Below are positions 1 to 64,000 of a stretch of 64,000 bases of DNA, one piece after another; the stretch's first letter is position 1; each line of letters opens with the position of its first letter. The notes beneath the pieces are model-generated. The model made no database searches, was not told the DNA's origin, and saw only the letters and a program-made list of their open reading frames with translations. The position numbers were made by a program, and so were the translations under genes. The stretch lies in contig JASSKH010000023.1 of assembly GCA_031763025.1 (NCBI GenBank), forward strand, positions 2,046,001-2,110,000, read 5' to 3'. The DNA is from Macrocystis pyrifera (lineage: Eukaryota > Sar > Phaeophyceae > Laminariales > Laminariaceae).

Positions 1-117
1 GAAGCATGGATACTGCACTGTAGAGGCATGGCTACCACATTGTAGAGGCATGGCTACCACATTGTAGAGGCATGGATACCGCACTGTAGAGGCGTGGATG
101 CCGCACTGTAGAGGCAT
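1..117. repeat. Minisatellite, ~24-bp unit, about five copies
   Basis: Successive units share GTAGAGGCATGG followed by TACCACATT or TACCGCACT. The array starts at the window edge and lies next to minus-strand exons at 187-321, so it is probably intronic. Confidence 0.85.
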
Positions 118-186
118 GTCTTTTCGGAGTGTCACTGCTGCAAACTCGTTGGCTGTACATATGCAGGGTGGTGCTCCAACGCTTAC

Positions 187-228
187 CTTGAGCAGCGCCA
201 TTGCCCTGCTCTTCTCTCCGCACGCTAC
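187..228 (-). CDS. Small exon of the minus-strand ankyrin-like gene
   Basis: On the minus strand a pyrimidine-rich acceptor (CTGTTCTCCCAG) precedes 14 codons reading [14 protein letters not shown], followed by a strong donor GTAAGC. It is phase 0 at both ends and follows the exon at 265-321 in phase. The content fits a helical tail of an ankyrin unit, but it is too short to assign alone. Confidence 0.5.
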
Positions 229-3200
229 CTGGGAGAACAGGTCGTTGGTGTAAGCTTGCTTCACCGTGGTGGGAGCGACGTCCCACGCTGTCAATCCTCT
301 CAACGGTCCAGCTCCTTTGACCTACCGTGAGGGAGGCGGGGGGGGGGGGGGGGGGGCGGTGTCATACACTTAAAGGTGCCGCGTCCCACAACTACCAGCA
401 GTAACAGTTAGTGTACAAGTTATTAGGGACCATGCCTACGTACACACCACTAACACTACCTGGAACGGGATGGGCTGTAGGTATCAATATTAATAGTATC
501 ACTCTGTCCCGAATGCAAAGGCCATCTGTAATACTTGTGAGTATGCAAACGTTCCTTGTGTTCATGGACAGAGTGGTACCTCCACTGCTTACACTATGAT
601 AACATGATAACATGAATATAGGTAGCCATAGCCCTAGAGTACGAGAATGCACACGAAAACCTCAGGCAGGCGAGGCTTTCCTTATGTGATGTACTCCGAC
701 TATCAACTCTTTGGGGACCGGGGCGAAGCGACCCAAAAGTTGGCAAGCAGCATCATAGCTGGGTGTGTGTTACACCAAATATCTGGTGTGAGAGGGCAAC
801 AGCAGTTTGGTCGTGGTGTCCTGCAGCGAGAGTGTCGTGTAACTCAATTTCGACGCTGAACGTCTAGACGTAACTACTGTAGGCTAGCCCTAGCCCTAGC
901 CCCGGCCCTCTAGCCCTGGTCACAGCCCGGACCGCTGATGCTGCTGTAGTCGTCATTTCGTTTCTTCACGTTTTCCCGACGAAGCCCCAGAATGTATCAA
1001 TCGGGGTAAAAATTCGACTCTTACATACTGGTATGAACTTAACCCTTTCAGAGATACCAAAAGTCTATTCTACAAGGTTCCCCTTCGGACGCACGGGGTG
1101 ACTGACGCAAGGCTCGAGTACACAGCAGTATTCAACTATTACTTCGTTGTTTAGTGGAAGGGGCGTTGCATAGTGCATGGAGATGCTGTATATACCTGGT
1201 ACGTAGGTTGATACAAAATACCAACAATAAGTGTAGTAGTACGCAGTATTAATAGTATAGGTATCAATAGATTACTCAGATTGATCGGAAACGGAGGTAA
1301 GGCCGAGCCGGAGAATGTGATATCGATGGTGATTTAGTACGATTTATAGGTTTACTGCAGCTGCGACGTGTACGTAGCCAGCCTATGCATCTGGGGGCGA
1401 CAAGATTGGAGGTACACTTGCTTCCAGGCTGTGGTATTTGCGTGGGGCGTTGCCGGTGCGCATTGCTACTGTAGGCATGTGCACCATATATATATATGCT
1501 GTTGCGGGGGTTGTGCACCATATATGCGAAGAAAGGATTTTCTGTCGATCTTGCCATGCTTCGTTTTTTGTATGTGCGCACGTGCGGTACATTTAAAACT
1601 AATATGCGCCGCACAATTAATTGTAAACGCTGTGTGCTGCTGTTGTTGATGCTGTGTTGTTACTGCTGTTGCGCTGCTGCTGCTGTTGCCTAGCAGCTTA
1701 CATTCATACAAAACAAGCTCTGGAAAAAAACATGAAAGTTTCGTTGTCTATCGTTATTGTTAATAAAAAAGCTTGAAAATATATATAAATAATTGCCGGT
1801 GGTGTTGCTGTCAACTGACCCAGTCGCCCCCACCGCTGCCGCCTTCACAGTACAGTTGGTTTGCTGCTGCCCTCTGCTGCTGCTACTGCTGCTGTCTCTA
1901 CGAGCACAGAGTCGGAGCATATGTCCCTCGTATTGAAATAACCTTGTATGTCCCACCTGCATCGAGTGATATATACGTCAGCCGTGACGTTTTGCGCACC
2001 TCAAAAAAATCCAAAGAACAAAAGGCCCACAAGCAGTTGAAATTCCGAGTTCCACAGCCCAACACAAAATGAAAGGCCCTCCAGCTGTTGCAGTTTTGAA
2101 GTATCTGCGGCCAATAGGAACAAAAGGCATGACAACCAACCACAACATGAAGGTACTTATGTGTATCCCAACTCCAGTAGTAGTAGTTTGTCCCCTTTGG
2201 GGCGTTACCTTGAGTCAAGTTCTGAAGGACTTGAGAAGGACTTCGATTCCAGCGAAGCCGCCCTAACGAATATTTTCGATAAAACCGGTTCGTTTGAATT
2301 TCGAGTGAAATCAAGCGTGCGAAAGAGACCCTCAACTACTCCTACCCCCCCCCCCCCCCCCCCCCGGTTGTTGAGGGGACCAATATTATAGTCGGTGATA
2401 AACGTCATCAACGGAAAAAATCGCCAAAAAATCGTCGCCATTTGGCGATTCCGATGTCGATAGAATTGTACCTGCACGATTTAAAAACATTTTTCGGGTG
2501 CGACTGGAAGAGAGGCCGCAAGCCTTCTTGCGATAACAAAAGCAAGGCACGAACCGTCGTGGGGCCTGCTGCTGCTGCTGCTAGTGTATGTGTTATGTCA
2601 CCCCGGACCTGAGTTACGACTGTTACAGTAGGAGGGAAAGAGAAAAGAAGGGCAAGTATTATACAAGGGATGGAAAATTAAAAAGTCCCAGTCCTAATCG
2701 AGGAGAGCCTGCTGCGCGACCCCGAATCTGAGTTACAACTATTAGGGAGAGAGAAAGGAAGGGCGAACACAATGAGTGGAACGAAAAAGAAAGAAAGAAA
2801 AAAAACAGTCCTAACCGAGGAAAGCCTCCTGTGTGACCCCGGATCTGACTGACAACTATTTGGGAGAGAGAAAAGAAGGGCGAGTAGACTAAAAGGGATG
2901 AAAAAGAAAAAAAAATCCCAGTCCTACCCAACATTTGTGTCTTTCAGCAATTTTAGGATCGGTAGGACTGCAGTCCCGTTTTGGGGACAAGCCGCTTAAA
3001 TTCTAAGTAATTTGTCCTCCACATGGGACTGCAGTACTAAAGGGTTAATAGGGTCTTGCTTGAGGGGCGACGTGTCGCGGAAAGGCAACACACCCTTTTA
3101 CGCGGTGTGCCTTCACCCTCGCCATTTCCTTTTCCCCGTCAAGTTTTAACGTGCCCCACGTTCCCCATTATTCCTCTTGAAACAGGCCTCGAAGGTCAAA

Positions 3201-6200
3201 GTTGCTCTCAGGTGAGTACTAATGGCGAAGCATGGGGGAACTGCGTAGGAATGGCGGAAATGTTGTGGCATTGCAGCTCTTGCAGAGGGTACAAGCGAAG
3301 GAGGGTTCATCACCCTCTCGATAGGCTACCCAACTGATACGTACAATGGCCTCATCGATCCTTGCCTCCCGTCCCAAGCCGAACGCTGACAGCTTTTGGT
3401 TTGTTTTCTTCTTCCCGGAAATATGATAGTCTAGACTCGTCGCTGCTGTTCACAGCTCATTTCCCACGTCCAGCTTTCAATTTGCATAACTTTCAGTTTT
3501 TTTCACAGCTCATTTCCCATGTCCAGCTTTCAAATTTCATAACTTTCTTTTTTTTTTCACAATTTCATATCTTCATAATTTCAAAATTTCAAAATGATAT
3601 AATTTCGACTGCTCGTGTGCTGCCCGGACACCCCGATCCTAGCAGAAAAAGCCTCCTCCAGAACATAATATCGACAAGTTCCCCGCTACCACATTTACCT
3701 CTGCGAAAACTATTCGATTCTACTGTACGAGAATCCCCAAAAAGTTTGTCCCCCCCCCCGAAAAATCCGGTAGGTGTAGCACGAAAGGGATTAACACCCC
3801 AGGGCATAAATACATGAAAACTTCCAACTTGCGCAAAGTCGCTCTTTTTCACGCGCATGGCGCCATCACCTAGGATAACTATCAGCGCGTCAGAGCCTGG
3901 ACTTCAGTTGGAGGCAAGGGCAGTAGTCGTGCAGCACCAATTAACACGCTGCCATAATGAAAGTCAACCACGCCCGAACGCATCCGATGTTATTATTTGA
4001 AGCAATTACTACTTTCTACTGGTAATTTACACCGCGACAAAAAAAAGGCAAGAGTACTGCACGTACCCTTTCGAGCTGGCTGAAGCCGAATCTGCGACCG
4101 AGCTTCTACGACCGCTGAACGAGTTTCATATTTATATACTTCGTTACGCGATTATCCAAATTCGCCGAATCAACCAACGCACACAAAGATGGCGACGATT
4201 GTAAATATCCTACTGCGCGAGTCCCTGTTTATATAACCGACCAATATACTGCTACTAATACACCATATTTTCAACAAAAAATAACGAACACATCAGCTAC
4301 GAGATCGGCAATTTCGTGGAAACCTATCTTGGCAAGCTGCATGTTGATACTTCGATCGCCGATCGCACGTGCTTACGGGGAGCACAGGACCTCATGAACC
4401 ATATAACGGTACACGGGCCGGTGATGCTATACTACAGGCCTCCTCCCCACGCCATGTTCACCTCGGGCGCAGCACCGAGCCTTAGAAGGGCCCTCGCGGC
4501 GTCGACGTGTCCATTCATGCTCGCCACATGCAATGCCGAGGCTCCGTCGCTGCATCGACACAATTAATTGATGGACGTTTGTTGTTTTCGTTTGTCAGCA
4601 CGAGAAACCACGACGAATCCGGTGAAGGCGGCCAGAAACGGAAGCGAGGAGGCAGGAACGAGTGAGCAGCTTACCCTATGCGTCGGGACTGCTCTGTACC
4701 AGGCAGCATACCATATACCGCCTTTCGACTTGTCTGAAGTGTCCGACGTACGCCGTCCAGCAACGCAAAGAAGTCGACGAAGGATACAAACATCTTGCTG
4801 CGCGAGGTCTTAGCGACAGCTGTACTACTGTGTCTTATTTCATACAAACAGCGTACCAGGTAAGAAGTAACATGTACAAGTATACTGGTAGCGGAAGTTC
4901 ATACTGGTAGTGATAGTACATGCGTGTTTTGTTCACTTTGAACCGTTCTTTCTACGCACCTAACGATAGCACCCAATGTCCGTCCCGATTCTTCATCCTA
5001 TCGAGATATTTTATAAACGATGTGGCCACAGACTGCTGTGAGACAGATAGCACCAAAATCGTCGTCAGCGAACAGAGGTAATCAAATGAAATACAGCTTT
5101 AGATCTCGAAAACCGCTCCGTCTCGTGGCAGATGGCACACAGCACACAGCAAACAACAGGACAAACCTCGCACGGGGTGGTGATCCACAGCTTCGAAGGT
5201 GTTTTCCTACAGTAGATAACGACATGTTAACTCAGCCACACGCAGATGTTACACAGGTCATCCGTGTGTACACACCTGGCATGAACATTTTCAACAATTC
5301 GGGCTTCAAACTAGAAGAACCTGAAAACTGTAGTGAAAAATCCTCACACCAAGAAGCTATCGATGATACCGCGAGGCTGGCCGTTGCAAACGGCAGTGCT
5401 CGCCACCATTGCCGATGAACCAATCCGCACAGTGGAATACGAAGCATCCCTAGCTTCCCCGAGCCTCATCATGCTCGATGTTCGTTTCCATACGCCGACA
5501 CCAGGAAGGGCCGACACCAGGAAGGACACAGCAGAGTGTCTCTAACGCACAACGTAGTACGTACCAGGTACACCGCTAAAATAATTTGGGTGCAACATAC
5601 GAGTACCGTATTTTTTTTTACCAAATACTAAACACCTACAGACAGTGATCGCCGAAAACACCTTCAACTACTGTAGTCCAGTAGGTCTACTGCAGTATAG
5701 CAGTACTGCAGTACCACTACTACTGCAGTAGACCGACCTCACTACAGTAGTAGTATAGCAGTACTGCAGTACCACTACTACTGCAGTAGACCTACTTTAC
5801 TACCGTAGTATAGCAGTACTGCAGTACCACTATTTTATATCGTACTGCAGTAGACGTACTGTACTGTAGTAGCATGCAGTAGCATGTACCCTTCGAGTGT
5901 GCCTCAGGCCAACAGACAGGATGCATGTACACCTGGCGGGATGTCGATGAACCTCGGGGACGAGGTTTGACGGGGGGGTTACGTGAGCATGCGCTATTGA
6001 ACGCCCTGTACAACGGCACTTACCAAACTACACTACGAATACTCGTATCGCACTCAGCTCAGACCCGTGTGATTCACAAGGGTACTTGTTTTACTGCTGC
6101 TACTCGTACTTTATACTAACACTACTTTTTACTCGTGCCGTATGGCAGAAGCTGGACGAACGCAGACGAGAGCGAGGCCAGCCCAGACAGCGAGTACAGC

Positions 6201-9200
6201 AGCAAGTAACCGTTTGATGTGCTTACCTTTCTCTGAGGGAAGACAAAAGCTTCCGTCGATCTGCGTACGCCTCATCCGCCGACACGGGGATAGCAGCAGC
6301 AGTAGCAGCAGCAGTAGCACCACGTCCTGAGTTTGGTTCATGAAGCGTTATTAATAGCAGTGTAGCGATCGTAAGGAGTAATCAATAGGACTGGTACAAC
6401 AATATCATTACGTTACAGCAGAAACATTGTATCCAGTGCAGCAAGCAGCAGGTGCCGTGTCCAGCCTACAACTAAAGAAGTCTAAAAACAGTGCAATAGT
6501 ATAATACGCATGCACGAAACGGGCGAAGCACGCAGCACATGCAGCACATGCAGCACAGGCAGCATAGAAGCGCATGTAAACACATTTTAGAAGTATTGCA
6601 TGCAAATTATCCTATACTCGTAGTCTAGACTAAGGCAGTTCTGGCAAGAAGTGACGAAGAGTTGGTCAATCGGAGCGAAAGTTCGGTTGACTTTATATGA
6701 ATTTCGGAGATGAATCGACCCGCTTGAATTGGGAGTAAGTATCGAACGAACGAACCGAAAGCCCCAACAACCCCTCCCCCCCCCTCCCCCCCCTATATTA
6801 TATACCTGGTGTATATATATATATAGGTTGGGTTGGCGTCGGTTGGGGACGACGCTGTAAAAAACACGCCTCTCACTACGTGAGCTAGACAGCCAGGGTA
6901 CCGTTTTTTTTTTTGTTTGTTTGTTTTTTGGCGGTCACCACGGCTGGTGGTCGAGTTAGATCATTTTTGTGTTTACTCCGCACAAGGGGGATGATCGTAT
7001 CACGTAGTGTGTATATGGTGAGGTACCCACGAGGCAGTTACATAGTAAACCCATTGCTGTCTCCGGAAGTGGCCATACCATAAAATAAATCAATTCATTG
7101 ATGCTGTCATCCATATGCAAGAAAATCCGCCTCTAAAGCGGTTCTTAGTAGGATGCAGCTCACCCCTCATGCGACCCGCCCAACACCTCACGGCGCTTCG
7201 CGCTTGGTGCAAGCAATGTCTGCTTGGTCGGTGAAAACCAGACGCGCTCGGTCCCGGCATTGTAGGGACGAGGGTCTCTGGTCATTCGACTACGGCCATG
7301 CATGATAATGAGTACCCCCCCCCCCCCCCCCCCCCCCCCTTGGTGCAAGCAATGTCTACCTGATCGGTGAAAACCCGACGTGATCCGTCCCGGCATTGTA
7401 GGGATGCGAGGGTCTATGGTCATACGACTACGGCCGTGCATGGCATGAATACACCCCCCTCCCCCCCCCGGGATAGTGTAGTTGAGAAAGTATGGAAGGA
7501 TACAGGGGAAACCAACAAGAGGTGATGTCCGCCGGGAAGTTTGGGAGGTACAAGGCAGAAGTAGAGGTACAAGGCAGAAGTAGAAGAAAGGGTAGAAAGA
7601 ACGGAAAGGCTAGCGCAAAGAAACAACGTGGAATCGGGAAAAAAAAACTTCAAGATATACGGGGGATTGAGGCAAGGAATATAAATGAAAAGGTATTTGC
7701 ACGGCCCAATGGACTTCGCGACAACGCTGAAACTGCGATTTCGTATGGGTGACCTGGACTTGCCAGAACGAAGAAAGAAGTATACCAGTAGCCGGGAGGA
7801 GGAAGTAGATGCACAGATGTGCCCGTGTGGTAAGTAATAGAGAGTAGACCTCACATAGTAGGAGAGTGTGAAACGTACAAGGAGGAACGAGATGTGTTAG
7901 AAGAGATGAGGCAAATAGACAAATGTGACATGGAGGAGTTTGATACACTAGATAGCGAGAAAACGATCGCTATCCTGGGACGTAGATGGTGGCCACAGGC
8001 GGCCAAACAGGAAGGGGATAAAATATAAGATTAGCAAAAATTTTCTACGTAATCTATGGAAACAACGTAATGAGCGCCCAAATGTTGGCGGTGTCTCTAT
8101 TAGGAGTAGGAACAGTGCTCCGTCTCGAAGGGGATGCGTGGTCAATGGTCAAATGACTAAGGCAAGCAACAAATGAGTACGCCCCCCCCCCCCCCCCCCC
8201 ACACCAATTCGTGGGAGTTTCCTTCTCCCTCCTTTGAAGGTGTAAGGCTGCTGGACAGATTGCGATGTTCTGTAGATAGCTACGCTATTCGACTTTTTCG
8301 TGGTAGTACCATGGCATGTCATGCCGACCCGCGGCAGTGCCCACGGCAAGCCACGCCATGCCACGACATGCTATGGTATCTCGTGGCAGCTCGTGACATT
8401 TGCTATGGCAAACCACGGCACGACTGCCACGGCAAGCCATAGGGCTAGCACAACGGCAACGCCATACCACGGCTTGCCAAGCTTGCCCACTTGCCATGGC
8501 TTGACCACGGCTTGACCACGGCTTGCCACGGCTTGACCATGGCTTATAGCTTGCTTCCACCGACTTCCATCTACTTCCATAACTACTTCTTCGAGTAGAC
8601 TGCCTCCATCTACTTCCACTACATACGTAGCGTCTGGATGGGGTCAGGGTGGCCGGTTGGCCTCCGGCGCTTCCTGCGGAGGGTTAATTTCATTTGTGCA
8701 CCTTGTGGGTGGGAGCAGCATTCCAAATGGGATCAGGTCTCGTTGGGATCAGGCCCGGGTGGGATCCGTGGCCTATGGCGCTATCGTGGGCGGCCATGCC
8801 AAGTGCCACGGCACACGGCACGCACGTAGCATGGGCACAAGCATGGCACGTGTCATGGAAACCCTCACAGCATGCCATGAAAACGGCCCTACGGCATGGC
8901 ATGGCAAGCCCCACGGCAGTACCGCGGTTAGCCGCGGGCTGCCATGGTCACTGCCATGGCATGCCACTAATTTATCAAATAACGAACAGTGTGCACCCGT
9001 GTATTTTGAGAGCCAGTTCAGCTACGTACAGAGTAGCTCGTCCATGACAAAACTGCCAGCCAGTGCGACTATTTTCATTCACCAAGAGACGAAAGACGGA
9101 GAGGTCCTGCTTCGGTCTTCCACAGCAGTGTGTGCATGTGCAATCACTACGTACGTCATTGCTGCCTTCGACATTCGACAATTGACACCCAACTATTTGG

Positions 9201-12200
9201 CATTGTTCTCGAGAGGGACAGCAGCATGCAACTGAGATACTGCTGCGGTAAAGTCGGTAGTTGTTGTTATTGGGTGTAAAGGTGTGGTTTTGTTGGTGTT
9301 GGTTTGTTTTTTAGTTGTGTGTGGGAGGTTTAAACAAGAGCATCAAGAAGTAGACGAACGTACCCCTTCACGACTATCGTATCAGTACGTACCACTGTTG
9401 TACTTCTGTACGTAGCTGTATCCTGGTTGTACACGAACTGCTGTTGCACGCGTTCTCTTTAGACTACCTACCTCCTCCTTGCCCTTCTCGATCCGACCAG
9501 AGGAGCGTACCGGTACCTGGTATATGCGGGGCGTTGACCTCGTCTGTGTACTGCCTTGCTCGTGGTGCACTGGCGTGGTCACGCTGACGGGGAATGCACC
9601 CGAATAACCGGGGATTAGGTTCCCCGCGGCGTTTCAGGTCTGCGGTAACGATGGGGCTCCGTCGCGGAAAACGTGGGCTCCGTATTGTGGAGGAGAAATG
9701 ACAGGAGATCCCACGTGAGGAAGCAACCTACAGGACAGGATGGAGGCGGATGTGGTGGGTCGGGAGTGCTGCACCCGACACGTTGGAAGCAAGGTAAGGA
9801 CCAAAGCAGGCGAAAGGTTAGATGGTTGAAAGCTGCTCGCAACAAGAGAAGGAGGGGCCGGAAAACGCGGTGAGTTAATCGAGCAGTACGAAGGGTCGCT
9901 AAATTGAAGACTCGAGAGGGCGAGTTGACCGTGGGCACATTCAATGTCTGCACTCTGGCCGTCAACGGCAAAAACGGTCTTGACCATGCCGAGGAGACCA
10001 TAGAGGTCTGCAGGCAAAGCCAGAGATATATTTTTAGGACTGCAGGAGACGAGACAGAATGCGCAGGATGCGTTCACAGCAGCGGGTTTCACTGTGTACT
10101 GCAGTGGAGCTGGTGGAGGTGGTACGCAGGCCAAGGGACAACACGGACTAGGGTTAGACATCAAGGAGTCCATCTTCCAGGATGTTGAGAAGGATGGGCT
10201 GGCTGTGGAGTACATCAGTGCTCGACTCATGCAGGTGCGATTAAACTTGAAGGGGAAATCGAATGAGATTTCCTTTGCGGTTGCGTATGCTCCCTCTAAT
10301 AGTCACAAATCAGTCCGTGAGCCCGTTTCTTACGCGGTTCGATTTCGAGCTTCAGATGTGTATATTTCGATCCCAAAAATGAAATAATCTACTTATGCAG
10401 TCCGAATATGCAAAATCTGACCGGAAATTTGCGATTTGAGAATCCGATGGCCCAAGTCGTCAGAATCTGGGCCAAAATCCGCCGACTTGCGTCGTCAGAT
10501 TTTTTAATTTAAAATTGTCATGGTCTCTAAATTCAAGATGTTATCCACTACGGCAAACAGCAGCAAAACGATCGATGGGTTAGATGGTGACACAGCTGTA
10601 TAGCGACGTTGCTTCGCGCCTGACGCGCGGTCGGCGGGCGGCGCGTCTCTCCGAGGCCATACTACAGTCGACTGGCGCGCGCCTTTCCGTTGATATGTGT
10701 TCGTAGACTACAGCAGCAGCAGTCAGTCACATTGTGAAATACCAGCACAAAACACCAAGACAGCTTGATTCTAGCGCATTCGGCACGTCTCTTCGTCGTC
10801 AGACCAAAGGCAGTCAGCGTTGGCTCGGACGCTTGGGTCCTATGCGCAGTGCAGCGCACCCAGTGCGTCTCTTCGCATCACCAGACCACAACAACAGCAG
10901 TTGGTTCCGGCGTTTGCACGAATCTCTGCACGCACAATAAATCCGATTTTTCGGCATAGGAAGATTATTTGGCGAAGTTCACAGCTGAAAATACGATCGG
11001 GTCAAAATCTGAAGCTCAAAATTTGAATCGCACAGGTAACAGCCTGACAAAGACCTTTTTTGGGCTACACTAGGCAGCACAGATACTGAAGTGCCTAAAC
11101 GAGAGCACCAAATTGTCATGATGGATGCTAACGCTCGCACTGGCGCAAGGGGGGAAGGCTTCGTCAACGACAAGGAGTTGGGTGCAAACGGGAGGGATAC
11201 GCTGAATGTCATATCACAACTTGGTACAGCAGACATCCGGCTGCTTGGACGCTTTGCCCCTAACCGCCCCAAGCGAGAGATGAGGCGTAGACGGGCGATC
11301 GACCTCCAACAACTGATGGCAAATCCCCAACTGCAGAGAGCCTTCACGGAGAGATTCACACCGCTATCCCCTGGCACGGATGTGGATGGTATGGCAATGG
11401 TGTTCGCTGAAGCGATGCTGTCGACTGCCGCTAACATCGCGCCATGTGTAAAGCGCAGTCAAGGACCGGCGAGGTGGTGTGCCAGCGAGGAAACGAAGGC
11501 GGAAATGCTCGCGGCGTGGCAAGAGAAGGCAGCCGCGAGAGAGCTATTGCGCGCTGATCCGGGCAACAGCAACCTCAGGAAGTCCCTGACAGAATCTGGG
11601 AAACGCCTTAAGCGCGTGAGGATCGAGGCTGTTCAGAGATTCTTCGAGGAATTCGTCGGTCAACTTGGGGTGCGCATCAAAGATGGCAACTAATCTGGTT
11701 TCAACAAGCACCTTAAGGGGATGTATTTCGAGGGGAAGAGATCGTGCAGCTCTCAATACATCAAGGACGCAGAGAGCACTTTGCTCTGTGACATGGGGCT
11801 CATTCGCGATCGGTGGGTACAGTGGTTCAGCTCTTTGCTCAAAACTAAGTCGACAGCGCTCGTCCCGAATATCGTCGAAGAGCTCAAGGTATGGCCCCCG
11901 TGCACACCTCTCGATGATTTGCCTTCGATTTTTGAGGTGGAGGAAACCGTCAAGAGAAGTTCAAACTGAAAGGCTGTTGGACCTGATGAGCTTCCCGCTG
12001 AACTGCTCAAACTCACCTTAGATGGAGATCGCGATGGTAACTACCGTACACGAGAACAGCTCCAGGCCATTGTGATCGCCATATGGCAGGGCGGGGGCGT
12101 ACCGCAGGAGCGGAAATATGCCACGATCATAGTGCTGCACAAGAAGTAGGACCGGACTGGGTGCGATAACTATGGAGGCATCTCGCTCGTGGCACACGCT

Positions 12201-15200
12201 ACCAAGGTTCTCCTCAAGGTAATCCAATCGCCTCAGCAATTACTACACACGGGAGGATATATTACCAGAGGAGCAGCGCGGCCTTAGACCGCAAAGGTCG
12301 ACAATTGATATGATCTTCGTGGTTCGACGACTTCATCAATTGGCACGAAAGGAGAGCACCCCTCTATACATGTGTTTCGTCGACCTCGCTAAGGCATACG
12401 ATTCAGTCCACCGGACGCTCTTGTGGGCCGTGCTTGCTCGGTTCGGCGTGCTAACAAAGATGCTCGCTGTTATTCGCGACTTCCACGATGCAATGCGTGC
12501 GTGCATCCGCACGGACGATGGCGAAAGTTCAGACTGGTTCGGCGTGGGGCAGGGCCTACGGCAAGGATGCGTACATACTCGCACCATTGTTGTTCAACAT
12601 GTTCTTTACTGCCGTACTTGCGTGTGGCGGCGGAGTGGTTTGGCGCCAATGCAAATGCGGTGAAGGATGGTGTGCACCAAGATGAGGGATGAGAAGGGGG
12701 CGGGAGGGGGGGGGGGGGAGGGAGGGAGGCCGGAGAAAGGGCGAGATAAACCCCAGGAGACTGTGGCGGAGCCACAACCGATCTGAGAAATGCTGTGTGC
12801 AGACGACGCGGGCATCGTTTCTAGGTCGAGGAACAGCCTTGCGAACATGATGGCAGATATCGTTGCAATGTATGGTTCGTTTGGACTGACAGTTTCGGAA
12901 GCCAAGACGGAGACCATGTGCCTGATTACGAAACGTATGGACAGGGTCACTTTCGTTACTGAGGCAGCCGGCCAGGTGTACAAACAAACCACCGAGTTTG
13001 TGTACCTTGGGGCAACAGTGTGCGAGAACGCATCAACCGGCGCGTGTTGCTGGCCAACATACGCTTCAGACGGTATAGTTTGCCACTGTACGACCAGCCC
13101 ACCGCACCGCTCCTGCTTAAATTGCTGATTGTCAAAGCCGATGTAGTGGAAACCATGCTATACGGGTGTGTCACGTGGAGCTTCACCGTGGCCTATCTCG
13201 ACATACTGCGGACAACTCACCACCGATTGCTCCTCCGTTGCACCGGATGGAAGAGAAAACCTCGCGACGGTTTCTATATGCTTTCATACGCAGACACACT
13301 GGCCGAAGACTGGCTCTGACAACGTCGAGATGGCGGTGCGAAGGCGGAGGATACGTTTCAAGGCGTGCGTGGCTCGTATGGGTAACGAGAGACTCGTTTG
13401 GGGAACTGAAGGGGGGAAAGCTTACTTGAGAGCAGGGCAAGAGCAGGACTTGATCGGTTGTCTCGAACCCGACCTATCGTTGTTCAACTTGTCCACCGAA
13501 GAGAAACAATGGACGCTGGCAAAAGAAATCCGGCAAGGGGTTCAGATGTGTTGAGGAAGCGGCAGAGCAGTACACGATGCACTGGTTCGTTAAAGAGAAG
13601 GAGAATGTAGCCAAACGCCGAGTGCTTGAGGTACAAAATGCGCAGCAACTTACGACGGGCCCCAAGGCCCGGGAGGGGGGGGGAGGAAGAGGAGCCGCGT
13701 TGAAGGAGGCGTAGCAACAGCAACTAGCCGGTTAAGAAGGTGAAACCAGCCGAAACGTGTCACTGGCCGTCTTTCTAATAGAGACGCCCAGTGACTACTG
13801 CCTAATGCTGTGTTACAACCCCTGTTTTATATTCGTTTTTTGGTTTGTTGTGTTGCCTTATTCCCTGCCAAGTCGATAGTACCCCTCCCCCGTACCCTGC
13901 TATTCTGCGTCGGCTGGGTGACCTTGTTGTTATATTTGTGCGACCCTTTGCTATTTTCCCTTTTGTTTCCGATTTTGTTGACCTTTTTTTTCAGCCCCCG
14001 TTGGTCCGTCTGTCTCTGTCCTCTATGTCCCCTTTGTGTTGATTGCGTCGTCCTTGACCCACCAACTGGACATAGGACTGCTCGGTTTCGTTTGCTGTTG
14101 GCTCTTTGTCTCTACCCTCTTCTTGTGTTCTTGCCTTCTGTCTGGTCTTCTTGTGACGTCCTTTTGTTGGTCCATCAGCTGGCTACCAGGTGTATCATAG
14201 GACTGATCGTACTGTAGCAGCAAACAGCAACCTTGTCCTCGGGACTCGGCCTGCGCACTGAGCGCATGTTTGCTCGTTTTTCTTTCTTAATTTTTTCCTT
14301 TCTTTCTTTCTTCCTTCCTTTCTGTTTTTGGTTTTTTAGCCCTTCGTGTTTTTGTTTTCTCTTTTTCCTTCTCTTTTTTTTTTCGAGTGATATAAAATAC
14401 TATGGATATGTTCCTCCTGGTGTTATTTGATTTCAAGTGATACGGGATTGTATACCACAGCTCGTCAGTACCGTTTCCCTTACGGACTGGTATGATACTT
14501 GCCGTACGCACTATTAAATAATTCGTACCAGGTACTTGTTTGTTTTCTCCATTCGCGATGCGTTTTTGTTACAGCCTGTTTCGTGACCACAGGCAGGACT
14601 TCATAATAAAACTAACTAAATACACGTCAGCCTGCTTTAGCTGTGAGTTCAACCATTCGGTCGATACTCATCTTTGCAATCTACGTGATAACGTGATAAC
14701 CGTTCGCGCGTTTTCCACTTTTTCCTCGCGATTGACTACTGGGCGGTGACTCCCCTGGATGCTGCCAGGGTCGTCGACGAGACGATAACACCTATAGGCT
14801 CGATTTCGAATTGATTTCGTGACTCCCCTGGATGCTGCCAGGGTCGACGAGACGATAACACCTATAGGCTCGATTTCGAATTGATTCAGCGGCCCTCCCC
14901 TCGGCCAGTACCATCTCGTGCACGGAAACAGCAGTTCGCACATGGATGGGGACGGGGTACACAACACACCAGTTCTGGAAAGTTTAAGTTTGTATAGCAG
15001 TTCATACATGAGGGCCACAGCACACGAGACTCTGGACAGTTCATATTATATTATACACACCATCCTATTGATAGGTACTCCCGTGTAAATGTTGCAGGAG
15101 GTCTTGATGTAATGTGAGCCGATCATCATCATCATCATCACCATCACCATCACACACAGGAAGCAGACGTGGTCTGTGGACAGATATCAAGATAGATACG

Positions 15201-15321
15201 TACCTGCTGCTACCTTGGGCTTAGCTGCCAGAGCTGCCACCACGGTGTTTATGATATCCGCCCGACCTTTCTCCGCGGCAGCGAAGAGCACACGAAGCTC
15301 TTCGTCCCTCTCTGACTCCAT
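187..15321 (-). CDS. Ankyrin-repeat-like gene (gene span, minus strand)
   Basis: This is the inferred span of one minus-strand host gene. A first exon with a start codon lies at 15204-15321, a clear ankyrin repeat exon at 4462-4549, and two small exons at 187-228 and 265-321. Ankyrin repeats are about 33-residue helix-turn-helix protein-binding units; the 4462-4549 exon shows the expected SALHVA...[10 protein letters not shown] pattern. Introns are very long because they hold a LINE at 9.6-13.7 kb, a LINE 3' end at 7.5-8.2 kb and many repeats. Several intermediate exons are uncertain, so the connection of all pieces into one gene is inference. The 3' end lies outside the window to the left. 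The pieces could instead belong to two neighbouring ankyrin genes. Confidence 0.45.
265..321 (-). CDS. Small exon of the minus-strand ankyrin-like gene
   Basis: The minus strand has acceptor CCTCCCTCACGGTAG, then 19 codons that include [13 protein letters not shown], then donor GTGAAG. TAWDVA resembles the TALDVA end of ankyrin units. Phase 0 at both ends agrees with the next exon at 187-228. Confidence 0.5.
338..358. repeat. G homopolymer tract
   Basis: About 20 Gs broken only near its start. It is one of many C/G runs in this window and lies just upstream, on the minus strand, of the exon at 265-321. Confidence 0.9.
359..2597. other. Non-coding stretch with short repeats
   Basis: No supportable exon. 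It contains a small MITE-like repeat at 495-580, CTG/TTG-rich tracts near 1630-1690 and 1865-1895, several short palindromes of the TACCTGGTA and TATTAATAG type, and a C run near 2346-2366. The ORFs here are short, differ between frames and lack splice support. Confidence 0.6.
495..580. mobile_element. MITE-like repeat, family C
   Basis: The ends are inverted copies of CACTCTGTCC (CACTCTGTCCCGAA at the left, GGACAGAGTGG at the right), about 85 bp apart. Related ends occur near 37070-37140 and 47588-47660. It is too small to code. Confidence 0.5.
2598..2935. repeat. Minisatellite, ~117-bp unit, three copies
   Basis: ACCCCGGACCTGAGTTACGAC-like starts recur near 2602, 2719 and 2836, each followed by purine-rich AGAGAGAAA...GGGCGA and a GTCCTAACCGAGGAAAGCC segment. 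The copies are diverged by roughly 10-20 percent. Confidence 0.85.
2936..4461. other. Non-coding stretch between minus-strand exons
   Basis: I see no supportable exon. It holds a ~53-bp tandem duplication at 3450-3548 (CACAGCTCATTTCCCA...GTCCAGCTTTCAA twice) and AT-rich sequence to about 4300. The ORFs at 3362-3817 and 3589-3858 are antisense to each other and have no recognisable content. Confidence 0.55.
3450..3548. repeat. Two-copy tandem duplication, ~53-bp unit
   Basis: Both copies read CACAGCTCATTTCCCA, GTCCAGCTTTCAA and CATAACTTTC in order, with few differences. Confidence 0.85.
4462..4549 (-). CDS. Ankyrin repeat exon
   Basis: Reading the minus strand, acceptor GTGTCGATGCAG precedes one base and then 29 codons including [14 protein letters not shown] and [14 protein letters not shown]. 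This is a nearly canonical ankyrin unit (G-x-SALHVA-x-x-x-GH-x-x-x-ARALL-x-x-GA). Donor GTGAAC follows in phase 0. It is the clearest evidence that the minus-strand gene encodes an ankyrin-repeat protein. The preceding exon must end in phase 2; the candidate at 4675 can do so in one of its open frames. Confidence 0.75.
4675..4815 (-). CDS. Probable exon upstream of the ankyrin exon, frame uncertain
   Basis: The minus strand has a strong donor (ATAGG then GTAAGC) at the low-coordinate end and an acceptor-like TCGCTAAG near 4810. Two frames are open. One contains [11 protein letters not shown] and [10 protein letters not shown], loosely ankyrin-like; the other contains [16 protein letters not shown] and matches the phase of the next exon. 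I cannot choose between them, so no protein is asserted. Confidence 0.35.
5344..5440 (-). CDS. Possible diverged ankyrin exon
   Basis: The minus strand encodes [14 protein letters not shown] followed by RGIIDSFL before a GTGTGA donor-like site. Spacing resembles an ankyrin helix pair (AL-VA-x-x-NG...IID-LL). The acceptor is unclear and a plus-strand ORF covers the same bases, so confidence is low. Confidence 0.25.
5665..5885. repeat. Palindrome-rich tandem tract (TACTGCAGTA)
   Basis: Three or more imperfect ~75-85-bp units are built from TACTGCAGTA, CTACTGTAGT and GTATAGCAGTACTG. Nearly every segment is self-complementary, so cruciform or hairpin structure is expected. No coding content. Confidence 0.85.
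6228..6282 (-). CDS. Possible helical exon of the minus-strand gene
   Basis: On the minus strand an open frame reads [15 protein letters not shown] and ends in a strong donor (GAAAG then GTAAGC, phase 2). The acceptor is probably the GATGAG site just upstream. Content is charged and helical. A plus-strand open frame overlaps its flank, so strand is not certain. Confidence 0.35.
6300..7189. other. Non-coding intron-like sequence
   Basis: Nothing supportable. It contains a GCAGCACAT triplication near 6530-6560, C-rich runs near 6775-6795 and a TATATA tract near 6820. Confidence 0.5.
7190..7475. repeat. Two tandem copies of a C-tailed repeat, ~130 bp
   Basis: CTTGGTGCAAGCAATGTCT begins both copies. 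Both end with a GACTACGGCC(A/G)TGCATG segment followed by ATGAGTACCCC or ATGAATACACCCC and a C run (20+ at 7317-7339, shorter at 7454-7470). The ends resemble the C-tailed LINE end at 8160-8200, so these are probably truncated 3' ends of a related retroelement. Confidence 0.65.
7495..8200 (+). mobile_element. 3' end of a non-LTR retrotransposon with a C tail
   Basis: The plus strand encodes a LINE-type C-terminus: [14 protein letters not shown], then a CPCG...H...C zinc-knuckle-like cluster (MCPCGK near 7820, [16 protein letters not shown] after it) and [14 protein letters not shown] near 7975-8015. Such clusters are typical of C-termini of LINE ORF2 proteins. It ends with ACTAAGGCAAGCAACAAATGAGTACG and about 20 Cs. 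The 5' part is missing, so the copy is 5'-truncated as is usual for LINEs. The same last ~150 bp recur inverted at 18486-18640 and, shorter, at 39780-39866. Confidence 0.7.
8310..8965. repeat. CCATGGC/CCACGGC degenerate simple repeat region
   Basis: Two tracts (8310-8545 and 8790-8965) are built of variants of CCACGG, GGCATGGC, GGCTTGCC and GACCACGG. The many ORFs on both strands (HGKPRHATT-type peptides) are by-products of this repeat. A non-repetitive segment at 8640-8780 separates them. Confidence 0.75.
9468..9570 (-). CDS. Possible exon of the minus-strand gene
   Basis: The minus strand has donor GAGGAG then GTAGGT at its low-coordinate side. All three frames upstream are open; one ends GRIEKGKEE in phase 0 and would join the helical exon at 6228-6282. 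The acceptor is ambiguous. A palindromic TACCAGGTACCGGTAC lies inside, which argues against coding. Weak call. Confidence 0.2.
10322..11049. mobile_element. Small TIR element inserted in the LINE endonuclease
   Basis: The LINE frame reads ...KSVRE up to 10321 and resumes KDLFW at 11050. The intervening 728 bp begins with GCGGTTCGATTTCGAGCTTC (from 10338) and ends with its imperfect inverted copy (about 10985-11027), including inverted AAATAATCT. It has no recognisable coding content. It is a non-autonomous DNA transposon of unknown superfamily. Confidence 0.7.
12697..12728. repeat. G-rich run inside the LINE
   Basis: GGGGCGGGAGGG followed by about 15 Gs lies between the GLRQGC and CADD boxes, where expanded G-rich sequence has displaced part of the palm coding sequence. 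Confidence 0.8.
13741..15203. other. LINE 3' UTR-like and intron sequence
   Basis: 13800-14400 is strongly pyrimidine rich and probably LINE 3' UTR, with GGACATAGGACTG/CATAGGACTGATC repeats. No exon is supportable. A 73-bp tandem duplication occupies 14746-14886 and an ATC/ACC microsatellite 15122-15155. Confidence 0.5.
14746..14886. repeat. Recent tandem duplication, 73-bp unit, two copies
   Basis: GTGACTCCCCTGGATGCTGC...CGAATTGATT is present twice, differing mainly by a TCG triplet. The near identity suggests a recent event. Confidence 0.9.
15204..15321 (-). CDS. First exon of the ankyrin-like gene
   Basis: The minus strand reads from ATG at 15321: [19 protein letters not shown], then [17 protein letters not shown]. 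The donor is either GTAGCA after KPK (phase 0, boundary 15214) or the stronger GTACGT after KVAA (phase 1, boundary 15204, used here). An acidic start followed by [13 protein letters not shown] is typical of the first helix of an ankyrin domain. Upstream in frame the ORF stays open, and an acceptor-like CTCCACCAG lies 48 bp before the ATG, so a further 5' exon is possible. Elements E1 and E2 begin about 155 bp upstream of the ATG. Confidence 0.6.
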
Positions 15322-15468
15322 CCTGCACTTGCACCTGGGTTCCTCTTCTTTCCGGAGCTGGTGGAGTGTAGATGTTGGCGAAAGGACACAGAGTGTCGCA
15401 AAGAGAACTTTGAGAACCCTAACGCTTCGATATTTATAAGAAACCCTCAACTTTCAACTTTTTAACTT

Positions 15469-15476
15469 TTTCGGGT
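15469..15476. repeat. 8-bp target site duplication of E1, left copy
   Basis: TTTCGGGT directly before the CAATGGG end of E1; the identical 8 bp lie at 23989-23996. Confidence 0.85.
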
Positions 15477-15539
15477 CAATGGGAATGACTAGGATTGGGG
15501 ACTCACAGGGGACGTTTAAGCCCATCCCCCTGTAGCGAA

Positions 15540-15866
15540 CTACGTGTAAAAATGGCGTTCATTGTGTGTAGGCGTTACTGACCGGGGATAGCATAACTGA
15601 GCACCCAGAGTGCACACTTCGTTCGCCGACTGGAGACGAAGCCGGACAGCTACAGGAGCCAATGGTTGGTTTATGGGTGCTCTGCTGCCTCCTTCTGCTG
15701 TGCCCAGCAAATCAGGCCCTGAAAGGTTTGGACGCGAAAAATCGAGAGCATTTTGCGTAGGATTTTCCGGGGCTAACAATGGTCGATCTATCGGAGTCGT
15801 TGCTGTTACTATCCTATCCACGAGTGCTGTACCCGATCCCGTTCGCCGTTTGCTTCGCGTGCTCAT
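15540..15866 (-). CDS. Conserved ORF at the outer end of E1
   Basis: A 108-codon minus-strand ORF beginning MSTRSKRRTG contains GPDLLGTAEGGSRAPINQPL and ends near the TIR. The E2 counterpart (31226-31588, plus) keeps the same frame over most of its length, supporting real coding. The opposite-strand frame is also open in both copies. Function is unknown. Confidence 0.4.
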   Translation of the reverse strand: MSTRSKRRTGSGTALVDRIVTATTPIDRPLLAPENPTQNALDFSRPNLSGPDLLGTAEGGSRAPINQPLAPVAVRLRLQSANEVCTLGAQLCYPRSVTPTHNERHFYT

Positions 15867-17469
15867 AGCCAGGACGTCTTGTTAATTGGCGCAAGTTTCC
15901 GTTTGAGAAACGATCCTCCACACGATGCAAACTTGATATCTGCTTGAACGTTTTGTTCCAAATTGCGATATCCCGACGAGATGCGGCCCACAACCCACAA
16001 CCCACAACATTCAAAATTCAAAATTCGCATTTCATCACTGATCGACACCTGTGTCTGTTATTGCCACGTATACTGCCTGTATGTCCCCGTACCGTACAGC
16101 AGTACGTATTCGTGTACCAGGTATACTTCATAGATCACAGGGTCTATTGCTATACGTACCAGGGGTATGTAGCAGCAGCTGCTTGACGGCTGAACCGAAT
16201 TCTCGTGGACGACAAGATCGAACCGGTACCTGAAGGCGGCCAGTTTTTGGAGATGTCACAGGACGCCCTGGCCAGGGTTTTTGGGACGACGCTGCAGAGA
16301 CAGAGAGGGGAGCAGCTTCATCAGTGCACGCTTCCGCTCTGAGGGCGACGGCTACGACAGAGGGGCCCGTAGAAGGTGGGTCCCGTTGGAATAGTATTAC
16401 AGCAGCAGTAGTGCTGTTCGACTGGCGTGGACGCCGCAGGTGACAACAACAGCAGCAGTAGTCCGCATATTTTATTTCTGAGGTAGCAAGATGTAGTACG
16501 AGTACGAGAGATAGAGGACTTCGTTTGTCTCTACAGAGTATTGTCCCTGTAAAAGCTGAACCCGCCGCGTTTTTGACGACAGACTTGGAAAAAACACCGG
16601 GCCGGTCATCCGGTCATCGATTTACACACCAAGGATCTACCAGAGGGTAAATCTTTCAGGGCAGATATAAGCCTGATCTGTAGTACCCAGCTCATGTTGG
16701 CGGGTGAGAGCCGTGTAACCTGCCTGCTTGATCTACGAGTACGAAACGTTTCCTGTTTGGGATCTGTACTGTACAGATCTTCCCCAACATATCATAGCGG
16801 TACGACCTAAATCATCTACTACTACAGGAGGTCGTGATCTATCCGACTTATATTTTTTTAAAAGCACATGACGGCCACAAGCAGTAATAAGAAACCAAGC
16901 CGAGATCTATAACGTACTGAATTTATCGTAGGACGCGCCCTCTTTTCCAGGCTGAGCAGATTCCCTGTTTGTTAAAAGGTGGTTATTACCTCACATGGAG
17001 TTACATGATGTGCACACAGATAATTTGCGCGAGTACAGTATGACATGAAAGGGACTTGTGAGGGTAAAGATATCGACAGAAAAAAATCACGATTATATAA
17101 AGTGATACCAGGTATATCGACAACGTCAACCAGCCCGGGTCGCTGGGGTAGGTGTGCGACACTTGTTTAGACTGGTGATGCTGTGAGGATAACAGGGTGG
17201 GAGACAGATTGTATCTTGGCAGGTTTGCAAACTCTAGCTTAGACGCTTGGAAAGGTCTCAATGAAAACTCGTAATTTTGATTTGTACTATTAATACAGCC
17301 GTAGTATACGGCAGTACCGGCCCTCTGATATGAAACGGATAAATTGGTTCAAAGCCATTGATATATTATTCATTTGAGAGAAGCGTGTGCCTTGCACAAA
17401 CAAACTTCGGTATATAGCATACCAGGTATCGAGTTTCTTACTTCTCGCTTTTTTTAGGTCAAGTTTCTT

Positions 17470-17835
17470 GTGGTGCTGTTTGCGAGGGGGGCGGTAGTGT
17501 CGATGCCACGGGGCCCCAAAAGACCAAAGGGTTGTCGAACATCAATTAATTGTGCGCGTCTGACGTATCGCGCATTTTTCAAAGTTGAGTATCAATCACT
17601 ATTTCAGTCGTACTCACAGCTAGCTGACGTATTCGTTTCCCCCCGAGCAAGTCTGAGTAGCCGAATAACCAACGACCACGCTGCGTGTCACAGCTCGTTT
17701 ACGTATTCTCGTTATAGAAGACGGACGACAGCATCTCCAACAGCGAGTACACGAGTACCCCGGGAGGAAAATGAAACGCGCTTCGTGCCAAATGCTACTC
17801 GTATCCGTGAAAATTGTTTGGGAGACGGGTATTAG
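17470..17835 (+). CDS. Conserved ORF fragment in E1
   Basis: A 121-codon plus-strand ORF shares VLFARG, PKRPKG, NCARLTYRAFFKVEYQSL and SQL with the opposite-strand ORF at 29567-29818 in E2. The match is good for about 60 residues and then frames differ. Function unknown; it may be part of a spliced gene. Confidence 0.3.
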   Translation: MVLFARGAVVSMPRGPKRPKGCRTSINCARLTYRAFFKVEYQSLFQSYSQLADVFVSPRASLSSRITNDHAACHSSFTYSRYRRRTTASPTASTRVPREENETRFVPNATRIRENCLGDGY

Positions 17836-18189
17836 TCGCGAGTACCCGGGTAACCGGTCAAAGAGATACACCTCTACTGCATGAAGTTTTTTTTTCATGG
17901 ACCACTACATATTGTATTAATAGTATGCTAGCAACACGGCCGTGGTTTTCTGTAACCCGATATCCCGCATCGGTAAATTGATAAACTATCGCTGCTTTAG
18001 TAGTGCCATCTCAGTCATCCGGGGGGGGAAATAGATACAGTTGACACGCTCCCGTACATGGACCAAACTACCTCTGCGACGGTCCCTGATGCCCACCTAC
18101 CCCACCCCTCCCTCTCCCTTGCCTGCACACCCTTCCCTTCCCCTTTCCCTCCCTCCCCTTTTGGTTTCGTTGTAACGTTTCCAGAGGGT

Positions 18190-18318
18190 CATGGAGGCAC
18201 CCGAGTTCAATGGAACTCTAACGCGCAAGAAGCCCTCTGGCGACGCCGAGAGTGTTTCCAAGTCAAATAGGGACAGCCCATCTACCAAGAAAAGCAAGAC
18301 CTCATGGCTTTTGTTTTG
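18190..18318 (+). CDS. Basic, Ser/Lys-rich C-terminal exon fragment in E1
   Basis: After an acceptor-like GTAACGTTTCCAG, the plus-strand frame reads VMEAPEFNGTLTRKKPSGD, then SVSKSNRDSPSTKKSKTSW and a stop. E2 has the equivalent KKPSGDIESVSKSK...SKTSW with a stop on its minus strand near 28760-28860. Conservation through the stop suggests a genuine protein end. Function unknown. Confidence 0.35.
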
Positions 18319-18485
18319 ACCTTGGCATGATTCATGTGTTTTATTGGCTTGCACGCACGTGGTTTTGCATTGTTTCGATATATGATGCAAGCAAAAACAA
18401 TCTAAGTAAGTATTCAACACGAACTACTTGACTCGGTTGGCGCAATCTCAGCTTCCATTGTGTTTGCTGTTCTGAGGTTTACTAT

Positions 18486-18640
18486 GTGGATGGGGGGGGG
18501 GGGGGGGGGCGACGGAGCACCGTTCCTACTCCTAATAGAGACACCTCCAACAATTGGGCGCTCATTACGTTGTTTCCATATATTACATATAAACTTTTTG
18601 GTAATCTTATCCCCTTCCTGTTTGGCCGCCTGTGGACGGG
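18486..18640 (-). mobile_element. 3' end of a C-tailed LINE inside E1
   Basis: A G run is followed by the reverse complement of about 150 bp of the LINE end at 7990-8130 (GGAGCACCGTTCCTACTCC, CCTTCCTGTTTGGCCGCCTG). At the matching place E2 has only the G/C run and the CAGTACCCC junction. Confidence 0.7.
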
Positions 18641-19437
18641 GGGGGAGGGTTACTGGGTTAGCGTTGGAGGGGGGGGGTTAGGCGTGGCGTACATAAAAGA
18701 ATGACCTCTATGTATTACCCTGAATGCTCGGTTGACGTTGCGTCATTGCTTGCAATGATGAAGGTACACTGCTTGGCTCGGTGGATGTGTATTGGCTTGC
18801 AAGTCTTGTTAGTTTTTGTCCTGAGTGTTCTATCGGTGAGAGGAGGGGTGTAACTGATTTTGTCTTACGCGCACGAGGTTTGCATCAATTTGCGTACGGT
18901 ACAAAACCAATGAAACCAACTATTTTCACATGAAATGGTTGTCTCGGTTGATGCGCTTTCGGCTTCCGATACCTTGTAGTTGTGTTTGTTGGTATGGGAT
19001 TTCATGGCGGGGTCGCGGGTTACTGAGGGGAAGCAGGTGAAATTATACATAATACACGAACAGCAGTGTTGGTTTGTATGCTGGTCTGATGTATCAGCAT
19101 TGTATCAAATTATGCAGTTGAACTGCTTGGATCAGTTGGTGTGTTTTCGTTTTGCAGGGTGGTGTATTTTCGCGGGCTTTTTTTTTTTTTTCATCAGTGA
19201 GGAAGTGGGTGGGGGGGAGAAAAAAAAAAAACTACGAGGGACTATTTGTACGCTTGGCTGAACGCAGCGTCATAGTTTTCCATGCTTCGGTTGTAGTAGA
19301 TACTTAAAGCATCACGGCGAGTCGCAAGGTTTATTAGTTATGAACGCGGTCTCACTATACATGTGTGGGGGTTGCGGTTGTGACCACATTGTTGCACTTG
19401 GCTGGATTGATACACGTAGTTCCTTGGTGGGTTCCTC

Positions 19438-19893
19438 GTGCGATATTTTGTCGCGGAAGTAACAGTCGTTCTGTTTTACATATACATTATCCTGTCATGT
19501 GATGCCGAAAAAACGCAGTGTCTGGCAGTCTCGAGAAAAACACAAGTATTGATGCACGTTCGTTTTTTCCCCCCAACCTTACGTGTGAGAAAAGTAACAT
19601 CAAGAGCGGTACATCAGGTTAATGTGGTGCCGAATCGTTTGTTTCCTGCCTACTACGCTAAACACCGTCCTGACTACGGTCGAAAATACAAATACAGAAT
19701 CAAATTAAGGAGCGCGTACTTTCGTAAATTATTATTTCTGTATTACAATGAGTCCACACAAAGCGTCACAATTTTCGCACGGTACTCTCGGCAATTGTAT
19801 GGAAGCCGAGCCATATCACAGAAAGCCAGATCAGTCATCCCATACAATGTGCTATCGACTCGTGCAGTACACACAAACGGAGCAACAGAGTAA
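19438..19893 (+). CDS. 151-codon ORF in E1, mostly absent from E2
   Basis: The plus strand is open for 151 codons and basic (FPAYYAKHRPDYGRKYKYR, then SAYFRKLLFLYYNEST). The last 60 codons match E2 (minus strand, 28190-28290), while the first part lies in a segment of ~890 bp missing from E2. No family is recognised. Confidence 0.35.
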   Translation: MRYFVAEVTVVLFYIYIILSCDAEKTQCLAVSRKTQVLMHVRFFPPTLRVRKVTSRAVHQVNVVPNRLFPAYYAKHRPDYGRKYKYRIKLRSAYFRKLLFLYYNESTQSVTIFARYSRQLYGSRAISQKARSVIPYNVLSTRAVHTNGATE

Positions 19894-19960
19894 CATATAT
19901 CAATCACTAATATGAATCCACTCTACCTCATGCCCACCAGATGGGCATACAGAAGCTTAC

Positions 19961-19962
<2 letters not shown>

Positions 19963-20018
<56 letters not shown>

Positions 20019-20028
20019 GGGGGGGGGG
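19963..20028. repeat. 55-bp G homopolymer, one T, ten more Gs
   Basis: This is the longest homopolymer in the window. At the equivalent place in E2 (28081-28093) there are 13 Cs. Such a run is often mis-sized in assemblies. Confidence 0.9.
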
Positions 20029-20434
20029 CAGTGGAATTGAAGGAGAGGCCTGTTGAATGTCGTATCTTTGGCACTGCCCCGCCAAATTTCTCCACTCTTT
20101 CCCTCGATCCTCCTCCAGCCAATTGTATTGGCGACCACGGCGTTCGATCTGATTTCGAGGCAAGACCCGCTATCTATTATGCACGACGAAACGAAAATTC
20201 AGCACCACAATATAACCTTCGAATAAACAACACGGTCAAAATTACCCTCAAATAACAAGCGCCACATATTACTGCGAGGGTTCGGGGCAGGGGGAGGGGC
20301 ACCCGAAAATTTACAAGCAAGGCAACAGCGACCAAATCAGGGGGGTTCAAAACACGACTGCACCGACCATCACAAACCACCTCGCCGTTATGAGCGATAG
20401 TGGCGTCAACAAAAATATTCGTGCCCATCACCAC

Positions 20435-20888
20435 CTACTGCTCATCTGTTTTCTCGTCGACAACGACTTCTCCAGTGCCGGCCGCAATTTCCACTGCCGC
20501 GGCATTGGTCGTGCCTTCATCAGCCTCCGAATCGGTAACCCGGCCAATACCCGGTGCCATTTGGCGCAACAACAATTGCAGACCCGACTTCTTAAGAGAG
20601 GGTGGCGGTTTGACGCCACACTTCAAAATGTACTCCCGAATGTGAGCAGCAGTCAAAATTTGACAGGACGAACCTCTGTACCATGGCCAGACCAAGGTTC
20701 GTAGCTACCGGCGCCAGAAAGCTCTTGCGCCCCTGACATTTTGCCTTAACTCCTTCGGTCACTCGTGCAATGACCTGCCTTTCCGCGGGGAGCCTGTCGA
20801 CAATTGCTTCCACCAGTTGGGCATGGCTCTGTATCACAATAGGACAATATATACCTGGTACAAAAAATAGAAAAGACGACATTAACAT
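20435..20888 (-). CDS. Conserved coding region in E1 with SAP-like helix pattern
   Basis: The minus strand holds two overlapping open frames, each conserved in E2 (27162-27630, plus). One contains ERQVIARVTEGVKAKCQGRK and TNLGLAMVQRFV; the other contains HIREYILKCGVKPPPSLKKS, LLRQMAPGIGR and an acidic tail ending VDEKTDEQ. HIREYI-x-KCG-(8)-KKSGLQ-x-LL resembles a SAP-type DNA-binding motif, an inference from spacing only. How the two frames relate is unresolved. Confidence 0.4.
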
Positions 20889-22116
20889 TGCAGTTGAATA
20901 CCCCGACTTTCTGTGAACGAGTTGTCGTGGCTGTAAAAAGCTATGTCAACCGGAGCGCAAAGTGTCAGCAAACAAACATATTTCTGTGCAGTCGTCACAA
21001 GCCGTAGTCTAAGTATTCACTAAAAAGACGTAATCACGTCGTCTACCGTAATAATGATAGTCAACGCCACGCCAGGAGTAAAACAATGGGGCGCCTTTGC
21101 AGCGAAAACCACACTAATATAGAGAAAAACAACGGACTCTTCTTGACGAAAAAAGCCCCGGCGACACAGCAGACGCCCCCTACCCACCCCTTGCCCCTTC
21201 AAATTATTGGGGTAAACGTCACGGGGTCAAGTGGGGATGTCGTAGCAGGAAGGGAAATGGAGCCGTTTCCGATGAAAGAAAAGAGGGGTGATACGCATAG
21301 AAATGTTGACATGCCCTGATACATGTTGATACATGCTTCACGCATCACCAAAACTATGGTAACGGACGAGTTTGAGTGGTCATCACTACTGCTCGGTAGT
21401 AGTAGTAGTAACGTCGTTTCGGATCGTCACAGCTATGCCGGTTTCAGTCTTGAACGCGGGACAACGGCTCTATCGTGCGTCCCCCGGCCGCTCGCGGCAC
21501 CGCGGCCGTTCCACGGTCACTCCATTCGGCAGCCCTCCGTGTCCCCGCCGAAGGAATTGGCGAACGGGGGGCGTAGGAAGGCGCCATCCCGGGGGGCGGG
21601 TCGCTCTCCCCGGCATGGTGGAGTATGGAACAATAAACGGAACTCACAGTACAATACAGGAACAAGCGCGATAAGAACCAGCATGTCTATTGTCGTATGT
21701 ACTGATGTAGTACATGGTGGGTGAGTTGGTGCGTGGGTTGGTTAGTATATGGGCGAGTGGGTTCGTGGCTTTGGGTATTAATAGTTGCCGTATTTTTACT
21801 GTTTCGTTTACTCCACTTGTGCTTCCACCACTGGACCATGGTGCTGCTACGTACGAACTGGGCACTCATCTACTGCTGCACCCACTGCTGTACTGCTGTA
21901 GTACATGGCGGTTGGGTGGATGAGTTGGTGGGCGGATGAGTTGGTGGATGAATGGGTCGATGGGTTAATCGGTGGGTGGGTGGGTGAGTGGATTGGTGAA
22001 GGGGTGAGTGGCTTCGTGAATATGTGTGGCGGCCGTGCTATTTTTTTTGTATTTGTGTTTTGTCCGCTGGATATGCTGCCACTATACCCGACCCGCTGGC
22101 ATACTGCAGCATACCA

Positions 22117-22365
22117 CTACAGTACGCGTAGTGCTTCCAAACTACGCCCCGACCGCATGGTAAATGCCCCGGGCCGCCTTTTCACGCTCGGAATATCACA
22201 AGCTCGAAAGAAAATCACGCCCCCTGAGGCGTCCACTATCGTATTACGATACCTTCGTATGCGCCTTCCCCTCTCGATCATCCGGACCGGCTTCCAACGC
22301 TTTGGTCTCCGTCTCCGGTTCCCAACCATCCGAAGGGGCGCCCTGCAGTTCGGCAAGAGCTGCAC
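22117..22365 (-). CDS. Conserved ORF region in E1
   Basis: More than one minus-strand frame is open and conserved with E2 25717-25995. One contains LQGAP(S/W)DGWEPET and DDREGKAHTK, ending at a donor-like AAGGTA in both copies; another is arginine rich. I cannot pick the coding frame. Function unknown. Confidence 0.3.
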   Translation of the reverse strand: MQLLPNCRAPLRMVGNRRRRPKRWKPVRMIERGRRIRRYRNTIVDASGGVIFFRACDIPSVKRRPGAFTMRSGRSLEALRVL

Positions 22366-22835
22366 GCACTCTTCTCCCTCTCATCCTTACTCATCGTCAT
22401 GGATAATTATAGTATCTGCAAGGAAAAACATCAAGAGTTAGCGAAGGGGTTGCTTCTCCGCTGATGAGAATATAGAGGCATTTCGACGTACGTTAGCCAA
22501 TCGTAGAGGTTGCGGTTGGCATGCCCCCCGTAAGGATAAGACTTTGTAACCTACGACGTCGCGCGCAGTCCTTCGATGGTCAAACGAGTACCGGATCACA
22601 GACTGCGTATCACGACTAACCTCTGACCCCGTCGTCCTCGCTGACCCCGTCGTCCCCGCCGTCCTGTTGAACCATGCACTTCGCTTCGTCGGTTTCTGCA
22701 GCGTCCTGTGATCACAGTGGGAACGACATTCAAGGAGTTTATCTTAATTTGACAAAACGGCTTGCAACGTTATCTGCAGGCGCGGATCAATGGGTCTTGA
22801 CTCCACCATAAACCAACCTTGCGCACTCTGGACAG

Positions 22836-23075
22836 ACCATCCATTCCCAGTTCATGATCTACTGTAGTTCTTTCAAGGCAGCTCTATTCCCAATCTTGTA
22901 ATATCTACCTCATATAGCTGGGCCCGTGCTATAACATCTGTACGAGGGGAGTAGCACATGTTTCCTGGGTTGGATCTGTGCAATGCGGATCCTGCTAAAC
23001 CTATCACGACGGCAGATGAGGAACTAGATGAACTACTGCTGTAGATAGATCATGATCAGTCCGAGGTGTGAAAAG
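22836..23075. mobile_element. MITE family A copy in E1
   Basis: Ends near CTCTGGACAGACC and AGTCCGAGGTGTGAAAA with GATC-rich subterminal sequence. The corresponding copy in E2 is at 24982-25243, so this insertion predates the split of E1 and E2. Confidence 0.6.
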
Positions 23076-23988
23076 TTGCACTCGACCTATCGATGCACGA
23101 CACTCACCGTCTCCAAAGGCACGTCACTAGAACGATGAGCCGACCTCCTTTTTTTGCCTTCCCCCCGTGTGGACTCATTCCATCCGCACACAGTCATTGG
23201 TCACTCCGTCGTCTCGCGCCCAAGGTTATCTCCAGCCCGGTATGTAGGATATCTGTGATATCCACGTACAATTAGTCGGTCGAGTCGTGGTTCCACATAC
23301 GGTTAACGACACGCAGTTGCGACATCGCGCGAAAAAAAGTATGTACATTAACGCGCCACCACAACCTCGAAGTGCCCTTCAGCTGCTGCTGTGGTTTGAT
23401 TTGTTCCGCAGAGACAGAAGGATGACATCTCATCAGTACGTACATATCTGGTACTCGTCCGAACTCGCACGAGTTTTGCTCGGTGCTGGTGAGTTTGTAC
23501 TGCTGTTGTAGTTGAACATGCGGTAAGTTACGATTTTGAACATCATGCCTAATTTTGAGGACAACGTCTACGTCTTGGTTACAGTCGTTTGCCGAAAAAA
23601 TGGCTGGAGAACATCCAGCAATAGGCTAGCTGTCATAACCAAGAAGAAACGGCGAACGGGAACGTCAATTGGCGAAGTGCGGTGGCCTGGCGTCCAAACG
23701 AAGTTGCTTCATGGCCTTGCGGCCGACGTAGCATTTTTCGATTTTCTTCGCTCACCTTGAACGATATCCACGAATTCTTCGTGGATGACGTCGCCGACGT
23801 GGTGCTGGATGGTTCCTGACTCTTTGTGGGCGCTGCGGTGGCCTGCTTCGCTGTCGCCGGTGCGATATGTGTGCAGCCCTAAGGGATTTCATAAAATCCC
23901 AGAGGCGTGTTTTTTTTACACGAGGTTGGCTGAAAGCATTCCTTACCAAAAATCTTGAGTGAGTCCCCAATCCTAGTCATTCCCATTG

Positions 23989-24002
23989 TTTCGGGTCTTC
24001 CC
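23989..24002. repeat. Overlapping target duplications between E1 and E2
   Basis: TTTCGGGT (23989-23996, right copy for E1) overlaps GTCTTCCC (23995-24002, left copy for E2) by GT. The 14 bp are all that separate the two elements. Confidence 0.85.
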
Positions 24003-24004
24003 CA

Positions 24005-24262
24005 ATGGGAATGACTATCATTGGGGACTCACTCAAGATTTTTGGTAAGGAATGCTTGACCCCACGTACGTGTAAAAAAATTGTAGAAATTACCGCCTCT
24101 GGTATTTTACGAAACCCCAGATTCCGGCTCACAGATGATGCCGGACACAGCGCAGCAGGACACCGCAGAGCCCACAAAGGGTCAGGAACTATCCAGCATC
24201 ACGGAGGCGACGTCGTGCACGAAGATTTTTTGGAAATCGTTCAAGGTGAGCGGAGAAAATAG
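24005..24262 (+). CDS. ORF starting in the TIR of E2
   Basis: An 85-codon ORF begins with ATG inside the TIR (MGMTIIGDSLKIFGKECL) and runs to a donor-like CAAG then GTGAGC shared with E1 (around 23745). A second open frame conserved with E1 reads TKGQELSSITEATSCTKIFW. It is unclear which frame is used. If coding starts here, the TIR itself encodes the N-terminus. Confidence 0.3.
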   Translation: MGMTIIGDSLKIFGKECLTPRTCKKIVEITASGILRNPRFRLTDDAGHSAAGHRRAHKGSGTIQHHGGDVVHEDFLEIVQGERRK

Positions 24263-24981
24263 AAAAAAACTACGTCGGCCTCGAAAGCGGTGATGCAGCA
24301 TGGCTTGGACGTCAGGCCACCGCCCTCGTCCCTTTGAGGTTCCCGTTCGCCGTTTCTTCTTGGGTGTGACAGCCAGCTTACTGCTGAATGTGCTTCAACC
24401 ATTTTTTCGGCGAATGACTGCAACCAAGACGTGGACGTTGTCCGAGATGTAGCAAGATTGTTCAAAATCGTAACTTTCCGCATGTTCAACTACAACAGCA
24501 GTACAATCTCAGCATCGAGTACTCGTAACTCGTGCGAGTTCAGTGTGGACGACTGCTGTAGTACCAGGTACATGTATGTATACTGATGAGATGTAGGCCG
24601 TCATCCTCATGTCTCTACGGAAGAAATCCAACCGCAGCAGCAGCTGAAGGGCACTTCGAGGTTGTGGTTGGCGTGTTAATGTACATCGCGACGTTGCAGC
24701 AGTGTCAGTGTTAACCGTCAGTGTGTCGAACCACGACTCGACCGGCAAATTGCACGTGATTATCACATCTCAGATATCCTACATACCGGGCTGGAGATAA
24801 CTTGGGCGCGAGACGATGGAGTGACCATCGAAGGTTGGGATGGGATGAGACGAACCATGGAGAGACCTGAGCTCGGTTCGGCCACACGGGGGGAAGGCAA
24901 AGAAGGGGGGTCGGCACTCCGTTCTGGTGACGTGCGTTTAGAGACAGTGAGTGTCGTGTGTATCGATAGGTCGACTGCAAC

Positions 24982-25243
24982 TTTTCACACCTCGGACAGA
25001 TCGTGATCTATGTACAGCAGTAGATCATCTATCTACCGTTAGTAGTTCCTCATCTTCCGTCGTGATAGGTTTTGCAGGATCTGTATTGCACAGACCCAAC
25101 CCAGGAAACATGTGCTACTTCGTTCATATGTTATGGTTCGGGCCCAGCTACATGAGGTAGATATTACAAGATCGGTAATAGATCTGCCTTGAAAGAACTA
25201 GAGTATATCATCAACTGGGAATCGATGATCTGTCCGAGGTGCG
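24982..25243. mobile_element. MITE family A copy in E2
   Basis: Starts TTTTCACACCTCGGACAGATC and ends GATCTGTCCGAGGTGCGCAA with GATC-rich interior; orthologous to the copy in E1 at 22836-23075. Confidence 0.65.
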
Positions 25244-25716
25244 CAAGGTTTGGTTTATGGTGGAGTCAAGACCCACTGATCCGCGCCTGCACATAACGTT
25301 GCAAGACGTTTTGTCAAATTAAGATAAACTCCTTCAATATCGCTCACGCTATGATCACAGTACGCTGCAGAAACCGACGAAGCGAAGTGCATGGTTCAAC
25401 AGGACGGCGGGGACGACGGGGTCAGCGAGGACGACGGGGTCAGCGAGGACAGCGGGGTCAGAGGTTAGTCGTGATACACAATCTGTGATCCGGGAAGAGA
25501 TTTGACCATCGAAGGATTGCGCGCAACGTCGTAGGTTGCAAAGTCTTAATCTCACGGGGGCATGCCAACCGTAACCTCTACGATTGACAAACGTACGTCG
25601 AAATGCCTCTATATTCTCATTGGCGGAGATGCAACCCCTTCGTTACTTCTTGATGTTTTTCCATGCAGATACTTACTATCGACGACGATGAATAAATATA
25701 AGAGGGAGAAGAGTAC

Positions 25717-25995
25717 GTGCAGCCCCTGCCGAACTGCAGGGCGCCCCTTGGGATGGTTGGGAACCGGAGACGGGGACGGAAGCGTCGGAAGGCAGTCCGG
25801 ATGATCGAGAGGGGAAGGCGCACACGAAGGTACCGTAGTACGCTAGTGGACGCCTCAGGGGGCGTGATTTTCTTTCGAGCTTGTGATATTCCGAGCCTGA
25901 AAAGGCGACCCGGGGCGTTTACCATGCGGTCGGGGCGTAGTTTGGAAGCAATACGCGTAGTGGTATGCTGCATTATGCCAGCGGGTGCGGTATAG
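25717..25995 (+). CDS. Conserved ORF region in E2
   Basis: Counterpart of E1 22117-22365. Two or three frames are open; the acidic one (WEPETGTEASEG, then DDREGKAHTK before GTACCG) and the arginine-rich one (PGRRTRRYRSTLVDASGG-like) are both conserved. Function unknown. Confidence 0.3.
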   Translation: MQPLPNCRAPLGMVGNRRRGRKRRKAVRMIERGRRTRRYRSTLVDASGGVIFFRACDIPSLKRRPGAFTMRSGRSLEAIRVVVCCIMPAGAV

Positions 25996-27161
25996 TGGCA
26001 GCACATCCAGCGGACGAAACACAGCTACAAAAAGAAAATAAGGCCGCCACCCATATCCCCGAAGCCACTCACCCCTCGACGAACCCAGTCACCCAGTCAC
26101 CCACCCACCAACTCAGCGACCCATCCACCCATCAACTTATCAACCCACCCGCCATGTCCTACAGCAGTACAGCAGTAGGTGCAGCAGTAGATGAGTGCCC
26201 AGTTCGTACGTAGCAGCACCATGGTCCAGTGGTGGAAGCACAAGCGGAGTAAACAAAACAGTAAAAACACGGCAACTACCCACAACCACGAATCCACTCG
26301 CCCACATACTTACCTACCCACACACCCACGCACGCACCAACTCACCCACCATGTACTACATCATTAGGTACAGCGTTAGACATGTTGGTTCATATCGCGC
26401 TTGTTCCTGTATTGTCCTGTGAGTTCCGTTTATTTTTCCATACTCCGCCATGCTGGGGAGAGCGGCCCGCCCCCGGGAGGGTGCCTTTTCACGCACCCCG
26501 TTCGCCAACTCCTTCAGCGGGGACTGCCAAGTGGAGTGGACGCAGCACGGTCGCGGTGCCGCGAGCGGCCAGGAGACGCACGATAGAGCCGCTGCACCGC
26601 GTTCAAGACTGAAGCCGGCGTAGCTGTGACGATCGGAAACGATGTCACTACTACTACTACAACTACTACCGAGCAGTAGTGATGACCACTCAAACTCATA
26701 TGTTGCCATTATTTTGGTGATGCGTGAAACACATATAGACATTGACATGTATCAGGACACGTCAACATTTGTATGCATCCCACCTTGTTTGCATCGGAAA
26801 CAGCTCCATTCTCCTTCCTGCCACGACATCCCAACCTGACCCCGGGGCGTTTACCCCAATAATTTGAAAGGGCGAGGGGGGGGTGGGAGGCGTCTGCTGT
26901 GTCACCGGGGCTTTTTCAAGAAGAGTAAGTTTTTTTTTCTCTATATTGGTGTCGTTTTCCCTGAAAAGGCGCCCCATTGGTTTGCTCCTGGCGTGGCGTT
27001 TACTATCATTATTACGGTAGACGACGTGATTACGTCTTTTTAGTGAATGCTTGGACTATGGCTTGTGACGGCTGCACAGAAATATGCTTGCTTACTGACG
27101 CTTTGCGCTCCGGTTAACATAGCTTTGCACAGCCACGACAACTTATTCACAGAAAGTCGGC

Positions 27162-27630
27162 GTGATCAACTGTGTTGTTGCTGTCGTCTTTTTTTTTCTG
27201 TGCCAGGTATATATATATATGTATATATCCCATTGTGAGACAGAGCCATGCCCAAATGGAGGAAGGAATATCGACAGGCTCCCTACGGAAAGGGAGGTCA
27301 TTACACGAGTGATTGAAGGAGTTAAGGCAAACTGTCAAGGGCGCAAGAGATTTCTGGTGCCCTTAGCTACGAACCTCGGCCTGGCCATGGTACAGAGGTT
27401 CGTCATTTCAAAGTTTGACTGTTGCTCACATTCGGGAGTATATTTGGAAGTGTGGCGTCAAACCGCCACCCTCTATTAAGAAGTCTGGTCTGCAATCGCT
27501 GTTGCGCCAGATGGCACCGGGTATTGGCCGGGATACCGATTCGGAGGCTGAGGAAGGCACAACCAATGCCGCGGGGGTGGAAATTACGGCGGGCACTATC
27601 GAAGCCGATGTCGACGAGAAAACGGACTAG
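27162..27630 (+). CDS. Conserved coding region in E2 with SAP-like helix pattern
   Basis: Counterpart of E1 20435-20888. Frames contain EREVITRVIEGVKANCQGRK, ATNLGLAMVQRF, HIREYIWKCGVKPPPSIKKS and an acidic tail ending VDEKTD. The stop position differs slightly between copies. Role unknown; a DNA-binding part of the element's own protein is a reasonable guess. Confidence 0.4.
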
Positions 27631-30600
27631 CTGTCTTCGATCTGGTTAATATTTGTCGTCGTGTACAGCAGTAGGTGGTGATGGGCACGAATATTTTTTG
27701 TCGACAACCAAAACTATCGCATAACGCAGAGGTAGTTGTGATGGTCGTTGCAGTCGTGTTTCAACCCCCCTCATTATGTTGCTGTTGCCTTGCTTGGTAA
27801 GTTTTCGGCTGCCCCTCCCCCTGCGCGAACCCTCGCAGTAATATGTGACGCTTGTTATTTGAGGGGCATTCTTACTGTTTTTTTTTATTCCAAGGCTAAA
27901 TTGTGGTGCAGAAATTTCATTTCGTCGTGCATAATAGATAGCGGGCCTTGCCTCGAAATCGGATCGAACGCCGTGGTCGCCAATACATTAGCCGGAGGAG
28001 GATCAAGGGCAGAGTGTGGAGATTTGGCGGGGCACTGATAAAGATACGACATTCAACTGGCCTCTCCTTCAATTCCACTGCCCCCCCCCCCCCTCACCCC
28101 CTCGTAAGCTTCTGTATGTCCATCTGGTACGCACGAGGTAGAGTGGATTGATGTTATTATGTAGTGATTGATATATGTTATTTTGTTGCTCCGTTCGTTT
28201 CCGTTTGTATTTACTGTACGGGTCGATATCACATTGTGTGAGATGACCGACCTGGCATTCTGTGGCATGGCTCGACTTCGGTACAATTGCCGAGAGACTG
28301 CCGTGCGAAAATTGTTGCGCTTAGTGAGGACTCATTGTGGTGCAGAAATAGTAATTTACGAAAGTACGTGCTCCTTAATTTGATACTATTAATACAAGAC
28401 TTGCAAGCCAGAACACATCGACCGAGCCAAGCAGTGTACCTGTATCATTGCAAGCAATGACGCAACATCAACCGAGCATTCATGATAATACGTAGTGATC
28501 ATTCTTTTATGTAAGCCACTCCCTACCCCCCCCCCCCCCCCCCCCTCCCCTCCAACGCCAACCCAGTACCCCCCCCCCCCCCCCACACACACAGTAAATC
28601 TCAACACAACTACAAGACATTGAAAGCCGAGATTGCGTCAACCGAGTCAATCAGTCCATGTTGAACACTTGCTGAAATTGTTTTCGCTTGCATCATATTC
28701 GAAACTATGCAAAACCGCGTGCGTGCAAGCTAATAAAATAGATGAATCATGCCAAGGTCAAAACATAAGCCATGAGGTCTTGCTCGTCTTGGTAGACGGA
28801 TTGTCCGTCTTTGACTTAGAAACACTCTCGATGTCGCCAGAGGGCTTCTTGCGCGGCAGGGTCCGTTGACCCACAGCGCCTCCATGACCGTCTGGAAAAG
28901 TTACAGCGAAACCAAAAGGAGAGGCAAGGAAAGGGGAAGGGAAGGGCATGCAAACAAGGGGGAGGGAGGGGTGGGGTAGGTGGGCATCAGGGACTGTCGC
29001 GGAGGTAGTTTGGTCCCAGTACGGGAGCGTGTTAACTGTATCTATTTCCCCCCCGGATGACTGAGATGGCAATACTAATGCAGCGATACTACAGTAGTTT
29101 ACCAAATTTACTGGACGCGGGACATCGGGCTACAGTAAACCACGGCCGTGTTGCTAGCATAATAATACGTGGTGCATTTAAGGAAAATAATACATTACGC
29201 ATTGGTCCATAAAAAATACTTCATCCAGTGAGGTGTATCCCTTTGACCGATTGCCCGGGTACTCGCGAGTAATACCCGTCTCCCAAATAATTTTCACGGA
29301 TAAAAGTATTAATAGCACTTGGCACTTTTTTTTTTTTTTTTAATCCTCTGGCGGATTGGTAAACATAAGCTCAAGCTCACCATAATTTCACGTTCAAATC
29401 GTGTCTTGTCAATTTAACCCATAGCTCCCGTTGCGAAGCGCGTTTCATTTGCCCCCCCGGGTACTCGTTCGTGCACTCGCTGTTGGAGATGCTGTCGTCC
29501 GTCTTTTATGACGAGAAGACGTAAACGAGCTGTGACACGCAGCGTGGTCGTTGATTGTTGGGCTACTCAGACTTGCTCGGGGGGAAACAAATACGTCAGC
29601 TGCGAATTCGACTGAAGTAGTGATTGATATTCAACTTTGAAAAGTGCGCGACACGTCAGACGCGCACAATTGACGTTCGATAACCCTTTCGGCTTTTGGG
29701 GCCCCATGGTATCGACACCTCCTCCCCTCGCAAAGAGCACCACAAGAAATTTAGCCGTAAAAAAAACGAGAAGTAAGAAACTCGATACCGACGTTTGTAT
29801 AGGGAACACGCTTCTCAAACGAATAATCTATCAATAACTTTGAACCAATTGATCTGCTTCTGATCAGAGGGCCGGTACCGTATGCTACTGTAGTCAGAAC
29901 CAAAATAACGACTTTTTATTGAAACCTTACCAAGCATCCAAGCAAGTGTGCAAACCTGGCAAGATACAATCTGTGTCCCACCCTGTTATCCTCGCAGTAT
30001 CACGAGTCCGAACAGGTGTCGCGCACCTACCCCAGCGACCCGGGCTGGTTGACGTTATTGATATACCTGGTATCACTTTATACAATAGTCATTTTTTTGT
30101 CGACATGTTGACCCTCTCACTCACGTCCTTTTTCATGCCATACTGCTGTAGTACTCGCGCAAATTATTTGTGCGCACATCATGTAACTCCAAGTAAGGGA
30201 ATGCTCAGGCTGGAAAAAGGGGTGCGTTCTACTCGTATAAAGGCTCCCGATTCACTTGTTTTTCTTTAAATCTCGGACTGGTTTCTTTTTACTGCTTGTG
30301 GCAAGTCCTATTATAAATCGGACAGATCACGACCTCCAGTAGTAATAGATTATCTACAATAGGTCCGCTACGGTATGTTTGGGAAGATCTGTACAGTATA
30401 GATCCCAAACAGGAAAAAAATCGTACTCGTAGAGATCAAGCAGGTTACACGGCTCCCACCCGCCAATATGAGCTGGCTACACTACAGATCAGGCTTTTGG
30501 CTGCTCTCTGAAAAATCTACCCTCGGGTTGATCATTCGTGTGGAAATCGATGACCGGTCCGATATGCTTGTTCCAAGTCTGTCCCCCAAAACGCGGCGGG

Positions 30601-31225
30601 TTCAGTTTTTACGGGGATAATAATAGAAACAAGACGAAGTCCTCGTATCTCTCGTGCTCGTAAATCTTGCTACCTCGTACCTCTGGACAAAAATATGTGG
30701 ACTATTGTTGTTGTTGTCACCTGCGGCGTCCATGCCTGCTGTAGTACTGGTCCAAGAGGACCCGCCCTCTACCGGCCACTCTGTCACAGCCGTCGCTCTC
30801 TGAGCGGAAGCTTTCACTGAATCAATGATGATGCTGCTCTCCAGCGCCGTCCCCAAAAACACTGGCCAAGGCGTCAGGTGACATCTCCAACTGGCCGCCT
30901 TCAGGTATCGGTTCGATCTTGTCGCTCACGAGAATTCGGTCCAGCCGCTGCTGTTGTATATGGATCCTGTAGGAAGTATTCCTGGTATACGAACACGTAC
31001 TGCTGTACCGTATGTACAGGCAGTATACGTGCAATAACAGACACGGGCGTCAATCAGTGATGAAATACGAATTTTGAATTTTGAATATTATGTATGGGTT
31101 GTGGGCCGCACTTCGTAGGGATATCGTAATTTGGAACAAAACGTTCAAGCAGATATCAAGTTTACATCGTGTGGAGTATCGTTTCTCAAACGGAAACTTG
31201 CGCCAATTAACAAGCCGTCCTGACT

Positions 31226-31588
31226 ATGAGCACGCGAAGCAAGCGGCGAACGGGATGGGATGCAGCACTCGCGGTTAGGACAGCAGCAGCGACGACTCCG
31301 AAAGATCGGCCATTCTTATCCCCGGAAAATGGTATGCAAAAGGCTCTCGATATTTCGCGGACAAACCTTGCAGGGCCTGATTTGCTGGGCACAGCAGAAG
31401 GAGGCAGCAGAGCACCCATAAACCAACCATTGGCGCCTGTAGCTATAAGGCTTCGTCTCCAGTCCCCAAGTGAAGTGCACACCCTGGGTGCTCAATTCTG
31501 GTCTCCCCGGTCAGTAACGCCTACACACAATGAACGCCATTTTTACACGTACGTGGGGACAGGGGATGGGCTTAAACGTCCCCTGTGA
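31226..31588 (+). CDS. Conserved ORF at the outer end of E2
   Basis: A 120-codon plus-strand ORF beginning MSTRSKRRTG shares most residues with E1 15540-15866 and runs into the terminal inverted repeat (RHFYTYVGTGDGLKRP). Function unknown. Confidence 0.4.
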   Translation: MSTRSKRRTGWDAALAVRTAAATTPKDRPFLSPENGMQKALDISRTNLAGPDLLGTAEGGSRAPINQPLAPVAIRLRLQSPSEVHTLGAQFWSPRSVTPTHNERHFYTYVGTGDGLKRPL

Positions 31589-31614
31589 GTCCCCAATGAT
31601 AGTCATTCTCATTG

Positions 31615-31622
31615 GTCTTCCC
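31615..31622. repeat. 8-bp target site duplication of E2, right copy
   Basis: GTCTTCCC directly after the CATTG end of E2, identical to 23995-24002. Confidence 0.85.
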
Positions 31623-32216
31623 CTCGCATTCGAATCGTCGTTTTGTGCCACATAGTACACTCCAGAGAGATAATTCCAAGCCCACAACCTCCCCTAGTCT
31701 GCAGCAGTGTTCTGGTGTCTTCTGGTGCTTGTTGGTTGGGAGGGTTCGCAAAGGCTGTGCACCGTCACGTCTACGTGTCGCACTGGAAGGCCTCGTGAAG
31801 TCGCCGGCTCGCCATATCGTCATTCGGATTGGCGGTCATGTCCGTGCTCGCGTAACTTCTCTCTTGTATTAGGACGACAGCAGTGCGAGACAGCAGGGCG
31901 CACGGTGTCAGTGATAAGATCGGGATTTCCAACACAAGAGCCAAGTGGGAGTTGGAAGCACTGGAAGGCTGGAGTTGGGCGTTTTGGAGAGCGCCCTAGT
32001 AGGAAAGTACAAAAGGGAAGTAGAGGGGGGGGGACGTGTGCCTGCCCGGAGCGATTCGGCTTCATCTTGCGGCAACTTCAAACGCCCAGCAACTGCAGCC
32101 TGTTGCTGCTCAGCTGCTACTGCTGGCGCTGCTGCTGGCGCTGCTGTACTACTGTAGTACCTGGTAGTGCGTAAGGGAAGGGTGCAAGCGTACCACGGTG
32201 CATACACCATTCCACC
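31623..32216. other. Former upstream flank of the ankyrin gene, no clear exon
   Basis: Removing E1 and E2 would make this sequence contiguous with 15468, so it was probably the promoter-side flank of the first ankyrin exon. Both strands have moderate ORFs (a 205-codon minus-strand ORF overlaps), with no recognised content. A GCTGCTGCTGGCG repeat lies near 32100-32150. Confidence 0.45.
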
Positions 32217-32849
32217 ATGGGGAACGTCCTCGAGCAAGAAACTATCACAACAGAGGATGCGGACACTACCGAGGACGACCTTAAGTGGTTGGCGGTGAGC
32301 GCGGTAGCCGTAGATATATATATCGTGCCATACACTGCGAAGAAGTCGTACTGCTGCATCTGTCCTCTCACAAGAAGAAAGAGGCCCCTCAAGAAACTCA
32401 GCTGTAACTCTTCCGGGGCAGTAAGGCCAGATCTTATGCAATTTTTTTTTGAGGTGATTATATGGCTGTTTACGGAGGCTTCGGGGTATCTGGTCCCGTT
32501 TCTGATCAGATTTTATCAAAATCACGTCTTATGGGGCCTGTTTGGTGGAAAAAATGTTCCTCCGAGATTTTATCACTCTTGAAATTCCAGGAAGTGATTT
32601 TTTTTGACAGCCTTTTCTGATCAACTCTGAAAGTGATAAAATTTGCTTTTGCACAAGACCTCGGAGGCATTGTACAATTTTGTATAGGTTACAGACAGGG
32701 CTCATGATGGGTCACGACGCTACATGCTTGGTTACTCTTGTGCACAGCTGGGCTCCAGCACTTGTGCATCGGCCACTACGGAGAGAGAGGGCATCAATAC
32801 CTTGGCCACCATCGCGTCCCTTGCGGCCGCCCAACTGCAGCTGCTCTAG
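32217..32849 (+). CDS. Possible two-exon small gene, N-terminal MGN
   Basis: Exon 1 (32217-32294) starts in good context (CCACCATGG) and reads MGNVLEQETITTEDADTTED then DLKWLA, followed by donor GTGAGC in phase 0. Exon 2 (32748-32849) follows acceptor CTTGTGCACAG, reads LGSSTCASATTEREGINTLA and ends AAAQLQLL with a stop, also phase 0. The product would be 59 residues, acidic first half and helical second half; MGN could be an N-myristoylation signal. No family is recognised, and further exons are possible. The intron holds a MITE-like repeat (32421-32585). Confidence 0.4.
32421..32585. mobile_element. MITE-like repeat, family D, copy 1
   Basis: Starts GGCCAGATCTTATGCAATTT; its inverted relative lies at 33135-33297. 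Both also share a GTCTTATGG...TTTGGT segment. Non-coding. Confidence 0.5.
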
Positions 32850-32908
32850 GCAAAACAACTTTGGAGACGAATAGGACGAGACTACAGCAGCAGTAGTATC
32901 AAAACAAT

Positions 32909-33134
32909 CTAACGTTCTTCTTTCCTGACTACGACGGCCGCAAGCAGCTCATGCTCCGCGAGAGCGAGAGCTCCTTGCTGGTCCAGCGACCCCTTACGCA
33001 GCTCCCCAGGAGGTTCCACGTTCCGTTCCTTCCTTCGAGGAGCTGGTGGTGAAGGTTGATCGCCCAACCCGGCGTGAACGACTCGTTCGTGTCGTGGTCC
33101 ACTTACGTGCGTAGAGTTCAAGGAACTTCAAGAT
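32909..33134 (-). CDS. Terminal exons of an unknown minus-strand gene
   Basis: The last exon (32909-33042) follows acceptor CAACCTTCACCACCAG and reads PRRKERNVEPPGELRKGSL, then LALAEHELLAAVVVRKEER and a stop. A 28-nt exon (33107-33134) with ILKFLELYA and donor GTAAGT joins it in phase 1. The product end is charged and helical. A further possible upstream exon near 33545-33600 (MLEWWNHDAEWNSQKV) does not join in phase. Gene identity unknown. Confidence 0.4.
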
Positions 33135-33297
33135 CTCGGTTCTGTTCTTTTTTTTTTTATTCTCCCATGAAATAAAACCAAAAACACCATAAGACGGCAC
33201 ATGGCGCACCGATCTGGTGTGGCTTTTTGCCGCAGGAAAATCCGACTTCCTGCCTTTTTCAATCACTCAAAAAATATTGCATAAGATCTGGCCTAAG
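33135..33297. mobile_element. MITE-like repeat, family D, copy 2 (inverted)
   Basis: Ends ATTGCATAAGATCTGGCCTAA, the inverted form of the start of copy 1 at 32421. Confidence 0.5.
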
Positions 33298-34713
33298 AAA
33301 CTCGGGAGGGTTTATACTACTGTAAGTGTGGTGTGGAACACGCCCGTTCTCACATAAGAAATCCAGCCTGGTGGGCCAGTACGCCAGTATCCGAGTTTCT
33401 TACATGATATTGATGCGCCGGTAACGACTACGTTCAGCAGTACAGCAGTATGATTACTATAAGCATGTTTGTGTTGGTATCATACAATGTGGTTTCGATG
33501 GATTGAAGAAGCACCGGAGGTGAAAGGCGGGGAGACTTTTTGGGAGTTCCACTCGGCGTCATGGTTCCACCATTCAAGCATAGCGTTGCAACTTGAGGTA
33601 GAATGGTAGAGGAGATACCGCGAGCGCACACCACACTTTGTGTTGTACGCAACCCCTGGTATGTACTGCTGTAGGACGACGGGACAGGGCCCTCTAACCT
33701 TGTCCGTCCTCGTTCATTCACCACGTACTCGTCGTAGTTTTTACTCTAATTCCAAGTAGTTTGGGCCCCAAACGTATACCAGGTATTGCACCAGGTATTA
33801 ACGCTCTCGGGTGTACGCCTTTGCCAGTACACAGAAGGGAGCTTGCGATGGTATACCGGAACTGGTACCAGATATACCTGATCCCTCTTGTTATATTGCC
33901 TTCGCTCTGTGGCTCATAACACCTCCTCGCTCGCTCACACAGCTCCATTGTATAATATGTACTGGTATGTTTTGCACGTCTCGGTCCCTCCTGAACTCAG
34001 CATCTCATCCAAGTCTCCACTGAGTTTTTTTTCGCTACCTTACCTCGCCGAAGGCGACGCACGCAGTTTTTAAAACTGTCATCAAATAGGATGAAGACAT
34101 ACAAAGGCTCCTTGACAAAGATTGGCATATGTGGGTTCCAGGTTCTCGACCAGACCGTCGCATGGGTATTGTCCCGCGGAGGTCCCACGATTCGGCGAGG
34201 TTGTGGATATCCGTATATCTTATTTTACGACTGTGGTCACCCATATTCCTGGACTATTTGTTGTCGTCAGCAGTGACATTGTCCCATGACAAGTGATCAC
34301 TGCAGATTGGAATGCAAGGCCCGTGCCTCACACACACTCTTCTCAATCATCGTTGATGGTCGTTTCGTGGGATCGTCCGTACCGAGCCTATACCAAAACC
34401 TGGCGTGTCCTGCATGCTACCCTGTAAGAAAGGGAAGTGCCATAGATGTCGAGTAGAACCTGGAGTCCTCCCTACACACATACCATTAATATCAAGTACC
34501 CGGTATTATGGGAGACCCCTTGACTGACCGCTCCCTCACTAAAGCTGGTATATTAAGAGCAAACGAGGCCTTGACGCGCCGAAAATGACCGGTCTAAGAT
34601 AAATAGCATTTTTGGTTTCCCGACGGGGACCTTTCAGAGGCTCTTGTATTTTCACCAAGTGCAGCGGCCTTGTCTTTAATCACATATTATATGCATTGTA
34701 CCTATGTTAGTCC
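33298..34713. other. Mostly non-coding stretch
   Basis: A minus-strand frame near 33530-33605 reads MLEWWNHDAEWNSQKV and may be an exon. The rest holds short palindromes (ATACCAGGTATT near 33777) and no supportable gene. Confidence 0.4.
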
Positions 34714-34909
34714 TCAGTCTGATCTGATCCGTTTTTGGTCGACGGATCTCTCCCGCCTCTGACCGTCTTTCCGCGCGGTTTCTTCGCCGGGGCGTGCCCC
34801 CTCCACGCCTGAAACGCCCGGCGTCGGAGGATCCGCCCGCTCAGCGCCGTAACGCCTGCGCGAAACGTTGACGTTGAGACCTATGAAGGAATCTCCGAAA
34901 ATCCCCGCC
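34714..34909 (-). CDS. Last exon of an unknown minus-strand gene
   Basis: Acceptor AAAACTTACAG is followed by one base and 64 codons: AGIFGDSFIGLNVNVSRRRY, then ADPPTPGVSGVEGARPGEE and a basic tail ending KRIRSD with a stop. GC content and codon use are higher than in flanking introns, supporting coding. The upstream exon must end in phase 2 and was not found. No family is recognised. Confidence 0.45.
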
Positions 34910-36265
34910 CTGTAAGTTTTTTGGCCCATGGTCTCTCGACAGAGTGTATGCATTCGCGTGTTTTTTCTGGCACGTCCTCTCCGACCTTCGACCCATGGGG
35001 AGGGTCAACTACCCGGCCGGCGTCGCCATTATGGGGGCCTGCGCGGGTGGCTGTATGTGGCACATCGATTGAACGCCCCGATAGCACATGTCACCCAGGC
35101 TTAGTTGAGAACTGCCATCCATAAAAAAATATGCCGTGGATATATGAGAGATATCGCATGTCACCTACAGCCAGCAGCACTTATGACGGCCAGCAGCACT
35201 TATGGTGTGTATGCTATCGTACACCGGCAGCTGCAGTGGAGCTGTACTACGTGACTGCAGAGATGTACAGCTGCAGCAGTACTGCTACAGCAGCTGTTGT
35301 GACGGCACCTTTCTACGGCGCTGCGCTGTCAGTCATCGCGTACTCCCTGAATTAGAAGTCAGTTACACCGCCTTCTAGGATTCCGCCGCTTTTCGGTTAA
35401 CCGGCAAGTAATCGCCGGTATTCTGCCGCCTTTTCATTTCTCAATTATCTGTTATCATGAATAACTCAATATCTTCATTTCACACTTCTCAGAGTGGAGT
35501 GCGGGGCACACGCTCTCAATCTCCTGACATCGAGTCTTGGCCTCCTCCTCCTACCCCTCTACTTTATACTCTCTTCACGCGAGTCTGCGGCCGTCCAGGC
35601 CGCCGGCATAGCCTCTTGTATATAGTTATAGCTATAGAACAGAGTAATACCAGGTAGGATTTACGGGGAAAATCCCCGCTACTACTATTGTAGTGGCAAA
35701 CTGTATGCGACCTTGGGAATTTTATTTTTTAAATTTAGATACACACACTCCTTGAATTTGGCAGTTTCAGATTTTGTCTTCCTCATAGATGTACTTACTT
35801 AGATCTCGATCTCTGAGCGTGCTCGGTTGGTACATCCCTGGCCTCTCAGAGCTCCCACTTGGGAATCGCCTCCGTCTATTAATTGCCGGACCGTTCCACC
35901 GAGTCTTTGTTTTCTCCATTTCTCGTCGTACTTTCAGTCCTTCTTCCCTTTTTCTTCTTTCGTTTCGTGTGCGTGCGTGTACTCCGAGCACGGTTGCGCG
36001 GGCGAACCCGGCACCGTCGCGGGTGTCAGCGGATGCTGGCGAGTAGAGGGGGAGTTGCAAGGAGCGCGGTCGCTGCTTTCGTGCCTAGGCGTCGCGTGTG
36101 CCTCGAGAGACGAGGGATGCATCAATAGGCTCTGTCTGGCCTCCATTTGTGATTTTGAATAGAGTACGTACGAGTATTTAAGGGTCGTTCGGGATTGTAA
36201 GATAATATTCAAGCGGTGCTTATTTTTGCGACCGGGCTGGGAGTCACAAGAGGGAGGTACCCCGA
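34910..36265. other. Probable promoter and 5' UTR region of the large plus-strand gene
   Basis: No certain exon. 35130-35340 is rich in CAGCAGCAC/CTGCAG repeats. 35700-35800 is a dispersed repeat also found at 38280-38375. 35830-36200 is GC-rich and pyrimidine-rich, consistent with a 5' UTR for the gene starting at 36266. A 97-codon minus-strand ORF (35767-36060) might be the end of a divergent gene. Confidence 0.4.
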
Positions 36266-36444
36266 ATGACCACCAACATTGTCGAGCTTGCGTCGAGGTC
36301 CACGGTGAGGACCGGGCTTCACGCGAGGCGGGCGACGGGGCTCACTGTGGAAGAGAGGGAGGGAAGCTTTACCCGGACTGAATCGGTGGCGAGATGGTCG
36401 CGAGAGGGGCGGGCGGCGTACGAGGCTGAGAGAGAAGCTCTGCT
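36266..36444 (+). CDS. Giant gene, first coding exon
   Basis: ATG in context CCCCGAATGACC. Reads MTTNIVELASRSTVRTGLHA, later EREGSFTRTESVARW and AAYEAEREAL, and ends in phase 2 at donor GTAAGA. Basic and Ser/Arg-rich, no signal peptide. A start here is chosen because the upstream sequence is UTR-like; an upstream exon cannot be excluded. Confidence 0.55.
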
Positions 36445-39400
36445 GTAAGATTTTTTCTTTTTTTTCATTTTTTTTCTTTTTTTTTGACTGGTGTAAAGTG
36501 TTTCACTCAGGTAGTAAATTATTACACGAAAGGGGACGGGGATTTTATTTCTTTTAGAATTTTTCGGTTTCATTTTCATTGTTTTTGCTGTGTTGCTGTG
36601 CCGTTCTGTGCTTAACTTTCGTACATACGACGAGTACACAGACACAGAGCATATCGAAAGAATAAAATAAGTACCCTACCTGGGGTATGTACGTATGTAC
36701 GACGTGTGAGCGAGCGTAGCGGAAAACCGCCCGCGACGCAAAGCATATGTGGCGTCCGAGCTGTGTTTTCTCCTGAAGCATGGCGGCCGGACTCTTGGCA
36801 TGATCAAGTCGCCAGTTTGCAGCTAACTACAGGGGCCATAAAAAAAACAATATTCAATCATGGACCTCTGTCCGCTTCGCAAAATTTGATGTTTCCTTCC
36901 TGAGCGAGCGTAGCGGGCGGCGTAGGCCGCCCGCCGAGCGAAGCGCCTTGTATAATCATACCAGGTACCAGGTATACGGGATGCATATCCTGCGAGGCCA
37001 TATACAAACCCGTAGTACGCGCTCGGTAGTAGTGATAATAATGGTGTCTGAACAATTCTGAATGCCACTCTGTCCCGAGATATGAGTACCGTTTCCTTAT
37101 ACTCTTGCTGTAATACACAAACGATTCTTATATTTGGGAACAGAATGCTAGCATGTGCATATTTATAAATACCTATGAGCAACAACAAACACCCCTCAAA
37201 ATCTTGTCCTGACACCTGTCATCCCGTGAGATGAATGTACTGGTTTATTTGTACGCAAACTACTGATACGACCACGCAGTGATAATCAACAAAGCACCAC
37301 GAGCAACAAGATATATGACATAAGAAATGTCTATACCCCATACGTGTGTCCTATGACCACGATGCAGCAGTGCTGCTGTACCACTACGTACATTTTCACG
37401 ATGACCTGACATCATACAGAACCCTTTTGCATATCTATCACGGCATACCAGGTACCTCGTAAACAACAATAATAATACGACCCTTCCTTGCCTCAATAAT
37501 AGCACGAGAATTCAATATGAACATCCTTGTACGACCTCATTTCGCTCGGGTGCCGAAAGCAAAATAGATACACACATATGTCAAAATAATTTCTTGCTGA
37601 CAAATGTATATATAAAAAAGCAGATAAGCCTCTGAACTATTTGTAACTTCTCGCTAAAAATTCTTCAAATAAGATGCCACCAGTATGACCTGACATAGGT
37701 GTTCGACATATCTTGACACATACATACCTCGTATACACTACTTTCGAATCTACACAAAAAGCCATATAAAATAAAATCTAGACATTAAAACAACGGCAGC
37801 AGCAAAAACAGCAGCAGCAAGAACAGCAGCAGCAGCTCATCCCCGGAAGAATTATTCACATTTAGAACCATACCATACTAAAAATTCAATAACACTCAAT
37901 CAATCTATAAATATTTGTGAAATGAAAAGGTTTCAACATGTTGCAACATCATATCATCCCTTGTTCGGGTTATATAGTATCAGTGAATGATTATTTTAAA
38001 TTGTCCTGTTGACCCGGGCAGCATCCAGGGGAGCCACTGGCCTATATCTTTGACAAGGAATTACTTATAGAATACGCGCGTTCGGTTTATCACAATACTT
38101 GTAAAATTCGGTCAAAATGGAATATAGACGAGACGTATTACGCAGCTTGCAAAGTTGAGTATCAACTATTTAATCAGTCGAACTCACAGCTGACATACAT
38201 CAAAATTTATAAAAACAGTAAGATCAGGTATGAAATACACACCGGAAGAATTCCCCACTCGTGGAGGGGAAGCTCGGTGCATAACCTTGGAAATTTATCC
38301 AAACATAGACGTGCACACTCCTTGAATTATGCAGCCTCTTGTGTAGCAGATTTGTCTTCCTCGTTTACGGATGTATTTCCTGCATGAGGCCATATAAAAC
38401 CCGTAGTACGCGATATCGAAGTATCACTAGTATCACTAGTATCACTAGTATGACACACACAGGTTGCAAAGATGATGAGTTTCGACGAAATCCTCAATCT
38501 CACAGCAGCTGCTGTTTTATAATTTTATAAATATACTTTGAAGGATAACACTATCGGCCACTTTGCATCTTCGCATGCACCGGGCTGTTGGCTTCCTTTG
38601 ACCCCACTCCCGCGGTGTACTTCCACGCCAATGGCTGATGGCTGCTCTTCGGTGTGGCACGCGGACTTTTCGCGACGCCGATTCGAAGAGGAACAAATCG
38701 CGGTGGTTGTCCGCTCGAGGAATGTCCGGATGGGTTGCGCATAGCAGAAACAAACCTGGGGCATATGTCGCATTTACGATCTTTTCGGTGGGTAGCTCGC
38801 CTAGCGGAACTGCCCGTGCTCTTCATGATAGCGTCAAATCGAGTTTTGTTTTTTGTTGAACCATAGTATCTGTCACAGGCATGCTTGTAGTGAGTCCGCT
38901 GCCAATACTTCGTATAGTGCTAGTACTGCTGTGCAATACCCCTGTGTTGTCGTTTGAGGCATCGTCGCAAAGAGCTAATGAGTTCACGCGTAAAATCCCG
39001 CTCCTCGTCATGACCAGGTGAAAGGGTCGATGGTGTTCAACGACGATTTCATGGAAGAGGAATACGCCAACCTTCCAGCCTATCAAGGCACGGAGGTACT
39101 TGAGGTGAGACTCGTCTAAATATTGGAGAACCAGCCGTGTACGAGAACATCAGGCGAGCTGTATATTACGATATGATGTGCGCGAGACTGTACCACATTT
39201 TGTTGCACCGAACAAATGCAAAGGTGCCGCAACTCATGTTTTTGCCACTGCACACCCCCGTTTGGCGGACAAAAATACTTGAAATTAAAGTAGGAGTCAG
39301 TTTTACAGATTTGGAAAAGGGCTAAGAACACGCGCACTCCCCATAATCTTCCACGGAGGAACCGCGAGAAAAAAAAAATAGCTGGCAACTTGCCTATAGA

Positions 39401-42400
39401 GGTGTTCTGGAATGCAGGAAACCGTTGCACAAGCGTTCGCTTCAGTCACCACGAGTCAAGCGAAGGCCCTCTGCAAGGATGATTGCTTGCGGGTATCATA
39501 GCTCACACGAGCGGAGCCAGGTCGCGTGGCGCCTGTCCTCGTACACTACCTGAAGGATATCAACTATGAATATAGAACGTACCCGATTGGCGCCAATAAG
39601 CCAATGGACACGCTCACGCGCTGTACCTTGACACGTGCGCGAGGCTCGCTCAGGCTGCAGAGACAGCAGTGTAAATTTCTCGGCATTTCATCTCGCCCTC
39701 CCAGTTCTTCGGTAGCGAATAGACTCCGGCCAAACCATCAGACTAGACCAGACCTTGACCCGTCGGTATACTACAGTAGACCGACCATCATCTCGAAAGG
39801 AATGCGTGGTCACTGGTGCAATGGCTAAGGCAAGCAACAAATAAGTACCCCCCCCCCCCCCCCCCCGACCGCCGCGCCCTCGTTCGTTTTTCCTCCACGT
39901 TCAGGACCAGGGAAGTGGCACAGGCACCGGACTGTCCCAGGAATTGTCCGCCGGAAGGTCAAGAGACATGAATGGTGCCGATGCAGTACGGCGCATGCTG
40001 CAGCTGTTAGGACCACAGGGAGAGGCGTCCGGTGGCTCGGAGGGATTAGAGACGGCCAAGGCGGGGCAAGGGACGAGCGTGGAGGACTTTCCAGCCCTGC
40101 TCGGAGAGAGCTATTTGCGAGAGGCGACGCACTCGACGGCCACCAGAATGCGTTCGAGACTCTTCCAGGTTTGACTTGTGGCGCGAGTGGGGCGGTTGTC
40201 TGTCGGGAGGGGGAAGAGGGACCGCGAAGTGACTGCTGTCGTATGACGCCCATCTTCGACTGCTCCTCTTAAGAGACTGACTGTTGCCAACAAAGTTTCC
40301 CATAGTTTATGCGTTTTTTGCCAAAAAATGTTGATCAGATTTATAAAGTAGGATAGCTCTCGCTCGGAACACGCCCTGGTTGGTATTCGTATCTGTTGTC
40401 AACAGTCTGTGTGCCCTTGTGGAAGGCAGTACAAACACACGTAGTTTCGGAGATACAGCAACGTTTTTCGTTGATTTTCTGTCGGACGGCGCGGATCTCC
40501 GACTTCATAGTTTCTGTCACATCTCTGGTTTCACCTAGCTAAAAAGGGGCCCCTGCATTTCACTAATTATCGTCTGCCTACCCCCTGCAGGCTATACTGT
40601 GCGCGTGTTTTCTCCACTGCGGTGGCAGCATGGCCTTGTGCACCGCGAGCTCAACCCCCCCCCTCAACGCTTGCGTCTTTCCTGCCGCGCAGCGCATTCA
40701 TCTCGCAGTCGTTCGGCAAGGGTATCACGCGATGGGTTGTCGGGCAGAGAACAAGGAGGGCAGAGGTGACCGTGCGTCTCACGTTTCGTGGGCGTTCGTG
40801 CTTCCTCCGCCTCCGCCTGCAGAGGTAAACATATTTTCTACTTTTTTGTTTGCGGGGGGGTTGCCTAAACTGGAGGCATCGTCGGTAGGGGAGAGAAGGG
40901 ACTCCGCTCTCGGTCTTGCACCGCTATGCGAATGTTGTAACGCACGACAAAATTTACTTCTGTCTTTTTCCTTCGCTATTCATCTGTTCTTTGTCGCACT
41001 TTGTCTCATCCTAGGGGAAGGGCGAGACAGACCCCGTCGCTATCCTGACGTCGGCTTCGATGCGCATGTCGCTGACGCTCATGGGAGCCCTTCGCGCCAC
41101 GTGCCCGGGACTTTTCGCGAGTATGGCACAGACGTTAATGGATCTGTTCGGAGCTTCCGCACCTTTCGCCTTGAGACAGGTCAGCGCAAGAGCAGTCTTC
41201 GTCAGCGGGAAACTATTCGAAACTGGAGTTGGATTTTTGTTTTTACTGCTGCAAGTATGTACTGTAGTACAACGGTTAAGTATCGGACAGATCACCGATT
41301 CCCACTAGAAGATCTAGATGTGGCAGGGCAGGTAGATTCCTGCTCTGTATGATCTACGACGTGTTTCCTGCCCTGGATATGTACTAAATAGATCCTGTGC
41401 AACCTCTCACACCAGCAGGTTAGGATCTACCGTAGATGATCTATGAATGATCTATCTAATCTATCTGTAGATGATCTAGATGATATATATATTCATCATC
41501 TATGTGTCCGACATGTGCAAGCGATAGCCGTCCTTCGTGTCATGCCACATTGCCCTATCCTACAGGCAGTGCAACACTTATCGTATATGTTTTATGACCG
41601 TCCATGGTATGACGTAGTGCATGCGTGCTTGCTTGCTGTGCGCAGTTGGGCTCAAACTCTGCCTACCGAGAAACTCTATCTCGGGTGCGTGACGTGGCGG
41701 AGGCGGCAGCCGCTGCCGGGACCGGATCTTCCAAGGAGGAGAGGGCGGAGGTAGAGATGAAAAAGCGTGGTGACAGATATGTGATATTGTACGAAGACCC
41801 GTGCTACGATAGAGTATAGTACTTTTTGCCTTGCAAGGCACATATTTCCGACTGACGTGGACGCCTTGAGCGCACAGACAGCACTACCTACTCTAATGCC
41901 GTTGGAACGCCATTATTAATAGTGTAATACAAAATAGCATGCCTGGCATACCTAGGCCATGGGATTGATTACTCGTTTTGTTTTTTTTGTCGGATTGGGT
42001 GAGATAGAGAGCGCCCCCCGAGCTCCTGAAGGGAGGAGCTTCGGAGAAACTAGGAGGTACCTATACCGAAGCGTCCAAAGCGTCCGAAGCGGTAGGGGCA
42101 TGTGGCACAGATGAGACCACCACCGTCGTTGTGACAGTTGACGTTTGCCTATCTTCGGAAATGTCGGCCCTGGTGGGGCGGAAAACGGTCTCTATCCCGC
42201 AAGGCCTAGACTACCACCAGCACTACATATCCCGCGGCGGTGTTGCTACGATGGTGTTTACAGGGTGATGAAGTAGCTGAAAGGGTGGGCTTCTGCCAGG
42301 TCTCTCTCGGTGTGTACCGACGTGCCTATCGCGTTGCCCGTTGTGGAAGGGTGACCATCGCGTTGTCGCGTGTGGGGCGGCGCCTGGTACACTCGTAGCC

Positions 42401-43874
42401 GGAGTTGCACGCTGACCGCGTGTTCCCTCCGGTGCCAGACTGCACAGCGTTTCGCTTTTTACCACCGTGATGATAGCGCGTACTGTACGACATGCCCTGA
42501 GAGCGACGTGCTTGACTGCAATTGGCCCCAGCTTCGCGTGCCGTAGGTGAAGGCGTCTACCCTGACTACGCTTTCGTTCCCCTCGTTGACCACCTTCCAT
42601 CGCCCCCCCCCTCAATCCCACTACGCTCTTCGTCACGCGCTGTCCTCCGGTAGTGCCGCCACGACTATGATACTGCTCAACTGTCCCCCCGTATGTCCGG
42701 TAGCGCTCCACTCGTAATGTTGTCAAAGTTATTGTGCGTACCTTGAGCTCGTCTCTGTTTTTTTTTTCCCCGACCCCGCCCGCTGCCCCTCGGTTGTTTT
42801 TCGTTTGTTTGCAAAATTTGACTTCTCGATCGGACAAGGCGATAGCGTTGCTCCTATCGTTGGGAATTGCGACGGGATGCATGTCAGACGTCATCCACGC
42901 GTGTACGTTTCTTCTGGAAGAGGATGCGCCTCCTCTTCCCTCGTCGTCGAGACCGTCGGTAGAACGCCTCAAGAACTACTCTCACCCTCCCAAGGTGCGC
43001 TAGGGCCTAAGTTTGTGTTCGAAGAAAAGGACGTGTTGCATCATTTTTGTTTTTCAAAGCAAAAGTTGAAACACAAGCCTCGAGGTCTATACGCTGCTGC
43101 AGACTTCTCGATACGTCTTGTTGTGGTGGATAGTTGTTTTTATAAAAACAAATACGCGATGTGATTTGCTGCATTGAGGGCGTAAAACCTTTCTGCAACA
43201 TTTTCTACCTGGCAGAAAATAAGGTTTTCCTGCCTTGCGCTGCAATGAAATACGCTATGTCCGCTGGCAGGGTGAGCCGTGCTGCGCTGGCGATGTTTCC
43301 GCGTTGGGATCCGCCGTACGAGGTGGCGTCAGTCATACCAGTATTAAATATTACGGGGGTCCATGGTAAATAGGACCAAATATTGTCAGTAAAAATAAGT
43401 AAATATATAGGTTTTTATGTATGCCACAGGTCCTATTAACTATGGATCCCCGTAATAGTCATGTTTTTGTTTCTTTAACAAACAAAGCATCATCACATTT
43501 GCAGGTTTCGATCCCCAGACCTAACGCCTGGACAGCGTCGTTCCGAGCCCGCCTCGACAGCGGAAAAGAGGGCTCGAGCAGCAGTGACCCTATTCATAGC
43601 CAGGGAGGCGTTTCTGGTAGCGGCGGAAGCGGTCGAGGAGGCGGGTTCGCTGCGACGGGCGGAGGCTGTTCCAACCCCGCCACCGACGGGGTGTACGTGT
43701 ACGTCTGGGATCCTTCCTCGAAGAGGGTGCACAAGGCGAGTATGATAACATTTTGATCACACAAAAATACCGGCCGGTCTTACGCATGCACCGTGTGCAT
43801 TGCCTAAATATTAGCGGTTTGCCGGTGTGTGATATGTTTGGCGGTGGTTGTTATTGTTGGTGTTATTGTTGTTG

Positions 43875-43906
<32 letters not shown>

Positions 43907-46900
43907 GGTGATGGTGGTGTTGGTAGTGTTGGCATAGGTGGTGGAGGTCGAGACCCGACCAAGAGTGCGATGCCGGTGTTGTTTTTCTTGTGCGGTGGGT
44001 TGGTCTGGTATCGTTTTTGCCCGGCACAACAAGAAAAGTCCTGGACGCAAAGGCGGAGAGATCGGCGTCCACCCAACACATGTCGCTCTTGTCGACCAGA
44101 GTTCGTTGTGTTTCTCGCATTTCGCTCTTCTTGTGTTATCTCAGTATCTTCTCTCTCTTTGGTGTGCCGCCGTTGGCGACAAGAGTCTTGTGTCTCGTAC
44201 GATCCTGAGTCGAAACCGCACACACGTGGGACAGATCATCTACAGATCGTGATCTATTGATCTATTGATAGATCTTTCAGGCCAGATCTACTGTATCCCA
44301 TATGTTGTACGATTTTGCTCGTTTTTCCGGGTGGGACCCGCACAATCCACATAATTTAGCACATATTTCCTGGGTTGGATTTGTACTATTATACAGGTCC
44401 TGCACAACTTCTCACAACGGCAAGCGAGGGACTGCTGTAGATGATGTATAGATAACGATCTGTATGATCTGTAGATAAACTTTGCATGATCTGGCCGAGG
44501 TGTGCAGTTCGAGGGTGTGTTTCGTAAGGTATACACTATGGAGGAATCCGGGTACCTATACGAATATAACCAAAACAATGACCGTTGGTACCCGGGTATA
44601 GCACCCTGCTAAACACACGCTTAAAGCCGTGACCGATTCACGCGTCAGCTTGATCTTGCGATGGCAAGACGCGGTAATGATATCAACTTTATTGGAGGCA
44701 AACGGTTTTAGGCCACGTCGTCAGTAATTTCTCTAACCAATCAAGGTCGTCCAGCATTTCCTCCCGAGTAAGCAAGAGCAAGCCACAGTAGCATGATGAA
44801 CGACTCATCGGTACGCTATCCCTTGTGCTAATCGTTGCCTTGCTTATACGACGTACTGGTGCAGGTGGGGACGGGTTTTCATGGCACGCTAGCCGGGAAC
44901 GCGTACTGCTTCAGTGAGAGGATTCTCGACGAGATTCGAGCTTTCAAGGGCATGGAAGCGGCAGAAGAGGACGAAGATGAACCGGCTGGGGATGGTTCAG
45001 CGACCCATCAGGCAATTATACCCGACCGCGCTATCATAGAAGCACGTTACTACTGTTTAACACGCAAGATGACACACCCCCTGGAATATTTATCGGATTT
45101 GTACCGTATACCGTATATCGTATATTACGCAAGCTCCCACCCCCTGCGATATTTTTCTGATTGGTACCATATGACACGCACGATCACACGCCCTCTGGGA
45201 CGATTTTTCCGTTGCGATTGTCTCCCAAACATGCCTTAAGGGGACCACACACAAAAAAAACGAAAACGGTGGCCTTGAAAATATCTGGTCAAGACCGTTC
45301 CACAGACGCGTCGCTCTGCGTTTTCACTCTCCTTGTTCTTGGAAAAAAAAACAGCTTTTAGATTTGATCCTTGGGAGTGTCATCCCTATTAATAGTGTTA
45401 TTAATAGTTATCTTGTATTCGGTTTAGGACACGGGGTTCGAGGGTGATGGTTTGGTCAACCCCTGTAGGACCGGACTCCCGTTTTGGGCGTGAATGGCTT
45501 AAGATTAGGCTTAGTTATTTGTTTGTGTACAATGCGGTACTGCTGTAACGGGCCGGCGATCGAACGGGGTTGGCCAATTGGGTTGGTGCTTTGAAGGTAA
45601 GATTAACGAACCTCGGGGGATGCAGATGAGAGCGGAGCCTCGATGGTACCACCGCTTGCGAGGCAGATGATGCAGAACGATTGGCGACTCTTGGGACAGG
45701 CTCAGATAAGGTTGCGTCAAGCCCCAGTACGAGGTAGAACGTTTATCGGCCCACTGTCGACTGGGCACGCGTAAGAGCAGGCATGGAATATACACTGCGC
45801 ACCACTACGAGCGTACTTTTGAGGCCCCAATACGTGAAGTCCCTGTTTTGTCATAAGCACACCGATGCTCCAAGGGAATACCCCTCTGTACGTACATATA
45901 AGGAGTTTTTGTATTACGTAATAGTATCAAAGAGTTCATTTTATTCACGGACAGAGTGGTATTGCTCAGGCGGCATGTGTTCATCCTATTGCCGTTAGCT
46001 GACATGCCTTGGTTTACTGGCTGCCCACGTCGCAAGACCTTTGCGAAACATGGTACGCATAACGCTCTTGTCAACCCCTTCCTCCCATCCGTTCTATTTT
46101 TTTTCTGGCAGGCGGGGGTGTCACAGGTGCTATCGCCAACTGCGCTATCGCCACCTCCTATACGTGTTCCTTTTCGTAGCCGCAGGCAGGCCTTAATGGG
46201 CACAGGGTTGAACATCGGCGGGGGTGCGTCGGGGGGATCGAGCATCTCCAGCGATGGCAGCTTCAGTTTCGGCGACAGCGACAATTTTGACGTGAGCCTC
46301 GAGGTGTCGCGGTAGGGGGAGAGGGGGTGTTACCGAAAACCGGTTTGTTGTAGGATTGGTGTTGGGTGGATGAGAAGAAGCGGAAATCACGATTCGGCGG
46401 TCTGGTATGCAGTGTTTCGAGAAAAAGACTTACGTGACTTGGTTTCCAGCGGGTCGGGTCTTGATGAGGGCACGTACCGTTTAGATATCCCGACAGTCCA
46501 CGGAAGGGTCCTTGTCTGCATGCGCGCCATCTTCGCGCAAACCGCAAATATCAAGGCTGTGCACAATTCAGACAGATCAGATCAGATCAGATCAGATCAG
46601 ATCAGATCCCGCTTCATCTTTTGGATATTTCGGGGCAGATTTTGTAGATAGCTGGTATACAGTATACAATCTGCACGATCTCGACATGTCTGCCGGATGG
46701 GGGATCTGTATGATCTGTATGACGCGGCCCTTGCACACATGTTTTCTTTCGTGGTGTCTGCATGATACAGCTCGTACTCATTATCTCTGAACCGCAAACA
46801 TACGATCTACATGATCTACATCGTGATCTGTCCGATGTCTCTTATCCGCAAACGTACGACCTACATGATCTACATGATCTAGATCGTCGTATGTCCGTTA

Positions 46901-49900
46901 TATTTTAAACCGCAAACATAGGATCAAGATGATCTAGATCGTGATCTATCCGTTATGTGGTGACTATTACGGGGGAACATAGTAATACAAATCATAGTAT
47001 TAGTAATAGATATTGATAGTACTACATAATAATCAGAAACCAAAATATGATGTGTGAGCAAAGGGGGATACATGCTTTCTGGGTCCATCGTGGGTTGTGA
47101 TTACTATGTGTTACTACTTCTTGGTATGTATTATCATGTATTACTATGTGGCATGTGTTACTACACTATGTATTACTATGTATTACTATGTACCAGGTAT
47201 TACTCTATACTACTATGTATTAGTATGTATCAGTATGTGTTTCTATGTATTACTATGTATTACTCTGAATTACCATGTATTACTACAGTATGTATTATTA
47301 TGTATTACTATGTATTACTATGCCCCCCCCCCGTGGTACCATCCGGGCTCCTCCCCTCTGCCGCCCGGTGTTGAGTTGGTCGAAGGGTTGGAGCAAACGC
47401 TCGCGACAGCGTCAAGCGCACCTGCCGAAGTGCTAACCCTTGCCCTTCCATTGTGGATTTCGTGTGTGCGGCCTTTCCAGCGATGAAGACATAGGGACCC
47501 CCCCCCCCCTCCCTCCCCCCCCCCCCCCGCCCAATCCTCGCGCTTCGCTGGTGAGACGCCCGGTGGGACGCTCCATTGTGATTGTACGTCATATCCCGAA
47601 ATATCAGAAACGTTTGTATTACTAATAAACATACGAACGCTACTTATATTTTGGGACAGAGCGGCATATCTCATCTGCTCGCTTTGGTGTACTGAAAGTT
47701 ACCTACCGCGAGGAAAGCAATTGCAATCGCGAGCTGTGTCTTGTGAGTAGCTTCCTGGCGGTCTTGTCGACCACGCTGCGAACGCGCCGGAAGTTTACAT
47801 CACGTGTTAGCCCCTCATGACTTGCACAACAAAACAGGTGTCCCCAAATGTCTTCATCTTGCTGATGCAATCATGTCAACACGTTGAGTACCGGATGACT
47901 CGACGTATTGACCAATCTATGGTCAAAATACTTCTACTGATTTTGTTATAAAGACAACTCAAATCCCTATGCAAGAACGCCTTCCCAAGGTAATACGAAC
48001 AATGATCACATCTCGCGAACGACCCTCACGTCATCTCTGTCGACTGTCGTTGTGTTCGCCCAGGGTGCTTTTTCTGAAGATGTGGACGGAGCCACTGGGG
48101 CTCTCATCGCGCGGCAGATCGTGGCTGCCGCTGAGCCCGGCCGAAGCAGGCAAGGGAACTTTACGCCCGCAGGAAGGATTATTAGAGTTTTGACGGGGCT
48201 GTAAAGCCGTGAGATACATCCTACATGGCGCGGTTCTTGCGATGTACCGGCGAAGACACGACCGCTGTGACAAAAAAAACAAACCCGATTGCAAAATTCA
48301 CCATGACTCGGGTGTGGCGTAGACTCGAGATGGGGCGGACGTCCTCAAATTAAAACGTTTGGCTAAGACCAACACTCCGACGAGGTTTGAAACACGGAGA
48401 ACGCGTAACCGTGGTCTTGGAACCTCGTGCGTCGTTCCTTCCTGCCTTTGTTGCCAACGGGTTCCCCGCCGGTCCAACTATGGCAGACTTTGTTTGGCTC
48501 TCAAAACAAAATATCCCAGTCTAATTTCGAGCATTTTTTCTCCCAAATGTGGGTGCAGTTCTGAAAAGGTTGAGGTATTCGCCGTTCTGCCCGTCCCGTT
48601 GCCTCGAGTAGTCTCGCTTGCTGGCTCTCATCGGCGCATGTTGGATTTATTCGCGCGCGTGCACTGTGTCCGCGCTGCCTGTTGCATCTTCTGATATGTG
48701 CGGAATGCGTCCCGCTCTGTCCACATCCGGTTGCCCCTCTTCCTCTTCCTCTCATTTATTTTGCCATCCCTTCGCCTTGTCAATCCCGTACCCGACCAGA
48801 GCACTCAGCGACGGCGCTGTTCCTGGCGGGTCCACATCGCTGCCAGGAACCTCAACGGGCGCGCCAGGTGTGGAAACGACACGCATGTCGTCCACGGGCT
48901 CCCTTCTTTCCCCAGCTCGGGTTGCGGCCACTAGACTACCTTCGCCCAGCTCCCGGGCAGAGAATTCCTTCCCATCACCGGACCGCCAGGGGGTACAGGG
49001 CTTGATCGAAGAACCCCAGGCTGCAAGAGTGGTAGCCGCAGACCCTACATCCGCATCGGTGGCAGGAAATGCCGCTTCATCGCTGGGACGCCCGCCTGTA
49101 CAGCTGTATCGGGTGCCCACGCCGGGCCTGCGGGGCTCGCCGGGGGAGCTCCAGTCAACGGATGCGGTCGGCCAGACAGGGCCGTCCCCGGATAGAGCAT
49201 CCGCCGCCCGCTCCGACCAGTCTCCCAGCACGATGGGCGCGATTTTCGACGCGATGGGAACTTTTGGGGCTAGCATTTCCGATCCCAGGGCCGGGGTTTC
49301 CATTGCCGGAGGGGGGGGGCTGCGGGTACTCTCGGGACTCGTGGTGGCGCTGTTGCGGGAAGACCAGGGCTGCTCAGGTTTACGGCCCTCCTGAACAGGG
49401 AGTTGCTGCAACACGTGAGTGTGTGTTGCCATTGTTTCGATACGCATATGCCGCTGAACGGTACAAAAACCTCCTATTAATACGAGGTTTTGAGCTCGAG
49501 AGCAAAGTGATGATCGTAAATTGTACGTACACGACTTGGCGCGCTTATCGACCAAACACGAGATGCACGAGTACCAGTTAGCTTTTTCTTCGCCTCCCTT
49601 ATAGCGGTGGTGCCGATGGAAGTCAACCCGTAACTACGTGTGTTAAGGGTCGTATATCGAACGCCTCGCAAGGCCGGTGGTATTCCCTATTATTACTGCA
49701 GGGTAAGTACGATGTTGTGATGACCACCTGGGTCACCGGTTCGCCGTTTCCGATTTTGGTGATCCGACAGTACTGACATCGCCAGGTTGATTCCTGCCGC
49801 TCGACCCGCGTGATCGGCATGATGTGAAAATCCTCACGACGTGTCCCTCATTCGGCCAGCAATGTCTTCAAAACCTTCTTCGTGATGTGCAGTTGTAGGG

Positions 49901-52900
49901 AGAAGTCGTTGTCACTGACTTCTCCCTCAAAGTTAAACATGTAGGTTTCCTCGATCGTGATTCCCCGGCTTCCACATCACCCTCCCTCTATTTTTCTATC
50001 ACGTACCGGTATGAGATGCCCGCCGAGGAGGGCGGTAGGTACCACAGCTGTCGTCAACGTTTCGTTGGATTTTGAAACGCCACATCCCTTCATGCAAGCA
50101 TATCCCGCATGTCGCTGGCGGCGGCACCGTCTTTCAGGCATTACTTATAAAGTATCATGGTATCAACTAAATCGGGACTATTCTCGGTGCATGTACCAGT
50201 CGATTGCTTTCAGCCGCTTTTGTTTCGTGTTGTATCGAGTTTTCGTTTCGCAAGCCCATTTTTTTCGTACTGTGTCTGAGTTGCCCGAGGCGTCATATGT
50301 ATCATGACCAACGTATGAAGTCTCCCATCGCATACCGCACCTTCCCAGATCCCCGAGTCCGGTTATCCGGACGATTATTCGCCCAGTATGGTCCACCCCG
50401 TCAACATGATGGCCATAGAAGACCAAGGCGAAGTGCTGGAGCACAGGACTGTGCACGGGTTCCATTGGTACAGGGTTCGGGCTAATTCCCGCCCCGTTAT
50501 TAGCCAGGTATGTGGTCACACGCGCAACTTGGAAACCAGGGGCTATAGACTAAATCTTGCTCGTTAGCTTGTCCGTGTTTGTTTTGCCTTGACAAACCGA
50601 GGTGGCCGCCTGTGAGAGGGGTTTCCAGCAGAAGGCGGCGCGTCATGATACCTGCGCAAAGTTTTGTTTTGGATGGAGTACTTTCACACCTCGGACAGAT
50701 CATCGATTTCCACTCGATGATCTAGATCTTTCAGGGCAGACAGATATATAGATCCCTGATCTGTACGATCGTGCTCATTTTGGTCGGTGAAGCCTTATAT
50801 TGTGCATGATCTAGGACATGTTTCCTGTACTATACAGCTCCTGCATTATACATCAGAAAGAACATTTTATAACGGCAGGTTAGGATCTGGATGATTTGTC
50901 TGTAGATCTATCTGTCGATGATCTATATATAGATCATGGTCTGTCCGACGTGTGAAAGTATGTTGTATAGGGAAGCTTTGTAACGGCGGTCAGCCTGTGG
51001 ATGAGACGTTGCGCGACAGCAGTACGAATGTCGGGATATCTGTCGGCATCATTTTTCTGCCAATCGAGTAACACGGAAGGAAACATCTGTTCATACAGTA
51101 GTACTGGTAGTGTTTACGACTTGACCCAGCTTCGAAAACACAATGGTTGATAGTAATAGTTATACCCACTCCTCATTTCATCAACCATCTTCGTTCCGAG
51201 AAACTTCCCGAGCAGTCGGTCGGGGTTAGGGTTGGGGTCAAGGTTATTTATAGTGTTCGAAGTCGAGTGTCGTATTTTCCAAAATATGTTTATCGAAGCT
51301 GACCCAGGTCGTAAAAAATAATTAGCCCGGGAAACATCTGACGCGCTCGTCTTGTGAACTCTGAATTTCGTTGGATGCTGTGATGCCGCCCAGGCTGTAA
51401 ATGGGATCGGCTGGGTTCCGCTTCGGCTGTATGATTGCTCGGACATCGAAAGCTTGGAGAGCGATGAACGGGGCGAGATTGAAGGAGAGTTCTTGCTCGA
51501 GTTCCGCGATCCGACAAATGACGAAGTCGTTGGCCCTGATTCGGTGAGTGTGAAGTATGGACCCCTTCGGTATGAAGTGTGAGTAAAAGCACGCCGCCTT
51601 TGTTTCGCTGGATGACGAACGGTTCAACTCGGTGCTCGAAAAAACTCCGGCTATACCCTGAAGCAGATTTTTTCTACCTTTTATAAAAACGTGCATTGTC
51701 TTGTTTCTGGACCTGAAAACGTTTGTTGGTTTATTCATACTATTTCTGCACCTCGAAACTTATTTGTTGCATTGCCTGTGAACCTCAAAATGTGCGTTGT
51801 CTTAGGAGTGCAGAGTGGGACACGAGGCCAAAGAGGGGATGTGGAACAGTCCATCGGCCGGCGGAGAGAACTTACAGTAGTCCACAAACCTTGTACTTGC
51901 TGCTCGTATAATATGATCCCAGCAGTTGTGTCGGTGGGCAGTTCCAATCGGGGGAACAGCTCTGCGATTCGGCAGCAAAACTTCGATGAACAATTTTGCT
52001 GCTTTATTTGCGCACAGATTCAGATTGCTTTCGTTTTATCCGTGATGTCTTGGTTGTTATCCTTTCTGAGACTCGAGAGGGGCAAATTGACGAGACGAAA
52101 CGGCGATACCCAACTAAAGTCCACACGACGAACGCAACCTGCTGGGTTGCTGGGTCAGAGGCTAGTCAGGTTTATTTCCGTACTACAGTACATTCCAAGG
52201 AGTAGTACCGCACGCGCATAGCATGATACTTGCTCACGCTGGTGCGCGCTTGCATTTGACGTTTGAGAAGGTTGCGTCCCTCGTTGTTGGTAGCTACACC
52301 TGGGCCCCAAAGGGTTGAAGAATGGGTGTTTGCGAGCCTGTTCATGCGCCACGTCAAACCTCGCGGGTCGGGTCGGGTCGGGTCACCTAACCCGACTCCG
52401 ACCCGACGCGTGATATCTTGAAAACCTCCTGACCCGACCAGACCCGGGTCGGGTCACCTAACCCGACCCCAACCCGACGCGTGAGATCTTGAAAACCTCC
52501 TGACCCGACCAGACCCGGCCCGATCCGACCCGGAATATGTTGAAGACCTCCTAACTCGACCCGGGGGTCGGGTCATGACTCGTGAACAGCCCTGGTGTTT
52601 TGTTTTAAGTGTCGGTTTCGGTGTCGGGATTGCGCTAAAGCTATCGGCATTCTCGTGTTTTGGTTTCTCGCTGATTCCCCCCCCCCCCCCCCATTTTGCG
52701 CCGAATACAAGGCTGTGTATCCGGCGTGTAATATATGCCCCATCATCGCGCCACCTCAGCAAAGGAAGCAGCGTCGTCACCAACTATAGTCGCACGTCAA
52801 GTCATTGATTGTTTCTTCTATGGAAGTATTAAATGTATGATGACGCCTTTTGGCCCTTGAAGCCGATTGTGACTTCTGCAAGCTAAAACGCCTCTCAGTC

Positions 52901-55900
52901 TCAATAGTGCAGCGCATCGTCTCAGCACCTCACCGACGGATGATGCATGCGCCAATCCTCGCGACCCTCGTAAGCCCTCCTAGTGCATGTAGCCCACCAC
53001 CTCTCAAACCTGGTTGATCGAAACATGGAAGTACACTGCTGTATGAATCGCCCTTCGACCGGCACCCAGCCCGGCCTTGTTAGCCGTAGCCTTTTCCCGC
53101 GTTCATTATTGTTTCCCAACTCCGTTCTCCAGCTTTGTTAGCCTTATTTTTCTGCGTTCGCCGCTGTGTCCCAATTCCATTCTGCGTGCTCCACTGTGGC
53201 AACATCAGCCTCGAGCAACAGACCCCCCTACGTGGCACGAGGCGTTAGCGACCGCAGCTGCCGCCAGCACGGGGCGTGCCGGCGAAGACATGCCAGCGGC
53301 GGGGAGGCCAGAATCGAGGGCCGGTAGAAATACCGCGGGCGCGGGCGGAAAGGGCGCAGGATCGGCCACGGTTCGCCCGGTGTGGCTCGCACTGGTGGCT
53401 GGGAGGCTTTTTCTGCGCGAGAAGGTGTATATACCTAGCCTTGTTGTTGTTGTTGTTGTTGGCGAGGATGTTGTGGTAGCTCTTGTTTTTTTCGCAGTAG
53501 CTAGTCGCCGAATCGAGTCCGTGGTCACAGGACGGGCTCCAATAATTCTGGAGTGGAAGACTACCCCAGGAAAAAGAAAACACAAAAAAATACACTTACC
53601 ACTACCTCAGGAAAAAGAGAACACAAAAGATTACACCAGGTGTGTGTTTCCTCAGACAAGAGAATACATGTAAAATGAGCGTACGCCAGCGGCACGAGAT
53701 CAGGATACGAGTTGCTGCATGTGAGCCTCTGCAGGCAATTTCACACCGCTGGCGGCGGGGAGGCTGTTATAATTACTGCATGCAAGCTTATTTAGGCTAT
53801 TTTCCACGCGTTGGGCTCGGTATGTACCGTAAACCGTGTACCACGTACATATTCGACCTGGTCGGGGGTACTCGAAAGATGTACCTGGTATATATATATA
53901 TATAGATAGATATTTATCGACACCCCACCACAATTTTCGAGTCCGAGGCAAGGGGGTTATGCTAGAACGAAAGAAAAAAAACAACATATAGCATCTGTTT
54001 AGTTGTATTATTATTTATAGTAAAAGTCCCACTCCACTAGTGTATGTTTGGTTTTTTATTCTGACCTGGGGAGGGGGAGGTGGTGTCGTTTTATATGTCA
54101 GGTATATATTTCCGCGCATCACTGATCCAGTACAGGTATTTTTTGTTTTCGGCGTTATGGCGGGGTCTGACCGTTGCATGTAGAAGGTGCCCCTCGCGTA
54201 TATTCCATTGGTACGACATGTGATTATGGCTTGTAGTCGGGACCTCTCCGCAAGGCTTACCCCCTGAACAGCGCTGTTGTGCCGCACTCTACCTAAGTTA
54301 GACCTAATCCTACCCCACCGTACCCCACCCCATCCCTTGACTCGCAGGCTTCCGGGGCGCTTTCAGCGGACGAGATCGCCGTGCTGCGTCCATCAGACCT
54401 CTCCCTCGAGAGCGTCGTCAGCTTGGCCGACCTACCCATTTCAGGGTTTCCCAAGTCTCCAGAGGCAGGTAGTGATCCACGATTGGAGGGTCTGAAAGGA
54501 CGAGAGAACGCCGGGATGACCGCAAGGACTGAGGATGGTGGAGACGGGGGGGTGGTGGAGGCGGCGGAGGAAGGCGTGGTGGAGTTTGCGGATACGGAGG
54601 CGGGAGCGTGTGTGTTTGAGTGCTCGTCGAATTCGGAGACCTCCGGGGGCGTTCTACAGGTAAGACTGTTTTTTATTTCGTTTGTTTCTGGTGTATTAAG
54701 TCAGTCGTTCGAAGGGGTGTACTACTGTATATGCGTACGCGTTGATTGTTCTATGCCGGGCATAGGTTATGTTATGGTTTTGTGTGCTGGTCGGAGTTAG
54801 AGGCTAAAAACTTTAAGGTGTTACTCTGGAGAGTCGAAATATCCCCCCCCCCATTTATTTTTTAACGATACTAATACTTGTAAAAACAGTCTACGGGTAG
54901 TAAATAATTTCGTGACCATGTTTTGTTTCGGGTAGACGATTATCACGGTCGTGTTATATATGTCGTTGAATAAAAGCTTGCTTCGTGGAAAATTTGGCTC
55001 GAGTTACCGAACGCTGATTGCGACTGGTGCGACCGCCTTACTTGTGGGACATATTTGCTGTAGTGTGGCTGCTTAACGTCCCGAGTCTTTCTGCTCCTGA
55101 ACGACAAAAACTTCATACGAGTACAAGGAGTGCTTTGTCATCGTTTTTTGGACACGTTTGCCATGATGATCATCGGCACCCTTCCACCGTCATTGAAAGC
55201 GCGCTACCTCTCCTTTCCCTTACCGTCCCGACGAACGTGTCCCGCAGAACAACCTTATTGTACGCAACGAGTCGCAGCGGCTGCCCTTCTCTTCCCGCGA
55301 TGGCGATGTGACGCCACCGAACGAGACCTCTTTTTACTTCGCCCCCTCCGACCGGGATAGGATACTTGTCGTGGACCTGGGGAAGTCTAGGCGTGTTCGA
55401 GAAGCAGGAGTCGACCTGTCACCGACACCGGGCGCTGGTTTTTCCAAGGCTGTGGGGAGGTGAGAGTGTACGTCAGCGCTTTTACCCTACATGGATTACA
55501 TCACCAATAACAGCCTTTTCCCCATATTGAGAGTCTAGAATTGGATTGAGAGTGGGTTATTGAATAGTGACACGTTGATTTAGTGGGTTCGAAATAAATG
55601 TGTGATATTGAAGGTTGGAGGTTCACCTTGCATCCGTTGAATTTCTGATAAGTGTAGATAGTTTTGTTTTGAGCTTTTAGATACCATGCGCTCACGATGT
55701 GTCCAGGAGCGGCCTACATCTAGCGCTTCCTCGCCCCGAACTGATACTGTTCATGTTCCACGCCTTGGGTTTTCGCTCATGCCGTGAGATGGCATCCTGC
55801 CAGAATGCCAGCCCCGCAAACCTTGTTAAGCGATCGCGAATTCCGCTCTGTTGCACCCCCCTCTCGCTCTAGCTGTTCCAAACGTCTCGTCCCCCCTATT

Positions 55901-58900
55901 TGTTTCCTTTTCTGCTGCCGCGTTTGTCAACGACGAAAAAAGCCTCTTGGTTGAGACCTCGGCAAACGGCCGCACCTGGGATACTCTGGGGTCCTGGACC
56001 GCGCCTGTCGAGGGTGCAGAAGATGAGACGGTGTGCTCTGCGACGATCACTGCTCCTAATGACTCCGCCAACACGTCAAGGTACGAGCCGTTGTGGGAAC
56101 ATGGTGTGGTATGCGCCAACCGACCCGCCGTGAATGCAGTGTCCATCGTTTGTGCGGCCACGGCTCGCGCCCCGGAGCCATGCCATGAGAAAAGTCTTGA
56201 TTGCTGGGAGAGGGGGACCTTTTTTCTGACCAACGGGGCCCCTCAGCTGGGAAAACTACCCAAGACCTGTGGTACATTTGCAATCCCAGTTGCGTTTTCG
56301 TTATCCATCCGGTTGCGTGTGCCTTGTTTTTACTTATGGTAGGGGTTAGGGTGAAGGTATAAAGCCCCCCATGTTAGAAACTTGACAAAAATAAGGTACT
56401 GTACCCCCTAGAAAATATGGTGCGGTACCCCCTCTATGTACGACGTGCCCCGGCATGACTCCCCAGTCCCACCCACATTTTTTCGATCTAGGATTGAGAA
56501 GCAAGCGCTGCGGTGCTAGGATTGATCTAAGTTGGTTCACTCCTTCGTAGCGGCACCAAACGGAGTCCAACGTAACACCGCGTGCTCGCCAGCACACGTG
56601 CACGGTCCTTTTGACATATCAAAGCGGGGGGAGGTGTTTGCGCGATACTACCGTAGCCATCTTGCTGTTGGTGGACGCGCCCATTTTGAGGTTAGACGAT
56701 CAGCTACACATCTTCCTGAGGGTTTGTTTATATACTTGGACGTATAGTATTACCAGGTAGTAGAATATAATATACTCTTGGGTACCCGAGTACCGAACGT
56801 GGTCCGTTTGAGTCTCACCCGTATATTTACCGGGGGACTCCTAGCGTATACACTCTACTAAAGTCACCCATGTAGCATTCCTCGCCCTGCCACACCCCTA
56901 TCTTTGACGCCAGCAGGTTCGTCCGCTACACTCTACCACCGCCGTCGGGGAGTTCCAGCCCTCCGTGCTTTCTCACCCGCGTGTCCGCTCGCGGTCCGAA
57001 TGAAGAAGTTCCGGAGGATTCGGCTTTGGAGGACAAACCTCCGTGTCCTTTTCCCGCCATGACGACCGACTCGAGACACATTATACTCGTGAACGCGACG
57101 GGGGTGGAAAATCCCCAAGCGGGGGAGAAGGGCCCCACGGTGATGTTGGACCAGGCTTCTCCTCGCAGGTAATTATTGTTCCCCTATGTTTAACCCCCTT
57201 TATAAGCGCTGCTGCAACCATGGTTTTGGCATCGAACTACCTGGAATAAGAGTTGGATCGTTTTTGCAGCGTTATAAAGTGCAAGTATCCCAGGTGGTGA
57301 ATGGGTTGAGTATCCCCGGTGGCAGAAGGGTTAGATATTTACGGTAATACGTAGTAGGGTTGAGCATCCCTGGACGGTGATTTTTTGTGACTTTTGTTCC
57401 TCTTTACTCGATAGAAAAGAAGTGATTTTGACCGCTTCTTGTCGTTCGTTTCCTTTGCCTCCGTGACGTTCAGAGCGTGTGGCGCCGTATACATTGCACA
57501 CCAAGGGCAGACAAATCCTGATCTAGTTCATCTACTGTAGTTCATCAGCTGCCGTTGTGAGAAGTGGTGCAGGATCTGCAAGCATAGTACAGATCCAACC
57601 CAAGGGAACATGTGCTACCGTGGACCATGCTTCCATCCGGCAAAAACAGGCTTGTAGAGCGTACAGATCATACAGATCAGAGATCTATCTGATCTGCCCT
57701 GAAATATGTAGATCGTGAAGAGGGAACTGATTATCTGTCCGACGTGTGAATGGAGATTTTTAGGGTATGCCTGGTATAGTAGGGTGTGTTAGCGACGGCT
57801 GCAACGGCAGGGGATCACGTTACTTTTTTTCGTGAGGCTCCTCACTAGAGGAGCTCTCCTTACGGTATACCGTATACTGGTACGGTATAGCCTCACCCCA
57901 GAACTGACTTTTGATCTAGTTGCATCCAATGGCCTTTGTTTACAACGAATACTATTGTTTAACACGCCAATGGGATCCCGACGCTATTGGGTAGTTCCTC
58001 AGTCCCCTTGAGGAGCCCTCAAGGAGCCCCGTCGGCCAGATAAGGCACGCCCTCTCGTGGCACGCGTCCAACCAAGCCTGGTACCCGGGTACACCGGAGT
58101 AAATAGACAGCCACCCTACCTGGTACTTTTGGTAAATGTATAGGTACCCTTCAACATTTGAGACAAGCGACTGCACCACACAAACACACACAAGGGTCGA
58201 GGAGAGGTCCGAGTAGAAATGCGTAGGCTCTGAACAACGCTCGATCAACATAGACGAATTAATCCCTTTTGCCCTCGTCTCGGAAACTCGAAAAACGTAA
58301 ACCTCAGGCTTGAGATTTTTTTCTTGGACCCAGAGGAGGAGTACCGCCTGGTGAAAACTGCCACCCTAGCTTGGGACATGGACGAGATTGCGCTCCACAG
58401 GAACGCTGTGTTGTGCGACGGGGACAGGCTGGTCATGCTTGCTCAGCGGGACGTTGAAGTTGTACAGAGGACAGCAGGTGAGCTGAGGGGGGGGAGGGAC
58501 TCGTGAATACGCATGTCTTTCTCGGTCGGAACACCACGAATTGCGCATTTGTGCAATGTTGTAGCGGGATGAGGTCTGCGCGGAGTTTTTTTTTAGCGAT
58601 CTTGAGGGGTGGGGAGTGCTCGTGGTGTGTACCAGTATGTTCTATGACACCCGCAACAATGTTAACCACTTACTGTGACGAATTTGACAAGTGCGACATC
58701 GTTGGCGTAGCGATCGACCGCTGCTACTCTGACGTGCGATTTTTTTGCGGGAAGCAGTTGTATCCCCTCTCCATGGCCATCTTGAGGCGTGGGAGGTACC
58801 CGTGGGTCGTATATCAACGCGCAGCAAAGTTTATGTGACATGTCACCGAAAACATTGATGCCACGGGCCCTGCATTTTTGACAAGCCGTTGAGTTCGATC

Positions 58901-61900
58901 CCGCTGGCGTAACGATCCTTGGCCTCCTGACGTGCGTTTCTTTGTTGAAACTTTTGCCCGCGCCCCCTCCCCCTTCCCCCCTCCCTCCCCCATGGTGGCA
59001 ATTTGACAAGTGCGATCCCGCTGGCGTAGCCTTAGACGGCCTTTTGACGGGTGCTTCTTTGCAGGAGGAATGTACCCCCCCCCCCCCCCCCCCCCCGCCC
59101 CCAGCATCATGTCGTGGACACTGTGACAATCTTGCCTTAAACACATGCAACCTGTCGTTGACCCGTTGTTCGTTGTTGCTAGACACGATAGTTGTCAGCA
59201 TGTGTTGCCGGTCTGGAGCTTTCTCATCTTCGCACGACAAAGAGGCACAAGAAGCCAGGCACCAGAAGGAGGATATGGAGTTCGACGTAAGGTATGGCAT
59301 GCCTCATGGACATGGCTGCGCTGCGAGTAGTAGACCAAATTGACGTGGGCCGTGGGAACGCTGCGGTCTTGGATTCGGACGTCGACAGCGAGCGTTAGGT
59401 TCGACCTGTGGCCGCTGACCTCTCGCGATGTGGTTACGCATTAGTTTCCGACCGTAACCGAAATCGTCAGTGTCAACAATCTCTTCATTTTTGCGCTTTT
59501 TGCGTACGTACAGAGCGCCCCCTGCCATTATTATGTACCAGCCTTGTAGCTACCTGGTGCCAATTTCCAGAAAAAAAAATCCGGCGGCAGTATGTATATG
59601 CTACTTGTACCCCTGAGTATGTTGAGGGCTTGCTGGGGATCTCCGATGGTGAGCCGGGCGGGATCCCTTCTTTGTTTTTGACCTACGGAAGCGACATCCG
59701 GCCGTTCTCGCCGCTTTTGCTGGCAGGGCGACACGAGGCATCGCTCCGACCGGGCTAGGGTACGACCGCCGCAATAACGTCATGTGGGGATGGGATCCGG
59801 TCTTGAAGAAGGTATATACAATGATGGAGACCCCAACTCGGGTAGAGTCCTTGATTAGTCTGCGTTTTCAGCTCAGCAAGAGTCGACACTTTCCGACAGT
59901 ATGTCGTATCTGGTCGCCTTTACCGTGTTTTCAAACCACAGAACATACCGTAAAGCATGTGTGTTATTTTTTTGTTTTGTTCTGTTTACCTCGTAGGCTT
60001 GATCACATTTCTCGGCTGCTTGGCAAAACATGTTTGTCTTCAAACCAGGCTTTACCTGGTATATTTTTTGGGTTGTACGTTACAGTAGCCGGTAGATGGG
60101 GGCTCTTGGAAGGCATCGAAACTGAACGTACAACATAAACCTCGCAGGACAGAGATCGGCACAACGTGGGTAGTCAACTGTCCGTAGCGGCGAACCCCCC
60201 CCAGGTTCCGTTCTGTTGCCTTTCATTTCCTTCCCCACTTAACTTTGCCGAAAGCACCCCCCCCGGCTCCGTTCCGTTCCGTTGCCTTTCATGCTACTTC
60301 CCCAGTTAGCATTGCTGATGCCCCCCCCCCCCCCCCCGCCCCCTTCCGTTCCGTCGCCTTTCGTGTCCTTCCTCGTCTAGCTGTGCCGATGGCGCAACGG
60401 CGGGCTGTCCCCTGTCTTCGCGCCGCCTCGACCAACGCCGCCCGGGTCTTCATCGTCGCTTCTTGGAGGCGTGCCTTCAGCGAGCTCTCCTCTAGCGGCG
60501 GCGGCAGCGGCGGCGGACGGGAAGAAGCTGTCGCTGGGATCGGCGGTGGATTGCACGCCAGCTTCAGCCGAGCGGGTAGCGTGGGTTAGATCCTTGCTGG
60601 CGTCCGATTCCCCGTCACACCGCGTCGAGGGGCTGGAGGAGGCCGATCTGTTGGATAGAAGCGAGGCAGGCATGGGCAAGGGGAGTGCGGAAAGCCCGCT
60701 GATGAGCGCTAGGCGGGACGCGGCCTTGCTGCTGGGGTATCTTGAGAGGATAGGCGAGCCGTACGGCCCTCCAGAGGTAGGTCTCTTTTGCGACAATGGT
60801 TGGTCGCCGGTAGGCCTTTTTTGTGACAATGGTTGGTCGGCGGATACCGACGAGAATGACATGTGTACGTATCGTGTCGTGGTTCGCTGCAGGATATGCG
60901 GTATCCCATGCTGTTGTGGTATGTACCGTGCCATGATTCGATATGTTTCTGCTCTGGGATATGAGGAATCCGGAGGATCGTCTCTTTTGTGTACCCGCGG
61001 CGGCTGTGGGTCTTGTTTAGTAGATGCGGTTGGTCTGAAAATATTGCCGAAAATGACACATGTTCGTATCGTGTCGATAGTACTTTGCTGGAGTGTTGGA
61101 GCATCCGGTCCTGTGCTGATATGTTTCTGCTTCATGAAGGGTCCGGAGATGGATATATTTTGCGTGGCGGCAGCAGCGGTGGGCCTTGTCTACTAACAAG
61201 TGGTTGGTCCGCAAATATCGACGAAAGTGGAACGTACACATATCGTGCCGTTAGTGGTTTGCTGGAGGATTGCAATATCCGGTGCTGTTGTGGTATCGTG
61301 CCATGATCTAACATGTGTTTCTGCTCTGGGGAGTGAGGGGAGCTTGCAGAACCCGCGACCCTCAGGGGGGGGGGACAGTTGAGGGTTCATGGGCTATATA
61401 GCGCATCCACCCGTCACGGGATCACTTTCGGTCGATGTTGCGCGAGCCTGTTTTTGATCTGCCTGTGCCAAGCTGTGACGAACATGAAACCTGTTGCACC
61501 CCGTCTTCCGCGGACGTGACATGTGCAACTATCGGCTTGTTCGCTCGACCACCTTTCGGAAGAACTGGTATATACGGCGAGAAAATCTTCTTGAACGGAG
61601 AAGCGAAAACACACTTTAGCGTGCCCGCCGTCAAGCATTGCTTCTATGGTTATTACGCACTCGGCCGAAATTCCTCTCCAACGGTTGTTTTAGTCACATA
61701 TTGGACAGATCTTGGACGGGTGGAGTCCTCGTTGGGGCTCTGAACAAGGCAAATGCCTTGGGTGGCTTCCACGGCTAGTTCATTATTTGGTGGCTAAGTA
61801 AAGCCAACTCTTATTAACTGAGCTTGTTTTTTTTTTAAAGAGATCCTAGCGACAACCGCGCGAGTCAGATACAACGACGCAGAAGTCCGCAAAACACTGC

Positions 61901-63825
61901 ACGCAAGTACTGAAATAAATAAATGTAATTCCTGGCCGACTATTAGCTTGGTTGGCAACTCATAATAAGCTAAAACGCATAGCCCTCGTGCACTAGCACT
62001 GATCTGCTTTTCTCCCTTTTTTCTGCAAATGTGTTCTGTGTTTGCGCTTTGGTCTTCTGGCTGGTATCTGGTATCCGGTAGGAGCCTGCGGCGGAAGCCA
62101 GAGTGCACTGCGAGCTGGAGGTCTTTTCAAGCGGCCAAGCGGACGGGAACGTCATCAGGTGCTGCTCCCTTATCTCCATGAGACATGACCGTAGAACATA
62201 AACGTAGCATTTTTTGCAAGGCTAGGTTTAGCACGGCACTTGGAAGTATATACAGTACTATCGGGTACTCGGGTGCCACAATCTGTTTTGTGTTGACGCA
62301 TCTTACATAGGTTCGTACCACTCTGTGGTCCAGGTGTTTTTTACGGAGGGATTCCTCGACTGAAGCGGTGTATACCCAACCATTGTATCGCTGGAATAGC
62401 AGTTGAGTTCTACACATTGTTTCGGTATATACCCATAGGCCATGGCGTAGCTCATTTGGTTGCAATCTCATTTTTTTCTCAAGGTTAGGTTTTGGGTGGG
62501 GTATAGTAAGAGTAGTATTACGGGGGACCATAGTAAATAGGACGAAATATTGTTAGTAAAAATAGGTAAAAATACAGGTTTTTATGTATACCCTAGGTCC
62601 TATTAACTACGGACCCCAGTAATAGTACTTACTATTAATACTAATAGTACTATTAGTTGAGAGCTTCTGAAGTGAGGACCCTCAGAAGGCAAATCAGGTG
62701 CACCCCTGTCGTAGCATGCATCTGTTGGTCATGCGGGAACGATAGCCGGGTTCCCCAAGAGCATAGTGTAGACGAAGTATCCTATATACTAAGTAAACCC
62801 TTCACACCCTGGACACAGGTCATGAGCTACAGATCGTGTAGTTCCTCACCTTCCGTTGTCAGCAGTTGTGGAGGATCTGCATAGTACGTATCCAACCCAG
62901 GTGCTAGATCATGGAGATTTTTCGGCTCCCACCCGGCAACAGGAAAGTGTACCTGTCCGAGGTGTGATTCCCTACCAGCTCTTTGCAGCTCTGGCTGGTC
63001 ACATGGTGATTCGGGATGCTGCAGCACACAATACTTTTGTGCTGTCCGGGGATTCGACTTCCTCTGTTGGCCACGTTCGCCATTTGCTGTTTTAGATATA
63101 ACCGATCTAAAGAGGAGAATCACCGAAGCAGCTCGGACATGTGGGATCGGCGTCCCTTACCACCACTTCCCGACAGCTGTGCCTTCACCGGCCTTGAGTT
63201 GTTTTGTCCCAACCCTATATATAGGAAGAGTGGAAATAGTTGGCGAATTGTTTTGAGATGGTAGTCGCTCTCCATGAAACTTAAGAACATAACAAACAGG
63301 AAACAGCAGGCCAATGTCGCGAAAGGAGGAAACATGATGAGTCAATTGCTTCTGATAGGGGATTTTATATGCTGCCCACGGTCAGCACGTAGCAAACAAG
63401 CGCTGCTGCTGCCAGCAGGAGGTGCTCGGTTGTGTATTGTTTCGCTCCCGGTGTCTTGCGTGCTCCGCGCTTCCCGAAAAAAAAAACGACTGGGCTGTGG
63501 GGAACCTATACCTGTATACCTGTAGGCAGGGCAATGCCGATTCACACCTCTAGGCAGACGGTCGTTACGCGATCTGTTGGCGATCAACATTGAACAAAAC
63601 ACCAAACACCCTCCTGTTGCGAATCGTCGGCGCTCTTGACACTCATGCAGGATGTTGGTTCGGGGAGAAGATCGGAGTTGCAACGAGCAAGGTGTGCACG
63701 TCCTAGTGCTGGCGGAGACTCTGGACGCCGAAGGCATGGTCTCCAAGGCGTTCGCTACCCACGAGTCCTCGCACGCCGCCATTGGTCTCGCTGAGTATCT
63801 CGATACTGTGCCGCGGGGCCGTACG
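36266..63825 (+). CDS. Giant multi-exon gene, ILEI-like and discoidin-like segments (span)
   Basis: About 29 exons (some tentative) encode roughly the first 1,800 residues of a very large protein that continues past the window. Exon phases agree at almost every junction, which would not happen by chance. Recognisable parts, in order: charged N-terminus; helical stretch SMRMSLTLMGALRATCPGLF (~residue 275-325); ALLLSLGIATGCMSDVIHA (~440-490); VYVYVWDPSSKRVHK joined to VGTGFHGTLAG (~550-580); low-complexity Ser/Pro/Gly (~720-890); beta-rich segment with ETSANGRTWDTLGSWTAP joined to RFVRYTL (~1330-1400), resembling discoidin-type galactose-binding domains; GLGYDRRNNVMWGWDPVLKK; and an ILEI/PANDER-like segment (GVHVLVLAETLDAEGMV...). 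The overall pattern suggests a giant scaffold or E3-ligase-like protein (HECTD4/MYCBP2 class), but no HECT or RING domain is present here. Confidence 0.7.
36445..38747. other. Long first intron with repeats
   Basis: AT-rich. Contains a hairpin at 36902-36953, a family C MITE near 37070-37140, AGCAGC repeats near 37795-37835, a remnant resembling E1/E2 sequence near 38140-38200, and two dispersed repeats shared with 35700-35800 and 36985-37025. No convincing exon before 38748. Confidence 0.5.
36902..36953. repeat. GC-rich hairpin
   Basis: GCGGGCGGCG and CGCCCGCC flank TAGGC, followed by GAGCGAAGCGC; TGAGCGAGCGTAGCGG also occurs 196 bp upstream at 36706. Confidence 0.7.
38748..38787 (+). CDS. 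Giant gene, tentative 40-nt exon
   Basis: Between acceptor GCATAGCAG and donor GTGGGT, one base plus NKPGAYVAFTIFS. It is the only candidate found that links phase 2 of the first exon with phase 0 of the exon at 39018. Short, so uncertain. Confidence 0.35.
39018..39104 (+). CDS. Giant gene exon
   Basis: Acceptor TCATGACCAG, then 29 codons VKGSMVFNDDFMEEEY and NLPAYQGTEVLE, then donor GTGAGA; phase 0 at both ends. Acidic and tyrosine-containing. Confidence 0.6.
39121..39325 (+). other. Unassigned open frame in an intron
   Basis: A plus-strand frame reads VYENIRRAVYYDMMCARLYH and ILLHRTNAK before a GTGCCG site. It looks protein-like but does not fit the phase of the flanking exons; it may be an alternative exon or a decayed element. 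Confidence 0.25.
39780..39866 (+). mobile_element. Last ~90 bp of a C-tailed LINE
   Basis: CTAAGGCAAGCAACAAATAAGTA followed by about 19 Cs matches the LINE end at 8110-8200. It lies 38 bp before an exon acceptor, so the C run is part of the intron's polypyrimidine region. Confidence 0.75.
39905..40168 (+). CDS. Giant gene exon
   Basis: Acceptor TTTCCTCCACGTTCAG, 88 codons, donor GTTTGA. Includes ADAVRRMLQLLGPQGEASGG and SVEDFPALLGESYLREATH, predicted helices. Phase 0 at both ends. Confidence 0.75.
40591..40824 (+). CDS. Giant gene exon
   Basis: Acceptor CTACCCCCTGCAG, 78 codons, donor GTAAAC. Begins AILCACFLHCGGSMALCT, later FPAAQRIHLAVVRQGYHAMG and ends VLPPPPPAE. Phase 0 at both ends. The alternating hydrophobic pattern suggests beta strands. 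Confidence 0.75.
41015..41179 (+). CDS. Giant gene exon, helical
   Basis: Acceptor TTGTCTCATCCTAG, 55 codons, donor GTCAGC. Reads GKGETDPVAILTSASMRMSL then TLMGALRATCPGLF and MAQTLMDLFGASAPFALRQ: consecutive amphipathic helices as in armadillo/HEAT-like scaffolds. Phase 0 both ends. Confidence 0.85.
41276..41522. mobile_element. MITE family A copy in an intron
   Basis: GTATCGGACAGATCACCG at the left and GTGTCCGACATGTGCAAG at the right, with GATCTA-rich interior including a TAGATGATCTA palindromic array. Confidence 0.6.
41646..41750 (+). CDS. Giant gene exon
   Basis: Acceptor GCTTGCTGTGCGCAG, 35 codons, donor GTAGAG. Reads LGSNSAYRETLSRVRDVAEA and GTGSSKEERAE; helical. Phase 0 both ends. Confidence 0.75.
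42008..42253 (+). CDS. Giant gene exon, probable
   Basis: A stop-free frame without ATG near its start: acceptor GGTGAGATAG, 82 codons beginning RAPPELLKGGASEKLGGTYT, later TTTVVVTVDVCLSSEMSALV and IPQGLDYHQHYISRGGVATM, donor GTGTTT. Phase 0 at both ends agrees with neighbours. The donor is weaker than others. A 249-codon minus-strand ORF overlaps and is taken as antisense shadow. Confidence 0.55.
42839..42994 (+). CDS. Giant gene exon, helical
   Basis: Acceptor CGATCGGACAAG, 52 codons, donor GTGCGC. Reads AIALLLSLGIATGCMSDVIH, then CTFLLEEDAPPLPSSS; the ALLLSLG-x-A-x-G-x-(M/L)-S-D pattern is that of a helical repeat. The acceptor's pyrimidine tract is weak. Phase 0 both ends. Confidence 0.7.
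43348..43457. mobile_element. MITE family B copy
   Basis: About 110 bp with inverted ends TATTACGGGGGTCCATGGTA and CTATGGATCCCCGTAATA; near-identical copy at 62516-62624. TA at each end may be the target duplication. Confidence 0.75.
43505..43735 (+). CDS. Giant gene exon with GC donor
   Basis: Acceptor ATCACATTTGCAG, 77 codons, then AAG followed by GCGAGT: a GC-type donor matching the known AAG/GCAAGT consensus. Gly/Ser-rich middle, then NPATDGVYVYVWDPSSKRVH and K. Joining to the next exon gives RVHK-VGTGFHGTLAG, a motif that makes structural sense. Phase 0 both ends. Confidence 0.8.
44216..44510. mobile_element. MITE family A copy in an intron
   Basis: Left end CACGTGGGACAGATCATC, right end GATCTGGCCGAGGTGTGCAG; GATCTA-rich. 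Contains the shared CATATTTCCTGGGTTGGAT segment. Confidence 0.6.
44865..45011 (+). CDS. Giant gene exon, likely GC donor
   Basis: Acceptor CGTACTGGTGCAG, 49 codons: VGTGFHGTLAGNAYCFSERI, then DEIRAFKGMEAAEEDEDEPA. The frame meets repeat sequence after THQ, where CAG then GCAATT gives a second GC-type donor in phase 0. A GTGAGA inside the exon (after NAYCF) is the alternative but gives the wrong phase. Confidence 0.65.
45060..45215. repeat. Three diverged tandem units, ~60 bp
   Basis: CACACCCCCTGGAATATTTA, CCACCCCCTGCGATATTTTT and CACGCCCTCTGGGACGATTT recur at intervals of about 60 bp, immediately after the proposed donor. Confidence 0.6.
46112..46291 (+). CDS. Giant gene exon
   Basis: Acceptor TTTTTTTCTGGCAG, 60 codons, donor GTGAGC. 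Pro-rich start (VLSPTALSPPPIRVPF), then ALMGTGLNIGGGASGG and SSDGSFSFGDSDNFD. Phase 0. A downstream in-frame acceptor (CGCAGGCAG at 46189) could shorten it. Confidence 0.65.
46571..46608. repeat. GATCA microsatellite
   Basis: About seven copies of AGATC/GATCA, probably expanded within the MITE family A copy at 46555-46965. Confidence 0.9.
47100..47325. repeat. TATTACTATG minisatellite
   Basis: Roughly twenty 10-bp units (TATTACTATG with variants) in an intron; ORFs reading CYYYVLLC arise from it. Confidence 0.9.
48064..48200 (+). CDS. Giant gene exon
   Basis: Acceptor CGTTGTGTTCGCCCAG, then GAFSEDVDGATGALIARQIV and TPAGRIIRVLTGL, donor GTAAAG in phase 2. CT plus A of the next exon restores Leu, a precise phase match. 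Confidence 0.85.
48800..49414 (+). CDS. Giant gene exon with an apparent 1-nt frameshift
   Basis: Acceptor GTACCCGACCAG. A low-complexity Ser/Pro/Gly region (ALSDGAVPGGSTSLPGTSTG...) is followed by GAIFDAMGTFGASISDPRAG, a run of nine Gs (49308-49316), and LSGLVVALLREDQ. The frame then ends, but the next frame reads LLRFTALLNRELLQH up to a strong donor GTGAGT in phase 0, exactly the phase the next exon needs. One base is therefore missing, either in the G run or near 49370. It may be an assembly error or a true mutation. Confidence 0.75.
50349..50507 (+). CDS. Giant gene exon
   Basis: Acceptor CCGCACCTTCCCAG, 53 codons: IPESGYPDDYSPSMVHPVNM, then EDQGEVLEHRTVHGFHWYRV and SRPVISQ, donor GTATGT. 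Phase 0 both ends. Confidence 0.85.
50679..50960. mobile_element. MITE family A, best-preserved copy
   Basis: TACTTTCACACCTCGGACAG at the left and CTGTCCGACGTGTGAAAGTA at the right: terminal inverted repeats of over 20 bp. The interior is rich in GATCTA palindromes and includes GGACATGTTTCCTG, shared by all copies. Non-coding, about 280 bp. Confidence 0.85.
51394..51543 (+). CDS. Giant gene exon
   Basis: Acceptor GTGATGCCGCCCAG, 50 codons: AVNGIGWVPLRLYDCSDIES, then DERGEIEGEFLLEFRDPTND, donor GTGAGT. Acidic, beta-like. Phase 0 both ends. Confidence 0.85.
52071..52169 (+). CDS. Giant gene, tentative exon
   Basis: Acceptor GTTATCCTTTCTGAG, 33 codons (TREGQIDETKRRYPTKVHTT, then CWVAGSEASQ), donor GTTTAT. 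Phase 0 at both ends fits, but splice sites are moderate and content is not distinctive. Confidence 0.3.
52355..52575. repeat. GGGTC/GACCC tandem array, ~80-bp units
   Basis: Three units combine GGGTCGGGTC, CTAACCCGAC, TTGAAAACCTCCT and GACCCGACCAG. The sense and antisense pentamers alternate, so each unit can fold back on itself. Intronic. Confidence 0.85.
53209..53424 (+). CDS. Giant gene exon
   Basis: Acceptor CACTGTGGCAACATCAG, 72 codons: PRATDPPTWHEALATAAAAS, a Gly/Ala-rich middle, then RPVWLALVAGRLFLREK, donor GTGTAT. Phase 0 both ends. Overlapping minus-strand ORFs are shadows. Confidence 0.8.
54348..54659 (+). CDS. Giant gene exon
   Basis: Acceptor ATCCCTTGACTCGCAG, 104 codons: ASGALSADEIAVLRPSDLSL, VVSLADLPISGFPKSPEAG, an acidic linker, then CVFECSSNSETSGGVLQ, donor GTAAGA. 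Phase 0 both ends. Confidence 0.85.
55248..55459 (+). CDS. Giant gene exon
   Basis: Acceptor AACGTGTCCCGCAG, 70 codons: NNLIVRNESQRLPFSSRDGD, TSFYFAPSDRDRILVVDLGK, then DLSPTPGAGFSKAVG, donor GTGAGA in phase 2. Beta-rich. ORFs in the other two frames are shadows. Confidence 0.85.
55707..55783 (+). CDS. Giant gene short exon
   Basis: Acceptor CACGATGTGTCCAG, one base, then SGLHLALPRPELILFMFHAL and GFRSC, one base, donor GTGAGA. It converts phase 2 of the previous exon into phase 1 of the next, which strongly supports it. Confidence 0.8.
55873..56080 (+). CDS. Giant gene exon, discoidin-like first part
   Basis: Acceptor CCCTCTCGCTCTAG, phase 1 start: VPNVSSPLFVSFSAAAFVND, then LLVETSANGRTWDTLGSWTA and CSATITAPNDSANTS, donor GTACGA in phase 2. 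The V-x-(T/S)-S-x-(D/N)-G-(R/K)-(T/S)-W pattern is characteristic of F5/8-type galactose-binding beta sandwiches. Confidence 0.85.
56917..57168 (+). CDS. Giant gene exon, discoidin-like second part
   Basis: Acceptor GACGCCAGCAG, one base, then FVRYTLPPPSGSSSPPC, an acidic linker, HIILVNATGVENPQ, and VMLDQASPR, donor GTAATT in phase 2. AG plus G gives Arg, so the junction reads TSRFVRYTL, the usual final strand of this fold. Confidence 0.8.
57493..57752. mobile_element. MITE family A copy in an intron
   Basis: Right end ATCTGTCCGACGTGTGAA; contains GGATCTGCAAGC...CAGATCCAACCC and ACATGTGCTAC as in other copies, in inverted orientation to 50679. Confidence 0.6.
58308..58477 (+). CDS. Giant gene exon
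   Basis: Acceptor ACGTAAACCTCAG, one base, then LEIFFLDPEEEYRLVKTATL, AWDMDEIALHRNAVLCDGDR and DVEVVQRTA, donor GTGAGC in phase 1. AG plus G restores Arg. Confidence 0.85.
58676..59094. repeat. Intronic minisatellite, three diverged units, ending in a C run
   Basis: TTTGACAAGTGCGA(C/T)...GGCGTAGC(G/C)...CTGACGTGCG(A/T)TT units recur at about 58683, 58877 and 58999. The last unit ends GGAATGTAC followed by about 20 Cs. Confidence 0.75.
59183..59286 (+). CDS. Giant gene exon
   Basis: Acceptor CGTTGTTGCTAG, two bases, then TIVVSMCCRSGAFSSSHDKE and HQKEDMEFD, donor GTAAGG in phase 0. G plus AC gives Asp at the junction. Confidence 0.75.
59692..59811 (+). CDS. Giant gene exon
   Basis: Acceptor CTTTGTTTTTGACCTACGGAAG, 40 codons: RHPAVLAAFAGRATRGIAPT, GLGYDRRNNVMWGWDPVLKK, donor GTATAT. 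A second site (GCTGGCAG at 59728) would not fit the phase. The WGWDP-(V)-x-K motif echoes YVWDPSSKRVHK in the exon at 43505. Confidence 0.75.
60190..60385. repeat. Tandem repeat overlapping the exon's 3' splice site
   Basis: Three ~65-bp units, each CCCC(A/G)...TTCCGTT(C)CGTTGCCTTTC...CTTCCCC...TTAGC(A)TTGC(C)GATG-like. The last unit carries the real acceptor (CGTCTAG/CTGTGCCGATGGCG) and the first exon bases. Confidence 0.75.
60381..60776 (+). CDS. Giant gene exon
   Basis: Acceptor GTCCTTCCTCGTCTAG, 132 codons: LCRWRNGGLSPVFAPPRPTP, an Ala-rich tract (LAAAAAAADGKK), ERVAWVRSLLASDSPSHRVE, ARRDAALLLGYLERIGEPYG, donor GTAGGT. Phase 0 both ends. The 252-codon minus-strand ORF here is a shadow. 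Confidence 0.85.
60783..61330. repeat. Intronic minisatellite, ~190-bp unit, three copies
   Basis: GGTTGGTC(G/T/C)...GA(A/G)AATG(A/G)CA...GTATCGTG(T/C)C...TGCTGTTGTGGTAT...GATATGTTTCTGCT recurs near 60833, 61030 and 61200. It starts within 10 bp of the donor at 60777. Confidence 0.8.
61435..61743 (+). other. Unexplained 102-codon ORF in an intron
   Basis: Starts MLREPVFDLPVPSCDEHETC and includes TIGLFARPPFGRTGIYGEKI. It is open on the minus strand too. No splice sites link it to the giant gene; it may be a remnant of an element. Confidence 0.25.
62082..62158 (+). CDS. Giant gene exon
   Basis: Acceptor TATCTGGTATCCGGTAG, then EPAAEARVHCELEVFSSGQA and DGNVI, donor GTGCTG in phase 2. The next exon supplies G, giving Arg. 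Beta-like, and it probably forms the start of the ILEI-like segment. Confidence 0.7.
62516..62624. mobile_element. MITE family B copy
   Basis: TATTACGGGGGACCATAGTA at the left, CTACGGACCCCAGTAATA at the right; about 90 percent identical to 43348-43457. Confidence 0.75.
62803..62969. mobile_element. Short MITE family A copy
   Basis: CACACCCTGGACACAGGTCA at the left and CTGTCCGAGGTGTG at the right, with GATCTGCATAG...CCAACCCAGG as in other copies; shorter than 50679-50960. Confidence 0.6.
63651..63825 (+). CDS. Giant gene exon, ILEI/PANDER-like segment
   Basis: Acceptor TGACACTCATGCAG, one base, then MLVRGEDRSCNEQGVHVLVL, AETLDAEGMVSKAFATHESS and LAEYLDTVPRGRT, donor GTGAGT in phase 0. RG-x-N/H-V-x-VL-(7)-F-x-T-(3)-S-(6)-LA-x-YL-x-x-(V/I)P-x-G-(R)-T is the pattern of the ILEI/PANDER (FAM3-type) fold; the expected next strand (LVAV-like) would lie beyond the window. 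Family assignment is from memory of the pattern. Confidence 0.75.
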
Positions 63826-64000
63826 GTGAGTTGGAGGGCATGAAAGTACATGTGTCAGCTTTCGCATGAGAGTACTTACGTACGTACCTATGTGAAGTGA
63901 CACCAAGATTAGTTCTATATTTGGAATGAAATACCAACTACCGGTATGCAACAATCGGTGTAGTGCGGGGTCTCGGGAGATTCCATGTTACGAGCCTTCC

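Follow-up and report, generated by a model that had tools for sequence, protein, structure and literature searches.

The 64-kb window (the whole stretch of DNA analyzed here) harbors two related elements with terminal inverted repeats (TIRs), E1 (15477-23988, plus strand, 8512 bp) and E2 (24003-31614, minus strand, 7612 bp), which are inverted relative to one another, lie 14 bp apart, and face each other with their “TCAAG” ends. Together they constitute a 16-kb imperfect palindrome, as the initial annotation had described. The longest stop-to-stop frame is 179 aa in E1 and 138 aa in E2.

E1 is flanked on both sides by the 8-bp target duplication TTTCGGGT (15469-15476 and 23989-23996) and terminates in 30-bp TIRs, the left (CAATGGGAATGACTAGGATTGGGGACTCAC, 15477-15506, plus strand) and right (23959-23988, minus strand) copies of which are identical. 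The left copy of a subterminal inverted repeat (AACTACGTGTAAAAA, 15538-15552, plus strand) occupies positions 62-76 counted from the end, and the right copy (AACCTCGTGTAAAAA, 23913-23927, minus strand) differs from it at 2 positions; in L007, L014, L016, and L017, AACTACGTGTAAAAA itself is found at the right subterminal position. A second subterminal inverted repeat, TCCCGTTCGCCGTTT, has its left copy at 15837-15851 (plus strand) and its right copy at 23647-23661 (minus strand).

E2 is bounded by the duplication GTCTTCCC at 23995-24002 and 31615-31622, the former having the dinucleotide GT (23995-23996) in common with the right duplication of E1. Its 30-bp TIRs, CAATGGGAATGACTATCATTGGGGACTCAC adjoining E1 (24003-24032, plus strand) and CAATGAGAATGACTATCATTGGGGACTCAC at the outer end (31585-31614, minus strand), are distinguished by a single base mismatch (CAATGGG.../CAATGAG...). 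The subterminal inverted repeat CCCCACGTACGTGTAAAAA (24060-24078, plus strand) recurs with 19 identical bases at the far end (31540-31558, minus strand).

Divergence and order of the two insertions

In a global alignment of E1 with the reverse complement of E2, 6255 of 7224 aligned columns are identical (86.6%); the 1676 gap columns include an 880-column stretch found in E1 alone. Identity per 250-column block is 79-93%, with one block at 73%, when three blocks with 0-10 shared columns are left out. This alignment, proposed in the initial annotation as a check, bears out that the two TIR elements are related and that their lineages have diverged, with E1 and E2 representing separate subfamilies. 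Likewise upheld is the independence of the insertions, each with a perfect 8-bp duplication of different sequence.

An assembly artefact, whereby the E1 and E2 arms are a fold-back, would have a possible counterpart in C203 (L030), which holds a perfect fold-back of the left part of E1 without ends and may itself be artefactual. For E1 and E2, however, it is extremely improbable, because fold-backs would be expected to give near-identical arms, whereas the alignment of these arms shows 13% mismatched bases and each is bounded by a separate duplication.

The overlap of the duplications had also been read as E2 having inserted into the edge of E1's target duplication. As a record of order this was rejected: E1-first and E2-first insertion into ...TTTCGGGTCTTCCCCTCGC yield one identical product, and the final sequence therefore does not preserve which element arrived first. 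Pairs within 14 bp are expected by chance 7e-5 times with 50 copies and 0.03 times with 1000 copies in the 537-Mb host genome, which probably belongs to a brown alga; the closeness of E1 and E2 is not due to chance.

Copies, coding capacity, and target sites of the family

The host genome contains at least 42 matches to the left end of E1, E1 included, a lower bound set by the scoring of 40 out of 121 candidates. Among the 22 insertions read at both sides, the 8-bp duplication is perfect in 19 (including L032, which needs a one-base shift of its end), matches at 7/8 positions in one, and is lacking in two. The ends and the duplication length are the same as in E1 and E2 in the copies found, and the recurrence of TIRs with a target duplication of fixed length places the family among class II cut-and-paste elements. 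Right ends are missing from L003 and L018, and 11 of the 19 right-end stretches examined show no end at the distance where one would be expected. The C189 copies, which lie outside the 22, have unlike flanks (GTCAGAAC on the left, GTGTACTC or GTGTATGG on the right). An approximate empty site is available for one copy only, L019, in the form of a repeat copy without insertion in the window (35972-36952): the left flank of L019 resembles 35972-36468 (96.4%) and the right flank 36462-36952 (93.6%), with the junction at 36461-36468 in a T-rich run. Some loci may be allelic copies, because another contig (C117, L057) also has the right flank of L012 together with its relic; L012 was entered once in the counts.

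Eighteen complete copies, almost all of them among the top-ranked left-end matches, were compared by the mean identity of their BLAST matches. The 14 other E1-type copies are 98.7-99.6% identical to E1, with L019 (96.4%) as the exception. Both insertions had been considered recent. For E1 this stands, because it is ~99% identical to 13 of the 15 complete copies other than itself and those of E2 type, including L016 (98.7%) and L014 (98.8%), and the best-matching E1-type copies have spread recently. For E2 comparable support is not found, its only close relative among the 18 being L008 at 97.8%; identity between TIRs, on which the claim was partly based, is no proof of recency. Lower-ranked copies have left ends that are 88-95% identical to that of E1.

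The family appears to be non-autonomous, as neither an autonomous partner nor coding capacity was found. No stop-to-stop frame exceeds 225 aa in the 18 complete copies, and a Pfam search with ten translated fragments (nine from E1, one from E2), which a gene of many small exons could escape, returned two matches below the cut-off (E 0.12 and 0.15). Codon-like periodicity was not found in the substitutions between E1 and E2 (best chi-square 8.7, 113 windows). Neither ten window frames outside E1 and E2 nor ten frames of the unusual copies L062-L064 revealed a transposase; one glutamine-rich frame of the latter has four matches with E above 0.009, below the cut-off. By eye, and judging from their frames, the older copies L060 and L061 look like carriers of a copia-type polyprotein and a DIRS-type element; among the 41 matches listed for the L060 protein, nine name an organism, eight of them Ectocarpus or Sphacelaria and one a butterfly.

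Insertion sites are weakly palindromic. At 33 sites, the letters of GT....AC are matched 57 times out of 132, where random sites would give 33.0 (a score of 57 or more came up in 0 of 20,000 draws), with T at position 2 in 14/33 and A at position 7 in 16/33, consistent with the hAT-type preference nTnnnnAn. The motif of Galileo, adapted here to an 8-bp duplication as AANGTNNNNACNTT and picked after the base counts of the sites were known, is matched at 53 of 112 positions in 14 sites, against 27.9 (0 of 20,000 draws). Separately, 9 of 22 right flanks contain a motif GGG(A)GTTCC / GGGTTTCGA that begins 14-25 bp past the duplication, against a background of 0.04 and 0.02 per 60 bp; the pattern was derived from the very flanks counted, and no claim is attached to it.

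Several copies have a repeat in common: L010, L027, and the C189 cluster lie in one, L007 and L024 lie in another, and three junctions are no more than 7 bp apart on a single repeat sequence. A preference for certain repeats could account for some of the clustering with no need for recognition of the family's own ends. Motif and repeats both speak for E1 and E2 being two ordinary independent insertions, brought close by shared open or repeat-rich DNA or by motif preference, with own ends and relics irrelevant. This is nonetheless unlikely, given that regional preference fails to explain the use of the exact 8-mer beside a relic, which is seen in 3 of 51 flanks and one degraded case (see below).

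Candidate transposase superfamilies

The superfamily is most likely hAT, with a P-like origin next. hAT elements duplicate 8 bp and favor T as the second and A as the seventh base of the duplication, GT....AC also counts as a hAT preference, and their ends take the form CA(A/G)NG. The E1/E2 family has all of these traits, and the hAT domain PF05699 gives at least 150 scored matches in the host genome (317 candidates, 150 scored). It departs from typical hAT elements in its size of ~8 kb without detected coding capacity, in its 30-bp TIRs, which are long by hAT standards, and in relic residues of 15-18 nt, a length of end not usually kept in hAT scars. No hAT gene with E1/E2-type ends was found, there being no matching end in any of the 1-kb stretches downstream of five PF05699 matches (5/5).

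A P-superfamily element would be cut 17 nt inside its ends and thus leave up to 17 nt per end in a scar, as P scars do, which could account for the longest relic residues of 15-18 nt in L004, L012, and L018 if these arose by excision. The singed-weak double P insertion parallels the adjacent inverted copies seen here. Published descriptions of the superfamily include 8-bp duplications (P, zebrafish Pdre2), ~30-bp TIRs (P), subterminal inverted repeats, a palindromic target motif (Galileo), and a 17-nt stagger (PMC7776569, PMC4168063, PMC10983969, PMC1562414). The E1/E2 family shares this anatomy of duplications, TIRs, and subterminal repeats as well as the Galileo-like motif. A P-superfamily origin is nevertheless improbable: the P RNase-H domain PF21787 gives 0 candidates and 0 matches in the host genome against the 150 scored hAT matches obtained by the same method, and the GT....AC preference does not set P apart from hAT. 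As PF21787 is silent in control genomes too, these counts do not establish that a P/THAP9-type transposase is lacking. P is also absent from Table 1 of a survey of Ectocarpus transposons (PMC12477816).

Mobilization by a KDZ (Kyakuja-Dileera-Zisupton) transposase would fit the size and the 8-bp duplications, and it has a precedent in Ectocarpus, where giant KDZ elements as well as giant families without transposase genes are reported (PMC12477816); fungal KDZ elements have mostly 8-bp duplications (PMC12730594, PMC12810828). The 30-bp TIRs of E1 and E2, however, contrast with those of 139-241 bp in Cryptococcus KDZ elements (PMC12810828) and with fungal Kyakuja, which has 7-bp duplications and lacks TIRs (PMC12730594). 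PF18758 gives one unconfirmed candidate and 0 matches in the host genome, but it is again silent in control genomes, and these counts are no proof of absence. A KDZ origin is a distant prospect.

Insertion beside end relics

Copies other than E1 and E2 have inserted exactly at an 8-mer beside an end relic of the same family. Directly past the 8-mer, 3 of 51 flanks (L004, L012, and L017) carry a perfect 11/11 relic of the element end; the next best flank has 5 mismatches to the 11-base end, and the background at ≤1 mismatch is 0 of 95,378 positions. L012 is laid out as 8-mer, element, 8-mer, two-ended relic, 8-mer, and L004 has the same layout on the opposite side, while the relic of L017 has one end only and the third 8-mer is absent. 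L008 adjoins a degraded two-ended relic followed by a third 8-mer with one base changed. L016, an E1-type copy, starts at the 8-mer of L008 in another copy of the same repeat, with no matching duplication and no adjoining relic. Complete readings of two-ended relics come from three places: L004, L012, and the repeat next to L018, where the relic has no element at it.

A second inverted pair, L008/L007 (C196), has 87 bp between its members and different duplications. End-targeted transposition, only a guess in the initial annotation, gains support from this pair and from the relics at L004, L012, L017, and, in degraded form, L008, which suggests that the elements favor insertion beside members of their family. 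The E1/E2 pair does not represent the same type of event as L012 or L004, because its 8-mers are offset by 6 bp rather than being one common 8-mer.

The relics might instead be remnants of a second full copy, such that tandem elements with one common 8-mer lost one member by excision or internal deletion. Three 8-mers are then predicted, exactly as in L012 and L004, and adjacent full copies do exist, as in E1/E2. Yet insertion into an 8-mer beside an existing end is still needed, which only moves the targeting one step back, and the two-ended relic in the repeat beside L018 has no element at it. A tandem origin is rather unlikely.

We consider it probable that E1 and E2 are independent insertions from diverged subfamilies of one large non-autonomous family that is moved in trans and drawn to its own ends or scars. 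A transposase, most likely of hAT type and next P-like, would be supplied in trans and recognize the 30-bp TIRs and perhaps the subterminal repeats ~62-76 bp inside. The element would be cut out, leaving relics as excision scars, and inserted with an 8-bp duplication at a GT....AC site. Attraction of the insertion complex to sites next to its own ends or scars may be the one preference behind both pairs, E1/E2 at 14 bp and L007/L008 at 87 bp.

More tentatively, the transposon may home to its own past: the enzyme would recognize an existing end or the short two-ended scar of an excised copy and place the next copy precisely into the 8-mer duplicated by its predecessor, scars (including any spread by an unrelated repeat) would act as lasting landing pads, and giant pairs of the E1/E2 kind would represent near misses of this reaction. 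A search of titles and abstract openings, with subscription journals largely outside it, returned no account of scar-targeted insertion, which is not claimed to be unpublished.

Inverted giant elements 14 bp apart, in forming a 16-kb imperfect palindrome, are likely to promote rearrangement. Should copies home to earlier scars with single-base precision, excision would mark a site rather than free it, and landing pads would join chance and local hopping as a means by which giant elements become clustered.

Anatomy and order of arrival of the inverted pair

E1 (15477-23988) and E2 (24003-31614) are mutually inverted members of one large, probably non-autonomous transposon family, 14 bp apart. 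Each ends in 30-bp terminal inverted repeats that follow the pattern CAATGRGAATGACTANNATTGGGGACTCAC, and each has a perfect 8-bp target duplication. These duplications are unlike, with two bases in common. Over 7224 aligned bases, 6255 are identical (86.6%), with 1676 gap columns. E1 also contains a long poly-G tract (19961-20028) that recurs at the same place in other copies, and the copies differ there by alignment gaps of variable length. The initial annotation had E2 entering the duplication of E1; because the ancestral site, ...TTTCGGGTCTTCCCCTCGC, yields the same product in either order, neither that statement nor its reverse is supported. Among the copies fetched, E1 belongs to a near-identical group and E2 is the rarer type, a hint, and no more, that E2 may be older.

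Beside the terminal repeats, a subterminal inverted repeat lies ~62-76 bp inside the family ends, and a second, TCCCGTTCGCCGTTT, occurs at 361 and 328 of E1. The longest exact word common to both ends of E1 at positions 31-150 is 10 bases, which 14 of 2000 shuffles match. Two diverged subfamilies, named after E1 and E2, differ at terminal repeat bases 16-17, which are GG in E1 types and TC in E2 types and the same at both element ends. Bases flanking ACGTGTAAAAA (AACT in E1 types, CACGT in E2, AGGT in the copy L019) are likewise subfamily-specific and alike at both ends of one element, except in E1, whose right copy is changed. Such matched ends suggest either enzyme co-evolution or conversion between ends.

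Copies across the assembly

The assembly (537,376,219 bases, 223 contigs) holds at least 42 matches to the E1 left end, E1 included, a lower bound because 40 of 121 candidates were scored. The other 41 were covered by 20 segments of 10 kb (with few exceptions the best-ranked) and 20 short left-end stretches, supplemented by 19 stretches at expected right ends, five longer stretches, and five near hAT matches; copy frequencies rest on copies listed by the E1 left-end search. At the 19 expected positions, the right end is clean in five, split in three (copies on contig C189), and not found in 11.

Twenty-two insertions are readable on both sides: 19 have a perfect 8-bp duplication (L032 after a one-base shift of its end), L019 matches at 7/8, and L001 and L016 have none. 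This count leaves out L003 and L018, which no longer possess a right end, and the C189 copies, in which the left and right flanks differ. Loci with a flank in common depend on each other, namely C189 copies L020, L021, L025, and L028 (left flank), L035 and L039 (left flank), and L012 and L057 (right flank); none was entered twice.

In the C189 cluster, L041, L045, and L048 have one common left flank, a spacing of ~36-63 kb, and a right terminal repeat apparently split by a short poly-A-bearing insert; they are probably duplicated segments with one old insertion. The left flank of L012 and the right flank of L013, on different contigs, have ~497 bp in common at 99.8% identity, and this similarity breaks off only a few bases from either insertion point. 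L010 carries a nested ~4.36-kb insertion at element position ~1890, and the older copies L060 and L061 carry nested copia-like and DIRS-like retrotransposons. The retrotransposon protein nested in L060 has 41 listed relatives; of the nine with a named organism, eight are from brown algae (Ectocarpus, Sphacelaria) and one from a butterfly, which makes a brown-algal host most likely. In L030 (C203:8159150-8160049), two E1-type left parts that match E1 at 100% (positions 524-42, then 99-515), with terminal repeats missing from both, are joined head to head; this fold-back is perhaps an assembly artefact or breakage product.

Coding capacity and superfamily

The longest stop-to-stop frame in 18 complete copies spans 225 amino acids (L019), the other 17 reaching at most 179. 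A Pfam search of ten fragments returned only two matches, both below cut-off (E 0.12 and 0.15), and codon-like periodicity was not found in E1/E2 substitutions. As no coding capacity was found, the family is most likely moved in trans; it is possible that it holds a gene of many small exons.

The hAT dimerisation domain has at least 150 scored matches in the genome (317 candidates), and the P RNase H and KDZ domains gave no match by the same method; as the control genomes for these two domains stayed silent as well, their absence does not follow. In 1-kb stretches downstream of hAT matches, five in all, no matching family end was found. End sequence and target letters conform to hAT rules and are compatible with P too. 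The relic residues described below, 15-18 nt, agree with the 17-nt stagger of the P element cut as given in PMC7776569. The family is therefore not filed under one superfamily: hAT has roughly an even chance, P is a weaker candidate, and KDZ is improbable.

Landing sites beside ends and relics

Target sites are biased. Across 33 sites, among them L001 and L016, GT....AC letters occur at 57 of 132 positions (33.0 expected; 0 of 20,000 random sets as high). The Galileo motif, which PMC4168063 gives for a 7-bp duplication, was chosen after base counts of 16 target sites had been viewed and was adapted to 8 bp; 14 sites agree with it at 53 of 112 letters (27.9 expected; 0 of 20,000 random sets), one of them (L032) one base out of register and the window pair and relic-abutting sites omitted. 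Background for both tests is the window alone. The motif GGG(A)GTTCC/GGGTTTCGA starts 14-25 bp past the duplication in 9 of 22 right flanks, on the same element side, as counted in the flanks from which it was derived. A plain preference for a target motif or for repeats explains part of the data, and three junctions (L041, L027, and L010) lie within 7 bp of one repeat sequence, L027 alone being read on both sides with a matching duplication.

The copies seen include a second close pair, on contig C196: L008 (E2 type) and L007 (E1 type) are inverted, 87 bp apart, with unlike duplications. They face each other at left ends, and E1 and E2 at right ends; both types are represented in each pair. 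At assumed copy numbers of 100 and 1000, chance would give 0.0016 and 0.16 pairs with a spacing of 87 bp or less.

Relics, short remnants of one or both family ends bordering an 8-mer target duplication, adjoin other insertions at exact positions. L012 reads GAACGACC-[element]-GAACGACC-CAATGGGAATG-T-CCTAGTCATTCCCATTG-GAACGACC. L004 repeats this layout on its left side, where two copies of TCATGAAC flank a two-ended 42-bp relic. L017 has a one-end 11-base relic immediately past the duplication and no third 8-mer; at L008 the relic (21 bp) is degraded, and a third 8-mer is present that differs at one base. A uniform test covered 31 left and 20 right flanks, with E1 and E2 omitted. In three of these 51, L008 and L016 not among them, a perfect 11-base relic lies exactly past the 8-mer; the next best has five mismatches, and none of 95,378 background positions has one mismatch or fewer.

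These relics are presumably products of excision. Alternatively, tandem copies with one common 8-mer may later have been reduced to relics, a route that likewise demands insertion next to an existing end. Element anatomy and exact positions are read directly from the sequence; recognition of ends is presumed. We consider it fairly probable that a transposase supplied in trans mobilises the elements and that its insertion complex is attracted to the DNA adjoining its own ends or their scars.

A repeat of 965-bp period (L018 8891-10000; also at L008 and L016), apparently unrelated to the family, contains a two-ended family relic. Beside L018 it preserves the L008-type site without an element, ACTGGAGC-AATG-TATAGTCATTCCCATTG-ACTAGAGC, in which the first C of the relic also belongs to the 8-mer. 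L016 (E1 type) starts at the same ACTGGAGC in another copy of the repeat; its other flank is unlike, with neither duplication nor relic. By carrying the relic, this repeat multiplies one landing site.
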